Source of the DNA: Vulcanisaeta sp.
Lineage (GTDB): Archaea > Thermoproteota > Thermoprotei > Thermoproteales > Thermocladiaceae
Reading direction: 5' to 3'
DNA: 47,998 nt
NCBI GenBank assembly: GCA_022014875.1
Contig: JAKMAE010000001.1
Location: 1 to 47,998 of the forward strand
Below the pieces are notes generated by a model that saw only the letters and a program-made list of their open reading frames with translations, did no database searches and had not been told where the DNA came from. Numbering within the stretch: position 1 is the stretch's first letter; every line of letters starts with the position of its first letter. Position numbers and translations under genes: made by a program. Shown here piece after piece: positions 1 through 47,998 of this stretch.

Positions 1-178
1 TGAACCTCTCGTCAATCTGCCTAAACCTCTCGTCCACTTGCTTGAACCTTTCATCAATAATGTTAAGCCTCATCTCAATCTCCTTAAACTTACCACCAAG
101 CCAATAAGTTATGCTGAGTAGGGTGACTATTATTGGTATTACGGTTCCCAGGACCGTGAATACGGCTGTTAGATCCAC
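1..178 (-). CDS. Small TM plus coiled-coil protein, C-terminus cut by window edge
   Basis: This is a partial gene reading leftward off the window. From a GTG at 178 the product begins MDLTAVFTVLGTVIP, followed by a hydrophobic segment of about 20 residues (to roughly residue 25). A charged helical tail follows in which a seven-residue unit of the type DERF(K/R)Q(V/I) repeats at least twice, which is typical of a short parallel coiled coil. No ATG is available upstream in frame, so GTG is the best start. Small proteins with one TM segment and a heptad tail are common in Thermoproteales. The function is unknown; a membrane-tethered oligomer is inferred. Confidence 0.6.
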   Translation of the reverse strand, partial: MDLTAVFTVLGTVIPIIVTLLSITYWLGGKFKEIEMRLNIIDERFKQVDERFRQIDERF

Positions 179-223
179 CCCTATTATGGCTTGGTGTGGT
201 TAATAAATAATTTTCGCCGAGGC

Positions 224-763
224 TTACTGGGCAGGGGCTCCGCCCTGGGCCTGCTGGGCCAGTAACCGTTTTAGTATTGGGCTTGTTATTGAGTAGGTCA
301 CCTTATCCTCCAAGTCCCTAGGCACTAGGTAACCTGGCGACCTAACGACCCTACCATCAACCGCTATGTGCCCGTGAACTATTAATTGCCTTGCCTCGTG
401 AATCGTCCTCGCAAGCCCCTTTCTATACACAATCGTCTGCAGCCTCCTGTCCAGTATTGCCCTCACGTCGAGCGATAGCACCGCATCGAGGGGTATGTCC
501 TGCTCATGTATGAAACCGGCCTTGTATAGCCTAGCCTTGAACTCCGCCTCGAGCTGTGCCCTCTGCTCGGGGGGTAGCGCCAGCAGTGCCCTTGCCCTGT
601 GCTTTATCTCCCTAAGTATTGACTTAGCAAGCCACAGCTCCCTCTTATTCCTCAACCCATACTCACCAACGAGCCTAAGCTCCTCCTCGAGTAACTGCTT
701 GTTCCAGAGCTTCCTGGGTTTACCACCAAGGTACTTCTTCCTTGGTTTCTTCGGATCTCCCAT
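224..763 (-). CDS. rps4: 30S ribosomal protein S4
   Basis: Primary 16S rRNA-binding protein of the small subunit, 179 aa, a normal length for archaeal S4. The N-terminus [20 protein letters not shown] is characteristic of the archaeal family. The C-terminal half contains the S4 RNA-binding domain (about residues 104-160), including [20 protein letters not shown] and the loop [13 protein letters not shown]. The usual archaeal neighbours (S13, S11, rpoD) are absent, so the gene stands alone here. It is read divergently from the ABC transporter, and the two starts flank one T5AA element at 789-795. The tail is rich in Gln, Ala and Pro. Identification is secure. Confidence 0.97.
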
Positions 764-785
764 TCGGGCTGTAGGGGCTGCTTAA

Positions 786-798
786 CCCTTTTTAAGCT
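786..798. promoter_or_regulatory. Shared TATA-like element between rps4 and the ABC operon
   Basis: CCCTTTTTAAGCT lies in the 59 bp divergent gap. Its A/T core (789-795) is centred about 29 nt from the rps4 ATG (763) and about 31 nt from the ABC ATPase ATG (823). No second TATA-like sequence is visible, so one element probably serves both directions. Confidence 0.5.
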
Positions 799-822
799 TG
801 TGCCCTGCGATGGAGCGGTGAA

Positions 823-1692
823 ATGCAGGCAATACTCACTAGGGGCTTGAGGAGGAGCTTTGGGGGTAGGGAGGTCCTGAGGGGCGTCGACCTCGAGGTT
901 GACTATGGCAGGGTAGCCGCGTTACTGGGCCCAAACGGCGCCGGCAAGACGACGCTAATTAGGATATTAACCACGGAATTGATGCCCCACGGCGGTGAGG
1001 CCTACGTGGCAGGCTTCGACGTGGTTAGGCACGCCGGCGAGGTTAGGCGTAGGATAGCAGTAATGCCTCAGGACGCAAAACCAATAACCTACATGACCCC
1101 CTACGAGTTCGTTTACTCATACCTACTCCTAAGGGGTTTATCTAGGCTAGACGCCAGGAGGGCTGCCAGGGATTCACTCGAGGAGTTAGGTCTTTGGGAG
1201 GTTAGGGGAACACCGATTTATCAATTATCGGGTGGTATGGCGAGGAGGGTCTTGGTTGCGGCGGTCCTGGCCTCGAACGCTGAGGTAGTCTTCCTAGACG
1301 AACCGACGGTAGGCCTCGACGCAGTCTCCAGGAGGGTTGTTTGGGACTCACTTAGGCGCTACAGCGATGGTGGTGCCTCGATTCTCCTAACCACGCATTA
1401 CATAGACGAGGCGGAGTTAATATCCGACGTCGTCTTCCTAATCGATAATGGAGTAATAGTGAGTAGGGGGAGCCCGAGGGAGTTAGTCAATAGTTTACCG
1501 GGTAAGTACGTGGTTGAGTACCCCGCAACCACCAACTACGACTCATGCGTTAAAGTTGGTGACATCTGCATCGCATTTGTCGAGTCATTAAGCGAGGTTC
1601 GGGAGGGCGCCCTAAGGGTTTCACATAAATCCCTGGAGCATTACGTTCTCGTTACCGTAAAGTCCTGGGGTGAGGGTTATGAGGAGGGTTAG
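823..1692 (+). CDS. ABC-2 type exporter, ATP-binding subunit
   Basis: Nucleotide-binding subunit of an ABC exporter, 289 aa. Visible motifs are Walker A GPNGAGKTT (residues 36-44), Q-loop PQD (82-84), signature LSGGM (135-139), Walker B VVFLDEPT (155-162) and H-loop His192 in TTHY. The architecture matches the DrrA/CcmA-like NBDs that work with ABC-2 membrane subunits, usually in drug, lipid or polysaccharide efflux. The C-terminal 70 residues follow the NBD as a small accessory region. The next gene, an ABC-2 permease, overlaps its end, so the two form an operon. Substrate cannot be read from sequence. Confidence 0.93.
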   Translation: MQAILTRGLRRSFGGREVLRGVDLEVDYGRVAALLGPNGAGKTTLIRILTTELMPHGGEAYVAGFDVVRHAGEVRRRIAVMPQDAKPITYMTPYEFVYSYLLLRGLSRLDARRAARDSLEELGLWEVRGTPIYQLSGGMARRVLVAAVLASNAEVVFLDEPTVGLDAVSRRVVWDSLRRYSDGGASILLTTHYIDEAELISDVVFLIDNGVIVSRGSPRELVNSLPGKYVVEYPATTNYDSCVKVGDICIAFVESLSEVREGALRVSHKSLEHYVLVTVKSWGEGYEEG

Positions 1693-2437
1693 GGGTGGTT
1701 TGAGGCATCAGTTAAGGGCCATCCTGGTCCTGGCGTGGTTGAATGGTTTATTACCCATTGCTAGGTCTCCGTTGTGGGTCGTGTCGACCGTGGCTATGCC
1801 CATATCCCTACTCATCCTACTCGCCATACTCTATAGGGGCGCTGGGTTGATCATGGGTATCGTCGGTGGGTTGGTGTGGACCGTGCTCTCGAGTGGTACG
1901 TCGTTAATAGGTGACGCGGCCTACTACAGGTTGGAGTTAAAGTTCCAGCAAATGATTGTGGCCACACCAACTAACCCCCTCGCCTATGCAATTGGCTTGG
2001 CGCTGAGTGAGGTGGTATTCGCATTGCCTGGTATTGCCCTATTCGCGGTGTTGCTTGTGGTTACGGTACCAATCAATCAATGGGGGGCCACTGCCATAGC
2101 TGTGTCCTTAGCCCTCCTGTGGTACTCCGTGTCCACGCTGGCCTTCTACTCATCGACGCTTTTCGCATACGTAAGGTACACATGGGCCGTAGTAAGCATA
2201 GTAACGCTTGTCCTAGGCATCCTACCGCCTGTGTACTACCCAGCCACGTACCTTGGCAAGGCATGGTGGTTGGCATACCTCGTACCAACCTCGGCAAGCG
2301 CCTTGGTGATGCAGGACGCCGTAGGCATAACGCATTACTCACCGGCCCAGATAGGCCTTGCCTACCTATCCGAGGCTGCTTGGTGCCTCGTGGGTACGTT
2401 ACTGGTGATTAGGGCTGCCAGGTGGAGGAGCCCCTAG
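1679..2437 (+). CDS. ABC-2 type exporter, membrane subunit
   Basis: Integral membrane partner of the preceding ATPase, about 252 aa with six hydrophobic stretches and a basic N-terminus (MRRVRGGLRHQLRA). It has the size and layout of ABC-2 permeases such as DrrB or NodJ. The ATG at 1679 overlaps the ATPase gene by 14 nt; an in-frame GTG at 1670 is the alternative. The overlap implies translational coupling. The LPPVYYPATYLG segment before the last helices resembles the ABC-2 family motif where a Pro-rich loop precedes TM5. Transported substrate unknown. Confidence 0.88.
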   Translation: MRRVRGGLRHQLRAILVLAWLNGLLPIARSPLWVVSTVAMPISLLILLAILYRGAGLIMGIVGGLVWTVLSSGTSLIGDAAYYRLELKFQQMIVATPTNPLAYAIGLALSEVVFALPGIALFAVLLVVTVPINQWGATAIAVSLALLWYSVSTLAFYSSTLFAYVRYTWAVVSIVTLVLGILPPVYYPATYLGKAWWLAYLVPTSASALVMQDAVGITHYSPAQIGLAYLSEAAWCLVGTLLVIRAARWRSP

Positions 2438-2452
2438 GCATGCTTGATAAGG

Positions 2453-2460
2453 ATTAAAAA
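2453..2460 (+). promoter_or_regulatory. TATA box for SDO1
   Basis: ATTAAAAA centred 29-30 nt upstream of the ATG at 2486. It decides the start: the longer reading frame beginning at TTG 2444 would place this promoter inside the gene. Confidence 0.55.
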
Positions 2461-2485
2461 CTTCCCACCCGCAGTTACTGTGCGC

Positions 2486-3184
2486 ATGAGTAGGAGGAAT
2501 TACGTAATTGCTAGGTACGAGAAGGATGGCTACGTCTTCGAGATCCTGGTCGACCCCGACGCCGCCCTGGATCTAAGGCTCGGTAAGCCCGTCAGTATTG
2601 ATAAGGTGTTGATAACGGACACGATATACAAGGACGCTAGGAAGGGCCTCAGGGCCAGTGAGGAATCATTAATGAGGGTCTTCAAGACCACGGACCCAAG
2701 GAAGATAGCCGAATTCATAGTGAAGAACGGTGAGTTACCACTAACTGCGGAGCAGAGGAAGAGGCTTATTGAGCAGAAGAGGAGGCAGATAATCGAGTGG
2801 ATCAGTAGGAACTGCATAGACACTAGGACTAGGACCCCAGTGCCACCGCAGAGGGTTGAGGCAGCGCTGCAGCAGGTCGACGTACCAATAGACCCATTCA
2901 AGCCAGTTGAGGAGCAGATAAACACGGTAATAAAGGCGCTCCAGAAGGTCCTGCCTCTGAAGGTGGCCGTGAGCATCCTCGAGATTAGGGTACCGGCCGA
3001 GCACGCCCACAAGGTTAGGAACAACCTGGCCAGGATGGGTAAGGTGGTTAGGGAGAAGTTCGAGAGTGATGGGTCACTGGTAATGCAGCTCGAGGTACCG
3101 GCTGGGCTCCAGGACACCGTTATTGCCAAGGTCAACGAGTTAACGCATGGCTCGGGCGAGGTCAAGATAATATCCACATCGTGA
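2486..3184 (+). CDS. sdo1: Ribosome maturation protein SDO1 (SBDS family)
   Basis: Archaeal orthologue of Shwachman-Bodian-Diamond syndrome protein, about 232 aa from the chosen start. It binds the large ribosomal subunit and acts in 60S/50S maturation with EF-2-like GTPases. The N-terminal FYSH domain is recognisable by NYVIARYEKDGYVFEILVDPD, with SIDKVLITDTIYKDARKGL and FKTTDPRKIAEFI following. A helical middle domain and a ferredoxin-like C-terminal domain come after. ATG 2486 gives the usual N-terminus (MSRRNYVIA); TTG 2444 and GTG 2480 are less likely. rrp4 follows, the conserved archaeal SDO1-exosome neighbourhood. Confidence 0.95.
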   Translation: MSRRNYVIARYEKDGYVFEILVDPDAALDLRLGKPVSIDKVLITDTIYKDARKGLRASEESLMRVFKTTDPRKIAEFIVKNGELPLTAEQRKRLIEQKRRQIIEWISRNCIDTRTRTPVPPQRVEAALQQVDVPIDPFKPVEEQINTVIKALQKVLPLKVAVSILEIRVPAEHAHKVRNNLARMGKVVREKFESDGSLVMQLEVPAGLQDTVIAKVNELTHGSGEVKIISTS

Positions 3185-3194
3185 GGGTATCGGG

Positions 3195-3208
3195 ATTAAA
3201 TATTAAAC
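3195..3208 (+). promoter_or_regulatory. TATA box for rrp4
   Basis: ATTAAATATTAAAC lies in the 52 nt gap after SDO1, its last half centred about 32 nt upstream of the rrp4 ATG. rrp4 can therefore be transcribed independently of SDO1, with at most a few nucleotides of leader. Confidence 0.5.
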
Positions 3209-3236
3209 CCGGGATGCACGATGGTTATTACTTACT

Positions 3237-3968
3237 ATGCCCCTATACGTCAATGATAGGCAAATAGTGCTTCCTGGGGAGGCCATAGCGACTAAGGACT
3301 ACAACGTAACCGGCGGCGTGTATTGGGAAGGCGATGTTGCCTACTCGGCGGTGGTTGGTATGGTGAACATAAGGGGCGAGAGGGACGTGGAGGTGATACC
3401 ACTCAGCGGTATTTACAGGCCGAGGATCGGAGATGTGGTCATCGGCTACATAGTGGATATTGGGTTGACTGGCTGGGTCGTCGACATAAACTCGCCATAC
3501 CAAGCCTACCTACCGGTCCAGGAGGCAACGCTTAAGCCGATAGACCTAACGATGGTTGACCTAAAGAGTCTCCTAAGCATTGGCGACGTGATACTCACTA
3601 GGATAATAGACTTTAACCTAGCTAGGGATTACCCAGTCACGTTGACGCTTAAGGAGGCCAGGTTGGGGAGGATTGAGGGTGGTACGTTGGTCGAGATCGA
3701 CGCAAGCAAGGTGGCTAGGGTAATCGGTAGGAGGGGGTCCATGGTCAATATATTCAATGAGGAGCTGGGCTGCGATGTCACGGTTGGGCAGAATGGGAGA
3801 ATTTGGATTAGGTGTAGGGACCCGAGCGATGAGGCCTTTGTCGCAAGGGTGATCAAGTTCATAGAGGCCGAGAGCCACACCAGCGGGTTAACGGACAGGG
3901 TTAGGTCAATGGTTTCTCAGTACAAGTCGGGCAAGAAGGTGGTGAAGGGCTCGGCAACGCCTAGTTAA
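3237..3968 (+). CDS. rrp4: Exosome RNA-binding cap subunit Rrp4
   Basis: RNA-binding cap protein of the archaeal exosome, 243 aa. The order is the family's: N-terminal domain with RQIVLPGEAIA, an S1 domain (about residues 62-135, RIGDVVIGYIVDIGLTGWVV), then a KH domain (about 150-215, with the GxxG loop in VARVIGRRGSMV). It recruits and threads RNA toward the Rrp41/Rrp42 hexamer encoded at 12831-14461. In many archaea SDO1, rrp4, rrp41 and rrp42 are contiguous; here the cap and core genes are about 9 kb apart. The last 8 nt overlap the convergent thioesterase gene. Confidence 0.97.
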   Translation: MPLYVNDRQIVLPGEAIATKDYNVTGGVYWEGDVAYSAVVGMVNIRGERDVEVIPLSGIYRPRIGDVVIGYIVDIGLTGWVVDINSPYQAYLPVQEATLKPIDLTMVDLKSLLSIGDVILTRIIDFNLARDYPVTLTLKEARLGRIEGGTLVEIDASKVARVIGRRGSMVNIFNEELGCDVTVGQNGRIWIRCRDPSDEAFVARVIKFIEAESHTSGLTDRVRSMVSQYKSGKKVVKGSATPS

Positions 3969-4929
3969 TGCCCCACATCCTCTTAATCCTAGCCAGCTCC
4001 TCCTCCCTAACGCGCCTTCTCTCCTCGCCCTCCATGAATAACCTCCTCTCATGCTCATTACTAGGTACGTACTTTGGGACTGGCGCCGGCCTACCCGTGT
4101 TGTCCACGTGTATGTATGTGAAGTATGCCGTGCACACGTGCCTGGCCTGCCCATAGGTTCCCTCAGCAATTACGTCGAGCATGATCTCCATCGAGGACCT
4201 ACCAACATAGGTAATCCCAGCCCTAACTGTGACGATATCCCCAACCCTGATTGGCGCGTAAAAAGCGGTTTCATCTACCGAGCCAGTCACGGCAATGCCT
4301 CCCGAGTACCTAGCCGCTAATAACCCAGCTATTTCATCAAGCCACGCCAATAATCTACCGCCAGACACTAGGTTTCCCACGAAGGCGTCGGACGGTGTTG
4401 CCCAACGACTCGACACGACGCGCCATCTAAGGCCTGTGGTTGGGTCCGTGAGGTCAAACCTCCTCACTTTCCTATCCTCAATCTTCCTCTTCCTACTCTC
4501 ATACCTAGCCCTGGCCTCTTCGTAAATCTGCCTCTCATCCTCATCAGGCTCAAGCCTATTATTGATGGGCCTTGGGACGCCATACTCGTCAACGGCGACG
4601 TAGGACGCAGTCGCCATGGTTACCAACGCCTGTTCACCACCCGGGACCTCCTTCCAAGCCTCTATCCGAACCTCCATCGAGGATGTCCCGGCATACTCAA
4701 CCCTCGCCTTGAGTATTACGAACTCGCCGAGCTTGACAGGCCTTATGAAGAAGTGCCTATCGAGGTAGGCTAGCACGGCGGGTCCCCTTGAGAAGCGCGT
4801 GGCCGCCACCGTACCTATGTTCGCCATCCACTCAAGCATTCTGCCGCCGAATAGGTTACCCAGCGGGTTTATGTCGAAGGGTTGCACAGACTCTACCAGC
4901 GTCACCTCCGTATCCTTGATCCTAACCAT
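3961..4929 (-). CDS. Acyl-CoA thioesterase with two hotdog domains
   Basis: Predicted cytosolic acyl-CoA hydrolase, about 322 aa, made of two tandem hotdog domains of the BACH/YciA type. The first begins VESVQPFDINPLGNLFGGRMLEWMA and the second contains the parallel sequence DAFVGNLVSGGRLLAWLDEIA. Each has the helix-loop (G)N(L)xxGGxLLxWxDE that carries catalytic residues; the first copy has DINPLGN and the second VGNLVSGG, with an acidic residue retained in LDEIA. ATG 4929 is preferred over the start at 5064 because a TATA-like box lies 25 nt upstream, and the longer version would run into the nadM gene. Physiological acyl-CoA unknown. Confidence 0.88.
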   Translation of the reverse strand: MVRIKDTEVTLVESVQPFDINPLGNLFGGRMLEWMANIGTVAATRFSRGPAVLAYLDRHFFIRPVKLGEFVILKARVEYAGTSSMEVRIEAWKEVPGGEQALVTMATASYVAVDEYGVPRPINNRLEPDEDERQIYEEARARYESRKRKIEDRKVRRFDLTDPTTGLRWRVVSSRWATPSDAFVGNLVSGGRLLAWLDEIAGLLAARYSGGIAVTGSVDETAFYAPIRVGDIVTVRAGITYVGRSSMEIMLDVIAEGTYGQARHVCTAYFTYIHVDNTGRPAPVPKYVPSNEHERRLFMEGEERRRVREEELARIKRMWGIN

Positions 4930-4948
4930 CACGTATAGCACAGGGCCC

Positions 4949-4959
4949 TTATTAAAAAG
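4949..4959 (-). promoter_or_regulatory. TATA box for the thioesterase gene
   Basis: On the minus strand CTTTTTAATAA, centred about 25 nt upstream of ATG 4929. It supports a leaderless transcript starting there. Confidence 0.5.
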
Positions 4960-4984
4960 CCTACCTGACCCATGGTGGGTAATT

Positions 4985-4992
4985 GATAAAAC
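4985..4992 (+). promoter_or_regulatory. TATA box for nadM
   Basis: GATAAAAC centred about 25 nt upstream of GTG 5014. It is distinct from the divergent thioesterase box 30 nt away. It supports the GTG start; an ATG two bases earlier is out of frame. Confidence 0.45.
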
Positions 4993-5013
4993 AGTGACTA
5001 CGGTGTAAGGTAT

Positions 5014-5538
5014 GTGGCGAGGGCGCTCTTCGTGGGTAGGTTCCAACCGCTTCATAGGGGTCATGAGGAGGTCGTTAAATGGTTATTGAGTAGGCATGAG
5101 GAGGTCGTTGTGGCGATAGGCTCGGCCAACGAATCCTTCACGCCAAGAAACCCATTTACTGTTGGCGAGAGGATAGAAATGCTATATTCGATGCTTAAGG
5201 AATTGAACTTATTGGACAGGGTCATGTACTGCGTGGTACCCGACACAAAGGGGGACTCGGCGCTGTGGTATGCCTATGTACGTGAGCAATGCCCCTCCTT
5301 CGACATAGCCTATACAAACGATGAATTCACGAGGCTATGCCTCGAGTTTGGAGGAGTTAAGGTACTGAACACACCACTCTTCAATAAGGAGTTGTACAGC
5401 GGCACCAGGATTAGGGAGTTGATGGCTAGGGGTGATAAGTCATGGCAGGGCCTCGTCGCTACGGGCGTACTGCCAGTACTGATCAAAATAAACGCCGAAG
5501 AGAGGGTTAGGTCCATACTGGGTAGAAAAACAATATAA
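5014..5538 (+). CDS. nadM: Nicotinamide-nucleotide adenylyltransferase (archaeal NadM type)
   Basis: Transfers AMP from ATP to nicotinamide mononucleotide, giving NAD+. It is 174 aa, the usual size for archaeal NMNAT. The nucleotidyltransferase signature is in GRFQPLHRGHEEVV (HxGH, His14-His17). The second ATP-binding element YSGTRIREL (about residues 129-137) corresponds to the ISxTxxR motif. Conserved SANESFTPRNPFTVGER binds the nicotinamide nucleotide in homologues. The GTG start fits both the N-terminal strand (MARALFVGRFQP) and the promoter spacing. A 27 bp gap with its own TATA box separates it from the RNA polymerase gene. Confidence 0.95.
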   Translation: MARALFVGRFQPLHRGHEEVVKWLLSRHEEVVVAIGSANESFTPRNPFTVGERIEMLYSMLKELNLLDRVMYCVVPDTKGDSALWYAYVREQCPSFDIAYTNDEFTRLCLEFGGVKVLNTPLFNKELYSGTRIRELMARGDKSWQGLVATGVLPVLIKINAEERVRSILGRKTI

Positions 5539-5539
5539 A
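5532..5539 (+). promoter_or_regulatory. TATA box for RNA polymerase subunit P
   Basis: AATATAAA overlapping the end of nadM and centred about 30 nt upstream of ATG 5566. No comparable box precedes the internal ATG at 5659, so the longer protein is favoured. Confidence 0.5.
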
Positions 5540-5565
5540 GGGTTAATCAAAACATTGCGGCGACT

Positions 5566-5799
5566 ATGAAATCCTTCGAGGAAGGCGGTGAGGAGTCACC
5601 GACAGGCGCAATGCCTAGTGAGGAGGGTAAAGTTGGCGGTGAGGTTACGGGTAGGAAAATGTACATGTGCCTTAGATGCGGTAGGGTTTTCTCGCCGGAG
5701 GACATGATAACGCCCGGCGTCCACTGCCCATACTGTGGGTATAGGATAATAATCAAGATTAGGACGTTCCAGGTAAAGAGAATCGCACACATCGAGTGA
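5566..5799 (+). CDS. rpoP: DNA-directed RNA polymerase subunit P (Rpo12) with N-terminal extension
   Basis: Small zinc-binding subunit of archaeal RNA polymerase, homologous to eukaryotic Rpb12. The core is residues 32-77: CLRCG (Cys35, Cys38) and CPYCG (Cys54, Cys57) form the zinc ribbon, followed by YRIIIKIRTFQVKRI, which is diagnostic. The family is normally about 45-50 aa; this product has about 31 extra N-terminal residues, acidic and Gly/Glu rich. Starting at ATG 5659 would give a standard-length subunit. The TATA position supports the long form, but this is not proven. Confidence 0.9.
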   Translation: MKSFEEGGEESPTGAMPSEEGKVGGEVTGRKMYMCLRCGRVFSPEDMITPGVHCPYCGYRIIIKIRTFQVKRIAHIE

Positions 5800-5808
5800 C
5801 CATTCACT

Positions 5809-5824
5809 AACAGGCCTGTTTTTA
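5809..5824 (+). terminator. Palindrome plus T-run between convergent genes
   Basis: AACAGGCCTGTT is a perfect 12 nt palindrome followed directly by three more T residues, ten bases after the rpoP stop and two bases before the end of the convergent HDAC-like gene. It could end rpoP transcription. Archaeal termination mostly needs only the T-run. Confidence 0.4.
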
Positions 5825-6880
5825 TAGGCCAAACCTCTCCTTTATGGCGTCTATTATGTACAGCGCCTCCTCGTAATAACGCGCAGGCGTTGTGGTTTGT
5901 TCCTTATCCATGTAATCACCGTATTTATTAATCATTTCCGGATTCGTCAGTAGGACCACAGCCAAGAACCAGGTCTTAACGGTGTTCCAAACGTTATACC
6001 CACCGCCACCAGTTAGTACAAGCCTTCCATCGGCGTATTTATGGGCGATCTCATGCACGGTATTGAGCACCTTGATGTATGACGCAGTCGTTAAATTGAG
6101 TATTCCTAGTTCATCGCCTGCGTGGGCATCAACGCCGAATTGGAGGATTATGAACTCGGGGGAGTACCTTTCAATTATTGGTCTTATTACCTCGTCAACA
6201 ACCATGGAGTATACGTCATCCCCCGTACGTGGGGGTAGCGGTACGTTGACCTTAAGTCCCTTGCCAGGCCCAACGCCGTCCTCATCAATCCAGCCGGTTC
6301 CTGGGTAGAAATTACCGTCATAGCCATGGGTTGATATTAATAATACGTCCTCACCATTAAGAACCTCCTGCGTGCCATCGGCGTGGTGGACGTCTACGTC
6401 GACCACAGCGACGCGCCTCACACCACGCTTCCTAAGCCACCTAACCGCAATAGCTATGTCATTATACACACAGAAGCCAGCAGCCTCGCTGGGCTTTGCA
6501 TGGTGAAACCCACCGCCTGGGTTAAAGCCATGTGCGTACCTACCCTCGTGAACGAGCTTTGTGACGAGTAATGTACCGCCAACCCTCACGGCGGCTGCCT
6601 CATGAATGCCCTTAAAGGCTGGCGTATCGCCATAATCCAAATAACCCAGGCCGGTCTCGCTCGCCTTCTTTACATACTCTATGTAGTCCCTCGTATGTAC
6701 AAGCATTAAATCCTCATCCGATGCCGGTTCAGGCTCGACAACGTCGACGTAGGTATTTAATAACCCGTGCTTGCTGAGGAGCTCCATCAGCCTCTTTTCT
6801 CTATATGGCTTAAAGGGGTGCCACGGACCAAAATTATAGTCTAGGTATTTGTCCGAATATGAAAGAACGAGCTTCTCCAT
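5822..6880 (-). CDS. Histone deacetylase / AcuC superfamily deacetylase
   Basis: Zinc-dependent amidohydrolase of the class I/II HDAC fold, about 352 aa from ATG 6880. The active-site set is intact: HH at 126-127 (GGGFHHAKPS), zinc ligands Asp163 and His165 in DVDVHHADGTQ, third ligand Asp251 in QFGVDAHAGD, and GGGGYN with Tyr295. The substrate may be an acetylated protein (for example Alba), acetylpolyamine or a small molecule; sequence alone does not decide. The longer frame to 6973 overlaps the upstream gene and lacks a promoter, whereas a box at 6903-6912 lies about 27 nt from ATG 6880. Confidence 0.9.
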   Translation of the reverse strand: MEKLVLSYSDKYLDYNFGPWHPFKPYREKRLMELLSKHGLLNTYVDVVEPEPASDEDLMLVHTRDYIEYVKKASETGLGYLDYGDTPAFKGIHEAAAVRVGGTLLVTKLVHEGRYAHGFNPGGGFHHAKPSEAAGFCVYNDIAIAVRWLRKRGVRRVAVVDVDVHHADGTQEVLNGEDVLLISTHGYDGNFYPGTGWIDEDGVGPGKGLKVNVPLPPRTGDDVYSMVVDEVIRPIIERYSPEFIILQFGVDAHAGDELGILNLTTASYIKVLNTVHEIAHKYADGRLVLTGGGGYNVWNTVKTWFLAVVLLTNPEMINKYGDYMDKEQTTTPARYYEEALYIIDAIKERFGL

Positions 6881-6902
6881 TATTAAATAATATAAATATA
6901 GG

Positions 6903-6912
6903 ATAATTAAGT
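6903..6912 (-). promoter_or_regulatory. TATA box for the HDAC-like gene
   Basis: On the minus strand ACTTAATTAT, centred about 27 nt upstream of ATG 6880. It sets the start of the deacetylase and lies just past the stop of the upstream gene. Confidence 0.4.
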
Positions 6913-6926
6913 TTTTCCTTATAACA

Positions 6927-7826
6927 CTACTGCGGATGGACTTCAAGTATCTCCACGTTAAAGTAATGCTCAATCAAATTGTTATCTATTAAAGAGTTTA
7001 GGAGCGGTTGGGACCTCTCATTGGCCTTGATTATCAATTTGTCGCCGTCCACCTCAACGTTAAGTTCGTGAAACCTAAGTATGTTGGTTATGTTATTCAC
7101 ATCACCACTAGCCCTAACAACCACCTCGAGGGACCTGGACGCCTCATGTTTCACCTCGTAATCCCTAATTAACTGGACCACTCTATGGGCTATTTCGTGA
7201 GTCTCCGACTCCCTGGGAATCGTCATTATTACCGTGGGGTAGCCCTCATACGCGAAGTGGCTTAGGAAGTCGAAGGGCCCTAACTCAACTTGTTTATAAC
7301 CATCGATACTTACTGGCCTCGGCGCCATCACAGACCATTCATTAGAGGTCGTGAGTGTTATTACTAACTGGGGCTTTACATCATTTATAAGGCTGTGGAG
7401 CTTCACCGAGTACTTACTCCTAAGGGTTAATGCGTCGTACCTGACCGGGATCCCATCACCATCCAGGTGGTAGAATCGCTCTCTATTGCGAATGACCTCC
7501 CACGAGTTGAAGGGCCAGGGATTAGCCATCGGCACGACCTTGATAGTCCACCTCGACAGTTGGGGTATACTGAATGTTGGTATTACATAGACATCACCCA
7601 CGCACTTACTGGCTATCATGTAAACGAGGGTATTGCTTATCCTATAATCAAGCACTGAGAATCCGGTAATTATGACCACGGTCTTCGCACCCGTGCCTAT
7701 AGTCATTACGGGGAACTCCCCATCACTAGGTAAGCCACACCTTAAAGACTCCATGAGTGAATACACATATTTTGGAGTCACCACGTCCGTAAGTAGCGCC
7801 TTGAATGGTTCGGCAATGAATGGCAT
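6927..7826 (-). CDS. Hypothetical protein, possibly a degenerate M14-like fold
   Basis: About 299 aa, not recognised with certainty. The order of motifs recalls M14 carboxypeptidase/AstE proteins: a strand-turn AKTVVIITGFSVLDYRISN where M14 enzymes have the HxxE zinc site, then IKVVPMANPWPFNSWEVIRN resembling the PMxNPDGxxxxxR(x)R region, then KPQLVITLTTSNEWS where M14 enzymes have D(L/I)HT. All three expected zinc ligands would be missing, so a catalytically dead relative is the inference. ATG 7826 has a TATA-like box 27 nt upstream; TTG 7871 is the longest-frame alternative. Gene order with the deacetylase (46 nt apart, own promoter) gives no functional hint. Confidence 0.6.
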   Translation of the reverse strand: MPFIAEPFKALLTDVVTPKYVYSLMESLRCGLPSDGEFPVMTIGTGAKTVVIITGFSVLDYRISNTLVYMIASKCVGDVYVIPTFSIPQLSRWTIKVVPMANPWPFNSWEVIRNRERFYHLDGDGIPVRYDALTLRSKYSVKLHSLINDVKPQLVITLTTSNEWSVMAPRPVSIDGYKQVELGPFDFLSHFAYEGYPTVIMTIPRESETHEIAHRVVQLIRDYEVKHEASRSLEVVVRASGDVNNITNILRFHELNVEVDGDKLIIKANERSQPLLNSLIDNNLIEHYFNVEILEVHPQ

Positions 7827-7849
7827 TAGGATACGGTGGAAAATTAGGC

Positions 7850-7857
7850 ATTTTAAG
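7850..7857 (-). promoter_or_regulatory. TATA box for the M14-like hypothetical gene
   Basis: On the minus strand CTTAAAAT, centred about 27 nt upstream of ATG 7826. The adjacent TTATAAAC at 7858-7865 on the plus strand is a second A/T element pointing at the structured region 7883-7959. Confidence 0.4.
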
Positions 7858-7882
7858 TTATAAACTGCCAATCCGTGTTATC

Positions 7883-7959
7883 CCGGGTCTCCACTGTACG
7901 CCTAGCCACGCCAAATGCGGGCTTTGCCGATTACTCGAAAAACAACCGCAAAGACCCGG
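7883..7959. ncRNA. Candidate structured RNA or terminator region
   Basis: A 77 nt stretch between two minus-strand genes is closed by a perfect 8 bp complementarity: CCGGGTCT at 7883-7890 and AGACCCGG at 7952-7959. The minus strand can also form an inner hairpin (CUUUGC...GCAAAG extended by GGUU/AAUC with one bulged G). Length and 7-8 bp closing stem resemble a tRNA, but no T-loop or D-arm signature is present on either strand. It may be a novel small RNA, an H/ACA-like RNA, or the 3' structure of the HIT transcript. The strand is undecided. Confidence 0.25.
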
Positions 7960-7973
7960 ACGATGGGTATGGA

Positions 7974-7985
7974 GGCTTATAAGCC
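7974..7985. promoter_or_regulatory. Palindromic TATA-like sequence downstream of the HIT gene
   Basis: GGCTTATAAGCC is a perfect 12 nt palindrome immediately after the HIT gene stop. Read on the minus strand it looks like a TATA box whose expected start site falls at about 7955, near the end of the structured region. Confidence 0.3.
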
Positions 7986-7991
7986 GTGAGC

Positions 7992-8483
7992 TTATGAACG
8001 ACCCACGAGGCGGGTAACGACGTTTCTCAACTTCGCAGCAAGCTCCTCCGTGACCCTCTCAACGGCGCGCGGATCCGTGTCGCTGAAGGTCACGGCTGAG
8101 GGTTTTGGCAGGACATGTATGTGTATATGCTCCTCAATGCCTGCCCCAGCCACCCTGCCTATGTTTATACCGATGCTGAGGTCCTCATAGTCTATGCCGA
8201 AAACCTCAGTCAACGCCTTCGCAATCGCTATGAGCAATTCCGAGCACTCCCTCAACTCCTCCTCATCCAAGTCCGTCAGTGATGGTACGTGCTTATTAGG
8301 CACGACCATCACGTGCCCAATATTGTATGGGTACTTATTCATGACAATGAAGCAATTCTTACCCCTGTAGACCACCAACCCATCATCGCCGTGGAGGTAC
8401 ATACATAACACACACCCACTACTCCTCTTATTCGTGGTTGACTTTATGTACGACCAACGCCAGGGTGTGAAGACCACCTCCAC
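7992..8483 (-). CDS. HIT-family nucleotide hydrolase/phosphorylase
   Basis: Histidine-triad protein, about 163 aa. The catalytic triad EHIHIHVLPK is near residue 120, with NKYPYNIGHVMVVPNKH earlier as the nucleotide-binding strand. The N-terminus FTPWRWSYIKS followed by CVLC matches the WAPWRxxYI and zinc-type Cys of the Ap4A-phosphorylase/GalT-like branch rather than the short Hint proteins. Likely substrates are dinucleoside polyphosphates or AMP conjugates. GTG 8483 is chosen because the box at 8504-8513 is about 25 nt upstream; TTG 8492 is the longer alternative. Confidence 0.9.
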   Translation of the reverse strand: MEVVFTPWRWSYIKSTTNKRSSGCVLCMYLHGDDGLVVYRGKNCFIVMNKYPYNIGHVMVVPNKHVPSLTDLDEEELRECSELLIAIAKALTEVFGIDYEDLSIGINIGRVAGAGIEEHIHIHVLPKPSAVTFSDTDPRAVERVTEELAAKLRNVVTRLVGRS

Positions 8484-8503
8484 GATAATCAATACGCCGC
8501 TGG

Positions 8504-8513
8504 GATAAATAAA
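8504..8513 (-). promoter_or_regulatory. TATA box for the HIT gene
   Basis: On the minus strand TTTATTTATC, centred about 25 nt from GTG 8483. It favours this start over TTG 8492. Confidence 0.45.
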
Positions 8514-8566
8514 GCATTACCCATGGGATGGAGTGTTTTTATTACCCAGCATTGGGAGGTGGTTTA

Positions 8567-8839
8567 ATGGCCAGGGTAATATACGTTAGGAAGTTCGTAC
8601 CCATGACCGTGAGTGTGGGCCAGATAATGAGGAGCGTGGAGTTTGAGGTGGCTTTGAACCGGCTTGATGATGCCCTGAATAAGGCTTTGAATGAGCTTAA
8701 CGAGGCAGTGGGCGGCCATAGGGTTAAGCAGGTGGGGATTGCCGTAAATAACGTAAACCTGGGTAATGTAAGTGGAATTTTAATAATAGCCTACGCCCTT
8801 GTTGATGGGGATGACGAAACTCGTAAGGGCGGTGGTTAG
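8567..8839 (+). CDS. Conserved-looking small protein of unknown function
   Basis: A 90 aa protein beginning MARVIYVRKFVPMT. The middle is predicted helical (VALNRLDDALNKALNELNEAV), followed by two strands (KQVGIAVNNVNLG and GILIIAYALVDGD), an alpha-beta layout. It is not recognised. The start is supported by TTTTTATT 27 nt upstream and by a purine-rich GGGAGGTGG 5-13 nt before the ATG, which may act as a Shine-Dalgarno sequence. The 3' end overlaps the P-loop ATPase gene by about 35 nt, so the two are probably translated together and may act together. Confidence 0.75.
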   Translation: MARVIYVRKFVPMTVSVGQIMRSVEFEVALNRLDDALNKALNELNEAVGGHRVKQVGIAVNNVNLGNVSGILIIAYALVDGDDETRKGGG

Positions 8840-9884
8840 GGGGTTCAAGGGCCTGGGTAGTGGGTTGACCCTGGAGTTCAGGGGTAACACCTTGATTGTT
8901 GGGCGTAGCGGTTCAGGGAAGACGAGCCTGGCGGAGGCACTGGCGCTACTGATGCAGAGCAGGGGTGAGGAGTGGCTAGTCCTTGAGGGTAACCTACTAA
9001 TAATACACGAACCCACGGACATGGTTTATGGGTTAAACCCTAATGGCCAAGTCACGATAGGCGTTCACTACGAGGTCGACGATGATGGGGAGAGGCTTGG
9101 GCGTAGTATAGGGCTTGAGGTGGGTAAGGGCTCGGTTATTGGGTACCACTACAGCTATAGGCTTAGTGATTACTGGGTTAGGCAGGAGGTCTACTTAAAC
9201 GGTGAGGTGGTAGCCATCGTCGAGAAGGTCGGCAATGAGGGGTACATTAGGCACCCGGTGAATGCCAAGCTATGCGTCGCACCAACACACGTGCTTCATG
9301 AGGATGCATTCATGGCATGCGACGGTGATGCGCTGAGGAGGGCCTACGCACTCATGTTCATACTTAGGAACATGCTTAAGGGCAAGTTTTACTACCTAAG
9401 CGAGGCCAGGGTATGCTGGTGGAAGAGGGATTACGAAACAACCGTTGACCTCCCAATAAACTCTGTGGGCTCCGATGGGCAATACACGGTGCACCAACTC
9501 TCCATCATAGGCACGAGGCCCGAGTACGAGGGGGTCTACAGGGAATTGCTCGATTTAATAAAGAAGTTGGGTGTTGAGGATGTAAAGGCGGGTTTCACGG
9601 CCCCGAAGCGGGTTTCTGGGTACGTAAAGGTGAACGGTGTGTGGGTCCCCCTGTACCACGCAAGCCTTAAGTTACGGTCGCTGATTCCCGTGATCGTCCA
9701 ACTAGCACTCACACCGCCAGGATCGGTATTGATCATCGATGGCATAGACATTGGGTTAACGAGTGAGGAGCTTGACGACGTGATCTCCATAGTTAGTGAT
9801 GTGGCGAGGAGAATTGGTTACCAAGTAATCATGACGAGCAGGGTAGCGCCGGTTAATGCGAGTATCGACATCATTAGGATCTAG
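8805..9884 (+). CDS. P-loop ATPase of the RecF/AAA_21-like class with atypical Walker B
   Basis: About 359 aa. Walker A GRSGSGKTS sits at residues 33-41 after a short strand-turn (RAVVRGFKGLG), the usual start of RecF/SMC/OLD-like NTPases. No coiled coil interrupts the protein; the middle is beta-rich. Near the C-terminus ASLKLRSLIPVIVQLAL takes the place of the signature motif, and SVLIIDGIDIGLTSEEL is Walker B. The Asp is kept but the expected catalytic Glu is Gly, and Pro-Glu becomes Ile-Asp. The D-loop region leads to QVIMTSRVAPVNA, like the end of OLD/ABC proteins. Start is ATG 8805 or ATG 8811. It is co-transcribed with the preceding small gene. Role unknown. Confidence 0.7.
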   Translation: MGMTKLVRAVVRGFKGLGSGLTLEFRGNTLIVGRSGSGKTSLAEALALLMQSRGEEWLVLEGNLLIIHEPTDMVYGLNPNGQVTIGVHYEVDDDGERLGRSIGLEVGKGSVIGYHYSYRLSDYWVRQEVYLNGEVVAIVEKVGNEGYIRHPVNAKLCVAPTHVLHEDAFMACDGDALRRAYALMFILRNMLKGKFYYLSEARVCWWKRDYETTVDLPINSVGSDGQYTVHQLSIIGTRPEYEGVYRELLDLIKKLGVEDVKAGFTAPKRVSGYVKVNGVWVPLYHASLKLRSLIPVIVQLALTPPGSVLIIDGIDIGLTSEELDDVISIVSDVARRIGYQVIMTSRVAPVNASIDIIRI

Positions 9885-9903
9885 CGGGACCTTAAAGGGA
9901 CCC

Positions 9904-11088
9904 TCAACGCACGGTTTTTAACCAGTTATTGACGGGGACTAGGGGTGAGGTTACCGTGACCGTGGCCAACAGAAACCAGTAAATTGGCAGTAATACTAGG
10001 GCCTTGCCCATGCCTAGGCTTTCACGGATATAGTTCCTAGCTAGGTACAAAACCGCGATTTCCGATAAGGCAATCACCAATACTAATTGGTAAACAACCC
10101 CCATGGCGAATGCCCTAGTTATTATTGCGGCGTAAGTAATCGTTATGAAGCCCACGGCGGATACTATGAGCAGGGCAGGGGGTAGCGCAATCAGTATGTA
10201 CATGGTTATTACCCTAACGGCGTAACCAACATCTACCCTCTGCCTAAGTATTATCCATAAGTTCTGCACATAACCCCTATTCCACCTAATCCTCTGCCTT
10301 ATGAAACTCATTATGTTGAGCGGGGCTAGTTCATACACGTAGGAGTCCAACAACCCAACGCTATATCCCTGGCGGGCTAGTTCGAGTGATAGTAATGCAT
10401 CCTCAGCCACACTCTCGGGCATTGACTTAACAATGTCCCTCCTAATGAATAAGCCCTCGCCAGATAGCGGCGTTATTTTTAAGGTAGCCCTGAGAAACGG
10501 TATTATAGTGTTGTACCAAATCAGGGATTCCAGGTACATTAAGCCGCCCAACACGGTGTTCCTGAATCTATAAACCCTCGTACCAACCGCCGCGTAGCCC
10601 CGCTCCATCATTAACAACACCGCATTGAGAACCTGGTCTCCCGGGAATACGTCGTCAGCATCGTAAAAACCGACTATTGAACCACTGGCATACCTCAACG
10701 CGTTGTTTATAGCAATGGCCTTAAGCCTACGCCCCCCATTATCGTTAATGACCACCTTAATATTCAACGAATTAATAAACCTCTTTATAGCCTCCGCAGC
10801 TTCATTTAACGTGTATACATCATCCCTATCGACGACTACCAAAACCTCCATTAGGTTTCGTGGGTAATTCTGCGAGGCGAGACTATCAAGCGTCTTCTCT
10901 ATACTTTGTCTCCTCTCTTTGTAGACCGGTATTACTATTGAAACCTTAGGTAACTCACTAACCTGCGCATTCGTTAGTGATGGCCTTTCATAAACACGCA
11001 CCTTCCTGGATATTAAGTACTGAATCACCCATAATACCGTACCTATAAAAACGAGCAGCTCTATCAGGGTGATAAAATCAACCAACAT
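9904..11088 (-). CDS. Membrane glycosyltransferase family 2 (processive, cellulose-synthase-like)
   Basis: About 394 aa, anchored by an N-terminal TM helix and four C-terminal TM helices. The GT2 domain starts PKVSIVIPVYKERR; metal and sugar-nucleotide binding residues are in VVVDRDD and GFYDADD (DxD-like). The acceptor base motif is AEDALLS (TED equivalent) and the processive-enzyme motif QRIRWNRG (QxxRW). It probably polymerises or adds sugars to lipid or surface glycans at the cytoplasmic membrane face. ATG 11088 is chosen because TTTATTAAGT at 11111-11120 is 27 nt away; ATG 11103 would be only 12 nt from it. Confidence 0.88.
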   Translation of the reverse strand: MLVDFITLIELLVFIGTVLWVIQYLISRKVRVYERPSLTNAQVSELPKVSIVIPVYKERRQSIEKTLDSLASQNYPRNLMEVLVVVDRDDVYTLNEAAEAIKRFINSLNIKVVINDNGGRRLKAIAINNALRYASGSIVGFYDADDVFPGDQVLNAVLLMMERGYAAVGTRVYRFRNTVLGGLMYLESLIWYNTIIPFLRATLKITPLSGEGLFIRRDIVKSMPESVAEDALLSLELARQGYSVGLLDSYVYELAPLNIMSFIRQRIRWNRGYVQNLWIILRQRVDVGYAVRVITMYILIALPPALLIVSAVGFITITYAAIITRAFAMGVVYQLVLVIALSEIAVLYLARNYIRESLGMGKALVLLPIYWFLLATVTVTSPLVPVNNWLKTVR

Positions 11089-11110
11089 ACCATGTGCGCC
11101 CATGTTTAGG

Positions 11111-11120
11111 TTTATTAAGT
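11111..11120 (-). promoter_or_regulatory. TATA box for the glycosyltransferase gene
   Basis: On the minus strand ACTTAATAAA, centred about 27 nt upstream of ATG 11088. Confidence 0.45.
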
Positions 11121-11176
11121 ATTTTCACCACACCCTAACCTACAGGGTATTACCTGTAATCGTATAAAAATGAGGG

Positions 11177-11184
11177 TTTTAAAT
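11177..11184 (+). promoter_or_regulatory. TATA box for the orphan gene at 11209
   Basis: TTTTAAAT centred 28 nt upstream of ATG 11209. It lies inside the longer reading frame beginning at 11170 and argues for the shorter protein. Confidence 0.4.
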
Positions 11185-11208
11185 GGTCTAAAGCACGGAT
11201 TTGTAAGT

Positions 11209-12297
11209 ATGGACTTGAGCTTTAGGGTTATTCAGGACGGTAATGAGTACCAGGTCATCATTGAGAATGGCAAGTCGACGAACATAATAAAGGCAAAAAC
11301 CATCGATGAAGTAATAAACATACTAAGCGAGGAGGTGAGGAGGGCGGCGATTACCCACGATACCGCAGAGGCCCTTGAACCCAGTGGTTGCGTGTTGAGG
11401 GGTTGGTACATAAGGATCCCAATCACGAGGCTTCTCGACATATTGGCGTACCTGGTCAAGAACGAGCATGAGGACCCAATGAGGAAGTTAATGGAGTACC
11501 TCGATACACACGGACTAAGTAGGTCCAACTATAGGGTCATTATACCGACATTATCAGCACTAGGCCTGTGGAGGCAGGGCAGTTTAACGGAGGAGGCTAG
11601 GGAGTTGGGTAAGGCCGTCATTGAGGGTAGTAATGAATTACCCAACATACTCTATAGGATAGTGATTAGGAATTGCATGTTGAGGGAGGCCATTGAGAGG
11701 TTGGCTGATGGCGCCTCGATGGATGAGGTAATTAAGGCACTTGGTCTGACAAGGAGGGATGAGATTAACTACACGAGCAACTTACTAGAGCTCGTTATGA
11801 ACAGTGAAGGGTTTAAGTGCCTTAGGTACATAAGGAACATAAGGAATTACCTAAGGAACGGCAACTGCCTAAGCGATGTGGTAGAACCAATCAGGGGCTG
11901 CGCCATGGACCTGGTATTAACGGTGTTTAACTACCTAGTGAGTAATAGGGGCTTCCACATGGTTGGCCTGCTGAACGATGTCGATGTCACGGTGAACCTT
12001 AATTCAATAAGTACACAGGCCATTGGCGATTACGCACTTATACTACAGGGCAATAAGCCCGTGGGGGTCCTCGTCGGTGATTTAATAGTGACAGGTAGTA
12101 ACTACGCGCCTAGGGCTAGGGAGGTTGTGGATAGGCTCGAGCCCGTGAGCACCAAGTTAATGAAAAGTAATAACCTGACCTTCAGCATGATTGTTGTACC
12201 GATGATAATCAAGGGTGAGTGCCCCAGGTTGAAGGTTTACGTAATGGTGGGCAACAAGGTGGGTGATTGGGTCGCCCGGGTTTTCGACATACCCTAA
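11209..12297 (+). CDS. Hypothetical protein with possible winged-helix segment
   Basis: About 362 aa, not recognised. The N-terminal 40 residues form a small beta domain (SFRVIQDGNEYQVIIENG). Residues roughly 75-150 are helical and contain RVIIPTLSALGLW followed by GSLTEEARELGKAV, a pattern like a winged helix in which a growing number of small cellular proteins read 'level off to a new specificity'; I only note the helix-turn resemblance. A Cys-spaced helical middle (NCMLREAIERL, CLRYIRNIRNYLRNGNC) and a beta-rich C-terminus (GDYALILQGNKPVGVLVG) follow. No catalytic motif is visible. The gene stands alone between a divergent glycosyltransferase and a convergent GNAT gene. Confidence 0.7.
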   Translation: MDLSFRVIQDGNEYQVIIENGKSTNIIKAKTIDEVINILSEEVRRAAITHDTAEALEPSGCVLRGWYIRIPITRLLDILAYLVKNEHEDPMRKLMEYLDTHGLSRSNYRVIIPTLSALGLWRQGSLTEEARELGKAVIEGSNELPNILYRIVIRNCMLREAIERLADGASMDEVIKALGLTRRDEINYTSNLLELVMNSEGFKCLRYIRNIRNYLRNGNCLSDVVEPIRGCAMDLVLTVFNYLVSNRGFHMVGLLNDVDVTVNLNSISTQAIGDYALILQGNKPVGVLVGDLIVTGSNYAPRAREVVDRLEPVSTKLMKSNNLTFSMIVVPMIIKGECPRLKVYVMVGNKVGDWVARVFDIP

Positions 12298-12305
12298 ACT
12301 AGTGA

Positions 12306-12773
12306 CTACGTCTCCTTGGCGTAAACACTAATGAGGGGTCTAAAGCCCATTTTTGTGTAGAAGTTCACGGCTATTTGATTAAGGGTTGGGAACTCGGCGG
12401 TTATTAACTGCGCACCCCTCTCGCGAAGTATCGCTATAGCCCTCTCAAGTAATTGCTTGCCCAGGCCCTTGCGCCTATACTCCGGCATTACGTAGAAGTC
12501 CACTATGGCGCCCTCAATTGATGGTGAGTAGAAGAGGCGCTCCCTTATGTCTGCCTTAAGCACGCCGATTATTTTCCCATTATCCTCAGCGACAAGGACC
12601 AGGTGGTTCTTACTATCACGAATCGCGGAGAGTAGGTATTCCCTAGCACGCTCGGCGCAATCGCTCCTAGCACTAAACAATGGGTCGAACTCACCATTCA
12701 ACCTCTTCAGCCTAACCACAAGATCGACTAACCCCTCCACATCGCTTTCCCGAGCCTCCCTAATGGTGACCAT
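12306..12773 (-). CDS. GNAT family N-acetyltransferase
   Basis: About 155 aa with the GNAT core. The acetyl-CoA pyrophosphate-binding loop is RRKGLGKQLL in VMPEYRRKGLGK (about residues 101-112), preceded by the strand IEGAIVDFYVMP and followed by NFYTKMGFRP, the typical motif B ending. Substrate is unknown; it is not clearly the RimI/Ard1 orthologue. ATG 12773 is 27 nt from the shared promoter element; TTG/ATG options upstream would overlap that element. Confidence 0.87.
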   Translation of the reverse strand: MVTIREARESDVEGLVDLVVRLKRLNGEFDPLFSARSDCAERAREYLLSAIRDSKNHLVLVAEDNGKIIGVLKADIRERLFYSPSIEGAIVDFYVMPEYRRKGLGKQLLERAIAILRERGAQLITAEFPTLNQIAVNFYTKMGFRPLISVYAKET

Positions 12774-12793
12774 CAATACATGAATCACCGGCT

Positions 12794-12805
12794 AATTTTT
12801 AAATA
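12794..12805. promoter_or_regulatory. Single symmetric TATA element for rrp41 and the GNAT gene
   Basis: AATTTTTAAATA is nearly palindromic and sits midway between divergent starts 12773 and 12831 (about 27 and 30 nt). It is the only TATA-like sequence in the 57 bp gap, so both genes probably share it. Confidence 0.55.
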
Positions 12806-12830
12806 CTTCCCATGCCCAATACGGGGAGTA

Positions 12831-13565
12831 ATGGGTAAGCAACCCCCCGTGCCATTGCTGGTGAATGGTAGGAGGAGTGATGGTAGGTTACCCACGGAGC
12901 ATAGGCCGGTTAGGATGGAGGTTGGTGTGGTAAGCAATGCCGAGGGTAGCGCGTTGGTTGCCTATGGAAACACCGTAATACTGGCTGCGGTTTACGGACC
13001 CAGGGAAGTCCCGCAAAAGCACCTAGAGCTGCCCGACAAGGCAATATTGAGGGTGAGGTACCACATGGCGCCATTCAGTACGTCAGAGGGTAGGAAAAGC
13101 CCGACCCCGACCAGGAGGGAGATTGAGATATCCAAGGTCATAAGGACGGCGCTCGAGCCAGTGGTACTACTAGAGAGGTTCCCGAGGACCACGATTGACA
13201 TATACATAGAGGTCTTACAGGCGGATGGAAGCACCAGGGTAACAGGGATAACCGCCGCATCCCTGGCCCTGGCCGACGCCGGCATACCAATGAGGGACTT
13301 ACTGGTTGGTGTCTCGATAGGTAAGGTCTCGGGCACAATAGTCGTTGACCTAAACCAACTCGAGGATCAATACGGCGAGGGCGATATGCCTCTCGCGATA
13401 ATGTATAGCCGTGGATTAATAACGCTCATGCAGGCCGATGGCGAGTGGATGCCTAACGAGATTAACCAGGCCATAGACCTGGCGTTCAAGGTGGCCGAGA
13501 AGATATACAGGCTTGAGAAGGAAACCCTTAAGGGTAGGTACGTAGAGTCGGCAATAACGATTTAA
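12831..13565 (+). CDS. rrp41: Exosome catalytic subunit Rrp41
   Basis: Phosphorolytic 3'-5' exoribonuclease subunit of the archaeal exosome, about 244 aa, RNase PH fold. The N-terminus carries RSDGRLPTEHRPVRMEVGVV, then GSALVAYGNTVILAAVYGPRE. Phosphate/RNA-binding RxxxEx region (SPTPTRREIEISKVIRTALE) and the acidic catalytic loop DLNQLEDQYGEGDMPLAI (two conserved Asp) are present, so the subunit should be active. ATG 12831 gives the family N-terminus MGKQPPVPLL. It pairs with Rrp42 downstream to make the hexameric ring; Rrp4 is encoded at 3237. Confidence 0.97.
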   Translation: MGKQPPVPLLVNGRRSDGRLPTEHRPVRMEVGVVSNAEGSALVAYGNTVILAAVYGPREVPQKHLELPDKAILRVRYHMAPFSTSEGRKSPTPTRREIEISKVIRTALEPVVLLERFPRTTIDIYIEVLQADGSTRVTGITAASLALADAGIPMRDLLVGVSIGKVSGTIVVDLNQLEDQYGEGDMPLAIMYSRGLITLMQADGEWMPNEINQAIDLAFKVAEKIYRLEKETLKGRYVESAITI

Positions 13566-13580
13566 CCGTAAAAATAAATA

Positions 13581-13588
13581 ATTAAAAA
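13581..13588 (+). promoter_or_regulatory. TATA box for rrp42
   Basis: ATTAAAAA in the 44 nt rrp41-rrp42 gap, centred about 25 nt upstream of ATG 13610. rrp42 may have its own promoter besides read-through. Confidence 0.45.
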
Positions 13589-13609
13589 TCCCCGAACTCT
13601 GATAGGACG

Positions 13610-14461
13610 ATGCTTAGTGTAACGCAGGAGAGGAGTGTGATACCAAGGCTTAAGCAGGAAATTATGAGGAAAATGGTTGAGCAAGGCGTTAGGATCGATG
13701 GTAGGGGCTTGAATGATTATAGGAAGTTAATGATAAGGGTGAATGCGATAAAGACGGCGGATGGTAGCTCCATAGTGGCTCTCGGGAACACAAAGGTAAT
13801 AGCTGGCGTAAAGGTGGATGTTGGTAAGCCCTTCGAGGACACGCCAGACGAGGGCGCGCTAATCGTAAACCTGGAGATAGCCCCAACAGCATCCCCAGAC
13901 GTGGAGCCAGGACCGCCCGATGAGAATGCAATAGAGATTGCGAGGGTCGTCGATAGGGCAATAAGGCATAGCGGGTTTATAGACTTCAAGTCTTTATCCA
14001 TCGTCACGGGCAAACACGCCTGGTTCCTCTGGGTCGACATCTACGTAATAAACCATGATGGGAACCTCATCGATGCATCAACAATAGCTGCGGTGACCGC
14101 ATTAATGAACACAACACTGCCCAAGGTGGAGCTCGACCCAACGGGCAACATAATCAAAATTGACAGGAGCGTTAGGGCGCAGTTAACCACGAATCCCGAG
14201 AAATTACCATTGACGATAACCCACGTAAAGATGGGGAACGTATTACTTGTCGACCCCACACGCGAGGAGGAGGACCTATCGGATGGTATGTACGTTGTTG
14301 GCGTGGCTGGTGGTAATATCGTAGCGATACAGAAAGTCATCGGCGCATTTACTAGGGATGAGGTCAATTACGTAATCAACAACTCCGTCAATCAATACCT
14401 AAGGCTTAGGGATGCCGTGCTTAATGCCCTGAAGAACCCATCAACGGAACTAAGGCTGTGA
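13610..14461 (+). CDS. rrp42: Exosome non-catalytic ring subunit Rrp42
   Basis: RNase PH-fold structural partner of Rrp41, 283 aa. Characteristic segments are QGVRIDGRGLNDYRKL near the N-terminus, GSSIVALGNTKVIAGVKVD, and EGALIVNLEIAPTASPDVEPG. The acidic catalytic pair of Rrp41 is replaced (DPTREEEDLSDGMYVVG), as in other Rrp42 proteins. The N-terminal helical extension (VIPRLKQEIMRKMVEQ) is usual for archaeal Rrp42. It contributes to the RNA-binding face and stabilises the Rrp41 site. Confidence 0.97.
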   Translation: MLSVTQERSVIPRLKQEIMRKMVEQGVRIDGRGLNDYRKLMIRVNAIKTADGSSIVALGNTKVIAGVKVDVGKPFEDTPDEGALIVNLEIAPTASPDVEPGPPDENAIEIARVVDRAIRHSGFIDFKSLSIVTGKHAWFLWVDIYVINHDGNLIDASTIAAVTALMNTTLPKVELDPTGNIIKIDRSVRAQLTTNPEKLPLTITHVKMGNVLLVDPTREEEDLSDGMYVVGVAGGNIVAIQKVIGAFTRDEVNYVINNSVNQYLRLRDAVLNALKNPSTELRL

Positions 14462-14470
14462 GATCCGTAA

Positions 14471-14518
14471 TCAGCGGTCTCATCACGGAATCAGCGCTGC
14501 AGTACCCTCTTCACTGGG
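14471..14518 (-). ncRNA. Candidate C/D box small RNA
   Basis: On the minus strand the boxes occur in the canonical order: C GUGAAGA (14514-14508), a 13 nt guide-like stretch GGGUACUGCAGCG, D' CUGA (14494-14491), a 4 nt spacer UUCC, C' GUGAUGA (14486-14480), then CUGA (14474-14471). The C box differs from RUGAUGA at one position and the last CUGA follows C' after only 5 nt, so the second guide would be very short unless CGGA at 14467-14464 serves as D. A palindromic TATA at 14534-14541 is placed to start transcription near 14511. Target not identified. Confidence 0.4.
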
Positions 14519-14533
14519 CGGTCTTTTGTAAGG

Positions 14534-14541
14534 TTAATTAA
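14534..14541. promoter_or_regulatory. Palindromic TATA element (nuclease-like gene and candidate sRNA)
   Basis: TTAATTAA, a perfect palindrome, is centred 26 nt upstream of ATG 14564 on the plus strand and about 23-26 nt upstream of the candidate C/D sRNA on the minus strand. Confidence 0.4.
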
Positions 14542-14563
14542 TAGGGCTTGCGCATTGCATGTA

Positions 14564-15235
14564 ATGTCCAATGTAGGCGTTAGGTTTGAGGATTACGCCG
14601 CAGAGTTGCTGAGCAGGCTTGGTTATAAGGTCCTCGGCAGGCGCGTTAAGGTTGTCATAAACGGCGTGGAGGTTGGCGAGGTCGACATAGTGGCCGAAGA
14701 CCCTGGGGGCGTTAAGTACGCGGTTGAGGTTAAGTCGGGCAAGGTCGATGTAAACGCGATAAGGCAGGCCTACGTAAATGCGAAGGTCCTCAATGCAAAG
14801 CCGCTAATCATAGCTAGGGGTTTTAGCAATGACTCAAGTAGGGCCCTGGCCGATGAATTAGGCGTCTCCGTAATTAACCTAGAGGAGGCGGTTGTATTAA
14901 CGGTTGATGAGTTGAGGACCGTCGTTGAGAACGTGATTTACGAGGCAATTGGCGATTTAATAAACACGGTCTTTACCTTAGCCGTGAAATCATGTAATGA
15001 GGGGGTCAGGGAAATCATGGAGGCTGTACTTCAATGCAACGACTGGGGCTGCGTGTGCTCCAAACTAGGTGTTGCAGGTGATGATTGCGGGAACTTCATA
15101 AATAACGTAAGGAAGGAGCTAGGTCTTGGTAACCTATCACTGAGCAAGTTAAGGACCGCGGTTCGGCTATACAACCTAGTGTCCCTGTTATTGAACCGCT
15201 GCAATGGGCAGGTAAGGGAAACGCTTAATAAATGA
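14564..15235 (+). CDS. PD-(D/E)XK (RecB/Mrr-like) nuclease-fold protein
   Basis: About 223 aa. The N-terminal 100 residues have the restriction-endonuclease fold: GVRFEDYAAELLSRLGYKV, a catalytic-type VGEVDIVAED (Glu-x-Asp), and YAVEVKSGKVD (ExK), followed by ARQAY-like IRQAYVNAKVLNAKPLIIARGF, all typical of archaeal RecB-like Holliday/repair nucleases. The C-terminal half is helical with several Cys (CNDWGCVCSKLGVAGDDC), which might be structural. ATG 14564 fits the promoter; TTG 14555 is three codons longer. Known archaeal relatives are uncharacterised; a role in DNA repair is inferred only from the fold. Confidence 0.82.
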   Translation: MSNVGVRFEDYAAELLSRLGYKVLGRRVKVVINGVEVGEVDIVAEDPGGVKYAVEVKSGKVDVNAIRQAYVNAKVLNAKPLIIARGFSNDSSRALADELGVSVINLEEAVVLTVDELRTVVENVIYEAIGDLINTVFTLAVKSCNEGVREIMEAVLQCNDWGCVCSKLGVAGDDCGNFINNVRKELGLGNLSLSKLRTAVRLYNLVSLLLNRCNGQVRETLNK

Positions 15236-15253
15236 CCACGGCTTACCCAGTCA

Positions 15254-16717
15254 ATGAAGGTCGATGAATTAATAAAGGCTTATAGACCCGTGTGGGCCAT
15301 CGATCACGCAAGGTCCCTACTGGAATGGGATCTCGAGGTCAACATGCCCACTGAAGGAGCCACCGCACGTGGCGAGGCGCTGGCGCAGTTAGAGACGATA
15401 CGTAGAGATTACCTGCTTAGGCTTAAGGACCTAGTTGAGAAGGTCGAGGAGTCCGGGGACCTCACAGACTTTGAGAGAGGTGTTGTTAGGGTGTTGAAGA
15501 GGGAGTTGAAATACTACACAGCAATACCTCCGGAGATACTTGAGGAATTGAATAGAACCACGACGAAGGCCGCCGTGATTTGGAGGGAGGCCAAGAGGGA
15601 GGCTAACTTTGGGAAGTTTAAGCCGTACCTAGCCAAGATAGTTGAGCTGGAGCGGGTTATCGCGGATAAGCTTGGTTATGAGGGGCATCCATACAATGCA
15701 CTCCTTGACCTTTACGAAGAAGGCTTCACCGTGAACGATGCCGATGAAATATTCAATAAATTACTCCCCAGCCTAAAGGCGATCCTTGATAAGGTTAGGA
15801 GCGAGGGCAGGTACCCTGATCGGCACCCACTCGAGGAGGTGCCTTACGACGTTAACACAATGCGATCAATCAATGAGGAAATACTGAGGATACTGGAAAT
15901 GCCTGTGGGCACCAGGTTTAGGATGGATGTCTCCGCACACCCATTCACAATAAGCATGTCCGTGAACGACGTAAGGATAACAACTAGGTACGAGGGCAAG
16001 GACTTCAGGGCAACCATGTTCTCGGTAATACACGAGAGTGGCCATGCAATGTATGAGTTAATGATTGACCCAAGCCTCGAGATGACCCCTGTAGGGCGCG
16101 GTGCATCGATGGGCATTCACGAGTCCCAATCTAGGTTCTGGGAGAACGTAATTGGTAGGAGTAGGGAGTTTGTCCACATAATCTACCCATTGCTTAGGGA
16201 GAAGTTACCGTTTCTAAGGGACTACAGTGAGGAGGATGTGTACAAGTACTTCAACATAGTCAGGCCAAGCCTGATAAGGGTCGATGCGGACGAGATTACG
16301 TATAACTTCCACATAGCCCTTCGTTACGAGATTGAGAAGGGGTTAATTGCGGGTAAGCTCGATGTGTCCGACCTACCTTCGCTGTGGAACGACTTCATGG
16401 ATAAGTACCTGGGCGTTAGGCCCCGAAACGATGCTGAAGGCGTTCTCCAGGATATTCATTGGTCCCAGGGCTCTTTCGGCTACTTCCCAACATACACCCT
16501 GGGTAACGTGATTGCCGGGATGATATACGCAAAACTGCCTGGACTTAGGGATAAGATTGCGAGTAGGAGGTTTGGCGAGATCAGGGAGTTCCTTAGGGAG
16601 AAAATCTGTAAGTACGGCGCCATATACCCACCGAAGGAGTTGCTTAGGCGTGCATTTAACGACACGTACAACCCCGATTACCTACTTAATTACCTACGCG
16701 AGAAGTACCTGGGCTGA
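15254..16717 (+). CDS. Carboxypeptidase Taq family metallopeptidase (M32)
   Basis: Thermostable zinc carboxypeptidase that removes C-terminal residues, 487 aa, normal for M32. The HExxH zinc site is HESGH at residues 260-264 in FSVIHESGHAMYEL, with the third ligand Glu290 in IHESQSRFWEN. The family motifs AHPFTI (229-234) and DVRITTRY (239-246) precede it. The N-terminus (RPVWAIDHARSLLEWDLEVN) is the usual helical start. It is likely cytosolic since no signal peptide is seen. The gene begins 18 nt after the nuclease-like gene and may be co-transcribed. Confidence 0.95.
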   Translation: MKVDELIKAYRPVWAIDHARSLLEWDLEVNMPTEGATARGEALAQLETIRRDYLLRLKDLVEKVEESGDLTDFERGVVRVLKRELKYYTAIPPEILEELNRTTTKAAVIWREAKREANFGKFKPYLAKIVELERVIADKLGYEGHPYNALLDLYEEGFTVNDADEIFNKLLPSLKAILDKVRSEGRYPDRHPLEEVPYDVNTMRSINEEILRILEMPVGTRFRMDVSAHPFTISMSVNDVRITTRYEGKDFRATMFSVIHESGHAMYELMIDPSLEMTPVGRGASMGIHESQSRFWENVIGRSREFVHIIYPLLREKLPFLRDYSEEDVYKYFNIVRPSLIRVDADEITYNFHIALRYEIEKGLIAGKLDVSDLPSLWNDFMDKYLGVRPRNDAEGVLQDIHWSQGSFGYFPTYTLGNVIAGMIYAKLPGLRDKIASRRFGEIREFLREKICKYGAIYPPKELLRRAFNDTYNPDYLLNYLREKYLG

Positions 16718-16737
16718 TGAGTACGCGTGCGCAAAAG

Positions 16738-16746
16738 ACTTAAAAG
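16738..16746 (+). promoter_or_regulatory. TATA box for mtnA
   Basis: ACTTAAAAG centred about 28 nt upstream of ATG 16770. Confidence 0.5.
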
Positions 16747-16769
16747 TCACGATTGTTAGCAAGTAGGGT

Positions 16770-17870
16770 ATGAGGATTGATCTTGAGGAGTTGAAAAGTA
16801 AGATAAGGCCAAGGTTGAGACCAATAATATGGCGTGACGAGGACAACACATTATTACTACTCGACCAAAGAAAGTTACCATTCGAGGAAGTATACGTCGA
16901 GTTGAGGGATCCCGTATCCACCGCAGACGCCATTAGGCAAATGATAGTTAGGGGCGCACCAGCCATAGGCATAACAGCCGCCTACGGCATGGTGTTGGCT
17001 ATAACCCACAGCAACATCACATCGCTAAACGAGGCACTTAAGGAGCTGGCCAGGGCTAGGGAGGTCTTGAACGCGGCTCGACCAACCGCGCACAACCTGT
17101 TCTGGGCCACGGAGAGGATGTACCGTAAAGCCGAGGAGGCCGTGCACAATGGCACCGCTAGGTCAGTTAAGGAGCTGGTTGAGGTGCTGAAGAGCGAGGC
17201 TAAGGCTATATTTAATGAGGAGTTAGAGGCCGAGCTTAAAATGGGCATTTATGGTCTCGAGAAGATAAATGATGGCGACACAATACTTACACAATGTAAC
17301 GCGGGCGGCCTAGCCACAGGCACGGGCATTGGTACCGCAACCGCACCAATCAGGGTGGCTCACGCACTGGGTATTAAGGTATCGGTCATTGCGCCGGAGA
17401 CGAGGCCGTGGCTCCAGGGCGCTAGGTTAACGGTATACGAGTTAATGGTCGACGGTATACCGGTCACGTTAATCACAGACACAGCCGTTGGCTACGTGAT
17501 GTATAAAGGGATGGTGAGTAGTGTAATGGTTGGTGCAGATAGGATTTTACGGGATGGACACGTATTTAACAAAATAGGTACCTTCAAGGAGGCTGTTATA
17601 GCGCATGAACTTGGTATACCGTTCTACGCCATCGCACCATCCTCAACATTCGACCTAAAGAGCAGGGTTGATGATGTTAAGATAGAGGAGAGGGACCCAG
17701 ACGAGGTTAGGAAAATAAGGGGGGTACCAATAACGCTGGAGAACGTGCCTGTTTTCAACCCCGTATTTGACGTAACACCGCCCAAGTACATAACCGCGTT
17801 GATAACGGAGAAGGGGATAATCTACCCGCCCTTTGATAAGAACATACCCAAGGTGTTAAACGCTGGATAG
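16770..17870 (+). CDS. mtnA: S-methyl-5-thioribose-1-phosphate isomerase
   Basis: Methionine-salvage enzyme converting methylthioribose 1-phosphate to methylthioribulose 1-phosphate, 366 aa, eIF2B-alpha/IF-2B superfamily. Diagnostic segments are RGAPAIG (61-67), [10 protein letters not shown] with catalytic Cys176, [20 protein letters not shown] with catalytic Asp257, and the C-terminal [18 protein letters not shown]. These favour MtnA over ribose-1,5-bisphosphate isomerase, which lacks the N-terminal 60-residue part. The 3' end overlaps the convergent reductase gene by 15 nt. Confidence 0.92.
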
Positions 17871-19232
17871 CCACCTCAGCGATATGCCAAGCTTGCTGGT
17901 GTACTCACGGTAAACACTAACCAACATCCCATACCAACTAGATAGGCCCTCGGGACTTGTTGGGTATGCCTCGTACAACGACCTAACCTCATTCATGTAT
18001 TTAAATGCCAACCTGAGCTTAGACGCTACGTCAGGAACCCTCGCTAGGCGTAGCGCTATCTTAAGCTTGTCCATGAGTGATAATTGGAGCGAGCCTTTTT
18101 CTGAAATCTCCAGTACCTCGTCCTCGGTGAGTATCCTGGCCCTTAGACCCCTGTTCAATTGCTCGTTTGACAACGTCTGCAGCATTAGCCTAAATACATC
18201 AAGCATTGCCTGCTTAATGCCGTAAGCCCTCAGGTAATCAATATTGTACCTCCACAAGCCCCTCTCTGAGTAATCACCCTTCTCGAAGGCATCTACCACA
18301 GCCTTTGAGGCCAGCTCGGCAGAGAGTAGTGCAGGGCCTATACCACCACCGTGTACCGGGTTCACCGTTACCGCCGCATCGCCCACCGCCAAGAACCCGT
18401 TAGCCACCAGCGATGGTAATGGCCTACGGGTTGGCACAATACCACCACCAGCATGGATAACCCTCCTACCCCTAACGTATTGGCTATTGGCCAGGTACTT
18501 ATCATAATTATGCCTTGGATTTAACCCCCTCTCCTCGGTTAATTTACCCCAAACCCCCAGGCCGATGTTTATTACGTTGCGGCCCTTCGGGAATAACCAC
18601 CAGTAGCCGCCCGGCGCTATGTCCGCGTTTAGGTATATCCTAATGTACTCAGGCCTTTCCACTTCATAATCAACCTCCACGATTTCCCTATACGCATTGG
18701 ACACGTCCTCAGGCAACAATGGTTCCGAGACCCACCATCCACGGGGCAACCTACTCCTAATGACCGCGGCCGCCCCACTCGCATCAATAACGACCTTAGC
18801 CCTGAACTCCTCAACTGTCCCGTCCGGCCTTAGGACCTTGACCCCAGAGACCTTGCCATTCTCTATTATCGGTCCCTGAACCTTGTACCCATCGAATATA
18901 TGCGCACCCGCAGACTCAGCCTCACTAATTAACCATTGCGCCCACTTCGCCATATCGAGGCCAAACCCCTTACCCAGAACCACGTACTTAACGGATAGAT
19001 CTGGGCTGTAGATTTCGGCGCCCTCGTACCTTATGGTGAATACGTAGCTCGGTGGCTTAATGACCATTCTCTCGATATGGTGAATACCGATTGCGTCACC
19101 CGTGGTCTTGAATACATGGTCCCTCCTCTTCATCTCGATGAGCGCCACGTTGAAACCAGCCTTTGCGAGTAAATACGATGCGTAAGAACCGCCAGTACCG
19201 GCGCCGACAATTACAACGTCAAAATTACCCAT
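17856..19232 (-). CDS. Geranylgeranyl reductase family flavoprotein (archaeal lipid saturation)
   Basis: FAD-dependent reductase that hydrogenates geranylgeranyl chains of archaeal ether lipids, 458 aa. The N-terminal Rossmann motif is [20 protein letters not shown], and the substrate-side motif [12 protein letters not shown] matches the PxxYxWxFP signature of the GGR family. [21 protein letters not shown] is the second FAD motif. The helical C-terminus is typical. ATG 19232 has ATTTTAAA 26 nt upstream. It likely acts at the membrane. Close relatives include menaquinone side-chain reductases, so the exact prenyl substrate is not certain. Confidence 0.9.
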
Positions 19233-19254
19233 CCAGTAACGATGAAGCCTGGGT

Positions 19255-19262
19255 ATTTTAAA
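19255..19262 (-). promoter_or_regulatory. TATA box for the geranylgeranyl reductase gene
   Basis: On the minus strand TTTAAAAT, centred 26 nt upstream of ATG 19232. Confidence 0.5.
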
Positions 19263-19291
19263 GAATTAAGGTATTGCTGGGGCTGCCCGAA

Positions 19292-19981
19292 TTACCTTAT
19301 CGGCAACGGCAGGACCTCGCCCGGCTTTAGTATGTAAACCTTCACGTCAGGGAGCATCGACTCGGCCAACTCCTTGAATTGATTCGGGTCCTGCTTTATG
19401 TCGGGGAACGTATTGTAGTGCATTGGTACGGCCGCCCTAGGCCTCAGCATCGTTAACGCATACGCTGCCTGCCTTGGGTCCATCGTGAATAGCCCACCTA
19501 TTGGTAATAACGCAACATCTATCTTGAATAACCTACCTAGCAAATCCATTTCACTGAATAACCCCGTATCCCCTGCGTGGTATACCGTAGCCTCGGGAGC
19601 CCTTATTATGAAGCCAACGGGGGTCCCTCGGCTTGAGCTGTGCAGCGCTGGCGTTACGTAGACCTCAATCTCGCTTGTTAACTTTACGGAACCACCCACA
19701 TTCATGCCAATCGTATTCTTAACACCTTGCTCCGCCAGGTAATTCACGAGTTCGAAGACCCCCACCACCGTGGCGTTCGTCTTCTTCGCAATATCTACGG
19801 TCTCGCCTAGGTGGTCGAAGTGGTCGTGGGTGACGAGTATATAATCGACACGCGTTATCTCACTTAGGGTTACCGGCGAAAGTGGGTTTGATATCCACGG
19901 GTCTATCAATATTTTCTTACCACTTAATGAGAGTTCGAAAGCCGCGTGGCCGAGCCATTTAATATATGATTGACTACTCAT
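19292..19981 (-). CDS. Metallo-beta-lactamase fold hydrolase (UlaG/UPF0173 type)
   Basis: About 229 aa from ATG 19981. Metal ligands are in THDHFDHLGE (HxHxDH), LHSSSRGTPVG, HAGDTGLF and the final MHYNTF, the order of UlaG-like hydrolases. The N-terminal WLGHAAFEL followed by ILIDPWIS is diagnostic for the family. The substrate (cyclic phosphodiester, lactone or other) is unknown. The longer frame to 20083 would include the promoter element GTTAATAAATT (20003-20013), which is 27 nt from ATG 19981. Confidence 0.88.
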   Translation of the reverse strand: MSSQSYIKWLGHAAFELSLSGKKILIDPWISNPLSPVTLSEITRVDYILVTHDHFDHLGETVDIAKKTNATVVGVFELVNYLAEQGVKNTIGMNVGGSVKLTSEIEVYVTPALHSSSRGTPVGFIIRAPEATVYHAGDTGLFSEMDLLGRLFKIDVALLPIGGLFTMDPRQAAYALTMLRPRAAVPMHYNTFPDIKQDPNQFKELAESMLPDVKVYILKPGEVLPLPIR

Positions 19982-20002
19982 CAACTTAACGATGGTGTAG
20001 GA

Positions 20003-20013
20003 GTTAATAAATT
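20003..20013 (-). promoter_or_regulatory. TATA box for the beta-lactamase-fold gene
   Basis: On the minus strand AATTTATTAAC, centred 27 nt upstream of ATG 19981. It decides against the longer frame to 20083. Confidence 0.45.
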
Positions 20014-20333
20014 CAACCGTCTCAACATCAGCGAAAACCCTTAAGGCACTCACTTGGTCGCTACGTGAATAGGGACTACGCATCCGTACTCAATGGCGTG
20101 GGTCAACGTAAGAGGCATGGACTAGGGGCATAAAAGAAGGCCGAAAGAGAGGTCTAAAATAGGATGATGTAGATAAAACCCTTCAATTCTGACCCCGCCG
20201 CACAGCGCCCACGGTACGCACCCAGAGAATCAACGATCAGTAACTGGCCCAACAGTGCTAGTCTAGGGCGGACCCGCGAATCTTTCATGAAAGGGAAACT
20301 ATTACCCTGAAGGTAGGGAGTGGACCAGTACCG
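20014..20333. other. Gene-free stretch with GC-rich, possibly structured segment
   Basis: No convincing ORF on either strand. The left part is purine-rich. The segment from about 20190 to 20330 is GC-richer than other intergenic DNA here and contains several short complementary pieces: a perfect palindrome CTTTCATGAAAG (20282-20293), AGGG/CCCT (20292-20307), and CGCCC/GGGCG (20206-20210 with 20267-20271). GATAAAACC near 20173 could be a TATA-like sequence. It may hold an unannotated stable RNA or a decayed gene. No tRNA signature is seen, and the conserved RNase P RNA motifs are not evident. Confidence 0.3.
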
Positions 20334-20612
20334 TCACTTCCTCAACGTGAAGAGGAGCTTTATGGCCCTTGCGTGCGGTGCGTATATTAAAATGTCGCTT
20401 GGTTGCACATTGTACTTACTCGATAAAGCCTTGATAATCTCGGAGATCGTGCTGAACCTCATGGGTGATTCAAGGTATATCTTAATACCGACCTCGAAAA
20501 CCTGCCCAGTATCCCTAACACTAACCCTGGTATACCTCAGGGACTTAGTCTCTAGGCCCTTAAGTATCCCATCGACCATAACCTTCAATTCGCGCTGTAG
20601 CGATGATGCCAT
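20334..20612 (-). CDS. Small protein of unknown function
   Basis: About 92 aa, basic, alpha-beta (helix QRELKVMVDGILKGLE, strands TRVSVRDT and FEVGIKIYLE, then RFSTISEIIKALSSKY and a final basic strand). It is not recognised. It follows hjc on the same strand after a 48 nt gap that contains its own TATA-like AATATTAAAAAT 28 nt upstream of ATG 20612; ATG 20624 is an alternative only 16 nt from the box. The location at the end of the TBP-Hjc run suggests a nucleic-acid role, but this is speculation. Confidence 0.65.
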   Translation of the reverse strand: MASSLQRELKVMVDGILKGLETKSLRYTRVSVRDTGQVFEVGIKIYLESPMRFSTISEIIKALSSKYNVQPSDILIYAPHARAIKLLFTLRK

Positions 20613-20660
20613 TGACCTAACCATTGCTGGGGGGAATATTAAAAATAATTTCCTAACCCA

Positions 20661-21080
20661 TTACCTAAGGAAGTCAAGTAATGACCTACTGACGTACTTA
20701 CTTATCAATTGCTCAAGAGTATACGCGCCGTCTAGGTCATCAGGCTTCACAACAATGCTCGCCTTCTCGGTTATCGGTATGAAACGCCAGTCATCACCCT
20801 TAAACTTAATTGCTACGTAGGCATCACCACCCGCCCTTTTGGCGAATTCGAGGAGTTTCGAGACCTTCTCCTCCTCAATCCTCACGGGCTTCCTCTCAGA
20901 TCGGTACTTAACCTCGAACACTAGTACGAAGCCAGGCCCAATAGCCACTATGTCCGGCACAAACCTCTTCCTAACCCCGCCACCTGATGAGCATCCCCTA
21001 AGGACAGCTAGACCCATACTCCATAGCTTATTGGCTAGGGCCCTCTCGTACGTGGAACCCTTCCTCTTAGGCGTGGCCAT
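20661..21080 (-). CDS. hjc: Holliday junction resolvase Hjc
   Basis: Archaeal junction-specific endonuclease, about 139 aa, PD-(D/E)XK fold. Recognisable elements are RKGSTYERALANKLW with the catalytic Glu, VLRGCSSGGG, VPDIVAIG with the metal-binding Asp, and LVFEVKYRSE (ExK). The C-terminal strands mediate dimerisation. It resolves recombination intermediates. ATG 21080 is one base after the stop of the upstream Cys-motif gene, so the genes form an operon with tbp; the longer start at 21089 would overlap it. Confidence 0.95.
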   Translation of the reverse strand: MATPKRKGSTYERALANKLWSMGLAVLRGCSSGGGVRKRFVPDIVAIGPGFVLVFEVKYRSERKPVRIEEEKVSKLLEFAKRAGGDAYVAIKFKGDDWRFIPITEKASIVVKPDDLDGAYTLEQLISKYVSRSLLDFLR

Positions 21081-21081
21081 G

Positions 21082-21780
21082 CTAATCAACCCTCAACTCC
21101 CTAACTAAACCGGCGTTGGGACAGATAAGTATGCACTCCGGGCTTCGCAATGCCCCGCACACATCGCAGTCAGGCACAATCCTCACTTCATTGTTTAAAC
21201 CACCCCTCACAATGCTGTTGTATACCTCGGCTAGCTCCACGTTGTACGTAAACACAAGACTCGAGCGGACCAGCAGTTCCACAGAACCTATTGAGTAATC
21301 CCTAGCAAGTACGTATAAATCACCCCCAGAATCTACGTAATCAAGCAACCAATCAACCACCGATTTATGCAATTCCCTAGGTATTACCTGAACATCACCA
21401 TCAATTATAGGGTCCACAAACAATTCGCTAGGTAGGTCAAGTAAGTGCGGTTTTATATTAACGAGTTTGATCAGGGCATCTAATGTGAGCCCGGCTATGG
21501 TGTTCGTAAGCTCAATTACGTACTTAAGCCACGAAGCACCAACCCTCGAGTTCATGATAACAATGGCCTTATCGAAGTAACGCAGGGACTTCGGTATTTT
21601 AATGCCCAATAAGTCCCGAACCCTCACGATCCCTATTAACTCCCTGCTTAGTGACTTAAGCCTCCTAATGCGGCCCTGATCAACCTCCCCGTCAAGCTCA
21701 ATGGCTAGCTTATTCGTGAAGACGAGCCTCGGCAGGTACCTAATGCCTCTATTAATTATCGGAACCGCCTCCGGAGGCAT
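21082..21780 (-). CDS. Hypothetical protein with C-terminal Cys cluster
   Basis: 232 aa, not recognised. The body is mixed helix and strand (ALIKLVNIKPHLLDL, KSVVDWLLDYVDSGG, DLYVLARDYSIGSVELLV). Near the C-terminus CDVCGALRSPECILICPNAG places four cysteines as CxxC-x7-CxxxC, which could bind zinc or an Fe-S cluster. The gene sits between tbp (2 nt gap) and hjc (1 nt gap), so it is surely co-expressed with both. YVLARDYSIGSVELLV followed by FTYNVELAEVYNSIV could be a PIN-like segment, but I cannot support that call. A link to transcription or recombination is inferred from position only. Confidence 0.75.
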   Translation of the reverse strand: MPPEAVPIINRGIRYLPRLVFTNKLAIELDGEVDQGRIRRLKSLSRELIGIVRVRDLLGIKIPKSLRYFDKAIVIMNSRVGASWLKYVIELTNTIAGLTLDALIKLVNIKPHLLDLPSELFVDPIIDGDVQVIPRELHKSVVDWLLDYVDSGGDLYVLARDYSIGSVELLVRSSLVFTYNVELAEVYNSIVRGGLNNEVRIVPDCDVCGALRSPECILICPNAGLVRELRVD

Positions 21781-21782
21781 CG

Positions 21783-22361
21783 TTAGACCTCCTCTTCCTT
21801 ACTAGTCTCCTCCTCGTACAGGGCCCCTATGTCTTTAAGGATGTTGTATATCTTAACGACCGCATCCTTGACCTGGGCCTCCTTCTTGGCGCCGGTGCAT
21901 ACTATCTTTCCCGAGCTGAATATTAATAAAACGACCTTTGGATCATCCATTCTATATATCAGCCCTGGGAATTGCTCGGGTTCGTACATGGAGTTCTCAA
22001 GTAGGAGCGCTGATTTCTCGATATCGACCTCGGCATGTAGGTTGCCTGAAGCTACTATGTTTTGAACCTGTATCTCTGGGGTTAGCGGTACGTTGGCACC
22101 GTGCTCGTTGAGCAGCCTAACGAGCTCCTTCACGGCCTTCTTAAGCTCATTCTCGCTCTTAGCGCCCGTGCATACCATCTTGCCTGTCCTGAATATTAAA
22201 GCCGAAATCTTCGGCCTCTGAAGCCTGAGGATAAGGCCGGGGAATTGCTCAGGGTTATACTCAGCGGCAGGTAGTCTCTCGGCGAGTTTGTCTAGGTCTA
22301 AATCAACGCCAAGGTTAACTGTGGCTACTATGTTCTCGATGCGATACGTGGGATTTGGCAT
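21783..22361 (-). CDS. tbp: TATA-box-binding protein
   Basis: General transcription factor of archaea, 192 aa, with the usual two direct repeats. Repeat 1 contains NIVATVNLGVDLDLDKLA, FPGLILRLQRPKISALIFRTGKMVCTGAK; repeat 2 has NIVASGNLHAEVDIEKSA and FPGLIYRMDDPKVVLLIFSSGKIVCTGAK. The C-terminal tail is acidic (YEEETSKEEEV), as in many archaeal TBPs. It recognises the TATA boxes noted throughout this window. It heads an operon with a Cys-motif protein and hjc, and is transcribed divergently from rps25e. Confidence 0.98.
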   Translation of the reverse strand: MPNPTYRIENIVATVNLGVDLDLDKLAERLPAAEYNPEQFPGLILRLQRPKISALIFRTGKMVCTGAKSENELKKAVKELVRLLNEHGANVPLTPEIQVQNIVASGNLHAEVDIEKSALLLENSMYEPEQFPGLIYRMDDPKVVLLIFSSGKIVCTGAKKEAQVKDAVVKIYNILKDIGALYEEETSKEEEV

Positions 22362-22381
22362 TGGTTATGATTTAAAAATGG

Positions 22382-22392
22382 ACTTAAAAAAC
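22382..22392 (-). promoter_or_regulatory. TATA box for the tbp operon
   Basis: On the minus strand GTTTTTTAAGT, centred 26 nt upstream of the tbp ATG at 22361. A second A/T tract (TTTAAAAA at 22371-22378) is only about 13 nt from the ATG and could tune or obscure the site. Confidence 0.5.
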
Positions 22393-22509
22393 CTTTCCAA
22401 CACAATAATAGGCCACCTCAAATAATACACTAAAAATATACGGGCACTGCGGATAACCACAATGCCCAATATTAATAGGCCCGCACCAACTTTCATCATT
22501 AACCGGGAA

Positions 22510-22530
22510 TACTTATAAAGGATTAAATAT
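22510..22530 (+). promoter_or_regulatory. TATA region for rps25e
   Basis: Two adjacent boxes, ACTTATAAAG and GATTAAATAT, sit about 32 and 22 nt upstream of ATG 22548. Either could be used, giving a leader of zero to a few nucleotides. Confidence 0.45.
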
Positions 22531-22547
22531 ATTGATGCTAGATCAGC

Positions 22548-22898
22548 ATGGGCGGTAAAAAGAAACCCACTGTATCACAATTAGTCAAGAGGCAGGAGAG
22601 GGAGCAGACCGCGCAGGCGAAGCCCGCGGCCAAGGGTAAGAAACCAACCACCGAGGAGAAGCAGGTAGTTAAGGCATCCCTGGTAGACCCAAAACTACTC
22701 AGCGAGGTTGAGAAGGAAGTCACCAAGTGGGATTACGTAACACCATACCTAGTAGCCACGAAGTTCAACGTTAAAATGAGCGTAGCATTCCAAATACTTA
22801 GGACCCTGGCCAATAAGGGTACGCTGGTCCTGGTATCGAAGGGCCACAGAACGGAGATATACACAACACCCAATAGGCTTAAGCAATTAGCCGCATAG
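22548..22898 (+). CDS. rps25e: 30S ribosomal protein S25e
   Basis: Archaeal/eukaryotic-type small-subunit protein, 116 aa. The basic, unstructured N-terminus (MGGKKKPTVSQLVKRQERE, then Lys/Ala-rich) leads to the winged-helix core (KWDYVTPYLVATKFNVKMSVAFQILRTLANKGTL), ending in strand LVSKGHRTEIYT. The only neighbour on its strand is the convergent winged-helix gene, whose stop lies immediately after its own. Identification is secure. Confidence 0.95.
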   Translation: MGGKKKPTVSQLVKRQEREQTAQAKPAAKGKKPTTEEKQVVKASLVDPKLLSEVEKEVTKWDYVTPYLVATKFNVKMSVAFQILRTLANKGTLVLVSKGHRTEIYTTPNRLKQLAA

Positions 22899-23765
22899 TC
22901 ACGAGAACAGGGAGTCAAGCCTAACCTTTATGAAATCCCTGGGTAGATCCTTGATTCTATTAACCACGCCGGGCTCTACGATCTCCACCAACCCGATCTT
23001 CTCAAGTATGCGTAAAACGTCATCCTCAATCCTGAGGATACCCTCATTAACACCACCGAACTGCCTAGCTACGTCGAGCTTCAACCTCAACTCGCCAACA
23101 CTCCAGTACTTCGATAGGTACGCCAGCATTGCAAGGGCTACCTTAAGGGCCTCCTCCCTATTCTGCGGGATTTCCTCATAGATGGCGTTCCTGAGGATTG
23201 ACATGAAGCTATCCATCGTCATTGAGGAATAATCAGCCGGGGCGGCACCGACCACGCCTACCCGCTGTTCCTCGGCTATCTCAGTCCTCCTTTCCACAGT
23301 CTCGACAGTCTTTGCCGCCTCCACGCGAGTCTCCACCACCTCGGGTCTTTGAGCACCCTGTGTTTCCCTGGGTTCGACGGTCTCGACCTTTTTCTCAACC
23401 TTAACCTCAGCCTGCCTCTTGACGGTCTCGACCTCCTCACTCAACGTTTCGAGAATGCTCGCCGCCTTACCTCGCCTCTGCCTACCCTGGTGCTTACTCG
23501 TAGTAACCCTCTGCTGCGTGGGCACCTCTATGTACATCGGTATTACTAACCTCACATCATTATTCCCCACCCTTAAGATGCCGATGACGTACTCACCAGA
23601 GGCCTTGAACCTCCTATCCTTAATCAACTCCCTAATCAATAGGTATAGTAGGGCGTTTCCGACCTTATTACTCGAGGCCCACTTCAGCAGGTCCTGGTGA
23701 GAGACCTTCCTGTTCTTATTAATGAATGATGCCAACGATACCTTTAAATCCTCGAAACTAACCAC
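22899..23765 (-). CDS. Protein with two helical/winged-helix ends joined by a charged linker
   Basis: 288 aa with a GTG start. Residues 1-80 (FEDLKVSLASFINKNRK, VSHQDLLKWASSNKVGNALLYLLIREL, then a strand) look like a winged helix. Residues about 85-180 are a low-complexity linker rich in Val, Glu, Arg and Thr (VETVKRQAEVKVEKKVETVE), probably extended or helical. The C-terminal 105 residues are helical with a winged-helix look (RLKLDVARQFGGVNEGILRIEDDVLRIL). It is not recognised; the two ends could bind DNA or RNA or partner proteins. The start is 53 nt from a divergent HTH gene, from a shared promoter element. Confidence 0.75.
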   Translation of the reverse strand: MVSFEDLKVSLASFINKNRKVSHQDLLKWASSNKVGNALLYLLIRELIKDRRFKASGEYVIGILRVGNNDVRLVIPMYIEVPTQQRVTTSKHQGRQRRGKAASILETLSEEVETVKRQAEVKVEKKVETVEPRETQGAQRPEVVETRVEAAKTVETVERRTEIAEEQRVGVVGAAPADYSSMTMDSFMSILRNAIYEEIPQNREEALKVALAMLAYLSKYWSVGELRLKLDVARQFGGVNEGILRIEDDVLRILEKIGLVEIVEPGVVNRIKDLPRDFIKVRLDSLFS

Positions 23766-23787
23766 GGAGAAAACTCTGAAGAAGAAC

Positions 23788-23799
23788 TCTTTTATACTT
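23788..23799. promoter_or_regulatory. Shared TATA element between two winged-helix genes
   Basis: TCTTTTATACTT is centred 26 nt upstream of ATG 23819 (plus) and 28 nt upstream of GTG 23765 (minus). No other A/T box is in the gap. Confidence 0.5.
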
Positions 23800-23818
23800 A
23801 CTTCCTGGTATTAAGTCG

Positions 23819-24637
23819 ATGAGTGAGGATTTCGATGATTTCAGTATTATATTGACTAAGCCAAGGAGGATGCAGATACTTAGGTTACTGATGGAGCAGG
23901 GCACTATGAGGATCTCGGATATAAAGAAAATACTAAATGCACCGGCATCGTCCGTGTACTACGACGTCGAGGTCCTCAGGGCCAACGGGCTTGTAATTAA
24001 GGATGGACCCTACGTGAAGATAACCACCAGGGGTAGGGAGTTGATGGAGAAGTTGGGCGGGGTTTTGGGTAACTCGCAGTGGAGTACCAACAGTACCTCT
24101 AGGATTAGTAAGGTTGTGGATGCCCTACTCATGAGACCAATAATAATTAACATGTACAGGCTAGGCCCCAACACGCTTTTCCTCTACTCAATAATCATAG
24201 TGACGCTTGGCCTAGTTATGGCCTTCGCCCAGGGGTATGAATTGGTCCTCCTGGTTTTCACGGAGGGCTTGAACTTCATGCCCATAAGCATTACCGTAGC
24301 CTCAATATTGACGTACATAGGCGTGGCACTGTTCATTCACAAGTACTTATTGGGCAGTGGCATAGTTGACCAGAGGGTGCTCAGTGGCGTGGTTGCCTCA
24401 TTAATACCAATCTCCATATACCCAACAATTATGGCGCTAATAACGCCCTGGACACCACCACTACCACTCTCAATAATCGACTCGCTACTGAAGGCGCTGT
24501 TGCCGCTGGCGAGCATGATCATCCTAGCAACCGTTTTATCCATATCGTCTGGAAAACCCATGGAATACCCCTTACTGTTCGAGACCCTCCTGCTGCTGAT
24601 ACCATCATTGATAATCTATATAGTACTCATTAAGTAA
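23819..24637 (+). CDS. Winged-helix regulator fused to a membrane domain
   Basis: 272 aa. Residues 10-80 form an ArsR-like winged helix (KPRRMQILRLLMEQGTMRISDIKKILNAPASSVYYDVEVLRANGL, then a wing and TTRGRELMEKL). After a Ser/Thr-rich linker come about five hydrophobic segments (residues 118-272) ending in LLLIPSLIIYIVLIK. It therefore looks like a membrane-bound transcription factor that senses something at the membrane and binds DNA in the cytosol. Ligand unknown. A methyltransferase gene starts 4 nt downstream, so they are co-transcribed. Confidence 0.8.
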   Translation: MSEDFDDFSIILTKPRRMQILRLLMEQGTMRISDIKKILNAPASSVYYDVEVLRANGLVIKDGPYVKITTRGRELMEKLGGVLGNSQWSTNSTSRISKVVDALLMRPIIINMYRLGPNTLFLYSIIIVTLGLVMAFAQGYELVLLVFTEGLNFMPISITVASILTYIGVALFIHKYLLGSGIVDQRVLSGVVASLIPISIYPTIMALITPWTPPLPLSIIDSLLKALLPLASMIILATVLSISSGKPMEYPLLFETLLLLIPSLIIYIVLIK

Positions 24638-24641
24638 CGAC

Positions 24642-25268
24642 ATGAGGTTGGTAATACTAAACAATGTCTATCCTCCCCTTGAAGACTCTCGACAAACCGC
24701 CGAGGTTCTAAGGTGGGTTGTGGAGCACTACTTTACTAATAGCAATGATATTCTCAGGATAATAGATGTTGGGTCTGGTACGGGGATATTAACACTCACG
24801 GCTATAGAAAGCGCCGTGGGTAGTAGGGGCGGTAGTGTTTGGGTGATCTCCATAGACCATGACATAAACGCTGCCGTAAATACGAAGCTAAACCTAGTCA
24901 TTAACCACGTGTATGACTACGCCGATGTGCTATCGACAAGGACCCTTGACGCGATAAGGCAAAACGCGTCCTTCAACATCATAGTGAGTAATCCACCGTA
25001 CCTACCAGGTAATTGGGTGGAGGATCCTAGGATATTCGGCGGCCCCCGCGGTAATGAGGTGATTAAGCAGTTGGTGAGCTATGTATGTAATGGCAAGGTG
25101 GACATCGTGGTTTTAACGCAATCGTCACTATCCAATTGGGAGGAAACCGTGGATTTAATGGGCACGTGCGGTTACAAGTTGGTACTCGTCAAGGCAAACC
25201 ATTACTTTTTTGAGGATATAATAACAATGGTTTTTACTGCAAACCGATCTGCTCGATGTGAAGGTTAA
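24642..25268 (+). CDS. HemK-like class I methyltransferase
   Basis: 208 aa. SAM-binding motif I is DVGSGTGIL (residues 42-50), the post-I acidic strand WVISIDHD, and the catalytic NPPY tetrad is at 117-120, which marks N-methyltransferases acting on Gln, Asn or adenine. Close families are archaeal Mtq2-like enzymes that methylate the GGQ glutamine of release factor aRF1 with Trm112; this is the likely role but the protein is divergent. It follows the HTH-membrane gene at a 4 nt distance. The last 35 nt overlap the convergent PhoU gene. Confidence 0.8.
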   Translation: MRLVILNNVYPPLEDSRQTAEVLRWVVEHYFTNSNDILRIIDVGSGTGILTLTAIESAVGSRGGSVWVISIDHDINAAVNTKLNLVINHVYDYADVLSTRTLDAIRQNASFNIIVSNPPYLPGNWVEDPRIFGGPRGNEVIKQLVSYVCNGKVDIVVLTQSSLSNWEETVDLMGTCGYKLVLVKANHYFFEDIITMVFTANRSARCEG

Positions 25269-26295
25269 GGAGTGCCTCGCCTACGTCGGATATGTACTCT
25301 GCAATTCTGTATATACTATCGAGGATCAACCTCGCCGAAGCCGCCGCCTGTGGCGATAGGTTGTAATTAACTAAGGATGAGTCTAGTGATGATATTGCCG
25401 ACCTCACTTCGTACTTGACAGTGTCTATTACGTAATTGATCTCCTTAATGTCGGGCTTCTCCATCAATGCCTTATTGACGCTGTTCATCAACATCGAGTC
25501 CCTACCGAGCAACTCGCTAAATCTCTGCCTTATTTCCTGCGGTATCAGTAGTATGTACTTATCACCCAGGTTTAATATCTCCCTCGCGATCTTCACTGCA
25601 TGGTCCGCCGCCCTCTCAAGGGACTTATTGATTATTGCGTACTCAATTATGTTCCTCGGGTCCTGAATCCCGGATAGACTTAGGGCATGCTTACTAATCA
25701 GCACCCTCTTCAACTGCCTATTTAACAACCAATAGAACTTATCAACCTCATTATCCCTCTCTATTATGTCCATCGCCACGTTTTTATCACCATTCTCAAC
25801 GGAGACCCTTAAATCATCGATCATCCCCATAACCGTCTTCGTGAGCTTCACGAGTATGTCCCTCACCTTGATGTCCGGGACATTCACCAGGTTTTGAACG
25901 ACAAGGGTGTTCCTACCCTCCTCTATAATCTCAACACCCGTCAACTTCCTCCGCACAATGTCCTTAACCTGCTTCTTTAGGTCCAGCGTCGTCACGTCGA
26001 AGTTCAGCCTAAAAACGTCGTAACCAGCTAAGTAATAGGCAAGCAAAACCCTCTCTAGGTGATCCAGGTTCGAGAGCTCTTGATCCACGTTTATTGTAGA
26101 CTCAAGCAACGGGGCCTTAATCATCTTTTTAGGAACAATAAGTAGCGACAGGTCTGGCTGCGGTATAACCAGTACCTCATCGCCAGGTTTTAAATCGACC
26201 TGCCTAGTCCATTCCTTGGGCAGGGAAACTATTAAGGTCGCGCCACCCGTTAACTGCACCCTCCTGGTCTCCGGCTCAAACTTCACTATAGACAT
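25234..26295 (-). CDS. phoU: Phosphate-uptake-regulator (PhoU) protein with AbrB DNA-binding domain
   Basis: 353 aa. The first 50 residues are a SpoVT-AbrB swapped-hairpin domain (VQLTGGATLIVSLPKEW, VDLKPGDEVLVIPQPD). The rest is all-helical with two PhoU repeats; ERDNEVDKFYWLLNRQLKR and KSLERAADHAVKIAREIL carry the acidic and His-rich PhoU signature. This archaeal family is thought to regulate phosphate uptake, though no pst transporter is adjacent. ATG 26295 has ctataaata 27 nt upstream. A short gap then leads to the hsp20 gene. Confidence 0.9.
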   Translation of the reverse strand: MSIVKFEPETRRVQLTGGATLIVSLPKEWTRQVDLKPGDEVLVIPQPDLSLLIVPKKMIKAPLLESTINVDQELSNLDHLERVLLAYYLAGYDVFRLNFDVTTLDLKKQVKDIVRRKLTGVEIIEEGRNTLVVQNLVNVPDIKVRDILVKLTKTVMGMIDDLRVSVENGDKNVAMDIIERDNEVDKFYWLLNRQLKRVLISKHALSLSGIQDPRNIIEYAIINKSLERAADHAVKIAREILNLGDKYILLIPQEIRQRFSELLGRDSMLMNSVNKALMEKPDIKEINYVIDTVKYEVRSAISSLDSSLVNYNLSPQAAASARLILDSIYRIAEYISDVGEALLNLHIEQIGLQ

Positions 26296-26317
26296 TGGGA
26301 TGAAATAATTAGTCCCC

Positions 26318-26326
26318 TATAAATAC
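26318..26326 (-). promoter_or_regulatory. TATA box for phoU
   Basis: On the minus strand TATTTATAG, centred 27 nt upstream of ATG 26295. Confidence 0.5.
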
Positions 26327-26398
26327 CTTATCCTAATAAACTAATAATTATTGATCAATTGATTTTTAGAAGTGAAGTATTGATTGATGCGGCCGTAC

Positions 26399-26830
26399 CT
26401 ATTCTATTGAAACCTCGGTCTCAGTCATACTGCCTAGCTTGGGAATGATTATCTGGAGAACGCCGTCCCTATATATAGCCCTGGCACCATCAACCTTGAA
26501 CCTAACGCCAAACTCGAATTTTCTATAAATCCTAAAATTACTTAGTCTCTCCACCCTAGCTGCCTTGCCCATTGCGGGCATTGGCTGCGGTTCTGCCATT
26601 ACCTCTACATAATTACTACCAACCCTAACTTTGATGCTTTCCTTCCTAACGCCGGGTAGATCGATTAGTATTATTATTGAGTCGCCGTTGTCGAATATGT
26701 CCGCGGGCGGCTCTCTCGTTATTAATTTTGGATCTATAGCCACGGCTAACTTACTTATTAACTCATTAATTCCAGACTCCACCTTGGCCAGGCTTGTTGT
26801 TATACTCATTGCGTCCTGCTCAAACGTCAT
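26399..26830 (-). CDS. Small heat shock protein Hsp20
   Basis: ATP-independent holdase chaperone, 143 aa. The alpha-crystallin domain runs from about residue 42 to 135: PPADIFDNGDSIIILIDLPGV at the start, VRVGSNYVEVMAE, FEFGVRFKVDGARAIYRDGVLQIIIPK near the end. The short C-terminal tail lacks a clear IxI motif (TETEVSIE). It forms oligomers that hold unfolded proteins at high temperature. TTATTAATTA at 26851-26860 lies 26 nt upstream of ATG 26830. Confidence 0.93.
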   Translation of the reverse strand: MTFEQDAMSITTSLAKVESGINELISKLAVAIDPKLITREPPADIFDNGDSIIILIDLPGVRKESIKVRVGSNYVEVMAEPQPMPAMGKAARVERLSNFRIYRKFEFGVRFKVDGARAIYRDGVLQIIIPKLGSMTETEVSIE

Positions 26831-26850
26831 GATTAAGTAGTGCGCTGTGA

Positions 26851-26860
26851 TTATTAATTA
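26851..26860 (-). promoter_or_regulatory. TATA box for hsp20
   Basis: On the minus strand TAATTAATAA, centred about 26 nt upstream of ATG 26830. Confidence 0.45.
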
Positions 26861-26912
26861 CTCAACGCGCCAATTAAACAATACTCCATGGGTAAAACCT
26901 AGATATATACGG

Positions 26913-28082
26913 TTAAATAACGAGCATCTCTTTAATCAAATTACCAGTGATGAACCTATGCGGTAGGAAAGGCCTCATTAATGGATCCACAACACCATCA
27001 ACCACGTATTTAACCAACAACTCGGCGGCGTAGGGCGCAAACATGAAGCCATGACCTGAGAAGCCGGAAAGTACGTAAACACCCTCAGGCCAACTATCTA
27101 GCCTACCCATTACGTGGCTACTGTCAGGTGTCATTTCGTAATAACCAGACCAAACCCTCATTACCCTAATACCCCTGAGACTCGGTATTAACCTCACGGT
27201 CTCCCTAGCCCAGGCAGTTAACCAATTAAGGGTGTTTCCGTAAGGTAGGAAGCCCTCCACACCCTCGAGCTCCACACTCCCCAACACCTCGCCCCTCATT
27301 GTCTGCCCAATGTAAAAGTTCGTTTCCGTATCGATTATGTAGGTGTTAATGAATGGCTTGATAGGCTCGGTAATGCCTATCTCCCTCCTCACGGGCTTGA
27401 TGGGCAGGTCTATACCCAATAGGGACTTCATAAGCTCGCCAGTCCAAGCGCCGGCTGCGAATATCACATCCCTAGTCCTAACAAATGCATTACTTGATGA
27501 AACACTCACGACCCTGCCTGACTCAACACCCACATTCCTGACCTCCGAGTACTCAAGTACTGTAACCCCAAGGTCCAGCGCCTTCGTGTAGTAACCCATA
27601 ATTACGTAGTCGTGATGGAACGCGCCGTCCTGCGGCCCGAAAACCGCGCCAATAATGCCCCTCGTATTTATATATGGAAACCTATCCCTAACCTCGTCAA
27701 TCGTGAGTATCCGCACAGGCACACCGAGGGGCTTCCACAGCTTCTCATTAAGCTCCTCAAACCTCCTAAGGACCTCCTTACGCCTTATTAACCATAAATA
27801 CCCCTGCCTCTCGAAAATCCCATTCCAACCAAGCTCGCCGCTCAGGGATTCCAACTTCCTAATAGCCCTGATCGCAAACTCCGTATTCTCTCTATTCCCA
27901 AAGTGAACCCTATACCTACCGGCATTCCTCGTCGAGCTACCACTGCCTACGTAGTCCTTTTCGAAAACGACCACGGATAGGCCCCTACGTGCCAGGTAAT
28001 AAGCTGTGGCCAGGCCGGCAATGCCCGCACCGACAACCACGGCGTCCGCAGACAACGTCACTAACCCACGACCACCACTCAT
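26913..28082 (-). CDS. FAD-dependent amine/proline dehydrogenase, beta-type (DAO family) subunit
   Basis: 389 aa flavoprotein of the D-amino-acid oxidase/sarcosine oxidase-beta fold. The FAD motif is VVGAGIAGLATAYYLARRGLSVVVFEKD; GSGSSTRNAGRYRVHFG is the characteristic Rossmann-to-substrate segment and the end contains YVLSGFSGHGFMFAPYAAELL. It overlaps the upstream alpha-type flavoprotein gene by 4 nt (ATGA). The pair matches the two-subunit dye-linked L-proline dehydrogenase, sarcosine oxidase or HcnBC class, so it oxidises a secondary amine or amino acid and passes electrons on. Substrate not determined. Confidence 0.88.
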   Translation of the reverse strand: MSGGRGLVTLSADAVVVGAGIAGLATAYYLARRGLSVVVFEKDYVGSGSSTRNAGRYRVHFGNRENTEFAIRAIRKLESLSGELGWNGIFERQGYLWLIRRKEVLRRFEELNEKLWKPLGVPVRILTIDEVRDRFPYINTRGIIGAVFGPQDGAFHHDYVIMGYYTKALDLGVTVLEYSEVRNVGVESGRVVSVSSSNAFVRTRDVIFAAGAWTGELMKSLLGIDLPIKPVRREIGITEPIKPFINTYIIDTETNFYIGQTMRGEVLGSVELEGVEGFLPYGNTLNWLTAWARETVRLIPSLRGIRVMRVWSGYYEMTPDSSHVMGRLDSWPEGVYVLSGFSGHGFMFAPYAAELLVKYVVDGVVDPLMRPFLPHRFITGNLIKEMLVI

Positions 28083-29884
28083 GACTCACCACCGGCCAGG
28101 GTGGCCATTGGTATCGGCGACTCTGGGAACCTAATCCTTGGAAGACCAAACTCACCAGGCTTCTTTTGGTAAATAAAGCTCAGTATTAGGTTTGTACTAA
28201 CTAGGCAGAGCTTGCCCTGGCACGGCCCCGTGCCTAAACCAACAACCCTCTTAACCCTCTCCATACTTGGTAACCTAAGTGACCTGTACTCCTCCTCCTC
28301 GCCATGTAGAACCTTAATCCTTACCTCCCTACCGTGCATTAGGACCCTCATCGCCTCAAGAACATCCTTAAGCGTCACATCCTCGCAGAAACATAGGTAC
28401 TGCCTACCCGCACTCCTTAATGCCCCCTCTACGTCCTCGATAGTGCCTGCCGAGGCCCACATCGGTACGTAGGCCACGTTAGGCTCCACGTAATATCCAC
28501 TGCCCTGGAGCCCCTGCTCAAGCCTAAGCAATACGTTGTAGTACGAGGGGGACGTGTTTACGAGATCCCTCTTGAACTCCGCAATCTCCCTCTCCAACTC
28601 GTCCTTCCCAACAAGCCCCTCCCTAGCCCCTATGCTCAGTGCCGTAACCCTAGCCTGCCTAATTATCAGGTGTTCCGGTAGTAATCCGCCGGAATCACCG
28701 ATGACGTAGACGTTGCCTAGGCCAAGATCCCCCGTGAAGCCCCTCCTGGGGACTAAACCACCAAGTTCTGGCGCATAGACTATGGCGGCCCCCAATTGGG
28801 CGGGTAGGTCTATCACGGGTATCCTAACCGCGCTAACTATGGCGTCGACCACGACCTCCTCCCTCCTCCTAACCTTAGCCTTTCTACCCCTAACATTTTC
28901 AAGCACGAGCCTAAGCCCATCATCAGCGTCCTTAGAGTCGACTATGTTCATGCCTATGAAGGTTTTGATACCGCTTTGGGCAACCCTGTCTCTGTAAAGG
29001 TCGCTCCTTATCGTTACCGAGTTATCGCCGAGGTAGACCTCGATACCGAGCTTAACCAGGTTCATTGCGACCCTAACACCCCAATCATCACTACCCCAAA
29101 CCAGGACCTTCCTCGGTCTATAACCCCACCACTTGGCTAGCTTGAGGAGCGATAGTCCCGTTATCATACGCGGCGTGTTATTGCCTGGGAAAACGAGGGG
29201 TACCTCCCTGAAGCCCTGGGCCAGTATCAGGTATTTGTAGTTGAAGATGAATAGCTTTGTGAAGTCCCGTGAATGGCCCACAGCAGCGTCCTCAAGAACC
29301 CCGTCGAATATGACCCCCTTATACGTAACCACCCGGTTCTCCACATCCTTACCTAACCTATTAACGAACTCACTACCAAGCCCCACATCCCTAACCTCCG
29401 TATCATCAAGTAATAAGTGGCCACCGAGGTAATACTCACCCTCAACGAGGACGACCTTGAAACCAAGACCCGCCAATTCCCTAGATACCGAGAGACCAGC
29501 CAACCCACCCCCAACCACCAGGACATCGCAATCAACCTTGACATGCTCAGCCTTAGTACTCACGGTGGGTAACTCATCCGCAGAGACCCTATTTAGGAAC
29601 CTACGTACATACCCTTTAACCAACGGCCATAGAAGTATCAATAAACGACTCCTTGGGAATGATGATGGGCTTGCGAACCTCCTAAATACCGAGGGAACCC
29701 GGGACACCCTCCTCGGTATTACTGGATTATTACTGCATAGGTTGTAGTAACCCGAGGATGCCCAGTAACCCTCGCACCACCATTCACAGCATATGAAACC
29801 CCTCGCCTCACCATACCTAGAACTCCTCATGACGCTGTAATTACCGCGACCAAGCTCTTCCGCGATCCATGGCCGCTCACTCAT
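28079..29884 (-). CDS. FAD/Fe-S amine dehydrogenase alpha-type subunit (HcnB/SoxA-alpha like)
   Basis: About 601 aa. It has a first FAD motif VDCDVLVVGGGLAGLSVSRELAG near residue 110, a pyridine-nucleotide-like fold (KVLVWGSDDWGVRVAMNLVKLG), and a BFD-type [2Fe-2S] domain near the end: CFCEDVTLKDVLEAM and GPCQGKLC. Its N-terminal 95 residues resemble the remnant of the Fer2_4 domain of sarcosine oxidase alpha (RSSRYGEARGFICCEWWCEG), with CxxxxC kept but the later cysteines absent. It pairs with the downstream DAO subunit (4 nt overlap). ATG 29884 has AATTATAAG 26 nt upstream; the frame to 29935 lacks that support. Confidence 0.88.
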   Translation of the reverse strand: MSERPWIAEELGRGNYSVMRSSRYGEARGFICCEWWCEGYWASSGYYNLCSNNPVIPRRVSRVPSVFRRFASPSSFPRSRLLILLWPLVKGYVRRFLNRVSADELPTVSTKAEHVKVDCDVLVVGGGLAGLSVSRELAGLGFKVVLVEGEYYLGGHLLLDDTEVRDVGLGSEFVNRLGKDVENRVVTYKGVIFDGVLEDAAVGHSRDFTKLFIFNYKYLILAQGFREVPLVFPGNNTPRMITGLSLLKLAKWWGYRPRKVLVWGSDDWGVRVAMNLVKLGIEVYLGDNSVTIRSDLYRDRVAQSGIKTFIGMNIVDSKDADDGLRLVLENVRGRKAKVRRREEVVVDAIVSAVRIPVIDLPAQLGAAIVYAPELGGLVPRRGFTGDLGLGNVYVIGDSGGLLPEHLIIRQARVTALSIGAREGLVGKDELEREIAEFKRDLVNTSPSYYNVLLRLEQGLQGSGYYVEPNVAYVPMWASAGTIEDVEGALRSAGRQYLCFCEDVTLKDVLEAMRVLMHGREVRIKVLHGEEEEYRSLRLPSMERVKRVVGLGTGPCQGKLCLVSTNLILSFIYQKKPGEFGLPRIRFPESPIPMATLAGGES

Positions 29885-29905
29885 CACATGGTTGTGGGCC
29901 TTGGC

Positions 29906-29914
29906 AATTATAAG
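29906..29914 (-). promoter_or_regulatory. TATA box for the amine dehydrogenase operon
   Basis: On the minus strand CTTATAATT, centred 26 nt upstream of ATG 29884. Confidence 0.5.
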
Positions 29915-29958
29915 TTTTACAAGTGCAATTAACATCTTTAATCCTTAAATTAACAAAA

Positions 29959-30444
29959 TTAACACTGGGTGTTTAGGGGGCCCAGGATACTCCTCGCCCT
30001 CGCTATTAGGGCCTCCACAAGCCTTTTGGCCGTTTCATCGTTAGGAACCTTGCTCCTTATCCCCTCGGGATCCGGCCCATTGTACTGATACTCATGTAAT
30101 TGCAAAGCCAGCGTTGTTAACTCGATAACCTCGGGCACCTTATTGGCTATTAAGGTGGAAACCTCCGTCATCCTATTCGTGGGCATCACCACGGCGATCC
30201 ATTCATGGAGCGGTATGGAATATCTGCCAACCCTCTTATACCCCGTGTACTTACCCCTGAGTAATTCAAGGTTGTTTAGGGCTAGGTAGGACATTGCGGA
30301 CTTCCAGGCTTGAACTGCCTTGCCTGAGGCATTCCTAATTAACCCCTCCCTTAGGAAGACCTCGGCCACGTCAAGTTCCCTCAAGGCCTCCTGAAGGCGG
30401 GACCTCGCTATCTCGGCAGTATTGAGTCTCTTGATCTCTATGAT
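29959..30444 (-). CDS. PaREP1 family protein, start unclear
   Basis: PaREP1/HEPN-like helical protein. From TTG 30384 it is 141 aa (RELDVAEVFLREGLIRNASGKAVQAWKSAMSYLA). The same frame continues upstream to a TGA at 30450 and reads IEIKRLNTAEIARSRLQEAL, which is the missing first helix of the family, yet no ATG, GTG or TTG lies there. A TATA-like box (30473-30481) points to a start near 30448, where an ATG exists in a different frame. So either a non-canonical start (ATC 30444 or ATA 30441), a one-base frameshift, or a shortened product is used. PaREP1 genes are multi-copy in Thermoproteales and of unknown function. Confidence 0.75.
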   Translation of the reverse strand: MIEIKRLNTAEIARSRLQEALRELDVAEVFLREGLIRNASGKAVQAWKSAMSYLALNNLELLRGKYTGYKRVGRYSIPLHEWIAVVMPTNRMTEVSTLIANKVPEVIELTTLALQLHEYQYNGPDPEGIRSKVPNDETAKRLVEALIARARSILGPLNTQC

Positions 30445-30472
30445 GCATCACCTCGAGTTCAACACTACTGGA

Positions 30473-30481
30473 CTATTTAAT
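30473..30481 (-). promoter_or_regulatory. TATA-like box upstream of the PaREP1 gene
   Basis: On the minus strand ATTAAATAG. The expected start of transcription lies near 30448, where the ATG is out of frame with the PaREP1 coding sequence. Confidence 0.4.
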
Positions 30482-30494
30482 GCTTAGTTTCGGC

Positions 30495-30728
30495 TCACCG
30501 CGCCTTGGGTTGCAAACCTCTTACATACTCATCGCACTTGCTTCGGTAGAGGCAGTAGTTGCATGATTGCGGGGTTTCACCATTCAATCTACGCCTAACC
30601 AATGGGCAGCGCTTCACGTAGTACTCGGGGTAGCAATTCTTACATATGACTAGCGAGTTCCCTATATACGCGACCTCCCAAAACGAGATCTTCCTACCAC
30701 AGATACTGCATGTGAAGCTCACTTTCAC
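30495..30728 (-). CDS. Small zinc-ribbon-like cysteine protein
   Basis: 77 aa with a GTG start. Two Cys pairs near the N-terminus (CSICGRK and CKNC) suggest a treble-clef or zinc-ribbon, and four more Cys in the second half (CPL, CNYCLYRSKC) suggest a second metal site. No known family is recognised. The neighbouring PaREP1 gene and the divergent PduO-like gene do not define a role. The start could also be GTG 30722. Confidence 0.6.
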   Translation of the reverse strand: MKVSFTCSICGRKISFWEVAYIGNSLVICKNCYPEYYVKRCPLVRRRLNGETPQSCNYCLYRSKCDEYVRGLQPKAR

Positions 30729-30780
30729 CCACCCCTACTTAACATGATGTAACTACTGAGTCATTAAATTAACTACTACA

Positions 30781-30788
30781 TATATAAT
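30781..30788 (+). promoter_or_regulatory. TATA box for the PduO-like gene
   Basis: TATATAAT centred about 24 nt upstream of ATG 30808. Confidence 0.45.
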
Positions 30789-30807
30789 TTCCTCCGTGGT
30801 TTCCAAT

Positions 30808-31410
30808 ATGTTTGTTATGACTAACGTCTTTGTCGATTGCCTCAGGATTGATGGATCGATAAGGTGCCCCGGAGATGGAGGGTTCAGCGACGTCATAGTT
30901 TTCGGGAGGCATGTCAGGCTTAGGAAGGATCACCCAGCCATAGAGCTCATGGGTAGGTTAGATGAGTTAGAAGCCATGGCTGAGTGGGGAATCGCAGAGA
31001 TTGGTGGTGAGGAGTTCAGGAACGTTGCTGCAATGGCCACCGCATTGAATACATACCTAGCCACCGGGGATGATGCGTGGCTTAAGCCTGTTAAGGACTT
31101 GATAAATAAGGTCTGCGAGATCGATAGTAAGGATTTAGGCTGGTTCATACCCAGGGATAGGAAGACGGCATTGCTAAATTTGCTTCGGGTTAAGGCTAGG
31201 GAGGCGGAGAGGGCCGCCGTCAAGCTTATGGACGACCCGGAGCTACCGAGCAATAAGGTGCGTGAGCTCCTGGGCATGCTTAATCAATTAAATAAGTACA
31301 TCGCGCACCTCGTTTTTCTAAACAACGTTGTTGTTTTCAGGAACGTTAATGAGAAGATAGGGGCCCTAATGGGGCTCGTGAGTAATCATGAGACAACAAC
31401 TTTTATATAA
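30808..31410 (+). CDS. Divergent PduO-type cobalamin adenosyltransferase-like protein
   Basis: About 200 aa, four-helix-bundle class. The N-terminal PGDGGFSDVIVFGRHVRLRK corresponds to the (T)GDxGxTxLxxGxRVxK loop of PduO enzymes; DHPAIELMGRLDELEA matches KDHPRxEAYGxxDELN. Later FIPRDRKTALLNLLRVKAREAERAAVKL aligns with the FxLPG...A(R)xxxRRAER helix, and LNQLNKYIAHLVFL with LNRLSDLLF. Known members transfer adenosyl from ATP to cob(I)alamin. Here several positions differ (PGD for TGD, loss of the Thr pair), so activity is doubtful. ATG 30808 is chosen from the promoter; 30796 and 30817 are alternatives. Confidence 0.6.
   Translation: MFVMTNVFVDCLRIDGSIRCPGDGGFSDVIVFGRHVRLRKDHPAIELMGRLDELEAMAEWGIAEIGGEEFRNVAAMATALNTYLATGDDAWLKPVKDLINKVCEIDSKDLGWFIPRDRKTALLNLLRVKAREAERAAVKLMDDPELPSNKVRELLGMLNQLNKYIAHLVFLNNVVVFRNVNEKIGALMGLVSNHETTTFI
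31401..31410 (+). promoter_or_regulatory. TATA box for the small membrane protein/AMMECR1/PHP run
   Basis: TTTTATATAA centred 27 nt upstream of ATG 31432, overlapping the end of the PduO-like gene. Confidence 0.5.
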
Positions 31411-31431
31411 TCCAACCCTACCTAGGGGTTG

Positions 31432-31665
31432 ATGAGGTATACCGTGGCTCTATCAATCGCGCTTTTCGCGGCGGCGGTTATAGTATTGATATATTACGCG
31501 GTTTATGTTGACCATGGGCAATTCCTCATTGGCGATACGAACAAGGCCTTAGACGCCCTAATGCTATCCCTCGTCATAATTGCCGGTGTTATCACGGGCA
31601 TAGTGTATTTATTTAACTCCAGAACTAGCGCTAGTGGTGGGAATGTTCAAACCGTACAGTATTGA
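31432..31665 (+). CDS. Small membrane protein with two TM helices
   Basis: 77 aa. Two hydrophobic segments (VALSIALFAAAVIVLIYYAV and LDALMLSLVIIAGVITGIVY) flank a short charged loop DHGQFLIGDTNKA. Function unknown. The ATG at 31432 is preferred over TTG 31429 since it fits the TATA spacing. Its 3' end overlaps the AMMECR1 gene by about 20 nt, which suggests coupled translation. Confidence 0.7.
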   Translation: MRYTVALSIALFAAAVIVLIYYAVYVDHGQFLIGDTNKALDALMLSLVIIAGVITGIVYLFNSRTSASGGNVQTVQY

Positions 31666-32314
31666 GGAGGGGAGGTTCCTCGTCAAATTGGCTAGGAAGG
31701 CTGTTGAGGAGTACCTACGGAGTGGTAGGATAATAGAGCCACCGCAGGATACACCACCAAGACTACTCAAGGATAAGTACGGCGTATTCACAACAATAGA
31801 GGTATTCCTAGGCCGAGACAGGAGGGGAGAGCTTAGGGGATGCATAGGCTTTCCTGAGGCAGTATATAACGTTGCGAACGGTACCATTAGGAGCGCCATA
31901 GCTGCGGCTGTTGAGGACCCGAGGTTCGAGCCTATGCGTATCGAGGAGCTTAATAGGGTCACCTTCGAGGTATCCATACTGAGTCCCCTAGAGCTTCTTG
32001 AACCGGGTAACCCACGCAGTTACCTGGAGAAGGTTGTGGTTGGTAGACACGGCATCGTGATACAGCGGGGTTACCACTCTGGGTTGTTGCTGCCGCAGGT
32101 ACCTGTCGAGTATTGCTGGGACACAATGACGTTCCTTAACGAGGGTTGCGTAAAGGCGTTTTTACCACCAGACTGCTGGCTTGATGAGGACACGTCGGTG
32201 CTCATTTACGAAGCCCAGATATTCAAGGAGGTCGAGCCCAACGGGGAGGTTGTTGAGAGGGACTTGATGGAAGAGTTGAAAGGGTGTAGGAATGCCGATT
32301 CAAGTAAAGGCTGA
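31643..32314 (+). CDS. AMMECR1 domain protein
   Basis: About 223 aa. The AMMECR1 hallmark LRGCIG is in RRGELRGCIGFPEA, followed by AAAVEDPRFEPMRIEELNRVTFEVSILSPLE and PVEYCWDTMTFLNEGCVKAFLP, all conserved in the family. Biochemical activity is unknown; archaeal members often neighbour MEMO or radical SAM genes. Here it overlaps a small membrane gene upstream and a PHP phosphoesterase downstream (23 nt). GTG 31634 or 31637 are alternative starts. Confidence 0.92.
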   Translation: MFKPYSIEEGRFLVKLARKAVEEYLRSGRIIEPPQDTPPRLLKDKYGVFTTIEVFLGRDRRGELRGCIGFPEAVYNVANGTIRSAIAAAVEDPRFEPMRIEELNRVTFEVSILSPLELLEPGNPRSYLEKVVVGRHGIVIQRGYHSGLLLPQVPVEYCWDTMTFLNEGCVKAFLPPDCWLDEDTSVLIYEAQIFKEVEPNGEVVERDLMEELKGCRNADSSKG

Positions 32315-32975
32315 CCTACACACCCACAGCATATACAGTGACGGTAAGGGGAGTCCCGAGGACGTAATAATCAATGCCGTGAATAAGAACTTGAAGGTGC
32401 TGTCGATCACAGACCACAACACCTTCAAAGGCTCATTAAAGGCGCTGGAGCTAATCAATGGGAGAAAGGCCCTAAGTAATGATTTACTCCTCATAGTTGG
32501 TAATGAGGTTAGGACTGATGACGGTGACGTATTGGTGCTATGCATGGAATACCCAGGTACGGATGATCTGCCCAAGTCAATACCCGAATTACTGGATTGG
32601 GCCGACCTAAACAATTGCCTTGCAATACCTGCGCATCCCTACGATATTTTTAGGCGAGGCATTGGGGGTAAGGTGAGACGATATAGATGGCGAGCCGTAG
32701 AGACGTTCAATGCGGGTTCATTACCAATATCTAATTGGATCGCTACGAAAACAGCGCGTGAATTGGGGATTATAGGCATTGCCAATAGCGACGCGCACAT
32801 ACCCGAACTTGTGGGTGTGGCATATACGTTATTTGAACTCGACGAATTAAGCGTTGAGGGTGTGTTCAAAGCCTTAATTAATGGGAACGTTAAACCAGTT
32901 GGTCACTACCCAAGCCCCAAACTATTGATTAAGAGGTTGTCCTGGTCCATCAAGCGGAGACTTGGTAGGCCTTAA
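32292..32975 (+). CDS. PHP-domain metal-dependent phosphoesterase
   Basis: 227 aa, PHP superfamily (polymerase/histidinol phosphatase type). Metal ligands are in the usual four motifs: ADLHTHSIYSDG (His10, His12), TDHN, GNEVRT, IPAHPYD and finally NSDAH. The protein is stand-alone rather than part of a polymerase, so a nucleotide or sugar phosphatase role is likely. It overlaps the AMMECR1 gene by 23 nt, so these two are translationally coupled. Ends one base before a convergent gene. Confidence 0.93.
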   Translation: MPIQVKADLHTHSIYSDGKGSPEDVIINAVNKNLKVLSITDHNTFKGSLKALELINGRKALSNDLLLIVGNEVRTDDGDVLVLCMEYPGTDDLPKSIPELLDWADLNNCLAIPAHPYDIFRRGIGGKVRRYRWRAVETFNAGSLPISNWIATKTARELGIIGIANSDAHIPELVGVAYTLFELDELSVEGVFKALINGNVKPVGHYPSPKLLIKRLSWSIKRRLGRP

Positions 32976-32976
32976 A

Positions 32977-33765
32977 CTAACCCTGCTGCTTAATCGCCTC
33001 CTCGATGAACCTCCTGAACAAGGTCTTAACTAAGCCGCTACTTACCGGGTCTAGGTAGTTCTCCGTAACGAGTATCAGCGAGTAATCATCATGCCTAACC
33101 AGGTATATGTACTTACCGTTATGGTACACGACCATGAAGTCCATGTTATAATTAAGGAGTTGCTTGACCAACTCCTCATCGACCGTCTGCTCACCCGTGT
33201 ACTCAATTACCTCGCCACCCCTAACCAACTCCACGTATGTGGCCCCAAAGAGCTCCCTAAACTCAGATATGCTGGATGGTACGTAACCCACCTGAGAAAA
33301 CGGTGGGTACTGCGCAGTGCATTGCCTCACTAATTGATCAATGTACTGCCTCAACTCACTGACCTTAGTTAGCAGCAGGTCTGCGGTTTCCGCAGACGTC
33401 TGCCTAATAATCTTGACGAGCTCCCCCTCAATGCCCCTAATCAACTTTTCAATACTCTCAAGATCGACAGGCCTTTCAGGGCTTTGCAACGGCCTAACCC
33501 CGACAGGCCTAGTTTCAACGAGTAAAGCCCTGCCTCCCTGAACCCCAACCTCACTCCTGCCCTGTGCGCGTTGGACATCTCCCTGTTCCTTCCGTAACTG
33601 CTCAGACGTTACTTGTGCATGCATGACCTCCTCACCGCCTTCGACACGGCCACCCCTCCCGAAATACCCGAGCCTATAGAGTAGGGCTATGATTATAGCT
33701 ATAACCACCACGGCCACCGTAATTGCTAAGGGCCACGTGAGCCCCATTACTTGAACGTACACCAT
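32977..33765 (-). CDS. Membrane-anchored protein with possible roadblock-like C-terminal domain
   Basis: 262 aa. One TM helix (LAITVAVVVIAIIIALLY, residues 13-30) follows a short N-terminus. A charged linker and a helix (SIEKLIRGIEGELVKIIRQ, ETADLLLTKVSELRQYIDQL) come next. The last 95 residues (ATYVELVRGGEVIEYTGEQT, NMDFMVVYHNGKYIYLVRHDDYSLILVTENYLDPVSSGLVKTLFRRF) have the strand-helix order and the DG/G-turn of roadblock/LC7 proteins, which bind small GTPases. This is a fold guess only. ATG 33765 is supported by TTAATAAAA 27 nt upstream. Confidence 0.65.
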   Translation of the reverse strand: MVYVQVMGLTWPLAITVAVVVIAIIIALLYRLGYFGRGGRVEGGEEVMHAQVTSEQLRKEQGDVQRAQGRSEVGVQGGRALLVETRPVGVRPLQSPERPVDLESIEKLIRGIEGELVKIIRQTSAETADLLLTKVSELRQYIDQLVRQCTAQYPPFSQVGYVPSSISEFRELFGATYVELVRGGEVIEYTGEQTVDEELVKQLLNYNMDFMVVYHNGKYIYLVRHDDYSLILVTENYLDPVSSGLVKTLFRRFIEEAIKQQG

Positions 33766-33807
33766 TACGAGTTTTACCTGGACTTTCTTAATAAAAGTAA
33801 TGCCTAT

Positions 33808-34485
33808 TTAAAATTGATTACGCAATATAAAGCGTAAAATATCTGCTAAGTCCTTAATACCCACCACGTGGGAATCCCCCGACCCGCCTAATAGGAACAC
33901 CACATTAACACCCGCATTCCTCGCCATGTCGACGTCATACCTTGAATCCCCAACAACCACAACCTCATCAACACCCAACCCCCACATACTCAATAACTTA
34001 AGCAAAGGCTCTGCGCTGGGTTTGCCCCTCTCAACGTCATCGCCGGCAACGATGGCGTCCACGTACCTTATCAACCCGGTTACCTCGAGGACCTTAAGGG
34101 CTACGTGTCTCGAGCTGGAAGTGACGATACCTACCATGAAGCCCCGTTCCTTTAGGGTTCTCAAGACCTCTAGGGCGTTGTTCATTGGCTTGGCGTTATT
34201 TATTAATGATAGGTATACCTCGTTCTTGATCCTAAGGGCCGCCTCGGCATTTTCATCACCGCATAACAACCTGGCAATGTCCAGCGCCCTAAGCCCCATC
34301 AGCGACTGTACGTAATCCATGGGTGGTATCGGCAGGTTAAGTCTCCTGCAGGTCTCTATCCAGGACATTACGTGTAGCGGTACTGTATCGACAAGGGTAC
34401 CATCTAAGTCGAAAACCACGGCTTTAACCCTATTAACCTCAGCACGCAGAGCCTCTTCATTATTGTCCGTAGACCTATAGCTCAT
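33808..34485 (-). CDS. HAD-family phosphatase (phosphoglycolate phosphatase-like)
   Basis: About 225 aa. Motif I FDLDGTLVDT, motif II TSSS, the motif III Lys and motif IV VVGDSRYDVDMARNAG are present, with a helical cap between I and II (subfamily IA, Gph/beta-PGM like). Small-molecule phosphatase; exact substrate unknown. It is not the archaeal PGP (a different HAD type at 40609). ATG 34485 is chosen; the longer frame to 34521 would overlap the TATA-like GTAAAAAAC at 34511-34519. Confidence 0.88.
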   Translation of the reverse strand: MSYRSTDNNEEALRAEVNRVKAVVFDLDGTLVDTVPLHVMSWIETCRRLNLPIPPMDYVQSLMGLRALDIARLLCGDENAEAALRIKNEVYLSLINNAKPMNNALEVLRTLKERGFMVGIVTSSSRHVALKVLEVTGLIRYVDAIVAGDDVERGKPSAEPLLKLLSMWGLGVDEVVVVGDSRYDVDMARNAGVNVVFLLGGSGDSHVVGIKDLADILRFILRNQF

Positions 34486-34528
34486 CACGCAGTTAATGCT
34501 GGGGTGTGGAGTAAAAAACAATTACTCA

Positions 34529-35260
34529 TTAAAGGAGGACCTTGTATAACGATGCAAGTATTAATGATGTTAGGCCAGTGATGTATATCCCGTCGAAAAC
34601 CCCAGCACCGCCGATTGAAACATGACCCCTCATCAAACGCACGATCCTGCCCATGTTAAGTATGTCGGCACCTATCAAGGTGGATAGAGACCCTAGGCTA
34701 TAAGAAAAACCCAGTGGGTTCACATGTAGCAATGCCACGGCTATTAATGTAAAGATCAACGTTAACGATACGGGCAACGCCACAGGTAACGTAATGCCAA
34801 TGCCAGGCACTATCCTTGAGCCGAGCCAATTAATTATTGACGCAATTATTAACGAGATGATGAGGAAGGCAATTACTGCGGCGTTATCAACCAGGTACGT
34901 CAATATTAGGTATATCGACGTGATTATCGGTATTACCGCGCCACCCACGTTCAACTCTATGAACAGCTTATCAACCCTCTGCACGATAATTGGTATTGGG
35001 AGTAACTTCATGAACTCGATGAGTGGCGTTAGTGGTTCGTAGAACGTCACCTCGGCAATCACAATATTGACATAACTGGTGAGGAGGGAACCGAGGGTCA
35101 GGGTTAGCGCAATTATTGGTTCTAGGCCTATGCTTATCAGTACAAGGAATACGAACAACAACAACGGCGAGACCAGTAGAAAACCGATGAAAAGAAATGG
35201 GTGTATTGGTAGTGAAAACCTAATGTAAAACCTAGGCCTTACCCGATAATTAATGAACAT
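34529..35260 (-). CDS. DUF1614 family membrane protein
   Basis: 243 aa with about six to seven hydrophobic helices. Family-like segments are LNVGGAVIPIITSIYLIL, RIVPGIGITLPVALPV, LIGADILNMGRI and the C-terminal SIGGAGVFDGIYITGL, all near the diagnostic positions of DUF1614. Members occur in archaea and some bacteria; no function is known. ATG 35260 has an A/T box (ATTAATA) 27 nt upstream. Confidence 0.88.
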   Translation of the reverse strand: MFINYRVRPRFYIRFSLPIHPFLFIGFLLVSPLLLFVFLVLISIGLEPIIALTLTLGSLLTSYVNIVIAEVTFYEPLTPLIEFMKLLPIPIIVQRVDKLFIELNVGGAVIPIITSIYLILTYLVDNAAVIAFLIISLIIASIINWLGSRIVPGIGITLPVALPVSLTLIFTLIAVALLHVNPLGFSYSLGSLSTLIGADILNMGRIVRLMRGHVSIGGAGVFDGIYITGLTSLILASLYKVLL

Positions 35261-35321
35261 CCCACCAGCGGTGTTGTATAAGTATTAATAAGTATAACTA
35301 ATCCACCCTGAGTCCCAAGGC

Positions 35322-36662
35322 TTAACCGACAGGCCTTACCAGGAGGGTATCGCCCTCAACCCCAATAACGAGAACCCTGGACCCCCTCTTAACGTTTTCA
35401 AGGGCCTTGGCCCTCCAGTACTCGCCCCTGACCTTTACATAACCAACATCGCCCTTATTTATGTCATCCACCGCAACGCCCACCTCATTAATGGGCCAAT
35501 AAAGTCTCTCGGACAATGGCCTAGCCCTTATTATACCTATTACCTTAGCCGCTATGAAACCGCCGAAACCGCCTGCGAAGGCGATTAACGTGTAAAGCAC
35601 GATCCTGGCCTCTACTTGATTGGCGGATATTAACCATGATTGGGGCGTGTATGTGGGTTGGAGAAGCACTATGCCCAATGCCGCTAGGATTAGCCCCACG
35701 ATGAATAATACGGCGTGCGTGGTGAAGCCTGCGTGTATATCTATCGCTATGGCGGCCAAACCAATTATCAACAGGGCAAGGCCCAACCAATTAATCGGTA
35801 ATCCGGTGAGTAATGGTAGGAGGAGTAGGAGGACGCCTATACCAGCTAGGTAATAATGCCTCGTCGCAAAACCTATGATGGCCAGTAGGAGCCCGAGCCC
35901 GCTAAGTAGGTCCTGTATAACGGGGTTCACCAGAGCCTCGTATATCTGGAACCCAAGGCCTGGTTGGTAATACGTAATCACTGGGTTTATTACGTAGTAC
36001 GTGACACCGCCTACCGTACTCCCATTTATCTCGTTTAGCAATGATGGAATGCTGTCGGCTACGAAGTTTATCACGCCGTACCTAAGCGCCTCGTGTGGGC
36101 CAAGGTTCGTGTTGTAGAAGACGCAGTCGTAGGCAAACGTCGCATTCCTACCCCTAAATTTAGCCACCTCGATAAAGTACTGACTAACCGCGTTAAGGAT
36201 CTTGCTCTCGTTTATGAAGATCTCCTGCCCAGTTATTGGGTTTATTTCGATGGGCTGGCAGGACCCAATCACCGTGCTTGGGGCCATGGCCGCGATTGTG
36301 GTTGATAGAAGCACCAGCGTGCCCGCGGACCACGCGTAGGAACCCTCGGGATAGACGAAGCCTATGACGGGAACCCTCGAGTTCTCAATTGCAGAGACTA
36401 TATTCAACGCGGCATCCAGCTCACCACCCGGCGTTTTCAGTAGTATTAAGAGGGCTGAGTTAGGCGTGGACTCGGCCAGCTCCAGCGCGTTTTTGAGTTC
36501 GGTGTATGTGACGTCCGTGATTTCACCATTTAGGTTAAAGACGTATACCTCATGAATGACGTAACTACCATTATCATTAACCAATGCATGTATAGTCATG
36601 GGCTGTAGTAATAGGGCTATCATTAACGTGATTATGACAAGCCGTGTTGATTTAATGGTCAT
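35322..36662 (-). CDS. nfeD: NfeD family membrane serine protease (ClpP-like plus NfeD)
   Basis: 446 aa. A signal peptide-like segment (about residues 5-27) precedes a ClpP-fold domain. PGGELDAALNIVSAIENS and GSYAWSAGTLVLLSTTIAAM carry the catalytic Ser (WSAG); a conserved Lys dyad partner is not obvious in this copy, which has EALRYGVINFVADSIPSLL. Four to five TM helices follow, then a C-terminal OB-fold (KGDVGYVKVRGEYWRAKAL). The stomatin gene is 8 nt upstream, the classic NfeD-stomatin operon that serves membrane-protein quality control. Confidence 0.9.
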   Translation of the reverse strand: MTIKSTRLVIITLMIALLLQPMTIHALVNDNGSYVIHEVYVFNLNGEITDVTYTELKNALELAESTPNSALLILLKTPGGELDAALNIVSAIENSRVPVIGFVYPEGSYAWSAGTLVLLSTTIAAMAPSTVIGSCQPIEINPITGQEIFINESKILNAVSQYFIEVAKFRGRNATFAYDCVFYNTNLGPHEALRYGVINFVADSIPSLLNEINGSTVGGVTYYVINPVITYYQPGLGFQIYEALVNPVIQDLLSGLGLLLAIIGFATRHYYLAGIGVLLLLLPLLTGLPINWLGLALLIIGLAAIAIDIHAGFTTHAVLFIVGLILAALGIVLLQPTYTPQSWLISANQVEARIVLYTLIAFAGGFGGFIAAKVIGIIRARPLSERLYWPINEVGVAVDDINKGDVGYVKVRGEYWRAKALENVKRGSRVLVIGVEGDTLLVRPVG

Positions 36663-36670
36663 GCCAATCC

Positions 36671-37495
36671 CTACTGAGTACCTGAGCCTTCCTGTGAACG
36701 CTTTAATGCCGAGGCTGCCAGGGCAGATAGGGAAGTAACCTCGAGCGAGCTTGGAACCACGAGTATTAAGTTATGCTCCTTGGCGATCTCAAGTAATGTG
36801 TCTAGCTGCCTCAGGGTTAGCGATATGGGGTTCTTGGTATACGTCTCGGCAGCCCTTAGGTACATCTGTGAAGCCTCGTAATCGGCCTGCGCTAGGATAA
36901 CCTTAGCCCTCCTCATTCTCTCAGCCTCGGCCTGAGCCGCCATGGCCCTGATCAAGGTGTCGGGCAATTTTATGTCCTTAATCGCCACCGCCGTCACCTT
37001 AACACCCCATGGGCTAACATGCTCATCAATTATCGACGCTATCTTCCTGGCAACCTCCTCCCTCTGCGTCAGTAATGTATCTAAATCGACCATGCCTATG
37101 ACGTCCCTAAGAACCGCTGCGCCCAGGGTGGCTGTCGCGCTCCTGTAATCCGCCACTGAGAGAACCGCCTTAGCCGCATCTATAACCCTCATGTATACCG
37201 CCGCGTCTATCGAAACCTCGACATTATCCTTCGTTAACGCCCTCTGGCTCGATAAGTCTATGGACACCACCCTCAGATCCACCGTTATTGGCGTGTCTAT
37301 TATTGGTATTATAAACACGATGCCGGGGCCGTAAATCCCCTTGAACTTACCAAGCCTTAGCTTGACAATTCTTTGGTACTCCGGGACAACCCTTATTGAG
37401 TAGGCCAGGATTGCTATTATTATAATCAATAGAATTATTGTTAATACAATAGTCAACACCAACGCGCCAGCCTGGAGTAATAACCCCATTAACAT
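36671..37495 (-). CDS. Stomatin/prohibitin (SPFH) membrane protein
   Basis: About 274 aa, partner and possible substrate of the NfeD protease. One N-terminal TM region (VLTIVLTIILLIIIIAILAYS) is followed by the SPFH domain (RVVPEYQRIVKLRLGKFKGIYGPG, VDLRVVSIDLSSQRALTKDN) and a helical coiled-coil tail (ALIRAMAAQAEAERMRRAK-like stretch). ATG 37495 is preferred since TAATAAAT at 37519-37526 is 27 nt away; the frame also opens at TTG 37513. The tail ends with a Leu-rich hydrophobic helix, as in stomatins that pair with NfeD. Confidence 0.92.
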   Translation of the reverse strand: MLMGLLLQAGALVLTIVLTIILLIIIIAILAYSIRVVPEYQRIVKLRLGKFKGIYGPGIVFIIPIIDTPITVDLRVVSIDLSSQRALTKDNVEVSIDAAVYMRVIDAAKAVLSVADYRSATATLGAAVLRDVIGMVDLDTLLTQREEVARKIASIIDEHVSPWGVKVTAVAIKDIKLPDTLIRAMAAQAEAERMRRAKVILAQADYEASQMYLRAAETYTKNPISLTLRQLDTLLEIAKEHNLILVVPSSLEVTSLSALAASALKRSQEGSGTQ

Positions 37496-37518
37496 TAATA
37501 TGATCAAAGCCAAGGCAC

Positions 37519-37526
37519 TAATAAAT
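37519..37526 (-). promoter_or_regulatory. TATA box for the stomatin-NfeD operon
   Basis: On the minus strand ATTTATTA, centred 27 nt upstream of ATG 37495. Confidence 0.45.
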
Positions 37527-37587
37527 CTTACCTTTCCACGACATTGTGCCGCTTTCCGTATTTACCTAGGGTTCGCGAAACGATTGG

Positions 37588-37595
37588 TTTATAAA
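37588..37595 (+). promoter_or_regulatory. TATA box for the phosphoribosyltransferase gene
   Basis: TTTATAAA centred 26 nt upstream of ATG 37618. Confidence 0.55.
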
Positions 37596-37617
37596 GCCTT
37601 CCCCTCTACGACTCACA

Positions 37618-38166
37618 ATGGCGGATTATCACCGGTATAGATGGGAAGATATCGAAAACGGGGTCCATAAGTTGGTTCGGGAAATCCTGGAAAGTGGGTA
37701 TCAACCAAGTATTGTCATAGGCATATCTAAGGGTGGCGTGATCATAGCGTCCCTAATCGCGGACATGCTCAACCTACCGGTTGACTTAATGCAGGTAATG
37801 CATTGGGGTTTTGGCAAGGCGGGGGATCAATTAGTGATTAAGTATAGACCGTCACTGAGCATCGCCGACAACTACGTCCTTCTAGTCGATGATGTGGCCG
37901 ATACAGGGATGACCCTTATGACCGCTAAGGATGAGCTACTTAGGCTTGGCGCCAGGGGCGTCAGGACCGCGGTTCTAGATTATAAAGCCGTATCCAGTAG
38001 GTACGTGCCTGATTACTACGCGTATAAATGGACGAGGTGGGTGTACATCATCTATCCATGGGAGAACTTCGAAGCGTTCAGAAACCTAAGCCCTGATGAG
38101 GCCAAGACAGTGTTTGCGGCGCACGAGTTGATTAAAATGCGAGAATTTGTAAGGACAGTGAGGTAA
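37618..38166 (+). CDS. Type I phosphoribosyltransferase (purine-salvage like)
   Basis: 182 aa. The PRPP-binding signature is VLLVDDVADTGMTLMTAK (13 residue loop with DDVADTG). A hood and N-terminal SIVIGISKGGVIIASLIADML precede it. The pattern is that of archaeal xanthine/guanine or hypoxanthine phosphoribosyltransferases, forming nucleotides from base and PRPP. Base preference is not decided by sequence. The start is well supported by the TATA spacing. Confidence 0.9.
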   Translation: MADYHRYRWEDIENGVHKLVREILESGYQPSIVIGISKGGVIIASLIADMLNLPVDLMQVMHWGFGKAGDQLVIKYRPSLSIADNYVLLVDDVADTGMTLMTAKDELLRLGARGVRTAVLDYKAVSSRYVPDYYAYKWTRWVYIIYPWENFEAFRNLSPDEAKTVFAAHELIKMREFVRTVR

Positions 38167-38170
38167 CTTA

Positions 38171-39796
38171 TCACTCCTCAGACGAGCTGTACAACTCAAT
38201 TAACTTAGGCGCTTCAACCTTACTCACAAGCCTCTTATTCGTAATCTCAGCCGCTATTTGGTCCAGTCTATCATAAAGGGCCCTAACCCTCTTCTCGATA
38301 TAGTTTATGAAGTAGTTAACCGCAGCCCTGACCGGCCAGTACTGCGGGCCTTTTAGGTAGAAGTGGTTCACGATATCCCTGGCCCAGTAAATACTATGTT
38401 CAAACATCTTCTTCAATAACTCTATGTGCTCAGGCAGCAGGTTGTACTTTATTATCCAACCATCCTTCTCAGCCCTTATGTGGTTCATCGGCACGTAGAA
38501 CATGGGAACCACCAAGCTCCTATACGGCCTTATCCTATCAAGGAGCTCTATAGTCTCCATAACATCGTCGGGTGTCTCGCCAGGAAGGCCGACTATGGCT
38601 GTCAACGCCGGTATAAGCTTTATCTCATGCATAATGGCCAGGGATTCCTCAACCACGTCCCACCAATCCTCAATCTTAAACGGAGCAGCCTTGCCAGGCA
38701 TTATAGCCTTGGCCAGCCTCCTCGAGCCGGTCTCTAGACCCACCTGGGCGCCCCACCAATCCTGGTGCTCATCCTCTATTATCTCCGCAATCTTTGTCGC
38801 AAGTCTATTGTACTTCTTCTCGGCAGCTAGAATGGAGCTTAACGTCGTGTGGCTCCAGGCCATGGTTAGGTAGTACCTCTTGACGAGTTGGTGAAGCCTT
38901 ATGAGCTTGTCTGGATTTAGCTCAACGCCTGTTGACCCGTATAGAGGCACGTCCTCGGCATGTATCAGGCCATGCACTATACCGTACTTGACATGTAGTT
39001 TCAACTCCTCCTCAATCTTCTCCAACGGGTACCACCTGAGGGGCCTTAACGTCACTGGGCAAAACGCGCAACCCCTTGGGCAACCTCTGCCAATTTCTAC
39101 AAAGCCATTAATGGCTGGATACTTAATGGTTGGTATCTCATCTATACCTGGCGCGTCGTTGGGTCCGACATAGACGTACCTAGGTACGGGCTCGTTATTT
39201 AGAATCCTTTTTACTAAATCAACAACGAGCCTCTCACCCTCGCCATCAAACACAACATCAATACCAAAGAAATTAATCAACTCGGGCAGGTAAAGCCATT
39301 GCCAAGCAGCCGGCCCGCCGACAACGACCTTTAGACCATTCCTCTCCTTAGCCTCCATTACGTAGGGCCTTATCCTCATCATGAACTTCCTAAACAGGTA
39401 GGCGTTCAACGGTTCCTTACCGACTATGGCCGACCAAGTCGATGATGGCGGGTTAAGTCCGAAGTAGTCGTGGTGGCTTAGCATGAGTACCTTAGCGTAT
39501 GGTATGTACTTATGCACGTGGTCTGGGTCGATTATTGCCGCGTTAATGCCCGCATCCAACAACGCCGCCTCTATCTTCCTCATACCGTAGGGTGCCTGGT
39601 ACGGCCTACCGTATTTATCAACCTTCATCTTAGGCGCAGCTATGTACTCATGAATCCACTCACCAATCTTCTTGAAGGGGCCCACCGTTATGAATATGGG
39701 GCCCGTGGTTACGAAACCTAGGAACTCCTTACCGTGGTAATTACTCATCATTGAACGATCTGTCGTTAATACAACGTCATACTTTGGCATTGTCAT
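38171..39796 (-). CDS. Radical SAM protein with B12-binding-like N-terminal domain
   Basis: About 541 aa. The [4Fe-4S] motif CxxxCxxC is in GRGCPRGCAFCPVT (Cys 239, 243, 246). The N-terminal part (AALLDAGINAAIIDPDHV, VLMLSHHDYFG) has a B12-binding-like Rossmann fold, but the DxHxxG cobalamin His is not evident. C-terminal helices follow. Members of this B12-binding radical SAM class perform methylations, ring closures or other rearrangements; no substrate can be named. ATG 39796 has TTTAAAAATT about 29 nt upstream; the frame to 39841 would include it. Confidence 0.88.
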   Translation of the reverse strand: MTMPKYDVVLTTDRSMMSNYHGKEFLGFVTTGPIFITVGPFKKIGEWIHEYIAAPKMKVDKYGRPYQAPYGMRKIEAALLDAGINAAIIDPDHVHKYIPYAKVLMLSHHDYFGLNPPSSTWSAIVGKEPLNAYLFRKFMMRIRPYVMEAKERNGLKVVVGGPAAWQWLYLPELINFFGIDVVFDGEGERLVVDLVKRILNNEPVPRYVYVGPNDAPGIDEIPTIKYPAINGFVEIGRGCPRGCAFCPVTLRPLRWYPLEKIEEELKLHVKYGIVHGLIHAEDVPLYGSTGVELNPDKLIRLHQLVKRYYLTMAWSHTTLSSILAAEKKYNRLATKIAEIIEDEHQDWWGAQVGLETGSRRLAKAIMPGKAAPFKIEDWWDVVEESLAIMHEIKLIPALTAIVGLPGETPDDVMETIELLDRIRPYRSLVVPMFYVPMNHIRAEKDGWIIKYNLLPEHIELLKKMFEHSIYWARDIVNHFYLKGPQYWPVRAAVNYFINYIEKRVRALYDRLDQIAAEITNKRLVSKVEAPKLIELYSSSEE

Positions 39797-39820
39797 TGAT
39801 GAGAGCAAGGTCTTACCTGG

Positions 39821-39830
39821 TTTAAAAATT
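39821..39830 (-). promoter_or_regulatory. TATA box for the radical SAM gene
   Basis: On the minus strand AATTTTTAAA, centred about 29 nt upstream of ATG 39796. Confidence 0.45.
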
Positions 39831-39888
39831 TTTACCACCAAGTAAGATTCTGATTAGTGTTATTTAGGAGTATCGGGTTAAAGGTTTG

Positions 39889-39896
39889 TTTTAAAC
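39889..39896 (+). promoter_or_regulatory. TATA box for the orphan gene at 39919
   Basis: TTTTAAAC centred 26 nt upstream of ATG 39919. Confidence 0.5.
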
Positions 39897-39918
39897 CCTA
39901 TATGCAACGTACTAGGCA

Positions 39919-40644
39919 ATGGAGGTAGTACAACTCGTGGAGGTGTCTGCCGAGGAATTGAACAGGGCTATAAACATCATTAAATGGGCAATTAGGGAAT
40001 TAGGTATTTCCGAAAAGGAGGTTTTCATTTACATAACGGATGACCACAATAGGGTGAGGGAATTATTGGGGTTGGATAAAGTAAGCCATGAGGAGTGGCC
40101 GATAAAGTACATGAGGGGTGACGATACGGACGTAATATCCATAGTACCAACTAGGTTATCGATACTGAGTAACGACGATGCCTCAATAATGGCTCTCCGA
40201 GAGACCGCCCTGGTGAGGGTTATGAATGACCCAGTACTCATAAGCATCTGGAACCCGCGTCCCGACATAGGCGACCCATTGATACATAGGGTATCACTGG
40301 CCCTACTCAGGAGGGTTGTTGACTTCGTAATAGCTCAGTCGGAATCGCTAACTCGGTACCTCGTAAGCACGTTTAATAAGGATGAGGTAAGGAACCTATT
40401 ACTAACGTGCGAGCCAACGGTTGATTGCGCAATAGCGGTGTTGGCGCTCGACGTGCCGCTCAGCATTGAGGTTGCGGGTAACGTGGGTTTAGGGCGCTCA
40501 TTGTGGCACGAGGTCTCCAAAAACATTGATAATGAGTTCTCTCGGAGGTACGATGATTTCCGCGATTTCGTGAGGAACAATTTCAATGTTGAGTACGCAT
40601 ACAATTACCTACTTACGATCTTCAGAAGGCCCCAACCTAGGTAG
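39919..40644 (+). CDS. Hypothetical protein, unrecognised
   Basis: 241 aa with no recognised domain. It is mainly helical after an opening strand-helix pair (VEVSAEELNRAINIIKWAIREL, VFIYITDD). A HEEWP (about residue 56-60) and ETALVRVMNDPVL segment have the look of an incomplete metallo-fold, but no HExxH is present. The C-terminus has a basic helix (RRYDDFRDFVRNNFNVEYAYNYLLTIFRR). Its 3' end overlaps the convergent phosphoglycolate phosphatase gene by 36 nt. Function not assigned. Confidence 0.7.
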   Translation: MEVVQLVEVSAEELNRAINIIKWAIRELGISEKEVFIYITDDHNRVRELLGLDKVSHEEWPIKYMRGDDTDVISIVPTRLSILSNDDASIMALRETALVRVMNDPVLISIWNPRPDIGDPLIHRVSLALLRRVVDFVIAQSESLTRYLVSTFNKDEVRNLLLTCEPTVDCAIAVLALDVPLSIEVAGNVGLGRSLWHEVSKNIDNEFSRRYDDFRDFVRNNFNVEYAYNYLLTIFRRPQPR

Positions 40645-41337
40645 GTAACGCCTTAGAAAGTAAGCAACACCCCTACCGCTCGGCTCCGGCAGTACTATCT
40701 TGGCCCTCCTCCTCAGCTCCGGGACCGCGTTTGCAACGGCAATGCCGTAACCAACCACGTCGACTACCTCAACATCGGTATCACTATCACCAATATACGC
40801 AACATCACTGCAGGGTACACCCATTATCTCACAAAGTCGCCTAACCGCGACTGCCTTACTCGACGACGCGGGTTGCAGATGGAGAGCGTAGCCGCTGTGT
40901 GAAACCCTTACCTTACCTGCCAACCCCATTTTCCTCAACTCCTCATTGACGATCTCAACCAACTCTCTAGGATCTTTATCGGCCCATAGGGCTATGTCGA
41001 ACCTCCTGCAGTTGAATTGATACGTAGGTTTGAGGCCGGGTATTGCCTTAATCAACCTAAGTGCGACGTCCCTTAGGCCAAGGTCCTCACATAACTCGTA
41101 CTGAACAGAGCCGTACTCCAGGACACACCCATTTTCGGCAATTAACGGCGAACCCCTCGGTAAGCCTATGTAGCGGGCCAGTGCCTGAGTGACGATTAGC
41201 GCGTTGCCCGTGACTAAGCCAATAACGTACTTACCCACAACCTCCTGGATCGCCTCAAGGGCCTCGGGGTCCAGCGCCTCTGTATTTCTATCCCTAGTTA
41301 ATGTACCATCAACATCGAGGAGGATGACCCTTATCAT
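40609..41337 (-). CDS. Phosphoglycolate phosphatase, archaeal HAD type
   Basis: 242 aa HAD enzyme of the Cof/sucrose-phosphatase (IIB) branch used by archaea. Motif I is LLDVDGTLTRDRN, motif II LVTGNA, Lys and motif IV YIGDSDTDVEVVDVVG. It resembles TA0175-type archaeal phosphoglycolate phosphatases, which clear 2-phosphoglycolate. It differs from the other HAD gene at 33808 by cap type. GTTTTTAA at 41361-41368 is 27 nt upstream of ATG 41337. Confidence 0.88.
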   Translation of the reverse strand: MIRVILLDVDGTLTRDRNTEALDPEALEAIQEVVGKYVIGLVTGNALIVTQALARYIGLPRGSPLIAENGCVLEYGSVQYELCEDLGLRDVALRLIKAIPGLKPTYQFNCRRFDIALWADKDPRELVEIVNEELRKMGLAGKVRVSHSGYALHLQPASSSKAVAVRRLCEIMGVPCSDVAYIGDSDTDVEVVDVVGYGIAVANAVPELRRRAKIVLPEPSGRGVAYFLRRYLPRLGPSEDRK

Positions 41338-41364
41338 CCAGCTGGGCGGGTACGTCGGCGGTTT

Positions 41365-42033
41365 TTAACCCTTTACACCAACGATAACCTCCCTAGGCCT
41401 AGCATCATCGCTCCACTCAATACTCATCAACGCATTGTCGTCGTGATAATACACCCAATCCGTAACCCACCTACCAGTCAATAGGTACACCACGAGGGCC
41501 GTGGCGATTAACTCGTGGTTATTCAACGCCTTTATTAACAATGCCGTCACCACAGCCATGGAAATGGACGAGGACAGTACAGCATAGGGTAAGGCGCTGG
41601 ATGATCCGCCGAAGGCGGCAATAAGTATTGCCAGGATCATTAGGGGTAAGGTTATGAGTAGCAGGGGCTCGGTCCTCCTCGGCGCCAATCTAAAAAGTGG
41701 CGTTGGCGGTCTTTGATACAACACGTGGTGGAAAACCTCGTGCATTATGACCCTGCCAAGCAACGTCCGAGGCTTTGCCAGAAGCCCCGTGGATATGTAT
41801 ATGCGGGAAACAAACCTGTAAGGCATGTATACGGAGTATGCTCCAAACAACTCGGTCATTACGTCCGAAACAAGCACCTTGACTGGGTCGTACCCACAGT
41901 TAACAAGGGCCCTATTCACCTCATTAATGAACTGCTCGAATGTGAGGTCACCAACCTCGAACTTATATAATACAGGCCTTAACCTATTGATGATGTCCAA
42001 ATACCTGGAAACCCAGGGCGGTGCCTTGGCCAT
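41365..42033 (-). CDS. Predicted membrane protein with HExxH metallopeptidase motif
   Basis: 222 aa. The first 95 residues are soluble; HEVFHH at residues 98-103 in GRVIMHEVFHHVLYQ forms an HExxH zinc-binding motif, preceded by a hydrophobic residue pattern as in gluzincin peptidases. Two hydrophobic stretches follow (LLLITLPLMILAILIAAF and AVLSSSISMAVVTALLI), then NNHELIATALVVYLL with a candidate third ligand Glu174. The layout recalls M48 or DUF-type membrane metalloproteases, but overall family membership is not recognised. The promoter TATATTTAAA region upstream (42061-42070) supports the ATG at 42033. Confidence 0.75.
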   Translation of the reverse strand: MAKAPPWVSRYLDIINRLRPVLYKFEVGDLTFEQFINEVNRALVNCGYDPVKVLVSDVMTELFGAYSVYMPYRFVSRIYISTGLLAKPRTLLGRVIMHEVFHHVLYQRPPTPLFRLAPRRTEPLLLITLPLMILAILIAAFGGSSSALPYAVLSSSISMAVVTALLIKALNNHELIATALVVYLLTGRWVTDWVYYHDDNALMSIEWSDDARPREVIVGVKG

Positions 42034-42098
42034 CTCCGGTCAAAATATTCTATAGATTCCTATATTTAAACCATAGCAAAATATGCTAAGAATGCACC

Positions 42099-42971
42099 CT
42101 AAGGTGCCTTTTTAAGTACGAGCATGTAATGATACGGAGAAACCTCAAGAACCTGCTCCCTCACAAAGCCCTCCCTAGTGAAATATTTCTCAACCTCCTC
42201 AGGGCTCAACTTGAAAGGTGGACCAAATAATACATCCTTCTTAAACTCTATAATTAGTAATTTACCTCCAGGCTTCAAAATTCTGCCTACCTCCTTAACC
42301 ACCAGCTCCTTATCATCAATATCATGGAAAACATTAGACATGAAGGCTAGATCAACACTACTACTGGGTATTGTGGTTCTCGTAATATCCTCATTGAGGA
42401 TTATCACATTGCTGTAATTACCCAATTCCCTCCTAACAACATCGAGCGCTTCGTTATCTATATCAACACAGTAAAGCTTCGATGCGAAATCCTTGAAGAA
42501 TCTACAATAATGACCGGTTCCGCAACCGAGGTCAGCAATTACCATACCCTTAGACACGAAGGGTCTGAGGAAGTCATAATTGCCAAAACCCTCCTCATAT
42601 CTGTGCCTGTGCAGGTGATGTTCGTGATGTTCGCCATGCGTTGGACCTATGGCCTCGGCAAGCCTCCCCTCAATGAATGCCTTGATTGCGTCTTCGGCCT
42701 TTCCATTGAAAATATATATCTTAATGCCGTTTCTAGTAGCCACTTGGAATCCTCGCGGCCCTATTTCTGACAATATAACGGTGTTTACGCCACGCTCTAA
42801 TACGCCTCTGAACATGTGGATTCCCCTAGCATGGGTTGCGTACTTTGCTGGGTTTTCAAAGCGCTCTATAATTTCGTAGGAGCCATCTTCGTGAACATCC
42901 ACAATCCACACCTCATCACCCTCCCCAGGGCCTGATACGTAGCCATTACTCACGGATATCGCGATCTTCAT
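42099..42971 (-). CDS. NifX/NafY-like domain fused to a class I methyltransferase
   Basis: 290 aa in two parts. Residues 1-110 are a dinitrogenase Fe-Mo cofactor biosynthesis (NifX/NafY) fold: MKIAISVSNGYVSGPGEGDE, ENPAKYATHARGIHMFRGV, TVILSEIGPRGFQVATRNGI. A His-rich linker follows (112-123, HGEHHEHHLHRHR). Residues 137-245 are a SAM methyltransferase with motif I IADLGCGTGHY and post-I VDID, plus NVFHDIDDKELVVKEVGRILKPGG. A metal-responsive methyltransferase is suggested but not proven. No nif genes are nearby. Confidence 0.85.
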   Translation of the reverse strand: MKIAISVSNGYVSGPGEGDEVWIVDVHEDGSYEIIERFENPAKYATHARGIHMFRGVLERGVNTVILSEIGPRGFQVATRNGIKIYIFNGKAEDAIKAFIEGRLAEAIGPTHGEHHEHHLHRHRYEEGFGNYDFLRPFVSKGMVIADLGCGTGHYCRFFKDFASKLYCVDIDNEALDVVRRELGNYSNVIILNEDITRTTIPSSSVDLAFMSNVFHDIDDKELVVKEVGRILKPGGKLLIIEFKKDVLFGPPFKLSPEEVEKYFTREGFVREQVLEVSPYHYMLVLKKAP

Positions 42972-43050
42972 GCTTTATACCGATATCGAAATTGATTACT
43001 GACTTAAAAGCTTTACTAACAAATTCAGTGGGCCTGTCGGGGCGGGGTTT

Positions 43051-43060
43051 GATTTAAAAA
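43051..43060 (+). promoter_or_regulatory. TATA box for the proteasome alpha gene
   Basis: GATTTAAAAA centred 32 nt upstream of ATG 43088, leaving a few nucleotides of leader. Confidence 0.45.
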
Positions 43061-43087
43061 GCCTGGCGGTAACCAAGAAGCGAGGGT

Positions 43088-43822
43088 ATGTTCTCGCCGC
43101 AGGTTTATGGGTATGATAGGGCCATTACAATATTCTCACCAGAGGGTGAACTATACCAGGTTAGGTACGCTGGCGAGGCCGTTAAACGCGGTTGGGCAAC
43201 CGTCGGCATCAGGTGCGTAGATGGTGTAGTTTTGGCGGCGGAGAAGAGGAAGGTTAGCGCCCTCATTGATTTGAACAGTATCGAGAAGGTGTACATGATC
43301 GATGACCACGTGGGTATAGCGGCCTCCGGCCTACTCTCTGACGCGAGGGTGCTCATCGAGTATGCAAGGCAGGAGGCGCAATTACACAGGTTGCTCTATG
43401 ACGAGCCCATAGACATCGAGTTACTGACAAAGAGGATAAGCGACCTTAAGCAAATGCACACTCAGTACGGTGGCGTTAGGCCATTCGGCGCGGCGCTGAT
43501 AGTGGGTGGTGTCGATAAGCACGGGCCCAGGCTATTCCAAACAGACCCAGGTGGCATATACTTCGGCTTCTACGCAGTGGCCATGGGCGCCGAGTCAGGC
43601 AAAATAACCGAATTCCTGGAGAAGGAGTATAAGTACGACATAAGCCTGGACGAGTGCATAAAACTCGCGATTAGGGCCTTGAGCCTCGTCCTCGAGGCGC
43701 TGGAGCCCGATAGGCTGGAGATAGGCGTCGTTGATGTAAAGACTAGGCAGTTTAGGAAGTTGACGATAAACGAAATCGCTAAGTACCTGCAAGAGGTAAA
43801 GGGCGGCCAAGGCGGTCAATAA
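43088..43822 (+). CDS. psmA: Proteasome subunit alpha
   Basis: Structural outer-ring subunit of the archaeal 20S proteasome, 244 aa. The N-terminal gating segment YGYDRAITIFSPEGELYQVRYAGEAVKRG is the alpha-type signature. The core contains GVRPFGAALIVGG and DPGGIYFGFYAVAMGAESG; no N-terminal catalytic Thr is expected or seen. It assembles with beta subunits encoded elsewhere. Two downstream genes follow closely. Confidence 0.98.
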   Translation: MFSPQVYGYDRAITIFSPEGELYQVRYAGEAVKRGWATVGIRCVDGVVLAAEKRKVSALIDLNSIEKVYMIDDHVGIAASGLLSDARVLIEYARQEAQLHRLLYDEPIDIELLTKRISDLKQMHTQYGGVRPFGAALIVGGVDKHGPRLFQTDPGGIYFGFYAVAMGAESGKITEFLEKEYKYDISLDECIKLAIRALSLVLEALEPDRLEIGVVDVKTRQFRKLTINEIAKYLQEVKGGQGGQ

Positions 43823-43845
43823 GGCCAATCACTGTTTTAAACACC

Positions 43846-44457
43846 ATGGCTGGCACGCCCCATAATAAAACACTTGCGATGTTTCCAAAGGTTAGGTTCG
43901 CATGCACCCTCTGCGGTGAGTGCTGTAGGCGCTACTGGATACCGGTTACGCATGTCGATGTCGCCAGGATCGCCAAGTTCACGGGTATGAGGCCCCGGGA
44001 CTTCCTCGCACTCTTCCCAAAGGACATGGCCGCGGACTGGGATGAACCAGTCATAAAGCTTAGGGATGGGGAGTACTACCTAGTCCTAAAGAAGAGGTTG
44101 GATGGCACATGCATATTCAATAAGCGGGTCGGCGATAAGCTCATATGCTCGGTACACCCCGTTAAACCAAACGTCTGTAGGTACTACCCATTCATTTACT
44201 GGGTCGAGAACGGCATCGTTAAGTTCGAGGTCTACGAGAAAGCCCTGGGTTATTGCCCCGGAGTTGGGAGGGGTGGCTTCGCGAATTTCAGGGTTGAGAT
44301 ATCCTCAATCAATGAGTCTATTAGGGCTAAGGAGGAGTTCCGAAGGATAATTAATAACTGGAATGAGAGGGTCGATAGGGGCCTTGTCAAAGCCTCCATA
44401 GACGAATTCTTCAACTACCTGGAGGGCATCGTTGACTCCTTAAATAAAGGTTCATAA
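43846..44457 (+). CDS. YkgJ family cysteine-cluster protein
   Basis: 203 aa UPF0153/YkgJ-like putative metal-binding protein. The cluster CTLCGECC (CxxCxxCC) is followed by a second set GTCIFNKRVGDKLICSVHPVKPNVCRYYPF, both expected in the family; Fe-S or zinc binding is presumed. It is 23 nt after psmA. GTTTTAAAC at 43832-43840 is only about 10 nt from ATG 43846, so if that box is active the ATG at 43879 (MFPKVRFACTLCG) may be the real start. Confidence 0.85.
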   Translation: MAGTPHNKTLAMFPKVRFACTLCGECCRRYWIPVTHVDVARIAKFTGMRPRDFLALFPKDMAADWDEPVIKLRDGEYYLVLKKRLDGTCIFNKRVGDKLICSVHPVKPNVCRYYPFIYWVENGIVKFEVYEKALGYCPGVGRGGFANFRVEISSINESIRAKEEFRRIINNWNERVDRGLVKASIDEFFNYLEGIVDSLNKGS

Positions 44458-44480
44458 GCACGGCGTTGAGTACTGGTTAA

Positions 44481-45269
44481 ATGCCCATTAGGGAGGGGGA
44501 TTTCGTTCTGGTCGTGGGCGACGGCGTTAGGCTAGTAATTAAGGTAAGCAGGGGCTTTCGGATAAGTACTATTAGGGGTGTCGTAAACGCGGATGAAATA
44601 ATAGGTCTTGAGTACGGCTCCGTAGTGAGGACGAACCTAGGCCATGAATTAGTACTCCTTAGGCCGACAATCACCGACATACTACTCGAGAGGGGCGAGA
44701 GGGTAACTCAGGTGATCTACCCAAAGGATGCTGCGCAGATAATAATAAGCGCTGGGATTGGGCCGGGCAGCAGGGTTGGTGAGGCCGGCGTCGGCAGCGG
44801 CTTCATGACCGCAATACTCGCGTACTACGTTAGACCAGGCGGTAAGGTCTACGGTTATGACAAGAGGGAGGATGCCGTAAGGACCGCTCGGAAGAACCTG
44901 GAAATGCTCGGCCTGCTCGATTGGGTCGAGTTGAGGGTTGGCGATGTTGTGAGCGACGGCTTCCTAGAGCGTGACCTGGATGCCGTAATCCTCGACATGG
45001 GTGACCCATGGAACGCAATACCGAAGGCAACAGAGGCGTTGAGACCCGATGGGGTCCTGGTTGTCTATGTACCAACCGTGAACCAGGTAATTAAGGTGCT
45101 GGGTTCATTGAGGGATTATGGCTACGTGGATGTTAGGATGGTGGATGTGATGGTTAGGGAGTGGAAGACCGAGCCGAACGAGGTTAGGCCACAGACCTGG
45201 GTCAACGCTCACACTGGCTACTTAATAATTGGCAGGAGGAGCATTAGGTCTGGTAAACCAACCAAGTAG
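44481..45269 (+). CDS. trmI: tRNA (adenine-N1)-methyltransferase TrmI
   Basis: Archaeal m1A57/58 tRNA methyltransferase, 262 aa, homotetrameric. An N-terminal small beta domain (REGDFVLVVGDGVRLVIKVS) precedes the SAM-binding Rossmann fold: motif I GSRVGEAGVGSGFMTAIL, DLDAVILDMGDPWNAI. YPKDAAQIIISAGIGPG is the family hallmark. It stabilises the T-loop of tRNA at high temperature. It follows the cysteine-cluster gene by 23 nt. The last 48 nt overlap the convergent PAP2 gene. Confidence 0.95.
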   Translation: MPIREGDFVLVVGDGVRLVIKVSRGFRISTIRGVVNADEIIGLEYGSVVRTNLGHELVLLRPTITDILLERGERVTQVIYPKDAAQIIISAGIGPGSRVGEAGVGSGFMTAILAYYVRPGGKVYGYDKREDAVRTARKNLEMLGLLDWVELRVGDVVSDGFLERDLDAVILDMGDPWNAIPKATEALRPDGVLVVYVPTVNQVIKVLGSLRDYGYVDVRMVDVMVREWKTEPNEVRPQTWVNAHTGYLIIGRRSIRSGKPTK

Positions 45270-45899
45270 TTTCTCCATTATTAAGTAAATAATGCCTTGG
45301 TACTGCGGTAAGGCAAGCGCAAGCTCCACATTAGCCGCGCCCAACAACCAACCAGCCACTATATCCATGGGCCAGTGAACACCGACGTAGACCCTACCGT
45401 AGGACACCAAGGCAGCCTCGATAATCAGTGGCAATGATACGTACCAGGGCAATGAAACCGCGGCTGCATAGGCCCCTGTACCAACGATGAGTGCGTGGCC
45501 TGATGGATACGAGGAGTCCGGTTGTTCATGTATGAGCGGGGTTATGCGCAGTACAAGGAATGGCCTCGGTTCGTAGATTACGTGCTTCATTAACTCACCA
45601 AGGGCTAGGCTTAGTACGAAGGCAGAGACCATCAGCACGCTTGATCTCCTATACCTACCACCGAAATACCAAAGCACAAGGGCAACCGGTATCCAGAAGA
45701 GTGCCCTGCCGTAATCGTCTACGCTCAAAACAATGAGTAGGGGGGTTATTGCCGGGACCCTGTTGTTAAATATTGCAAAGAATAAGTACCTATTAACGGG
45801 CGTGTTTTCAGTGCTGAGCAGAACATACACGGTTAACACTATGTATAGGATATACAATATAAGCGCCAGGTATAGGTTCCTACGAACGACCCTGAGCAC
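45222..45899 (-). CDS. PAP2 family phosphatase (membrane)
   Basis: 225 aa with about six TM helices. The three phosphatase motifs are visible: KHVIYEPRPF, SYPSGHALIVG and SYGRVYVGVHWPMDIVAG, giving the KxxxxxxRP, PSGH and SRxxxxxHxxxD pattern (the last as GRVYVGVHWPMD). It dephosphorylates lipid phosphates such as undecaprenyl-type or geranylgeranyl lipid carriers. The start is GTG 45899, supported by TTTAATTT 27 nt upstream. Overlaps the end of trmI by 48 nt. Confidence 0.92.
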   Translation of the reverse strand: MLRVVRRNLYLALILYILYIVLTVYVLLSTENTPVNRYLFFAIFNNRVPAITPLLIVLSVDDYGRALFWIPVALVLWYFGGRYRRSSVLMVSAFVLSLALGELMKHVIYEPRPFLVLRITPLIHEQPDSSYPSGHALIVGTGAYAAAVSLPWYVSLPLIIEAALVSYGRVYVGVHWPMDIVAGWLLGAANVELALALPQYQGIIYLIMEKLLGWFTRPNAPPANY

Positions 45900-45970
45900 A
45901 AAATACCACGGGCATAAACCCCTTTAATTTATTACCAACGCATCAATAAACCACAGATTTAGTAAATAAG

Positions 45971-45978
45971 TTTTAATT
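45971..45978 (+). promoter_or_regulatory. TATA box for ABCE1
   Basis: TTTTAATT centred 28 nt upstream of ATG 46003. Confidence 0.5.
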
Positions 45979-46002
45979 CCGACCCGCACATGCTCTCGGG
46001 AA

Positions 46003-47823
46003 ATGCCAATTAGGATTGCCGTTGTTGATAAGGACCTATGCCAACCAAGGAAGTGCAGTCAAGAGTGCATTAGGTTTTGCCCAATCGTTAGGGGTGGTAA
46101 AAGGGCTATCTACATGGATGAGCAGCTGGGGCGGCCCGTAATCACGGAGCTATGCACGGGATGCGGCATATGCGTTAGGAAGTGCCCCTTCGAGGCAATC
46201 ACCATAGTCAACCTACCCAGCGAGCTTGGTGAGGAGTGCGTTCATCAGTATGGGCCCAGTGGCTTCAAACTCTTCAGGCTACCAATGCCCAAGCCAGGCA
46301 AGGTTCTGGGCATAATTGGGCAGAACGCGATGGGTAAGACCACGATAGCCAGGATACTGTCTGGCGAATTAAGGCCAAACCTGTGTAGGGATGGGGCAGT
46401 GAGTACGGACGAGATCATAAGGTTCTTCAGGGGGACCGAGCTCCAGCCCTACCTAACGAAACTTTACGGAGGCGGTATCAAGGTTGTGCATAAGCCCCAG
46501 TACATAGAGTTGATACCCATGTACGTCAAGGGCACGGTTAGGGAGGTCCTCATGAGGATCGCGGGCAATGAGGAGGTGGTGAGTAGGGTTGCCGAGGAGT
46601 TAAACCTGAAACACCTACTCGATAGGGAAGTCGATAAACTAAGCGGTGGTGAGCTGCAGAGGTTGGCTATAGCAGCGGCGCTACTTAGGAACGCCGACTC
46701 GTACATATTCGACGAACCAACAACGCACCTAGACATAGTCGAGCGCCTCAGGGTTGCCGAGGCCATCAGGAGGATTGCTGGCGGTGATAGGTACGTGATA
46801 GTCATAGACCACGACTTAGCCGTCCTGGACTACCTAGCCGACCAAGTGGTGATACTCTACGGCAAGCCCGGCGCCTACGGCATTGTTTCGCACGTTAGGG
46901 GTGCTAGGGAGGGGATTAACGAGTACCTCAATGGCTACTTAACAAGCGAAAACATGCTGATAAGGAGGGAGCCAATAAGGTTCAGGATAAAACCCGCACC
47001 AAGGCCTACCCAGAAGGAGAAGGTGCTGCTGGAGTGGACGGACCTCACGAAGAAACTGGGCGACTTCACACTCGAGGTGAGGGCAGGCTCGGTATACAGG
47101 GGCGAGGTTATCGGGGTCCTGGGCCCAAACGGGATCGGCAAGACGACCTTCGCTAGACTCCTCGTCAATGAGCTAGAGCCCGACTCGGGCATTGTGATAC
47201 CGCACGGAGAGGTTAGGATAAGCTACAAGCCGCAGTACGTCAGGGACATAGCCGTTAAGTACGGGGATAAAACGGTGAGGGAGTACCTAGCCATGGTCGC
47301 GGGCCCCGACTTCCAATCCAAGATAATATGGCCTGATCTCGCCAACGGATTGATACTGACGCCGTTGATGGATAGGGAGCTCTCAAGCCTAAGCGGTGGT
47401 GAGTTGCAGAGGGTCGTGGTGGCCGGCGCGCTCCTTAAGGACGCCGAGGTATACCTACTCGACGAGCCAATGGCATACCTAGACATTGAGCAGAGGGTTA
47501 GGGTCGCCTCACTAATAAGGAGGATAATTGAGGAGAGGGACGTCGTAGCCCTAGTAATAGAGCACGACATAACAATGCTCGATTACCTAAGCACCTCAGT
47601 GATGGTATTCCTAGGAGAACCAGGCAAGCACGGGATCGCAGAACCACCAACAGACCTAAGGACGGGGATGAACACGTTCCTCAAGAACCAGGACGTAACA
47701 TTTAGAAGGGAACCCCAGGTTGGTAGACCAAGAATAAACAAAAGAGACTCATACCTAGACCGGCTACAGAGAGAACTCGGCGAATACTACTACTACGTAA
47801 GTACGGAGGAGGGTAAGGAATAA
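46003..47823 (+). CDS. abce1: Ribosome recycling ATPase ABCE1 (RNase L inhibitor homologue)
   Basis: 606 aa, essential ribosome-splitting factor that recycles 70S complexes with aRF1/Pelota. The N-terminal Fe-S domain has two [4Fe-4S] sets (CQPRKCSQECIRFCP and CTGCGICVRKCPF). Two ABC domains follow: NBD1 Walker A GQNAMGKTT, signature LSGGE, Walker B YIFDEPT; NBD2 Walker A GPNGIGKTT, LSGGE and VYLLDEPM. The hinge and C-terminal basic tail are present. The ATG is well placed after its TATA box. The gene is complete. Confidence 0.98.
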   Translation: MPIRIAVVDKDLCQPRKCSQECIRFCPIVRGGKRAIYMDEQLGRPVITELCTGCGICVRKCPFEAITIVNLPSELGEECVHQYGPSGFKLFRLPMPKPGKVLGIIGQNAMGKTTIARILSGELRPNLCRDGAVSTDEIIRFFRGTELQPYLTKLYGGGIKVVHKPQYIELIPMYVKGTVREVLMRIAGNEEVVSRVAEELNLKHLLDREVDKLSGGELQRLAIAAALLRNADSYIFDEPTTHLDIVERLRVAEAIRRIAGGDRYVIVIDHDLAVLDYLADQVVILYGKPGAYGIVSHVRGAREGINEYLNGYLTSENMLIRREPIRFRIKPAPRPTQKEKVLLEWTDLTKKLGDFTLEVRAGSVYRGEVIGVLGPNGIGKTTFARLLVNELEPDSGIVIPHGEVRISYKPQYVRDIAVKYGDKTVREYLAMVAGPDFQSKIIWPDLANGLILTPLMDRELSSLSGGELQRVVVAGALLKDAEVYLLDEPMAYLDIEQRVRVASLIRRIIEERDVVALVIEHDITMLDYLSTSVMVFLGEPGKHGIAEPPTDLRTGMNTFLKNQDVTFRREPQVGRPRINKRDSYLDRLQRELGEYYYYVSTEEGKE

Positions 47824-47998
47824 ATCAAAGATCTACTTACCCGCGGGAAATAACGAATAATGTCTCTGTCTTTGTTGTGGGGTTGATTCATGGCAAAATT
47901 TTGCCATGGCTCGGTAATTAAAACAATGTTCTAGACCTACCGCCGCTTCCCAGCGCTGGTTGGTTTGGCGTTGTATGTGTTGCGTGAAATGGTTGGGG
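47824..47998. other. Gene-poor end of window with 20 bp palindrome
   Basis: After the ABCE1 stop no complete gene is seen. CATGGCAAAATTTTGCCATG is a perfect 20 bp palindrome at 47889-47908, about 66 nt beyond the stop. Open frames run off the right edge on the minus strand but give no recognised protein in the visible part. Confidence 0.5.
47889..47908. repeat. Perfect 20 bp palindrome
   Basis: CATGGCAAAATTTTGCCATG. It reads the same on both strands and is flanked by non-matching bases (T and G). Candidate operator, hairpin or terminator sequence; a second copy is not visible in this window. Confidence 0.6.

What the first reader, a model, noticed from the sequence alone, without database searches (positions are those of the whole stretch)
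14471..14518. Candidate C/D box sRNA sharing a palindromic TATA with a nuclease-like gene
On the minus strand, GUGAAGA, 13 nt, CUGA, UUCC, GUGAUGA and CUGA occur in the C-D'-C'-D order of archaeal 2'-O-methylation guides. The palindrome TTAATTAA at 14534-14541 is spaced for a start just before the C box on one strand and for leaderless ATG 14564 on the other. The second guide is only 5 nt to CUGA (12 nt to CGGA), which is odd. One promoter serving a guide RNA and a nuclease gene in opposite directions would be notable.
Basis: partly seen in the sequence, partly recalled or inferred. Interest (0 to 1): 0.6.

Follow-up and report, generated by a model that had tools for sequence, protein, structure and literature searches.

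The report
tRNA-Cys-targeting archaeal C/D guide RNA
A hot-spring archaeon carries a real, conserved small guide RNA gene that most likely directs a methyl mark onto the wobble base of the cysteine tRNA; it is a new member of a well-known kind, and the shared two-way promoter proposed for it is not established.

Summary
The boxes are really there and are far beyond chance. The C-D'-C'-D pattern occurs once in the window and in 0 of 100 shuffles. It is kept in 12 of 12 Vulcanisaeta genomes at the same place, between rrp42 and the Mrr/YraN-like gene, and four of five genomes of a sister genus carry it elsewhere. It is a C/D box sRNA on the minus strand, C box to D box 14464-14514.

Relatives show a 12-nt guide ending in an outer D box (CTGA in 10 of 12; CGGA here), so the inner CTGA is guide sequence.

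The first (D') guide pairs with the anticodon arm of spliced tRNA-Cys(GCA). The N+5 nucleotide is G34, the wobble base, in every Vulcanisaeta genome where I found tRNA-Cys (9 of 12). The window's own tRNA-Cys is absent from its incomplete assembly; paired with a relative's, its guide forms 11 base pairs around one bulged A. The second guide's best partner is the tRNA-Tyr D arm (weak).

TTAATTAA is conserved, but its spacing fits the protein gene better than the sRNA. Expression and methylation are untested.

The parts
14464..14514 (-). C/D box sRNA, C box to D box (51 nt); mature ends unknown, probably a few nt beyond on each side
   Evidence: unique pattern match, 0 of 100 shuffles; 12 of 12 syntenic copies; model R1 match E 7.8e-13 (this copy was in the training set)
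14508..14514 (-). C box GUGAAGA (RUGAUGA in 9 of 12 genomes)
14495..14507 (-). D' guide GGGUACUGCAGCG; predicted target tRNA-Cys(GCA) anticodon arm, N+5 = G34, with one bulged A
   Evidence: relative's tRNA-Cys used; own not in assembly
14491..14494 (-). D' box CUGA (11 of 12 genomes)
14480..14486 (-). C' box GUGAUGA (RUGANGA in 12 of 12)
14468..14479 (-). D guide GACCGCUGAUUA, 12 nt (12 nt in 12 of 12); best partner tRNA-Tyr D arm, weak
14464..14467 (-). D box CGGA (CUGA in 10 of 12, CAGA in the near relative G008)
14534..14541 (.). palindromic TATA-like TTAATTAA, conserved 12 of 12; more likely the promoter of the + strand gene
13610..14461 (+). rrp42 (exosome subunit), convergent; the sRNA D box ends 2 nt from its stop codon
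   Evidence: NF003282 318.1 bits, cut-off 280
14564..15235 (+). Mrr_cat/UPF0102 (YraN-like) nuclease-fold gene, divergent from the sRNA
   Evidence: YraN NCBIfam models below cut-off, no PADLOC match

Best explanation
It is an archaeal C/D box 2'-O-methylation guide sRNA gene on the minus strand. The transcript would fold two k-turn-type motifs (C/D and C'/D'), bind L7Ae, Nop5 and fibrillarin, and present two guides. The D' guide pairs with the anticodon arm of spliced tRNA-Cys(GCA) and places the N+5 methylation on the wobble nucleotide G34. In 8 of the 9 Vulcanisaeta tRNA-Cys genes seen, an intron at the canonical 37/38 site interrupts the pairing region, so the guide should act after splicing. 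The D guide has no certain target; the best candidate is the D arm of tRNA-Tyr. Shown: the gene, its conservation, the complementarity and the register. Inferred: transcription, protein binding, methylation and its timing.
For: Box order unique in the window and in 0 of 100 shuffles. Kept in 12 of 12 Vulcanisaeta genomes at the same place, while the D'-C' spacer and flanks vary. In the sister genus 4 of 5 genomes have strong matches, three full length, not beside rrp42, with the same D' guide core and D-guide core. tRNA-Cys was found in 9 of 12 Vulcanisaeta genomes; the 7 genomes laid out give 10 Watson-Crick pairs (plus one G-U in 6), and G002 and G006 pair over all 12 nt including G-U. C-G at N+5 = G34 in all 9, and also in the 3 of 4 sister-genus genomes where tRNA-Cys was found. 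In G001, tRNA-Cys is the best site among 43 tRNA sequences plus 16S and 23S (25 of 2000 shuffled guides as good in tRNAs, 85 of 2000 in all). Window guide with G010 tRNA-Cys: -21.8 kcal/mol, 0 of 1000 shuffled guides as good; rival 16S site -9.6.
Against: The window's C box (GUGAAGA) and D box (CGGA) both depart from consensus; three genomes of genus g4 keep the inner CTGA but show no clear outer D box. The window's own tRNA-Cys, rRNAs and small-RNA data are not available. Its D' guide needs a bulge at 37/38. The tRNA-Cys arm is invariant in the genomes seen, so no compensatory change can be shown. In G001, G004-G007 the D' guide also matches a 16S site (9 pairs plus 2 G-U), and in G014 the two targets nearly tie (-15.7 and -15.3). 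No Rfam family reaches its cut-off (best sR14, 16.2 bits, cut-off 38).
Confidence: 0.82

Rival explanations
1. A C/D box sRNA whose main D' target is 16S rRNA (the AGCUGUAAACUA site), tRNA-Cys pairing being secondary.
For: 9 Watson-Crick plus 2 G-U pairs at one 16S column in 5 of 6 species with full rRNA.
Against: The window, G008 and G010 guides lose this site (-9.6, -9.3, -11.4 kcal/mol) but keep tRNA-Cys (-21.8, -17.9, -18.7); tRNA-Cys is stronger in all 12 guides tested, narrowly in G014 (two with a borrowed tRNA).
Confidence: 0.08
2. One bidirectional promoter at TTAATTAA drives both the sRNA and the nuclease-like gene.
For: The palindrome is kept in 12 of 12 genomes, with AGGGYTTGCGC (one base shorter in G010) beside it in 11 of 12; centre to C box is 23.5-26.5 nt in 10 of 12.
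Against: In G006 and G011 the distance to the C box is 40.5 and 36.5 nt; in most genomes the expected start falls at or inside the C box, leaving no leader. The + strand spacing (26.5-32.5 in 12 of 12) fits the protein gene. Only about 20% of archaeal C/D sRNA genes have their own TATA-like motif (PMC7994747).
Confidence: 0.2
3. The functional D box is the inner CTGA, so this lineage carries a half-broken guide with a vestigial 5-nt second guide.
For: Inner CTGA is invariant in 12 of 12 and kept in g4, where the outer box is not evident; the outer box is CGGA here and CAGA in G008.
Against: Outer CTGA at exactly 12 nt in 10 of 12 Vulcanisaeta and in the 3 full-length sister-genus copies; bases next to the outer box vary while the box stays.
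Confidence: 0.1
4. Chance box matches in an intergenic spacer, no RNA gene.
For: No transcript data; no Rfam match above cut-off.
Against: 0 of 100 shuffles and 12 of 12 conservation with variable spacers.
Confidence: 0.03

Closest known systems
[quoted passage not shown] Pyrobaculum families), as reviewed in PMC7994747
   Same: Box order, about 50 nt, 10-13 nt guides, N+5 on position 34 of one tRNA, second guide without a sure target
   Different: Target is G34 of tRNA-Cys; host is Vulcanisaeta and its sister genus. The primary Pyrobaculum survey (Lui 2018) was not held, so a published homologue cannot be excluded
tRNA-Trp intron C/D guide (sR50 type; Cm34 and Um39)
   Same: Methylates the anticodon loop of a tRNA
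   Different: This sRNA is a separate gene and not in the tRNA intron; the tRNA intron must be gone for full pairing
Rfam sR14 (RF01145) and sR1 (RF01152)
   Same: Same box layout; the alignment places the D box at CGGA too
   Different: Scores 16.2 and 11.0 bits against cut-offs of 38 and 45; not members

Membership tests
archaeal C/D box sRNA | C, D', C', D boxes in order with 10-13 nt guides | tested here: met
   unique, 0 of 100 shuffles; 12 of 12
archaeal C/D box sRNA | consensus boxes RUGAUGA and CUGA | tested here: inconclusive
   D' and C' fit; C is GUGAAGA and D is CGGA in the window; RUGAUGA in 9 of 12 and CUGA in 10 of 12 genomes
archaeal C/D box sRNA | guide complementary to a stable RNA with the N+5 base paired | tested here: met
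   tRNA-Cys G34 in 9 of 9 Vulcanisaeta genomes where the tRNA was found, 3 of 12 without a tRNA-Cys found; window by proxy tRNA only
archaeal C/D box sRNA | conservation in related species | tested here: met
archaeal C/D box sRNA | expressed as about 50-60 nt RNA bound by L7Ae, Nop5, fibrillarin | not testable with these tools
   no transcript or protein data
archaeal C/D box sRNA | genome encodes L7Ae, Nop5 and fibrillarin | not tested
Rfam sR14 (RF01145) | score above gathering cut-off | tested here: not met
   16.2 bits, cut-off 38
intron-encoded tRNA guide | located in the target tRNA's intron | tested here: not met
   lies between rrp42 and the nuclease-like gene; ARAGORN finds no tRNA in the window

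The most novel reading that the evidence does not exclude
A double tRNA guide: one sRNA marks G34 of spliced tRNA-Cys with its D' guide and a D-arm nucleotide (C13 by the N+5 count) of tRNA-Tyr with its D guide, coupling the modification of two tRNAs. The review PMC7994747 says tRNA-targeting sRNAs have one guide for the tRNA and another with no target.
Probability: 0.3. Interest if true: 0.5.

Novelty: new member of a known kind. Interest (0 to 1): 0.36.

Why it matters
It adds a conserved guide RNA gene in Vulcanisaeta that no Rfam family covers, and a testable prediction: 2'-O-methyl G34 in tRNA-Cys. Wolff 2020 (PMC7668247, passages) could not isolate the Sulfolobales tRNA-Cys, so this position is little studied in crenarchaea. 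The intron at the pairing site predicts an order: splice first, methylate after.

Tried and rejected
rRNA targets: no 23S site and no D-guide 16S/23S site pairs well across six species. The first hunt for the D' target by exact patterns found the sRNA copies themselves plus matches outside tRNA genes; it missed the tRNA because the intron splits it or because of the G-U at position 37. ARAGORN on 12 of those loci found no tRNA. In G002 the rrp42 frame is broken in the assembly, so the distance from D box to stop could not be computed there. Weak model matches outside the sister genus (g3, g4, other families) are partial and were used as leads only; for two of them (G031, G041) the guide pairs with tRNA-Cys with a mismatch at position 37. 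tRNA-Cys of G000, G008, G009 and G015, and tRNA-Tyr of G005, G008 and G009, were not found. No sigma-type promoter or terminator motif (the scan does not cover archaeal promoters). Papers: PMC7994747 (abstract, passages, one section), PMC4644070, PMC7668247, PMC6313347, PMC3491384 (passages). Lui 2018 and Bernick 2012 are not held; Tripp 2017 is known only through the review. No printed account of this sRNA was seen in the listings of searches, which cover only the open library.

Full report
Context. The candidate lies on the minus strand between the exosome gene rrp42 (+ strand, ends 14461) and a Mrr_cat/UPF0102 gene (+ strand, ATG 14564).

Observation. A pattern for C-D'-C'-D with relaxed C and D boxes matches once on both strands of the window, at 14464-14514, and in none of 100 dinucleotide shuffles.

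Conservation. rrp42 was found in 12 of 12 genomes of the genus. In all 12 an element with the same boxes lies just beyond the end of rrp42. C-to-D length is 49-52 nt. In the 11 genomes with an intact rrp42 frame, the D box ends 0-6 nt before the stop codon on the other strand. The nuclease-like gene follows in 12 of 12. Boxes: C is RTGATGA in 9 of 12; D' is CTGA in 11 of 12; C' is RTGANGA in 12 of 12; outer D is CTGA in 10 of 12, CGGA in the window and CAGA in G008. The second guide is exactly 12 nt in 12 of 12. So the inner CTGA, 5 nt after C', is best read as guide sequence. Against this: inner CTGA is itself invariant, and three g4 genomes keep it without a clear outer box. Two Rfam models also align the D box to CGGA, though far below cut-off.

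Wider spread. A sequence model of the 12 copies was run on 45 genomes of the order. In sister genus g2, 4 of 5 genomes have strong matches (E 1.2e-10 to 2.9e-8), three full length, with D' guides TGGTTTGCAGCC/A or TAGTTTGCAGCG and the same D-guide core CCGCTGA. They are not beside rrp42 within the loci held, so the sRNA outlives its context. Matches in other genera are partial and weak.

Target of the D' guide. In nine Vulcanisaeta genomes tRNA-Cys(GCA) was found; its mature anticodon arm holds GGCUGCAGACC in all. Eight of the nine have an intron after position 37; G011 has none. The guide pairs with positions 30/31-40, and the base five upstream of D' pairs with G34. Pairing is 10 Watson-Crick plus one G-U in six of the seven genomes laid out, and 10 Watson-Crick in G010. 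G002 and G006 pair over all 12 positions. In G001 this is the best site among 43 tRNA sequences and both rRNAs; 25 of 2000 shuffled guides do as well in tRNAs and 85 of 2000 with rRNAs added, so one genome alone is modest evidence; the constant register is the stronger part. tRNA-Cys of three sister-genus genomes has the same arm. The window's tRNA-Cys was not found in its assembly. With G010's, the window guide pairs at 11 positions around one bulged A (-21.8 kcal/mol, 0 of 1000 shuffles). The tRNA arm does not vary, so no compensatory change can be claimed. The rival 16S site is weaker in all 12 guides tested, narrowly in G014, and is lost in the window's lineage.

Target of the D guide. The best partner in G001 is the tRNA-Tyr D arm (52 of 2000 shuffles as good in tRNAs, 140 of 2000 with rRNAs). 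In nine genomes where tRNA-Tyr was found, pairing is 8-10 Watson-Crick pairs, N+5 at C13. In G003 and G007 guide and tRNA both changed at the same pairing position without restoring the pair, while the guide has an extra pair at the other end. This is suggestive only.

Promoter. TTAATTAA is in 12 of 12, with AGGGYTTGCGC (one base shorter in G010) beside it in 11 of 12. Its centre is 26.5-32.5 nt from the nuclease-like start codon in 12 of 12, and 23.5-26.5 nt from the C box in 10 of 12, 36.5 and 40.5 in two. Box A sits about 26-27 nt upstream of transcription starts in N. equitans (PMC3491384, passages). The site therefore most likely serves the protein gene; the sRNA may use it weakly, or be processed from a longer transcript, as most archaeal C/D sRNAs are (PMC7994747).

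Standing. The review PMC7994747 describes sRNAs that methylate position 34 of single tRNAs and notes that their other guide lacks a target. This is a new member of that kind. Expression, protein binding and methylation remain inferred.

Noticed in passing
window 14543-14553 and the same place in 11 of 12 Vulcanisaeta genomes: AGGGYTTGCGC (one base shorter in G010) is conserved between the TATA-like palindrome and the start codon of the nuclease-like gene; it may be an operator or promoter element.
   Followed up: partly
L250 and L252 (g3); L255 and L259: Partial C/D-like matches with D' guides that look complementary to tRNA-Tyr(GUA) loops (GGGTCTACAGCC, AGGTCTACAGCT) and tRNA-Trp(CCA) loops (TGGTCTGGAGCA, AAGTCTGGAGCG), suggesting sibling wobble guides; their tRNAs were not fetched.
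   Followed up: no
window 14464-14514 and G008 copy: In the window's lineage the terminal C/D motif is degenerate while the inner C'/D' motif is canonical, the reverse of most relatives; possibly a permuted or circular form.
   Followed up: no
L249, L253, L254 (genus g4): Homologues keep C', D' and the inner CTGA but show no clear outer D box or C box.
   Followed up: no
L021 (G002), L161 (G003), L163 (G002), L158 (G007): Frame breaks in rrp42 and odd tRNA 3' ends or G-runs in these draft genomes look like sequencing errors.
   Followed up: no

Follow-up and report, generated by a model that had tools for sequence, protein, structure and literature searches.

We found that the window, namely the whole 47,998-nucleotide stretch of Vulcanisaeta sp. 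DNA that was analysed, encodes a protein in which a NifX-type domain is joined through a His-rich linker to a class I SAM methyltransferase (Table 1). The fusion is real and is conserved across two genera. In addition, its NifX-type domain is not a nitrogenase chaperone, and we tentatively place the protein in metal and sulfur homeostasis.

Table 1 Positions of the features described in the text. Positions without a prefix are those of the window, and residue numbers (aa) are those of the fusion protein; prefixed positions are those of other loci and genomes.
Feature	Position	Strand	Evidence
Fusion-protein CDS, 290 aa plus stop	42099..42971	-	ORF call, Pfam, orthologue comparison
NifX-type (PF02579 Nitro_FeMo-Co) domain, aa 1-111	42639..42971	-	Pfam; phmmer and Foldseek match to 2re2 (Ta1041)
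GPGEG, aa 14-18, where the canonical HFG cofactor-ligand motif stands elsewhere	42918..42932	-	Alignment; PMC8496260
Disordered His-rich linker, aa 112-129	42585..42638	-	His counts; AlphaFold2
Linker core HGEHHEHHLHRHR, aa 112-124	42600-42638		
Class I SAM methyltransferase domain, aa 130-290, 3i9f/3dh0 family	42102..42584	-	Pfam, phmmer, profile, Foldseek
SAM-binding motif I DLGCGTG, aa 147-153, with C150	42513..42533	-	Orthologue alignment
C156, clade-specific cysteine	42504..42506	-	Family alignment
C168, clade-specific cysteine before motif II acidic residue	42468..42470	-	Family alignment
H216-D217, invariant His-Asp of the methyltransferase family	42321..42326	-	Family alignment
GPP motif, aa 250-252, invariant in the sampled family	42216..42224	-	Family alignment
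222-aa protein with HEVFH	41368-42033	-	
CDF-NifX and methyltransferase loci, some closely related	L308:755-2541, L309:1920-3706, L310:1090-3010, L317:1501-3448, L322:1498-3305, L323:1486-3874		
Tandem double NifX-type protein, 278 aa	L315:1505-2338		
Degraded GPGE-type NifX pseudogenes, 7-8 stops	G255:C1:1827870-1828220, G382:C1:613264-613617		

The preliminary description of this DNA had read a NifX-like domain, a His-rich linker and a methyltransferase in one chain. This reading was confirmed, since both domains lie in a single ORF and scored above the Pfam cut-offs (Nitro_FeMo-Co on aa 16-100, 37.2 bits versus 26.3; Methyltransf_11 on aa 147-240, 73.1 bits versus 21.2). The closest solved structures in the phmmer search were split by half: Ta1041 of Thermoplasma acidophilum (PDB 2re2; 84.8 bits) matched aa 1-118, and 3i9f, a type 11 methyltransferase of Sulfolobus solfataricus (108.6 bits), matched aa 138-288. 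Foldseek with the predicted model returned the same pair (TMt 0.87 and 0.82, respectively). Furthermore, AlphaFold2 (45-row alignment) predicted two confident domains (pLDDT about 97) and disorder at residues 114-129; the pTM was 0.62, and the model shows a tether between the two domains but no docking. Directly downstream on the same strand, the Vulcanisaeta loci inspected have a gene for a protein of 222 aa that contains an HExxH motif and hydrophobic segments but has no Pfam match, and it is a possible operon partner of the fusion.

The same domain order was then found in relatives. The intact single chain occurs in 13 further genomes of Vulcanisaeta and Thermoproteus (46-73% identity), so that the fused orthologues comprise 14 sequences from two families and two genera (g1, Vulcanisaeta, including complete genomes; g7, Thermoproteus). 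In a plasmid search with the whole fusion as query, 0 records covered 80% of the query. Some draft genomes show a split gene, as would be expected if an assembly error or a frameshift had joined two genes. However, in these drafts (L035, L036 and L040, three Vulcanisaeta JCM genomes) many neighbouring genes are also broken, and thus draft sequencing frameshifts are the likely cause. Complete genomes of both genera hold one intact ORF, and the 13 intact orthologues refute an artefact, the probability of which we regard as practically negligible. The preliminary description had named two observations that would speak against the fusion, its absence from relatives and the presence of two genes with a frameshift. 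Two genes do exist in some relatives, but they are genuine, separate and unlinked stand-alone genes rather than frameshifted fusions.

These stand-alone counterparts of the same two families were found in Caldivirga, Thermocladium and Sulfolobaceae, which we take to be the lineages handled as f1 g2, g4 and f29; named records support Caldivirga. To survey co-occurrence, 397 Thermoproteota genomes were searched with thresholds of 155 bits for intact GPGE-type NifX proteins and 170 bits for the methyltransferase. The former were present in 34 genomes, and all 34 also had a high-scoring, Cys-bearing methyltransferase, as separate genes in 22 and fused in 12 (broken in one draft), the fused ones being counted for both by construction. 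These counts are given without a P value, as the surveyed genomes are phylogenetically clustered. Meanwhile, the methyltransferase reached the threshold in 42 genomes, leaving out G397, whose copy is without the Cys pair. Eight Sulfolobaceae genomes have the methyltransferase without an intact NifX-type gene, and therefore the methyltransferase does not need this gene; in two of them (G255 and G382) a degraded NifX pseudogene lies in a genome that kept the methyltransferase. Both proteins are absent in the sister genera f1 g3, f2 g5 and f2 g8. In Thermoplasmatota, the methyltransferase profile matches so many genomes (169 of 245) that co-occurrence is uninformative there.

In the trees of both domains, the fused forms stand near the stand-alone forms of Caldivirga and Thermocladium. 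A single fused clade was not rejected (p-AU 0.296 for the N domain and 0.508 for the methyltransferase), and the same trees are compatible with a fusion or with the splitting of a fused ancestor in Caldivirga. In addition, the reduced Nanoarchaeota Nanobsidianus and Nanopusillus (L041, L042 and L044) have a Cys-bearing methyltransferase and no NifX-type gene. Their copies are nested beside a Caldivirga copy in the tree, which suggests horizontal transfer.

The N-terminal half is a member of the PF02579 superfamily by its score above the curated cut-off and its Foldseek match to 2re2, and it shares a fold family with NifX, NafY and the NifB C-terminal domain. The cofactor ligand of NafY and NifX is the HFG His (H121 and H35, respectively; PMC8496260, PMC13128457), and both proteins work with nif genes; the fusion has neither. 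The HFG motif aligns with GP-G here, without a His, and GPGE is invariant across the sampled Thermoproteota subfamily. In its own genome, which is 80% complete, there is no match to the nitrogenase component PF00148, which agrees with the earlier remark that no nif genes are near, and the fusion gene is the sole PF02579 match. Since the HFG His and a nitrogenase component are both absent, the NifX-type domain is not a nitrogenase chaperone. The earlier term "FeMo-cofactor-type" thus holds for the superfamily but not in the strict sense, the cofactor-ligating His being replaced. That a methyltransferase captured a true FeMo-co/NifB-co chaperone is favoured by the PF02579 match, but this is very improbable given the replaced His and the genome without PF00148.

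A different comparison is offered by IssA of Pyrococcus furiosus, which has the same domain (IPR003731/PF02579) followed by a disordered cationic C-terminal tail; it binds inorganic Fe and S and stores thioferrate, and a role has been proposed for the tail (PMC5524996). However, the IssA tail has 70 residues, is rich in Gly, Arg and aromatic residues with one Cys, is not His-rich and is not followed by an enzyme. The fusion protein has no such long tail, and its linker has about 18 residues and is His-rich.

The codons of the linker core HGEHHEHHLHRHR are a mixture of CAT and CAC, and thus the His run is not a triplet-repeat artefact. All 14 orthologue linkers have 3-9 His in 15-21 residues, versus 2-7 His in the remaining residues (about 270). 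Linker sequence and length differ among the orthologues, and the His content is retained. The preliminary description was right on the His-rich linker, whose metal binding is putative. Meanwhile, a His-rich C-terminal tail (for example, PTHEEHHHH) is usual among the GPGE-type NifX proteins that stand alone in Sulfolobaceae, Caldivirga, Thermocladium and Thermoplasmatota; of 43 stand-alone NifX-type proteins, 34 carry 4 or more His among their 20 C-terminal residues. Ta1041, a stand-alone member of the same subfamily, shares the GPGE motif and has the natural tail PTHDHGHHH, but no methyltransferase is attached to it. Some stand-alone methyltransferases of the family have a His-rich N-terminal arm, such as MRRMHHHLHHGYVS, and His makes up 7.7% of their first 20 residues versus 2.0% elsewhere. 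Thus, the linker is the natural junction of two His-edged proteins, and it corresponds to the His-rich tail with which stand-alone NifX-type proteins naturally end.

The methyltransferase domain belongs to the 3i9f/3dh0 family, as it has motif I (DLGCGTG), the motif II acidic residue, the HD/HE and GPP motifs and a profile match. The aligned sequence of 3i9f has the same GCGxGxYC and YCxD cysteines and the same HD and GPP motifs, but 3i9f is a stand-alone protein without the NifX-type domain. 3dh0 of Aquifex aeolicus is more distant (113.7 bits versus 205.8 for 3i9f with the family profile). DLGCG, C156, C168, H216-D217 and G250-P-P are invariant among the fused forms. Furthermore, every one of the 26 Thermoproteota subfamily members sampled (three of which, or close kin of them, are now in Nanoarchaeota) has both C156 and C168; in the five outside members of the same alignment, T/S/A and A, respectively, stand in their place. 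Rare subfamily exceptions have lost C156. Their gain as a pair suggests that the two cysteines form a disulfide or share a metal site. Two other families were considered and rejected, namely arsenite methyltransferases (ArsM; PRK11873, 35.5 bits versus a curated cut-off of 263) and UbiE/MenG quinone methyltransferases (NF001244, 44.2 versus 216 bits; TIGR01934, 43.6 versus 158.35 bits). Text searches of the literature turned up no functional study of Ta1041, 3i9f, 2re2, the fusion or a named methyltransferase linked to persulfide.

In several archaea, a NifX-type domain is fused to a CDF cation-efflux pump, and 6 of the 15 CDF-NifX loci also have a class I methyltransferase gene, either overlapping or at a distance of one gene. 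At these loci the NifX-type domain is tied physically to metal transport and operonically to a methyltransferase. Most of the six adjoin genes for MinD/Mrp-like (Fe-S P-loop) ATPases, and the one that was scanned has ferredoxin domains. They differ from our fusion in the partner order, in their distant methyltransferase subfamily and in having KFG, RFG, FG or HFG instead of GPGE. Although the methyltransferase subfamily is another one, this independent analogy supports the view that NifX-type domains and methyltransferases are partners in a metal-related function. Elsewhere, two genes for MinD/Mrp-like ATPases that have ferredoxin motifs come after the tandem double NifX-type gene of L315.

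The fusion gene is flanked by housekeeping-type genes in Vulcanisaeta; the flanks differ in Thermoproteus and also look like housekeeping genes. TusA, DsrE and FAD oxidoreductase genes lie about 4-6 kb from the fusion gene in two Thermoproteus loci. In seven Sulfolobaceae genomes of two genera, a PadR gene runs into the start of the NifX-type gene or, in one genome, stops a few bases short of it, and the PadR product is His-rich at its N terminus. The PadR stop lies at or near the GPGE-type NifX start at loci L131, L180, L183, L185, L189, L192 and L194. YqjI is a nickel PadR protein and provides an analogy for this His-rich partner. In addition, a rhodanese-like gene follows the methyltransferase gene in one Sulfolobaceae genome.

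Distant relatives of the methyltransferase (67-110 bits with profile A3; GPP in 10 of 13 tested) were also examined. TauE, rhodanese, TusA, DsrE or DUF302 neighbours were found at 7 of the 14 annotated loci (Paenibacillus, Haloarcula marismortui, Cohnella, Cytobacillus, Rubrobacter, Halomicrobium and Haloarcula litorea). The relatives with this sulfur context have about 26-33% identity, are without the clade-specific Cys pair and are all on plasmids. Neighbours in Paenibacillus, Cohnella, Cytobacillus, Rubrobacter and the haloarchaea also include a CsoR-type regulator, OsmC and thioredoxin. Furthermore, a Methylosinus relative lies beside FeoB/FeoC, and a Nostoc relative, which is without GPP, lies beside heavy-metal regulators. 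There was no clear sulfur context at the Listeria, Priestia, Peptoclostridium, Enterococcus and Haloterrigena loci. As a control, 39 genes of the Cohnella plasmid included none of these sulfur genes except a generic MBL-fold protein. At 66 further genome-scan loci, some of them not of the close family, a limited query set found no sulfur neighbours in 64 and only thioredoxin in two. The sulfur and metal context of the relatives is thus suggestive but not general.

Taken with the PadR genes and the CDF-NifX fusions, the context of the methyltransferase relatives points to metal and sulfur handling. The reading that we prefer, with somewhat less than even confidence, is a two-module enzyme of metal/sulfur homeostasis, in which an S- or metal(loid)-methyltransferase would carry a tethered module for binding a metal or metal-sulfide. 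We infer that the NifX-type domain and its His-rich tail would bind a transition metal or an anionic metal-sulfide species rather than FeMo-co, by analogy with relatives that hold NifB-co or thioferrate, and that the two domains would cooperate, the flexible disordered tail holding the NifX-type module beside the methyltransferase. The latter would methylate a small sulfur or metal(loid) nucleophile, such as sulfide, persulfide, a thiol or a metal(loid)-thiolate. In hot springs rich in sulfide and metals, this methylation may serve detoxification or trafficking, and other thermoacidophilic archaea would use the same two proteins as separate gene products. The conservation of the fusion, the 34/34 co-occurrence, the His-rich tails and arms, PadR, CDF-NifX, the sulfur and metal neighbours and IssA count for the homeostasis reading. 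Against it stand the housekeeping-like flanks of the fusion gene, the distance of the plasmid relatives with sulfur operons, the 64 of 66 further loci without such neighbours in the limited-query search, the eight Sulfolobaceae that keep the methyltransferase alone, and the methyltransferase of the CDF-NifX operons, which is a distant class I relative. In addition, His would be partly protonated in an acidic cytoplasm and would bind metal more weakly.

A more specific proposal, which we hold to be rather unlikely, is that of a metallochaperone tethered to the methyltransferase, whose NifX-type domain and His arm would pass a metal, a metal-sulfide or bound sulfur or metalloid on to the enzyme in an undescribed metal-sulfide/persulfide methylation system. 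It is similarly doubtful that such a system is common to thermoacidophilic archaea, fused or separate, and is paralleled by the CDF-NifX/methyltransferase operons.

Another candidate substrate is an organic metabolite (a quinone, a lipid or a small thiol), with the NifX-type domain acting as a regulatory metal or redox sensor that delivers no metal. The Sulfolobaceae that lost the NifX-type gene yet kept the methyltransferase fit such an accessory regulator, some of these archaea make S-methylated quinones, and UbiE/MenG and BioC are the best models. These models, however, are far below threshold (44 bits versus cut-offs of 216 and 185), and the sulfur and metal context of the relatives also argues against this idea. 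Quinone methylation was ranked lower because Nanoarchaeota have the methyltransferase: Nanopusillus and Nanobsidianus are reduced symbionts that are not expected to respire with quinones. On the whole, we consider the organic substrate unlikely, though still credible. The role of the joined parts could also be structural, with C156-C168 as a stabilising disulfide, the linker as a soluble spacer and the domains joined for co-expression or dimerisation. Stabilising intracellular disulfides are common in hyperthermophilic crenarchaea, the two cysteines co-occur within a single clade of hyperthermophiles and are jointly replaced elsewhere, and the linker is disordered and variable in length. Yet His richness is kept without sequence in linkers, tails and methyltransferase N termini, and NifX-type domains, metal transporters and methyltransferases are associated independently elsewhere; thus, we find a purely structural role distinctly unlikely.

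The preliminary description had proposed a metal-sensing or metalloid-methylating enzyme. A metal role is plausible in view of PadR, CDF-NifX and the sulfur/metal operons, but the arsenite methyltransferase family did not hold. Three invariant cysteines (C150, C156 and C168), an ArsM among the Foldseek fold matches and the geothermal setting might indicate an ArsM-like arsenite or other metalloid methyltransferase with a metal-binding domain. However, the ArsM score is far below its cut-off, C150 is the ordinary Cys of DLGCG, and the fold match is generic to class I. The three cysteines lie in the SAM motif region and presumably not at the ArsM positions. An ArsM-like enzyme is therefore improbable.

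NifX-type proteins are widespread in organisms without nitrogenase, and most of them are without assigned function. The conserved fusion is a Rosetta stone that ties one NifX subfamily (structure 2re2) to one methyltransferase family (structure 3i9f), both of which structural genomics left without an assigned function. The context suggests a testable role for them in metal/sulfur homeostasis, and Sulfolobaceae, which include laboratory strains amenable to genetics, have the two partners as separate genes.
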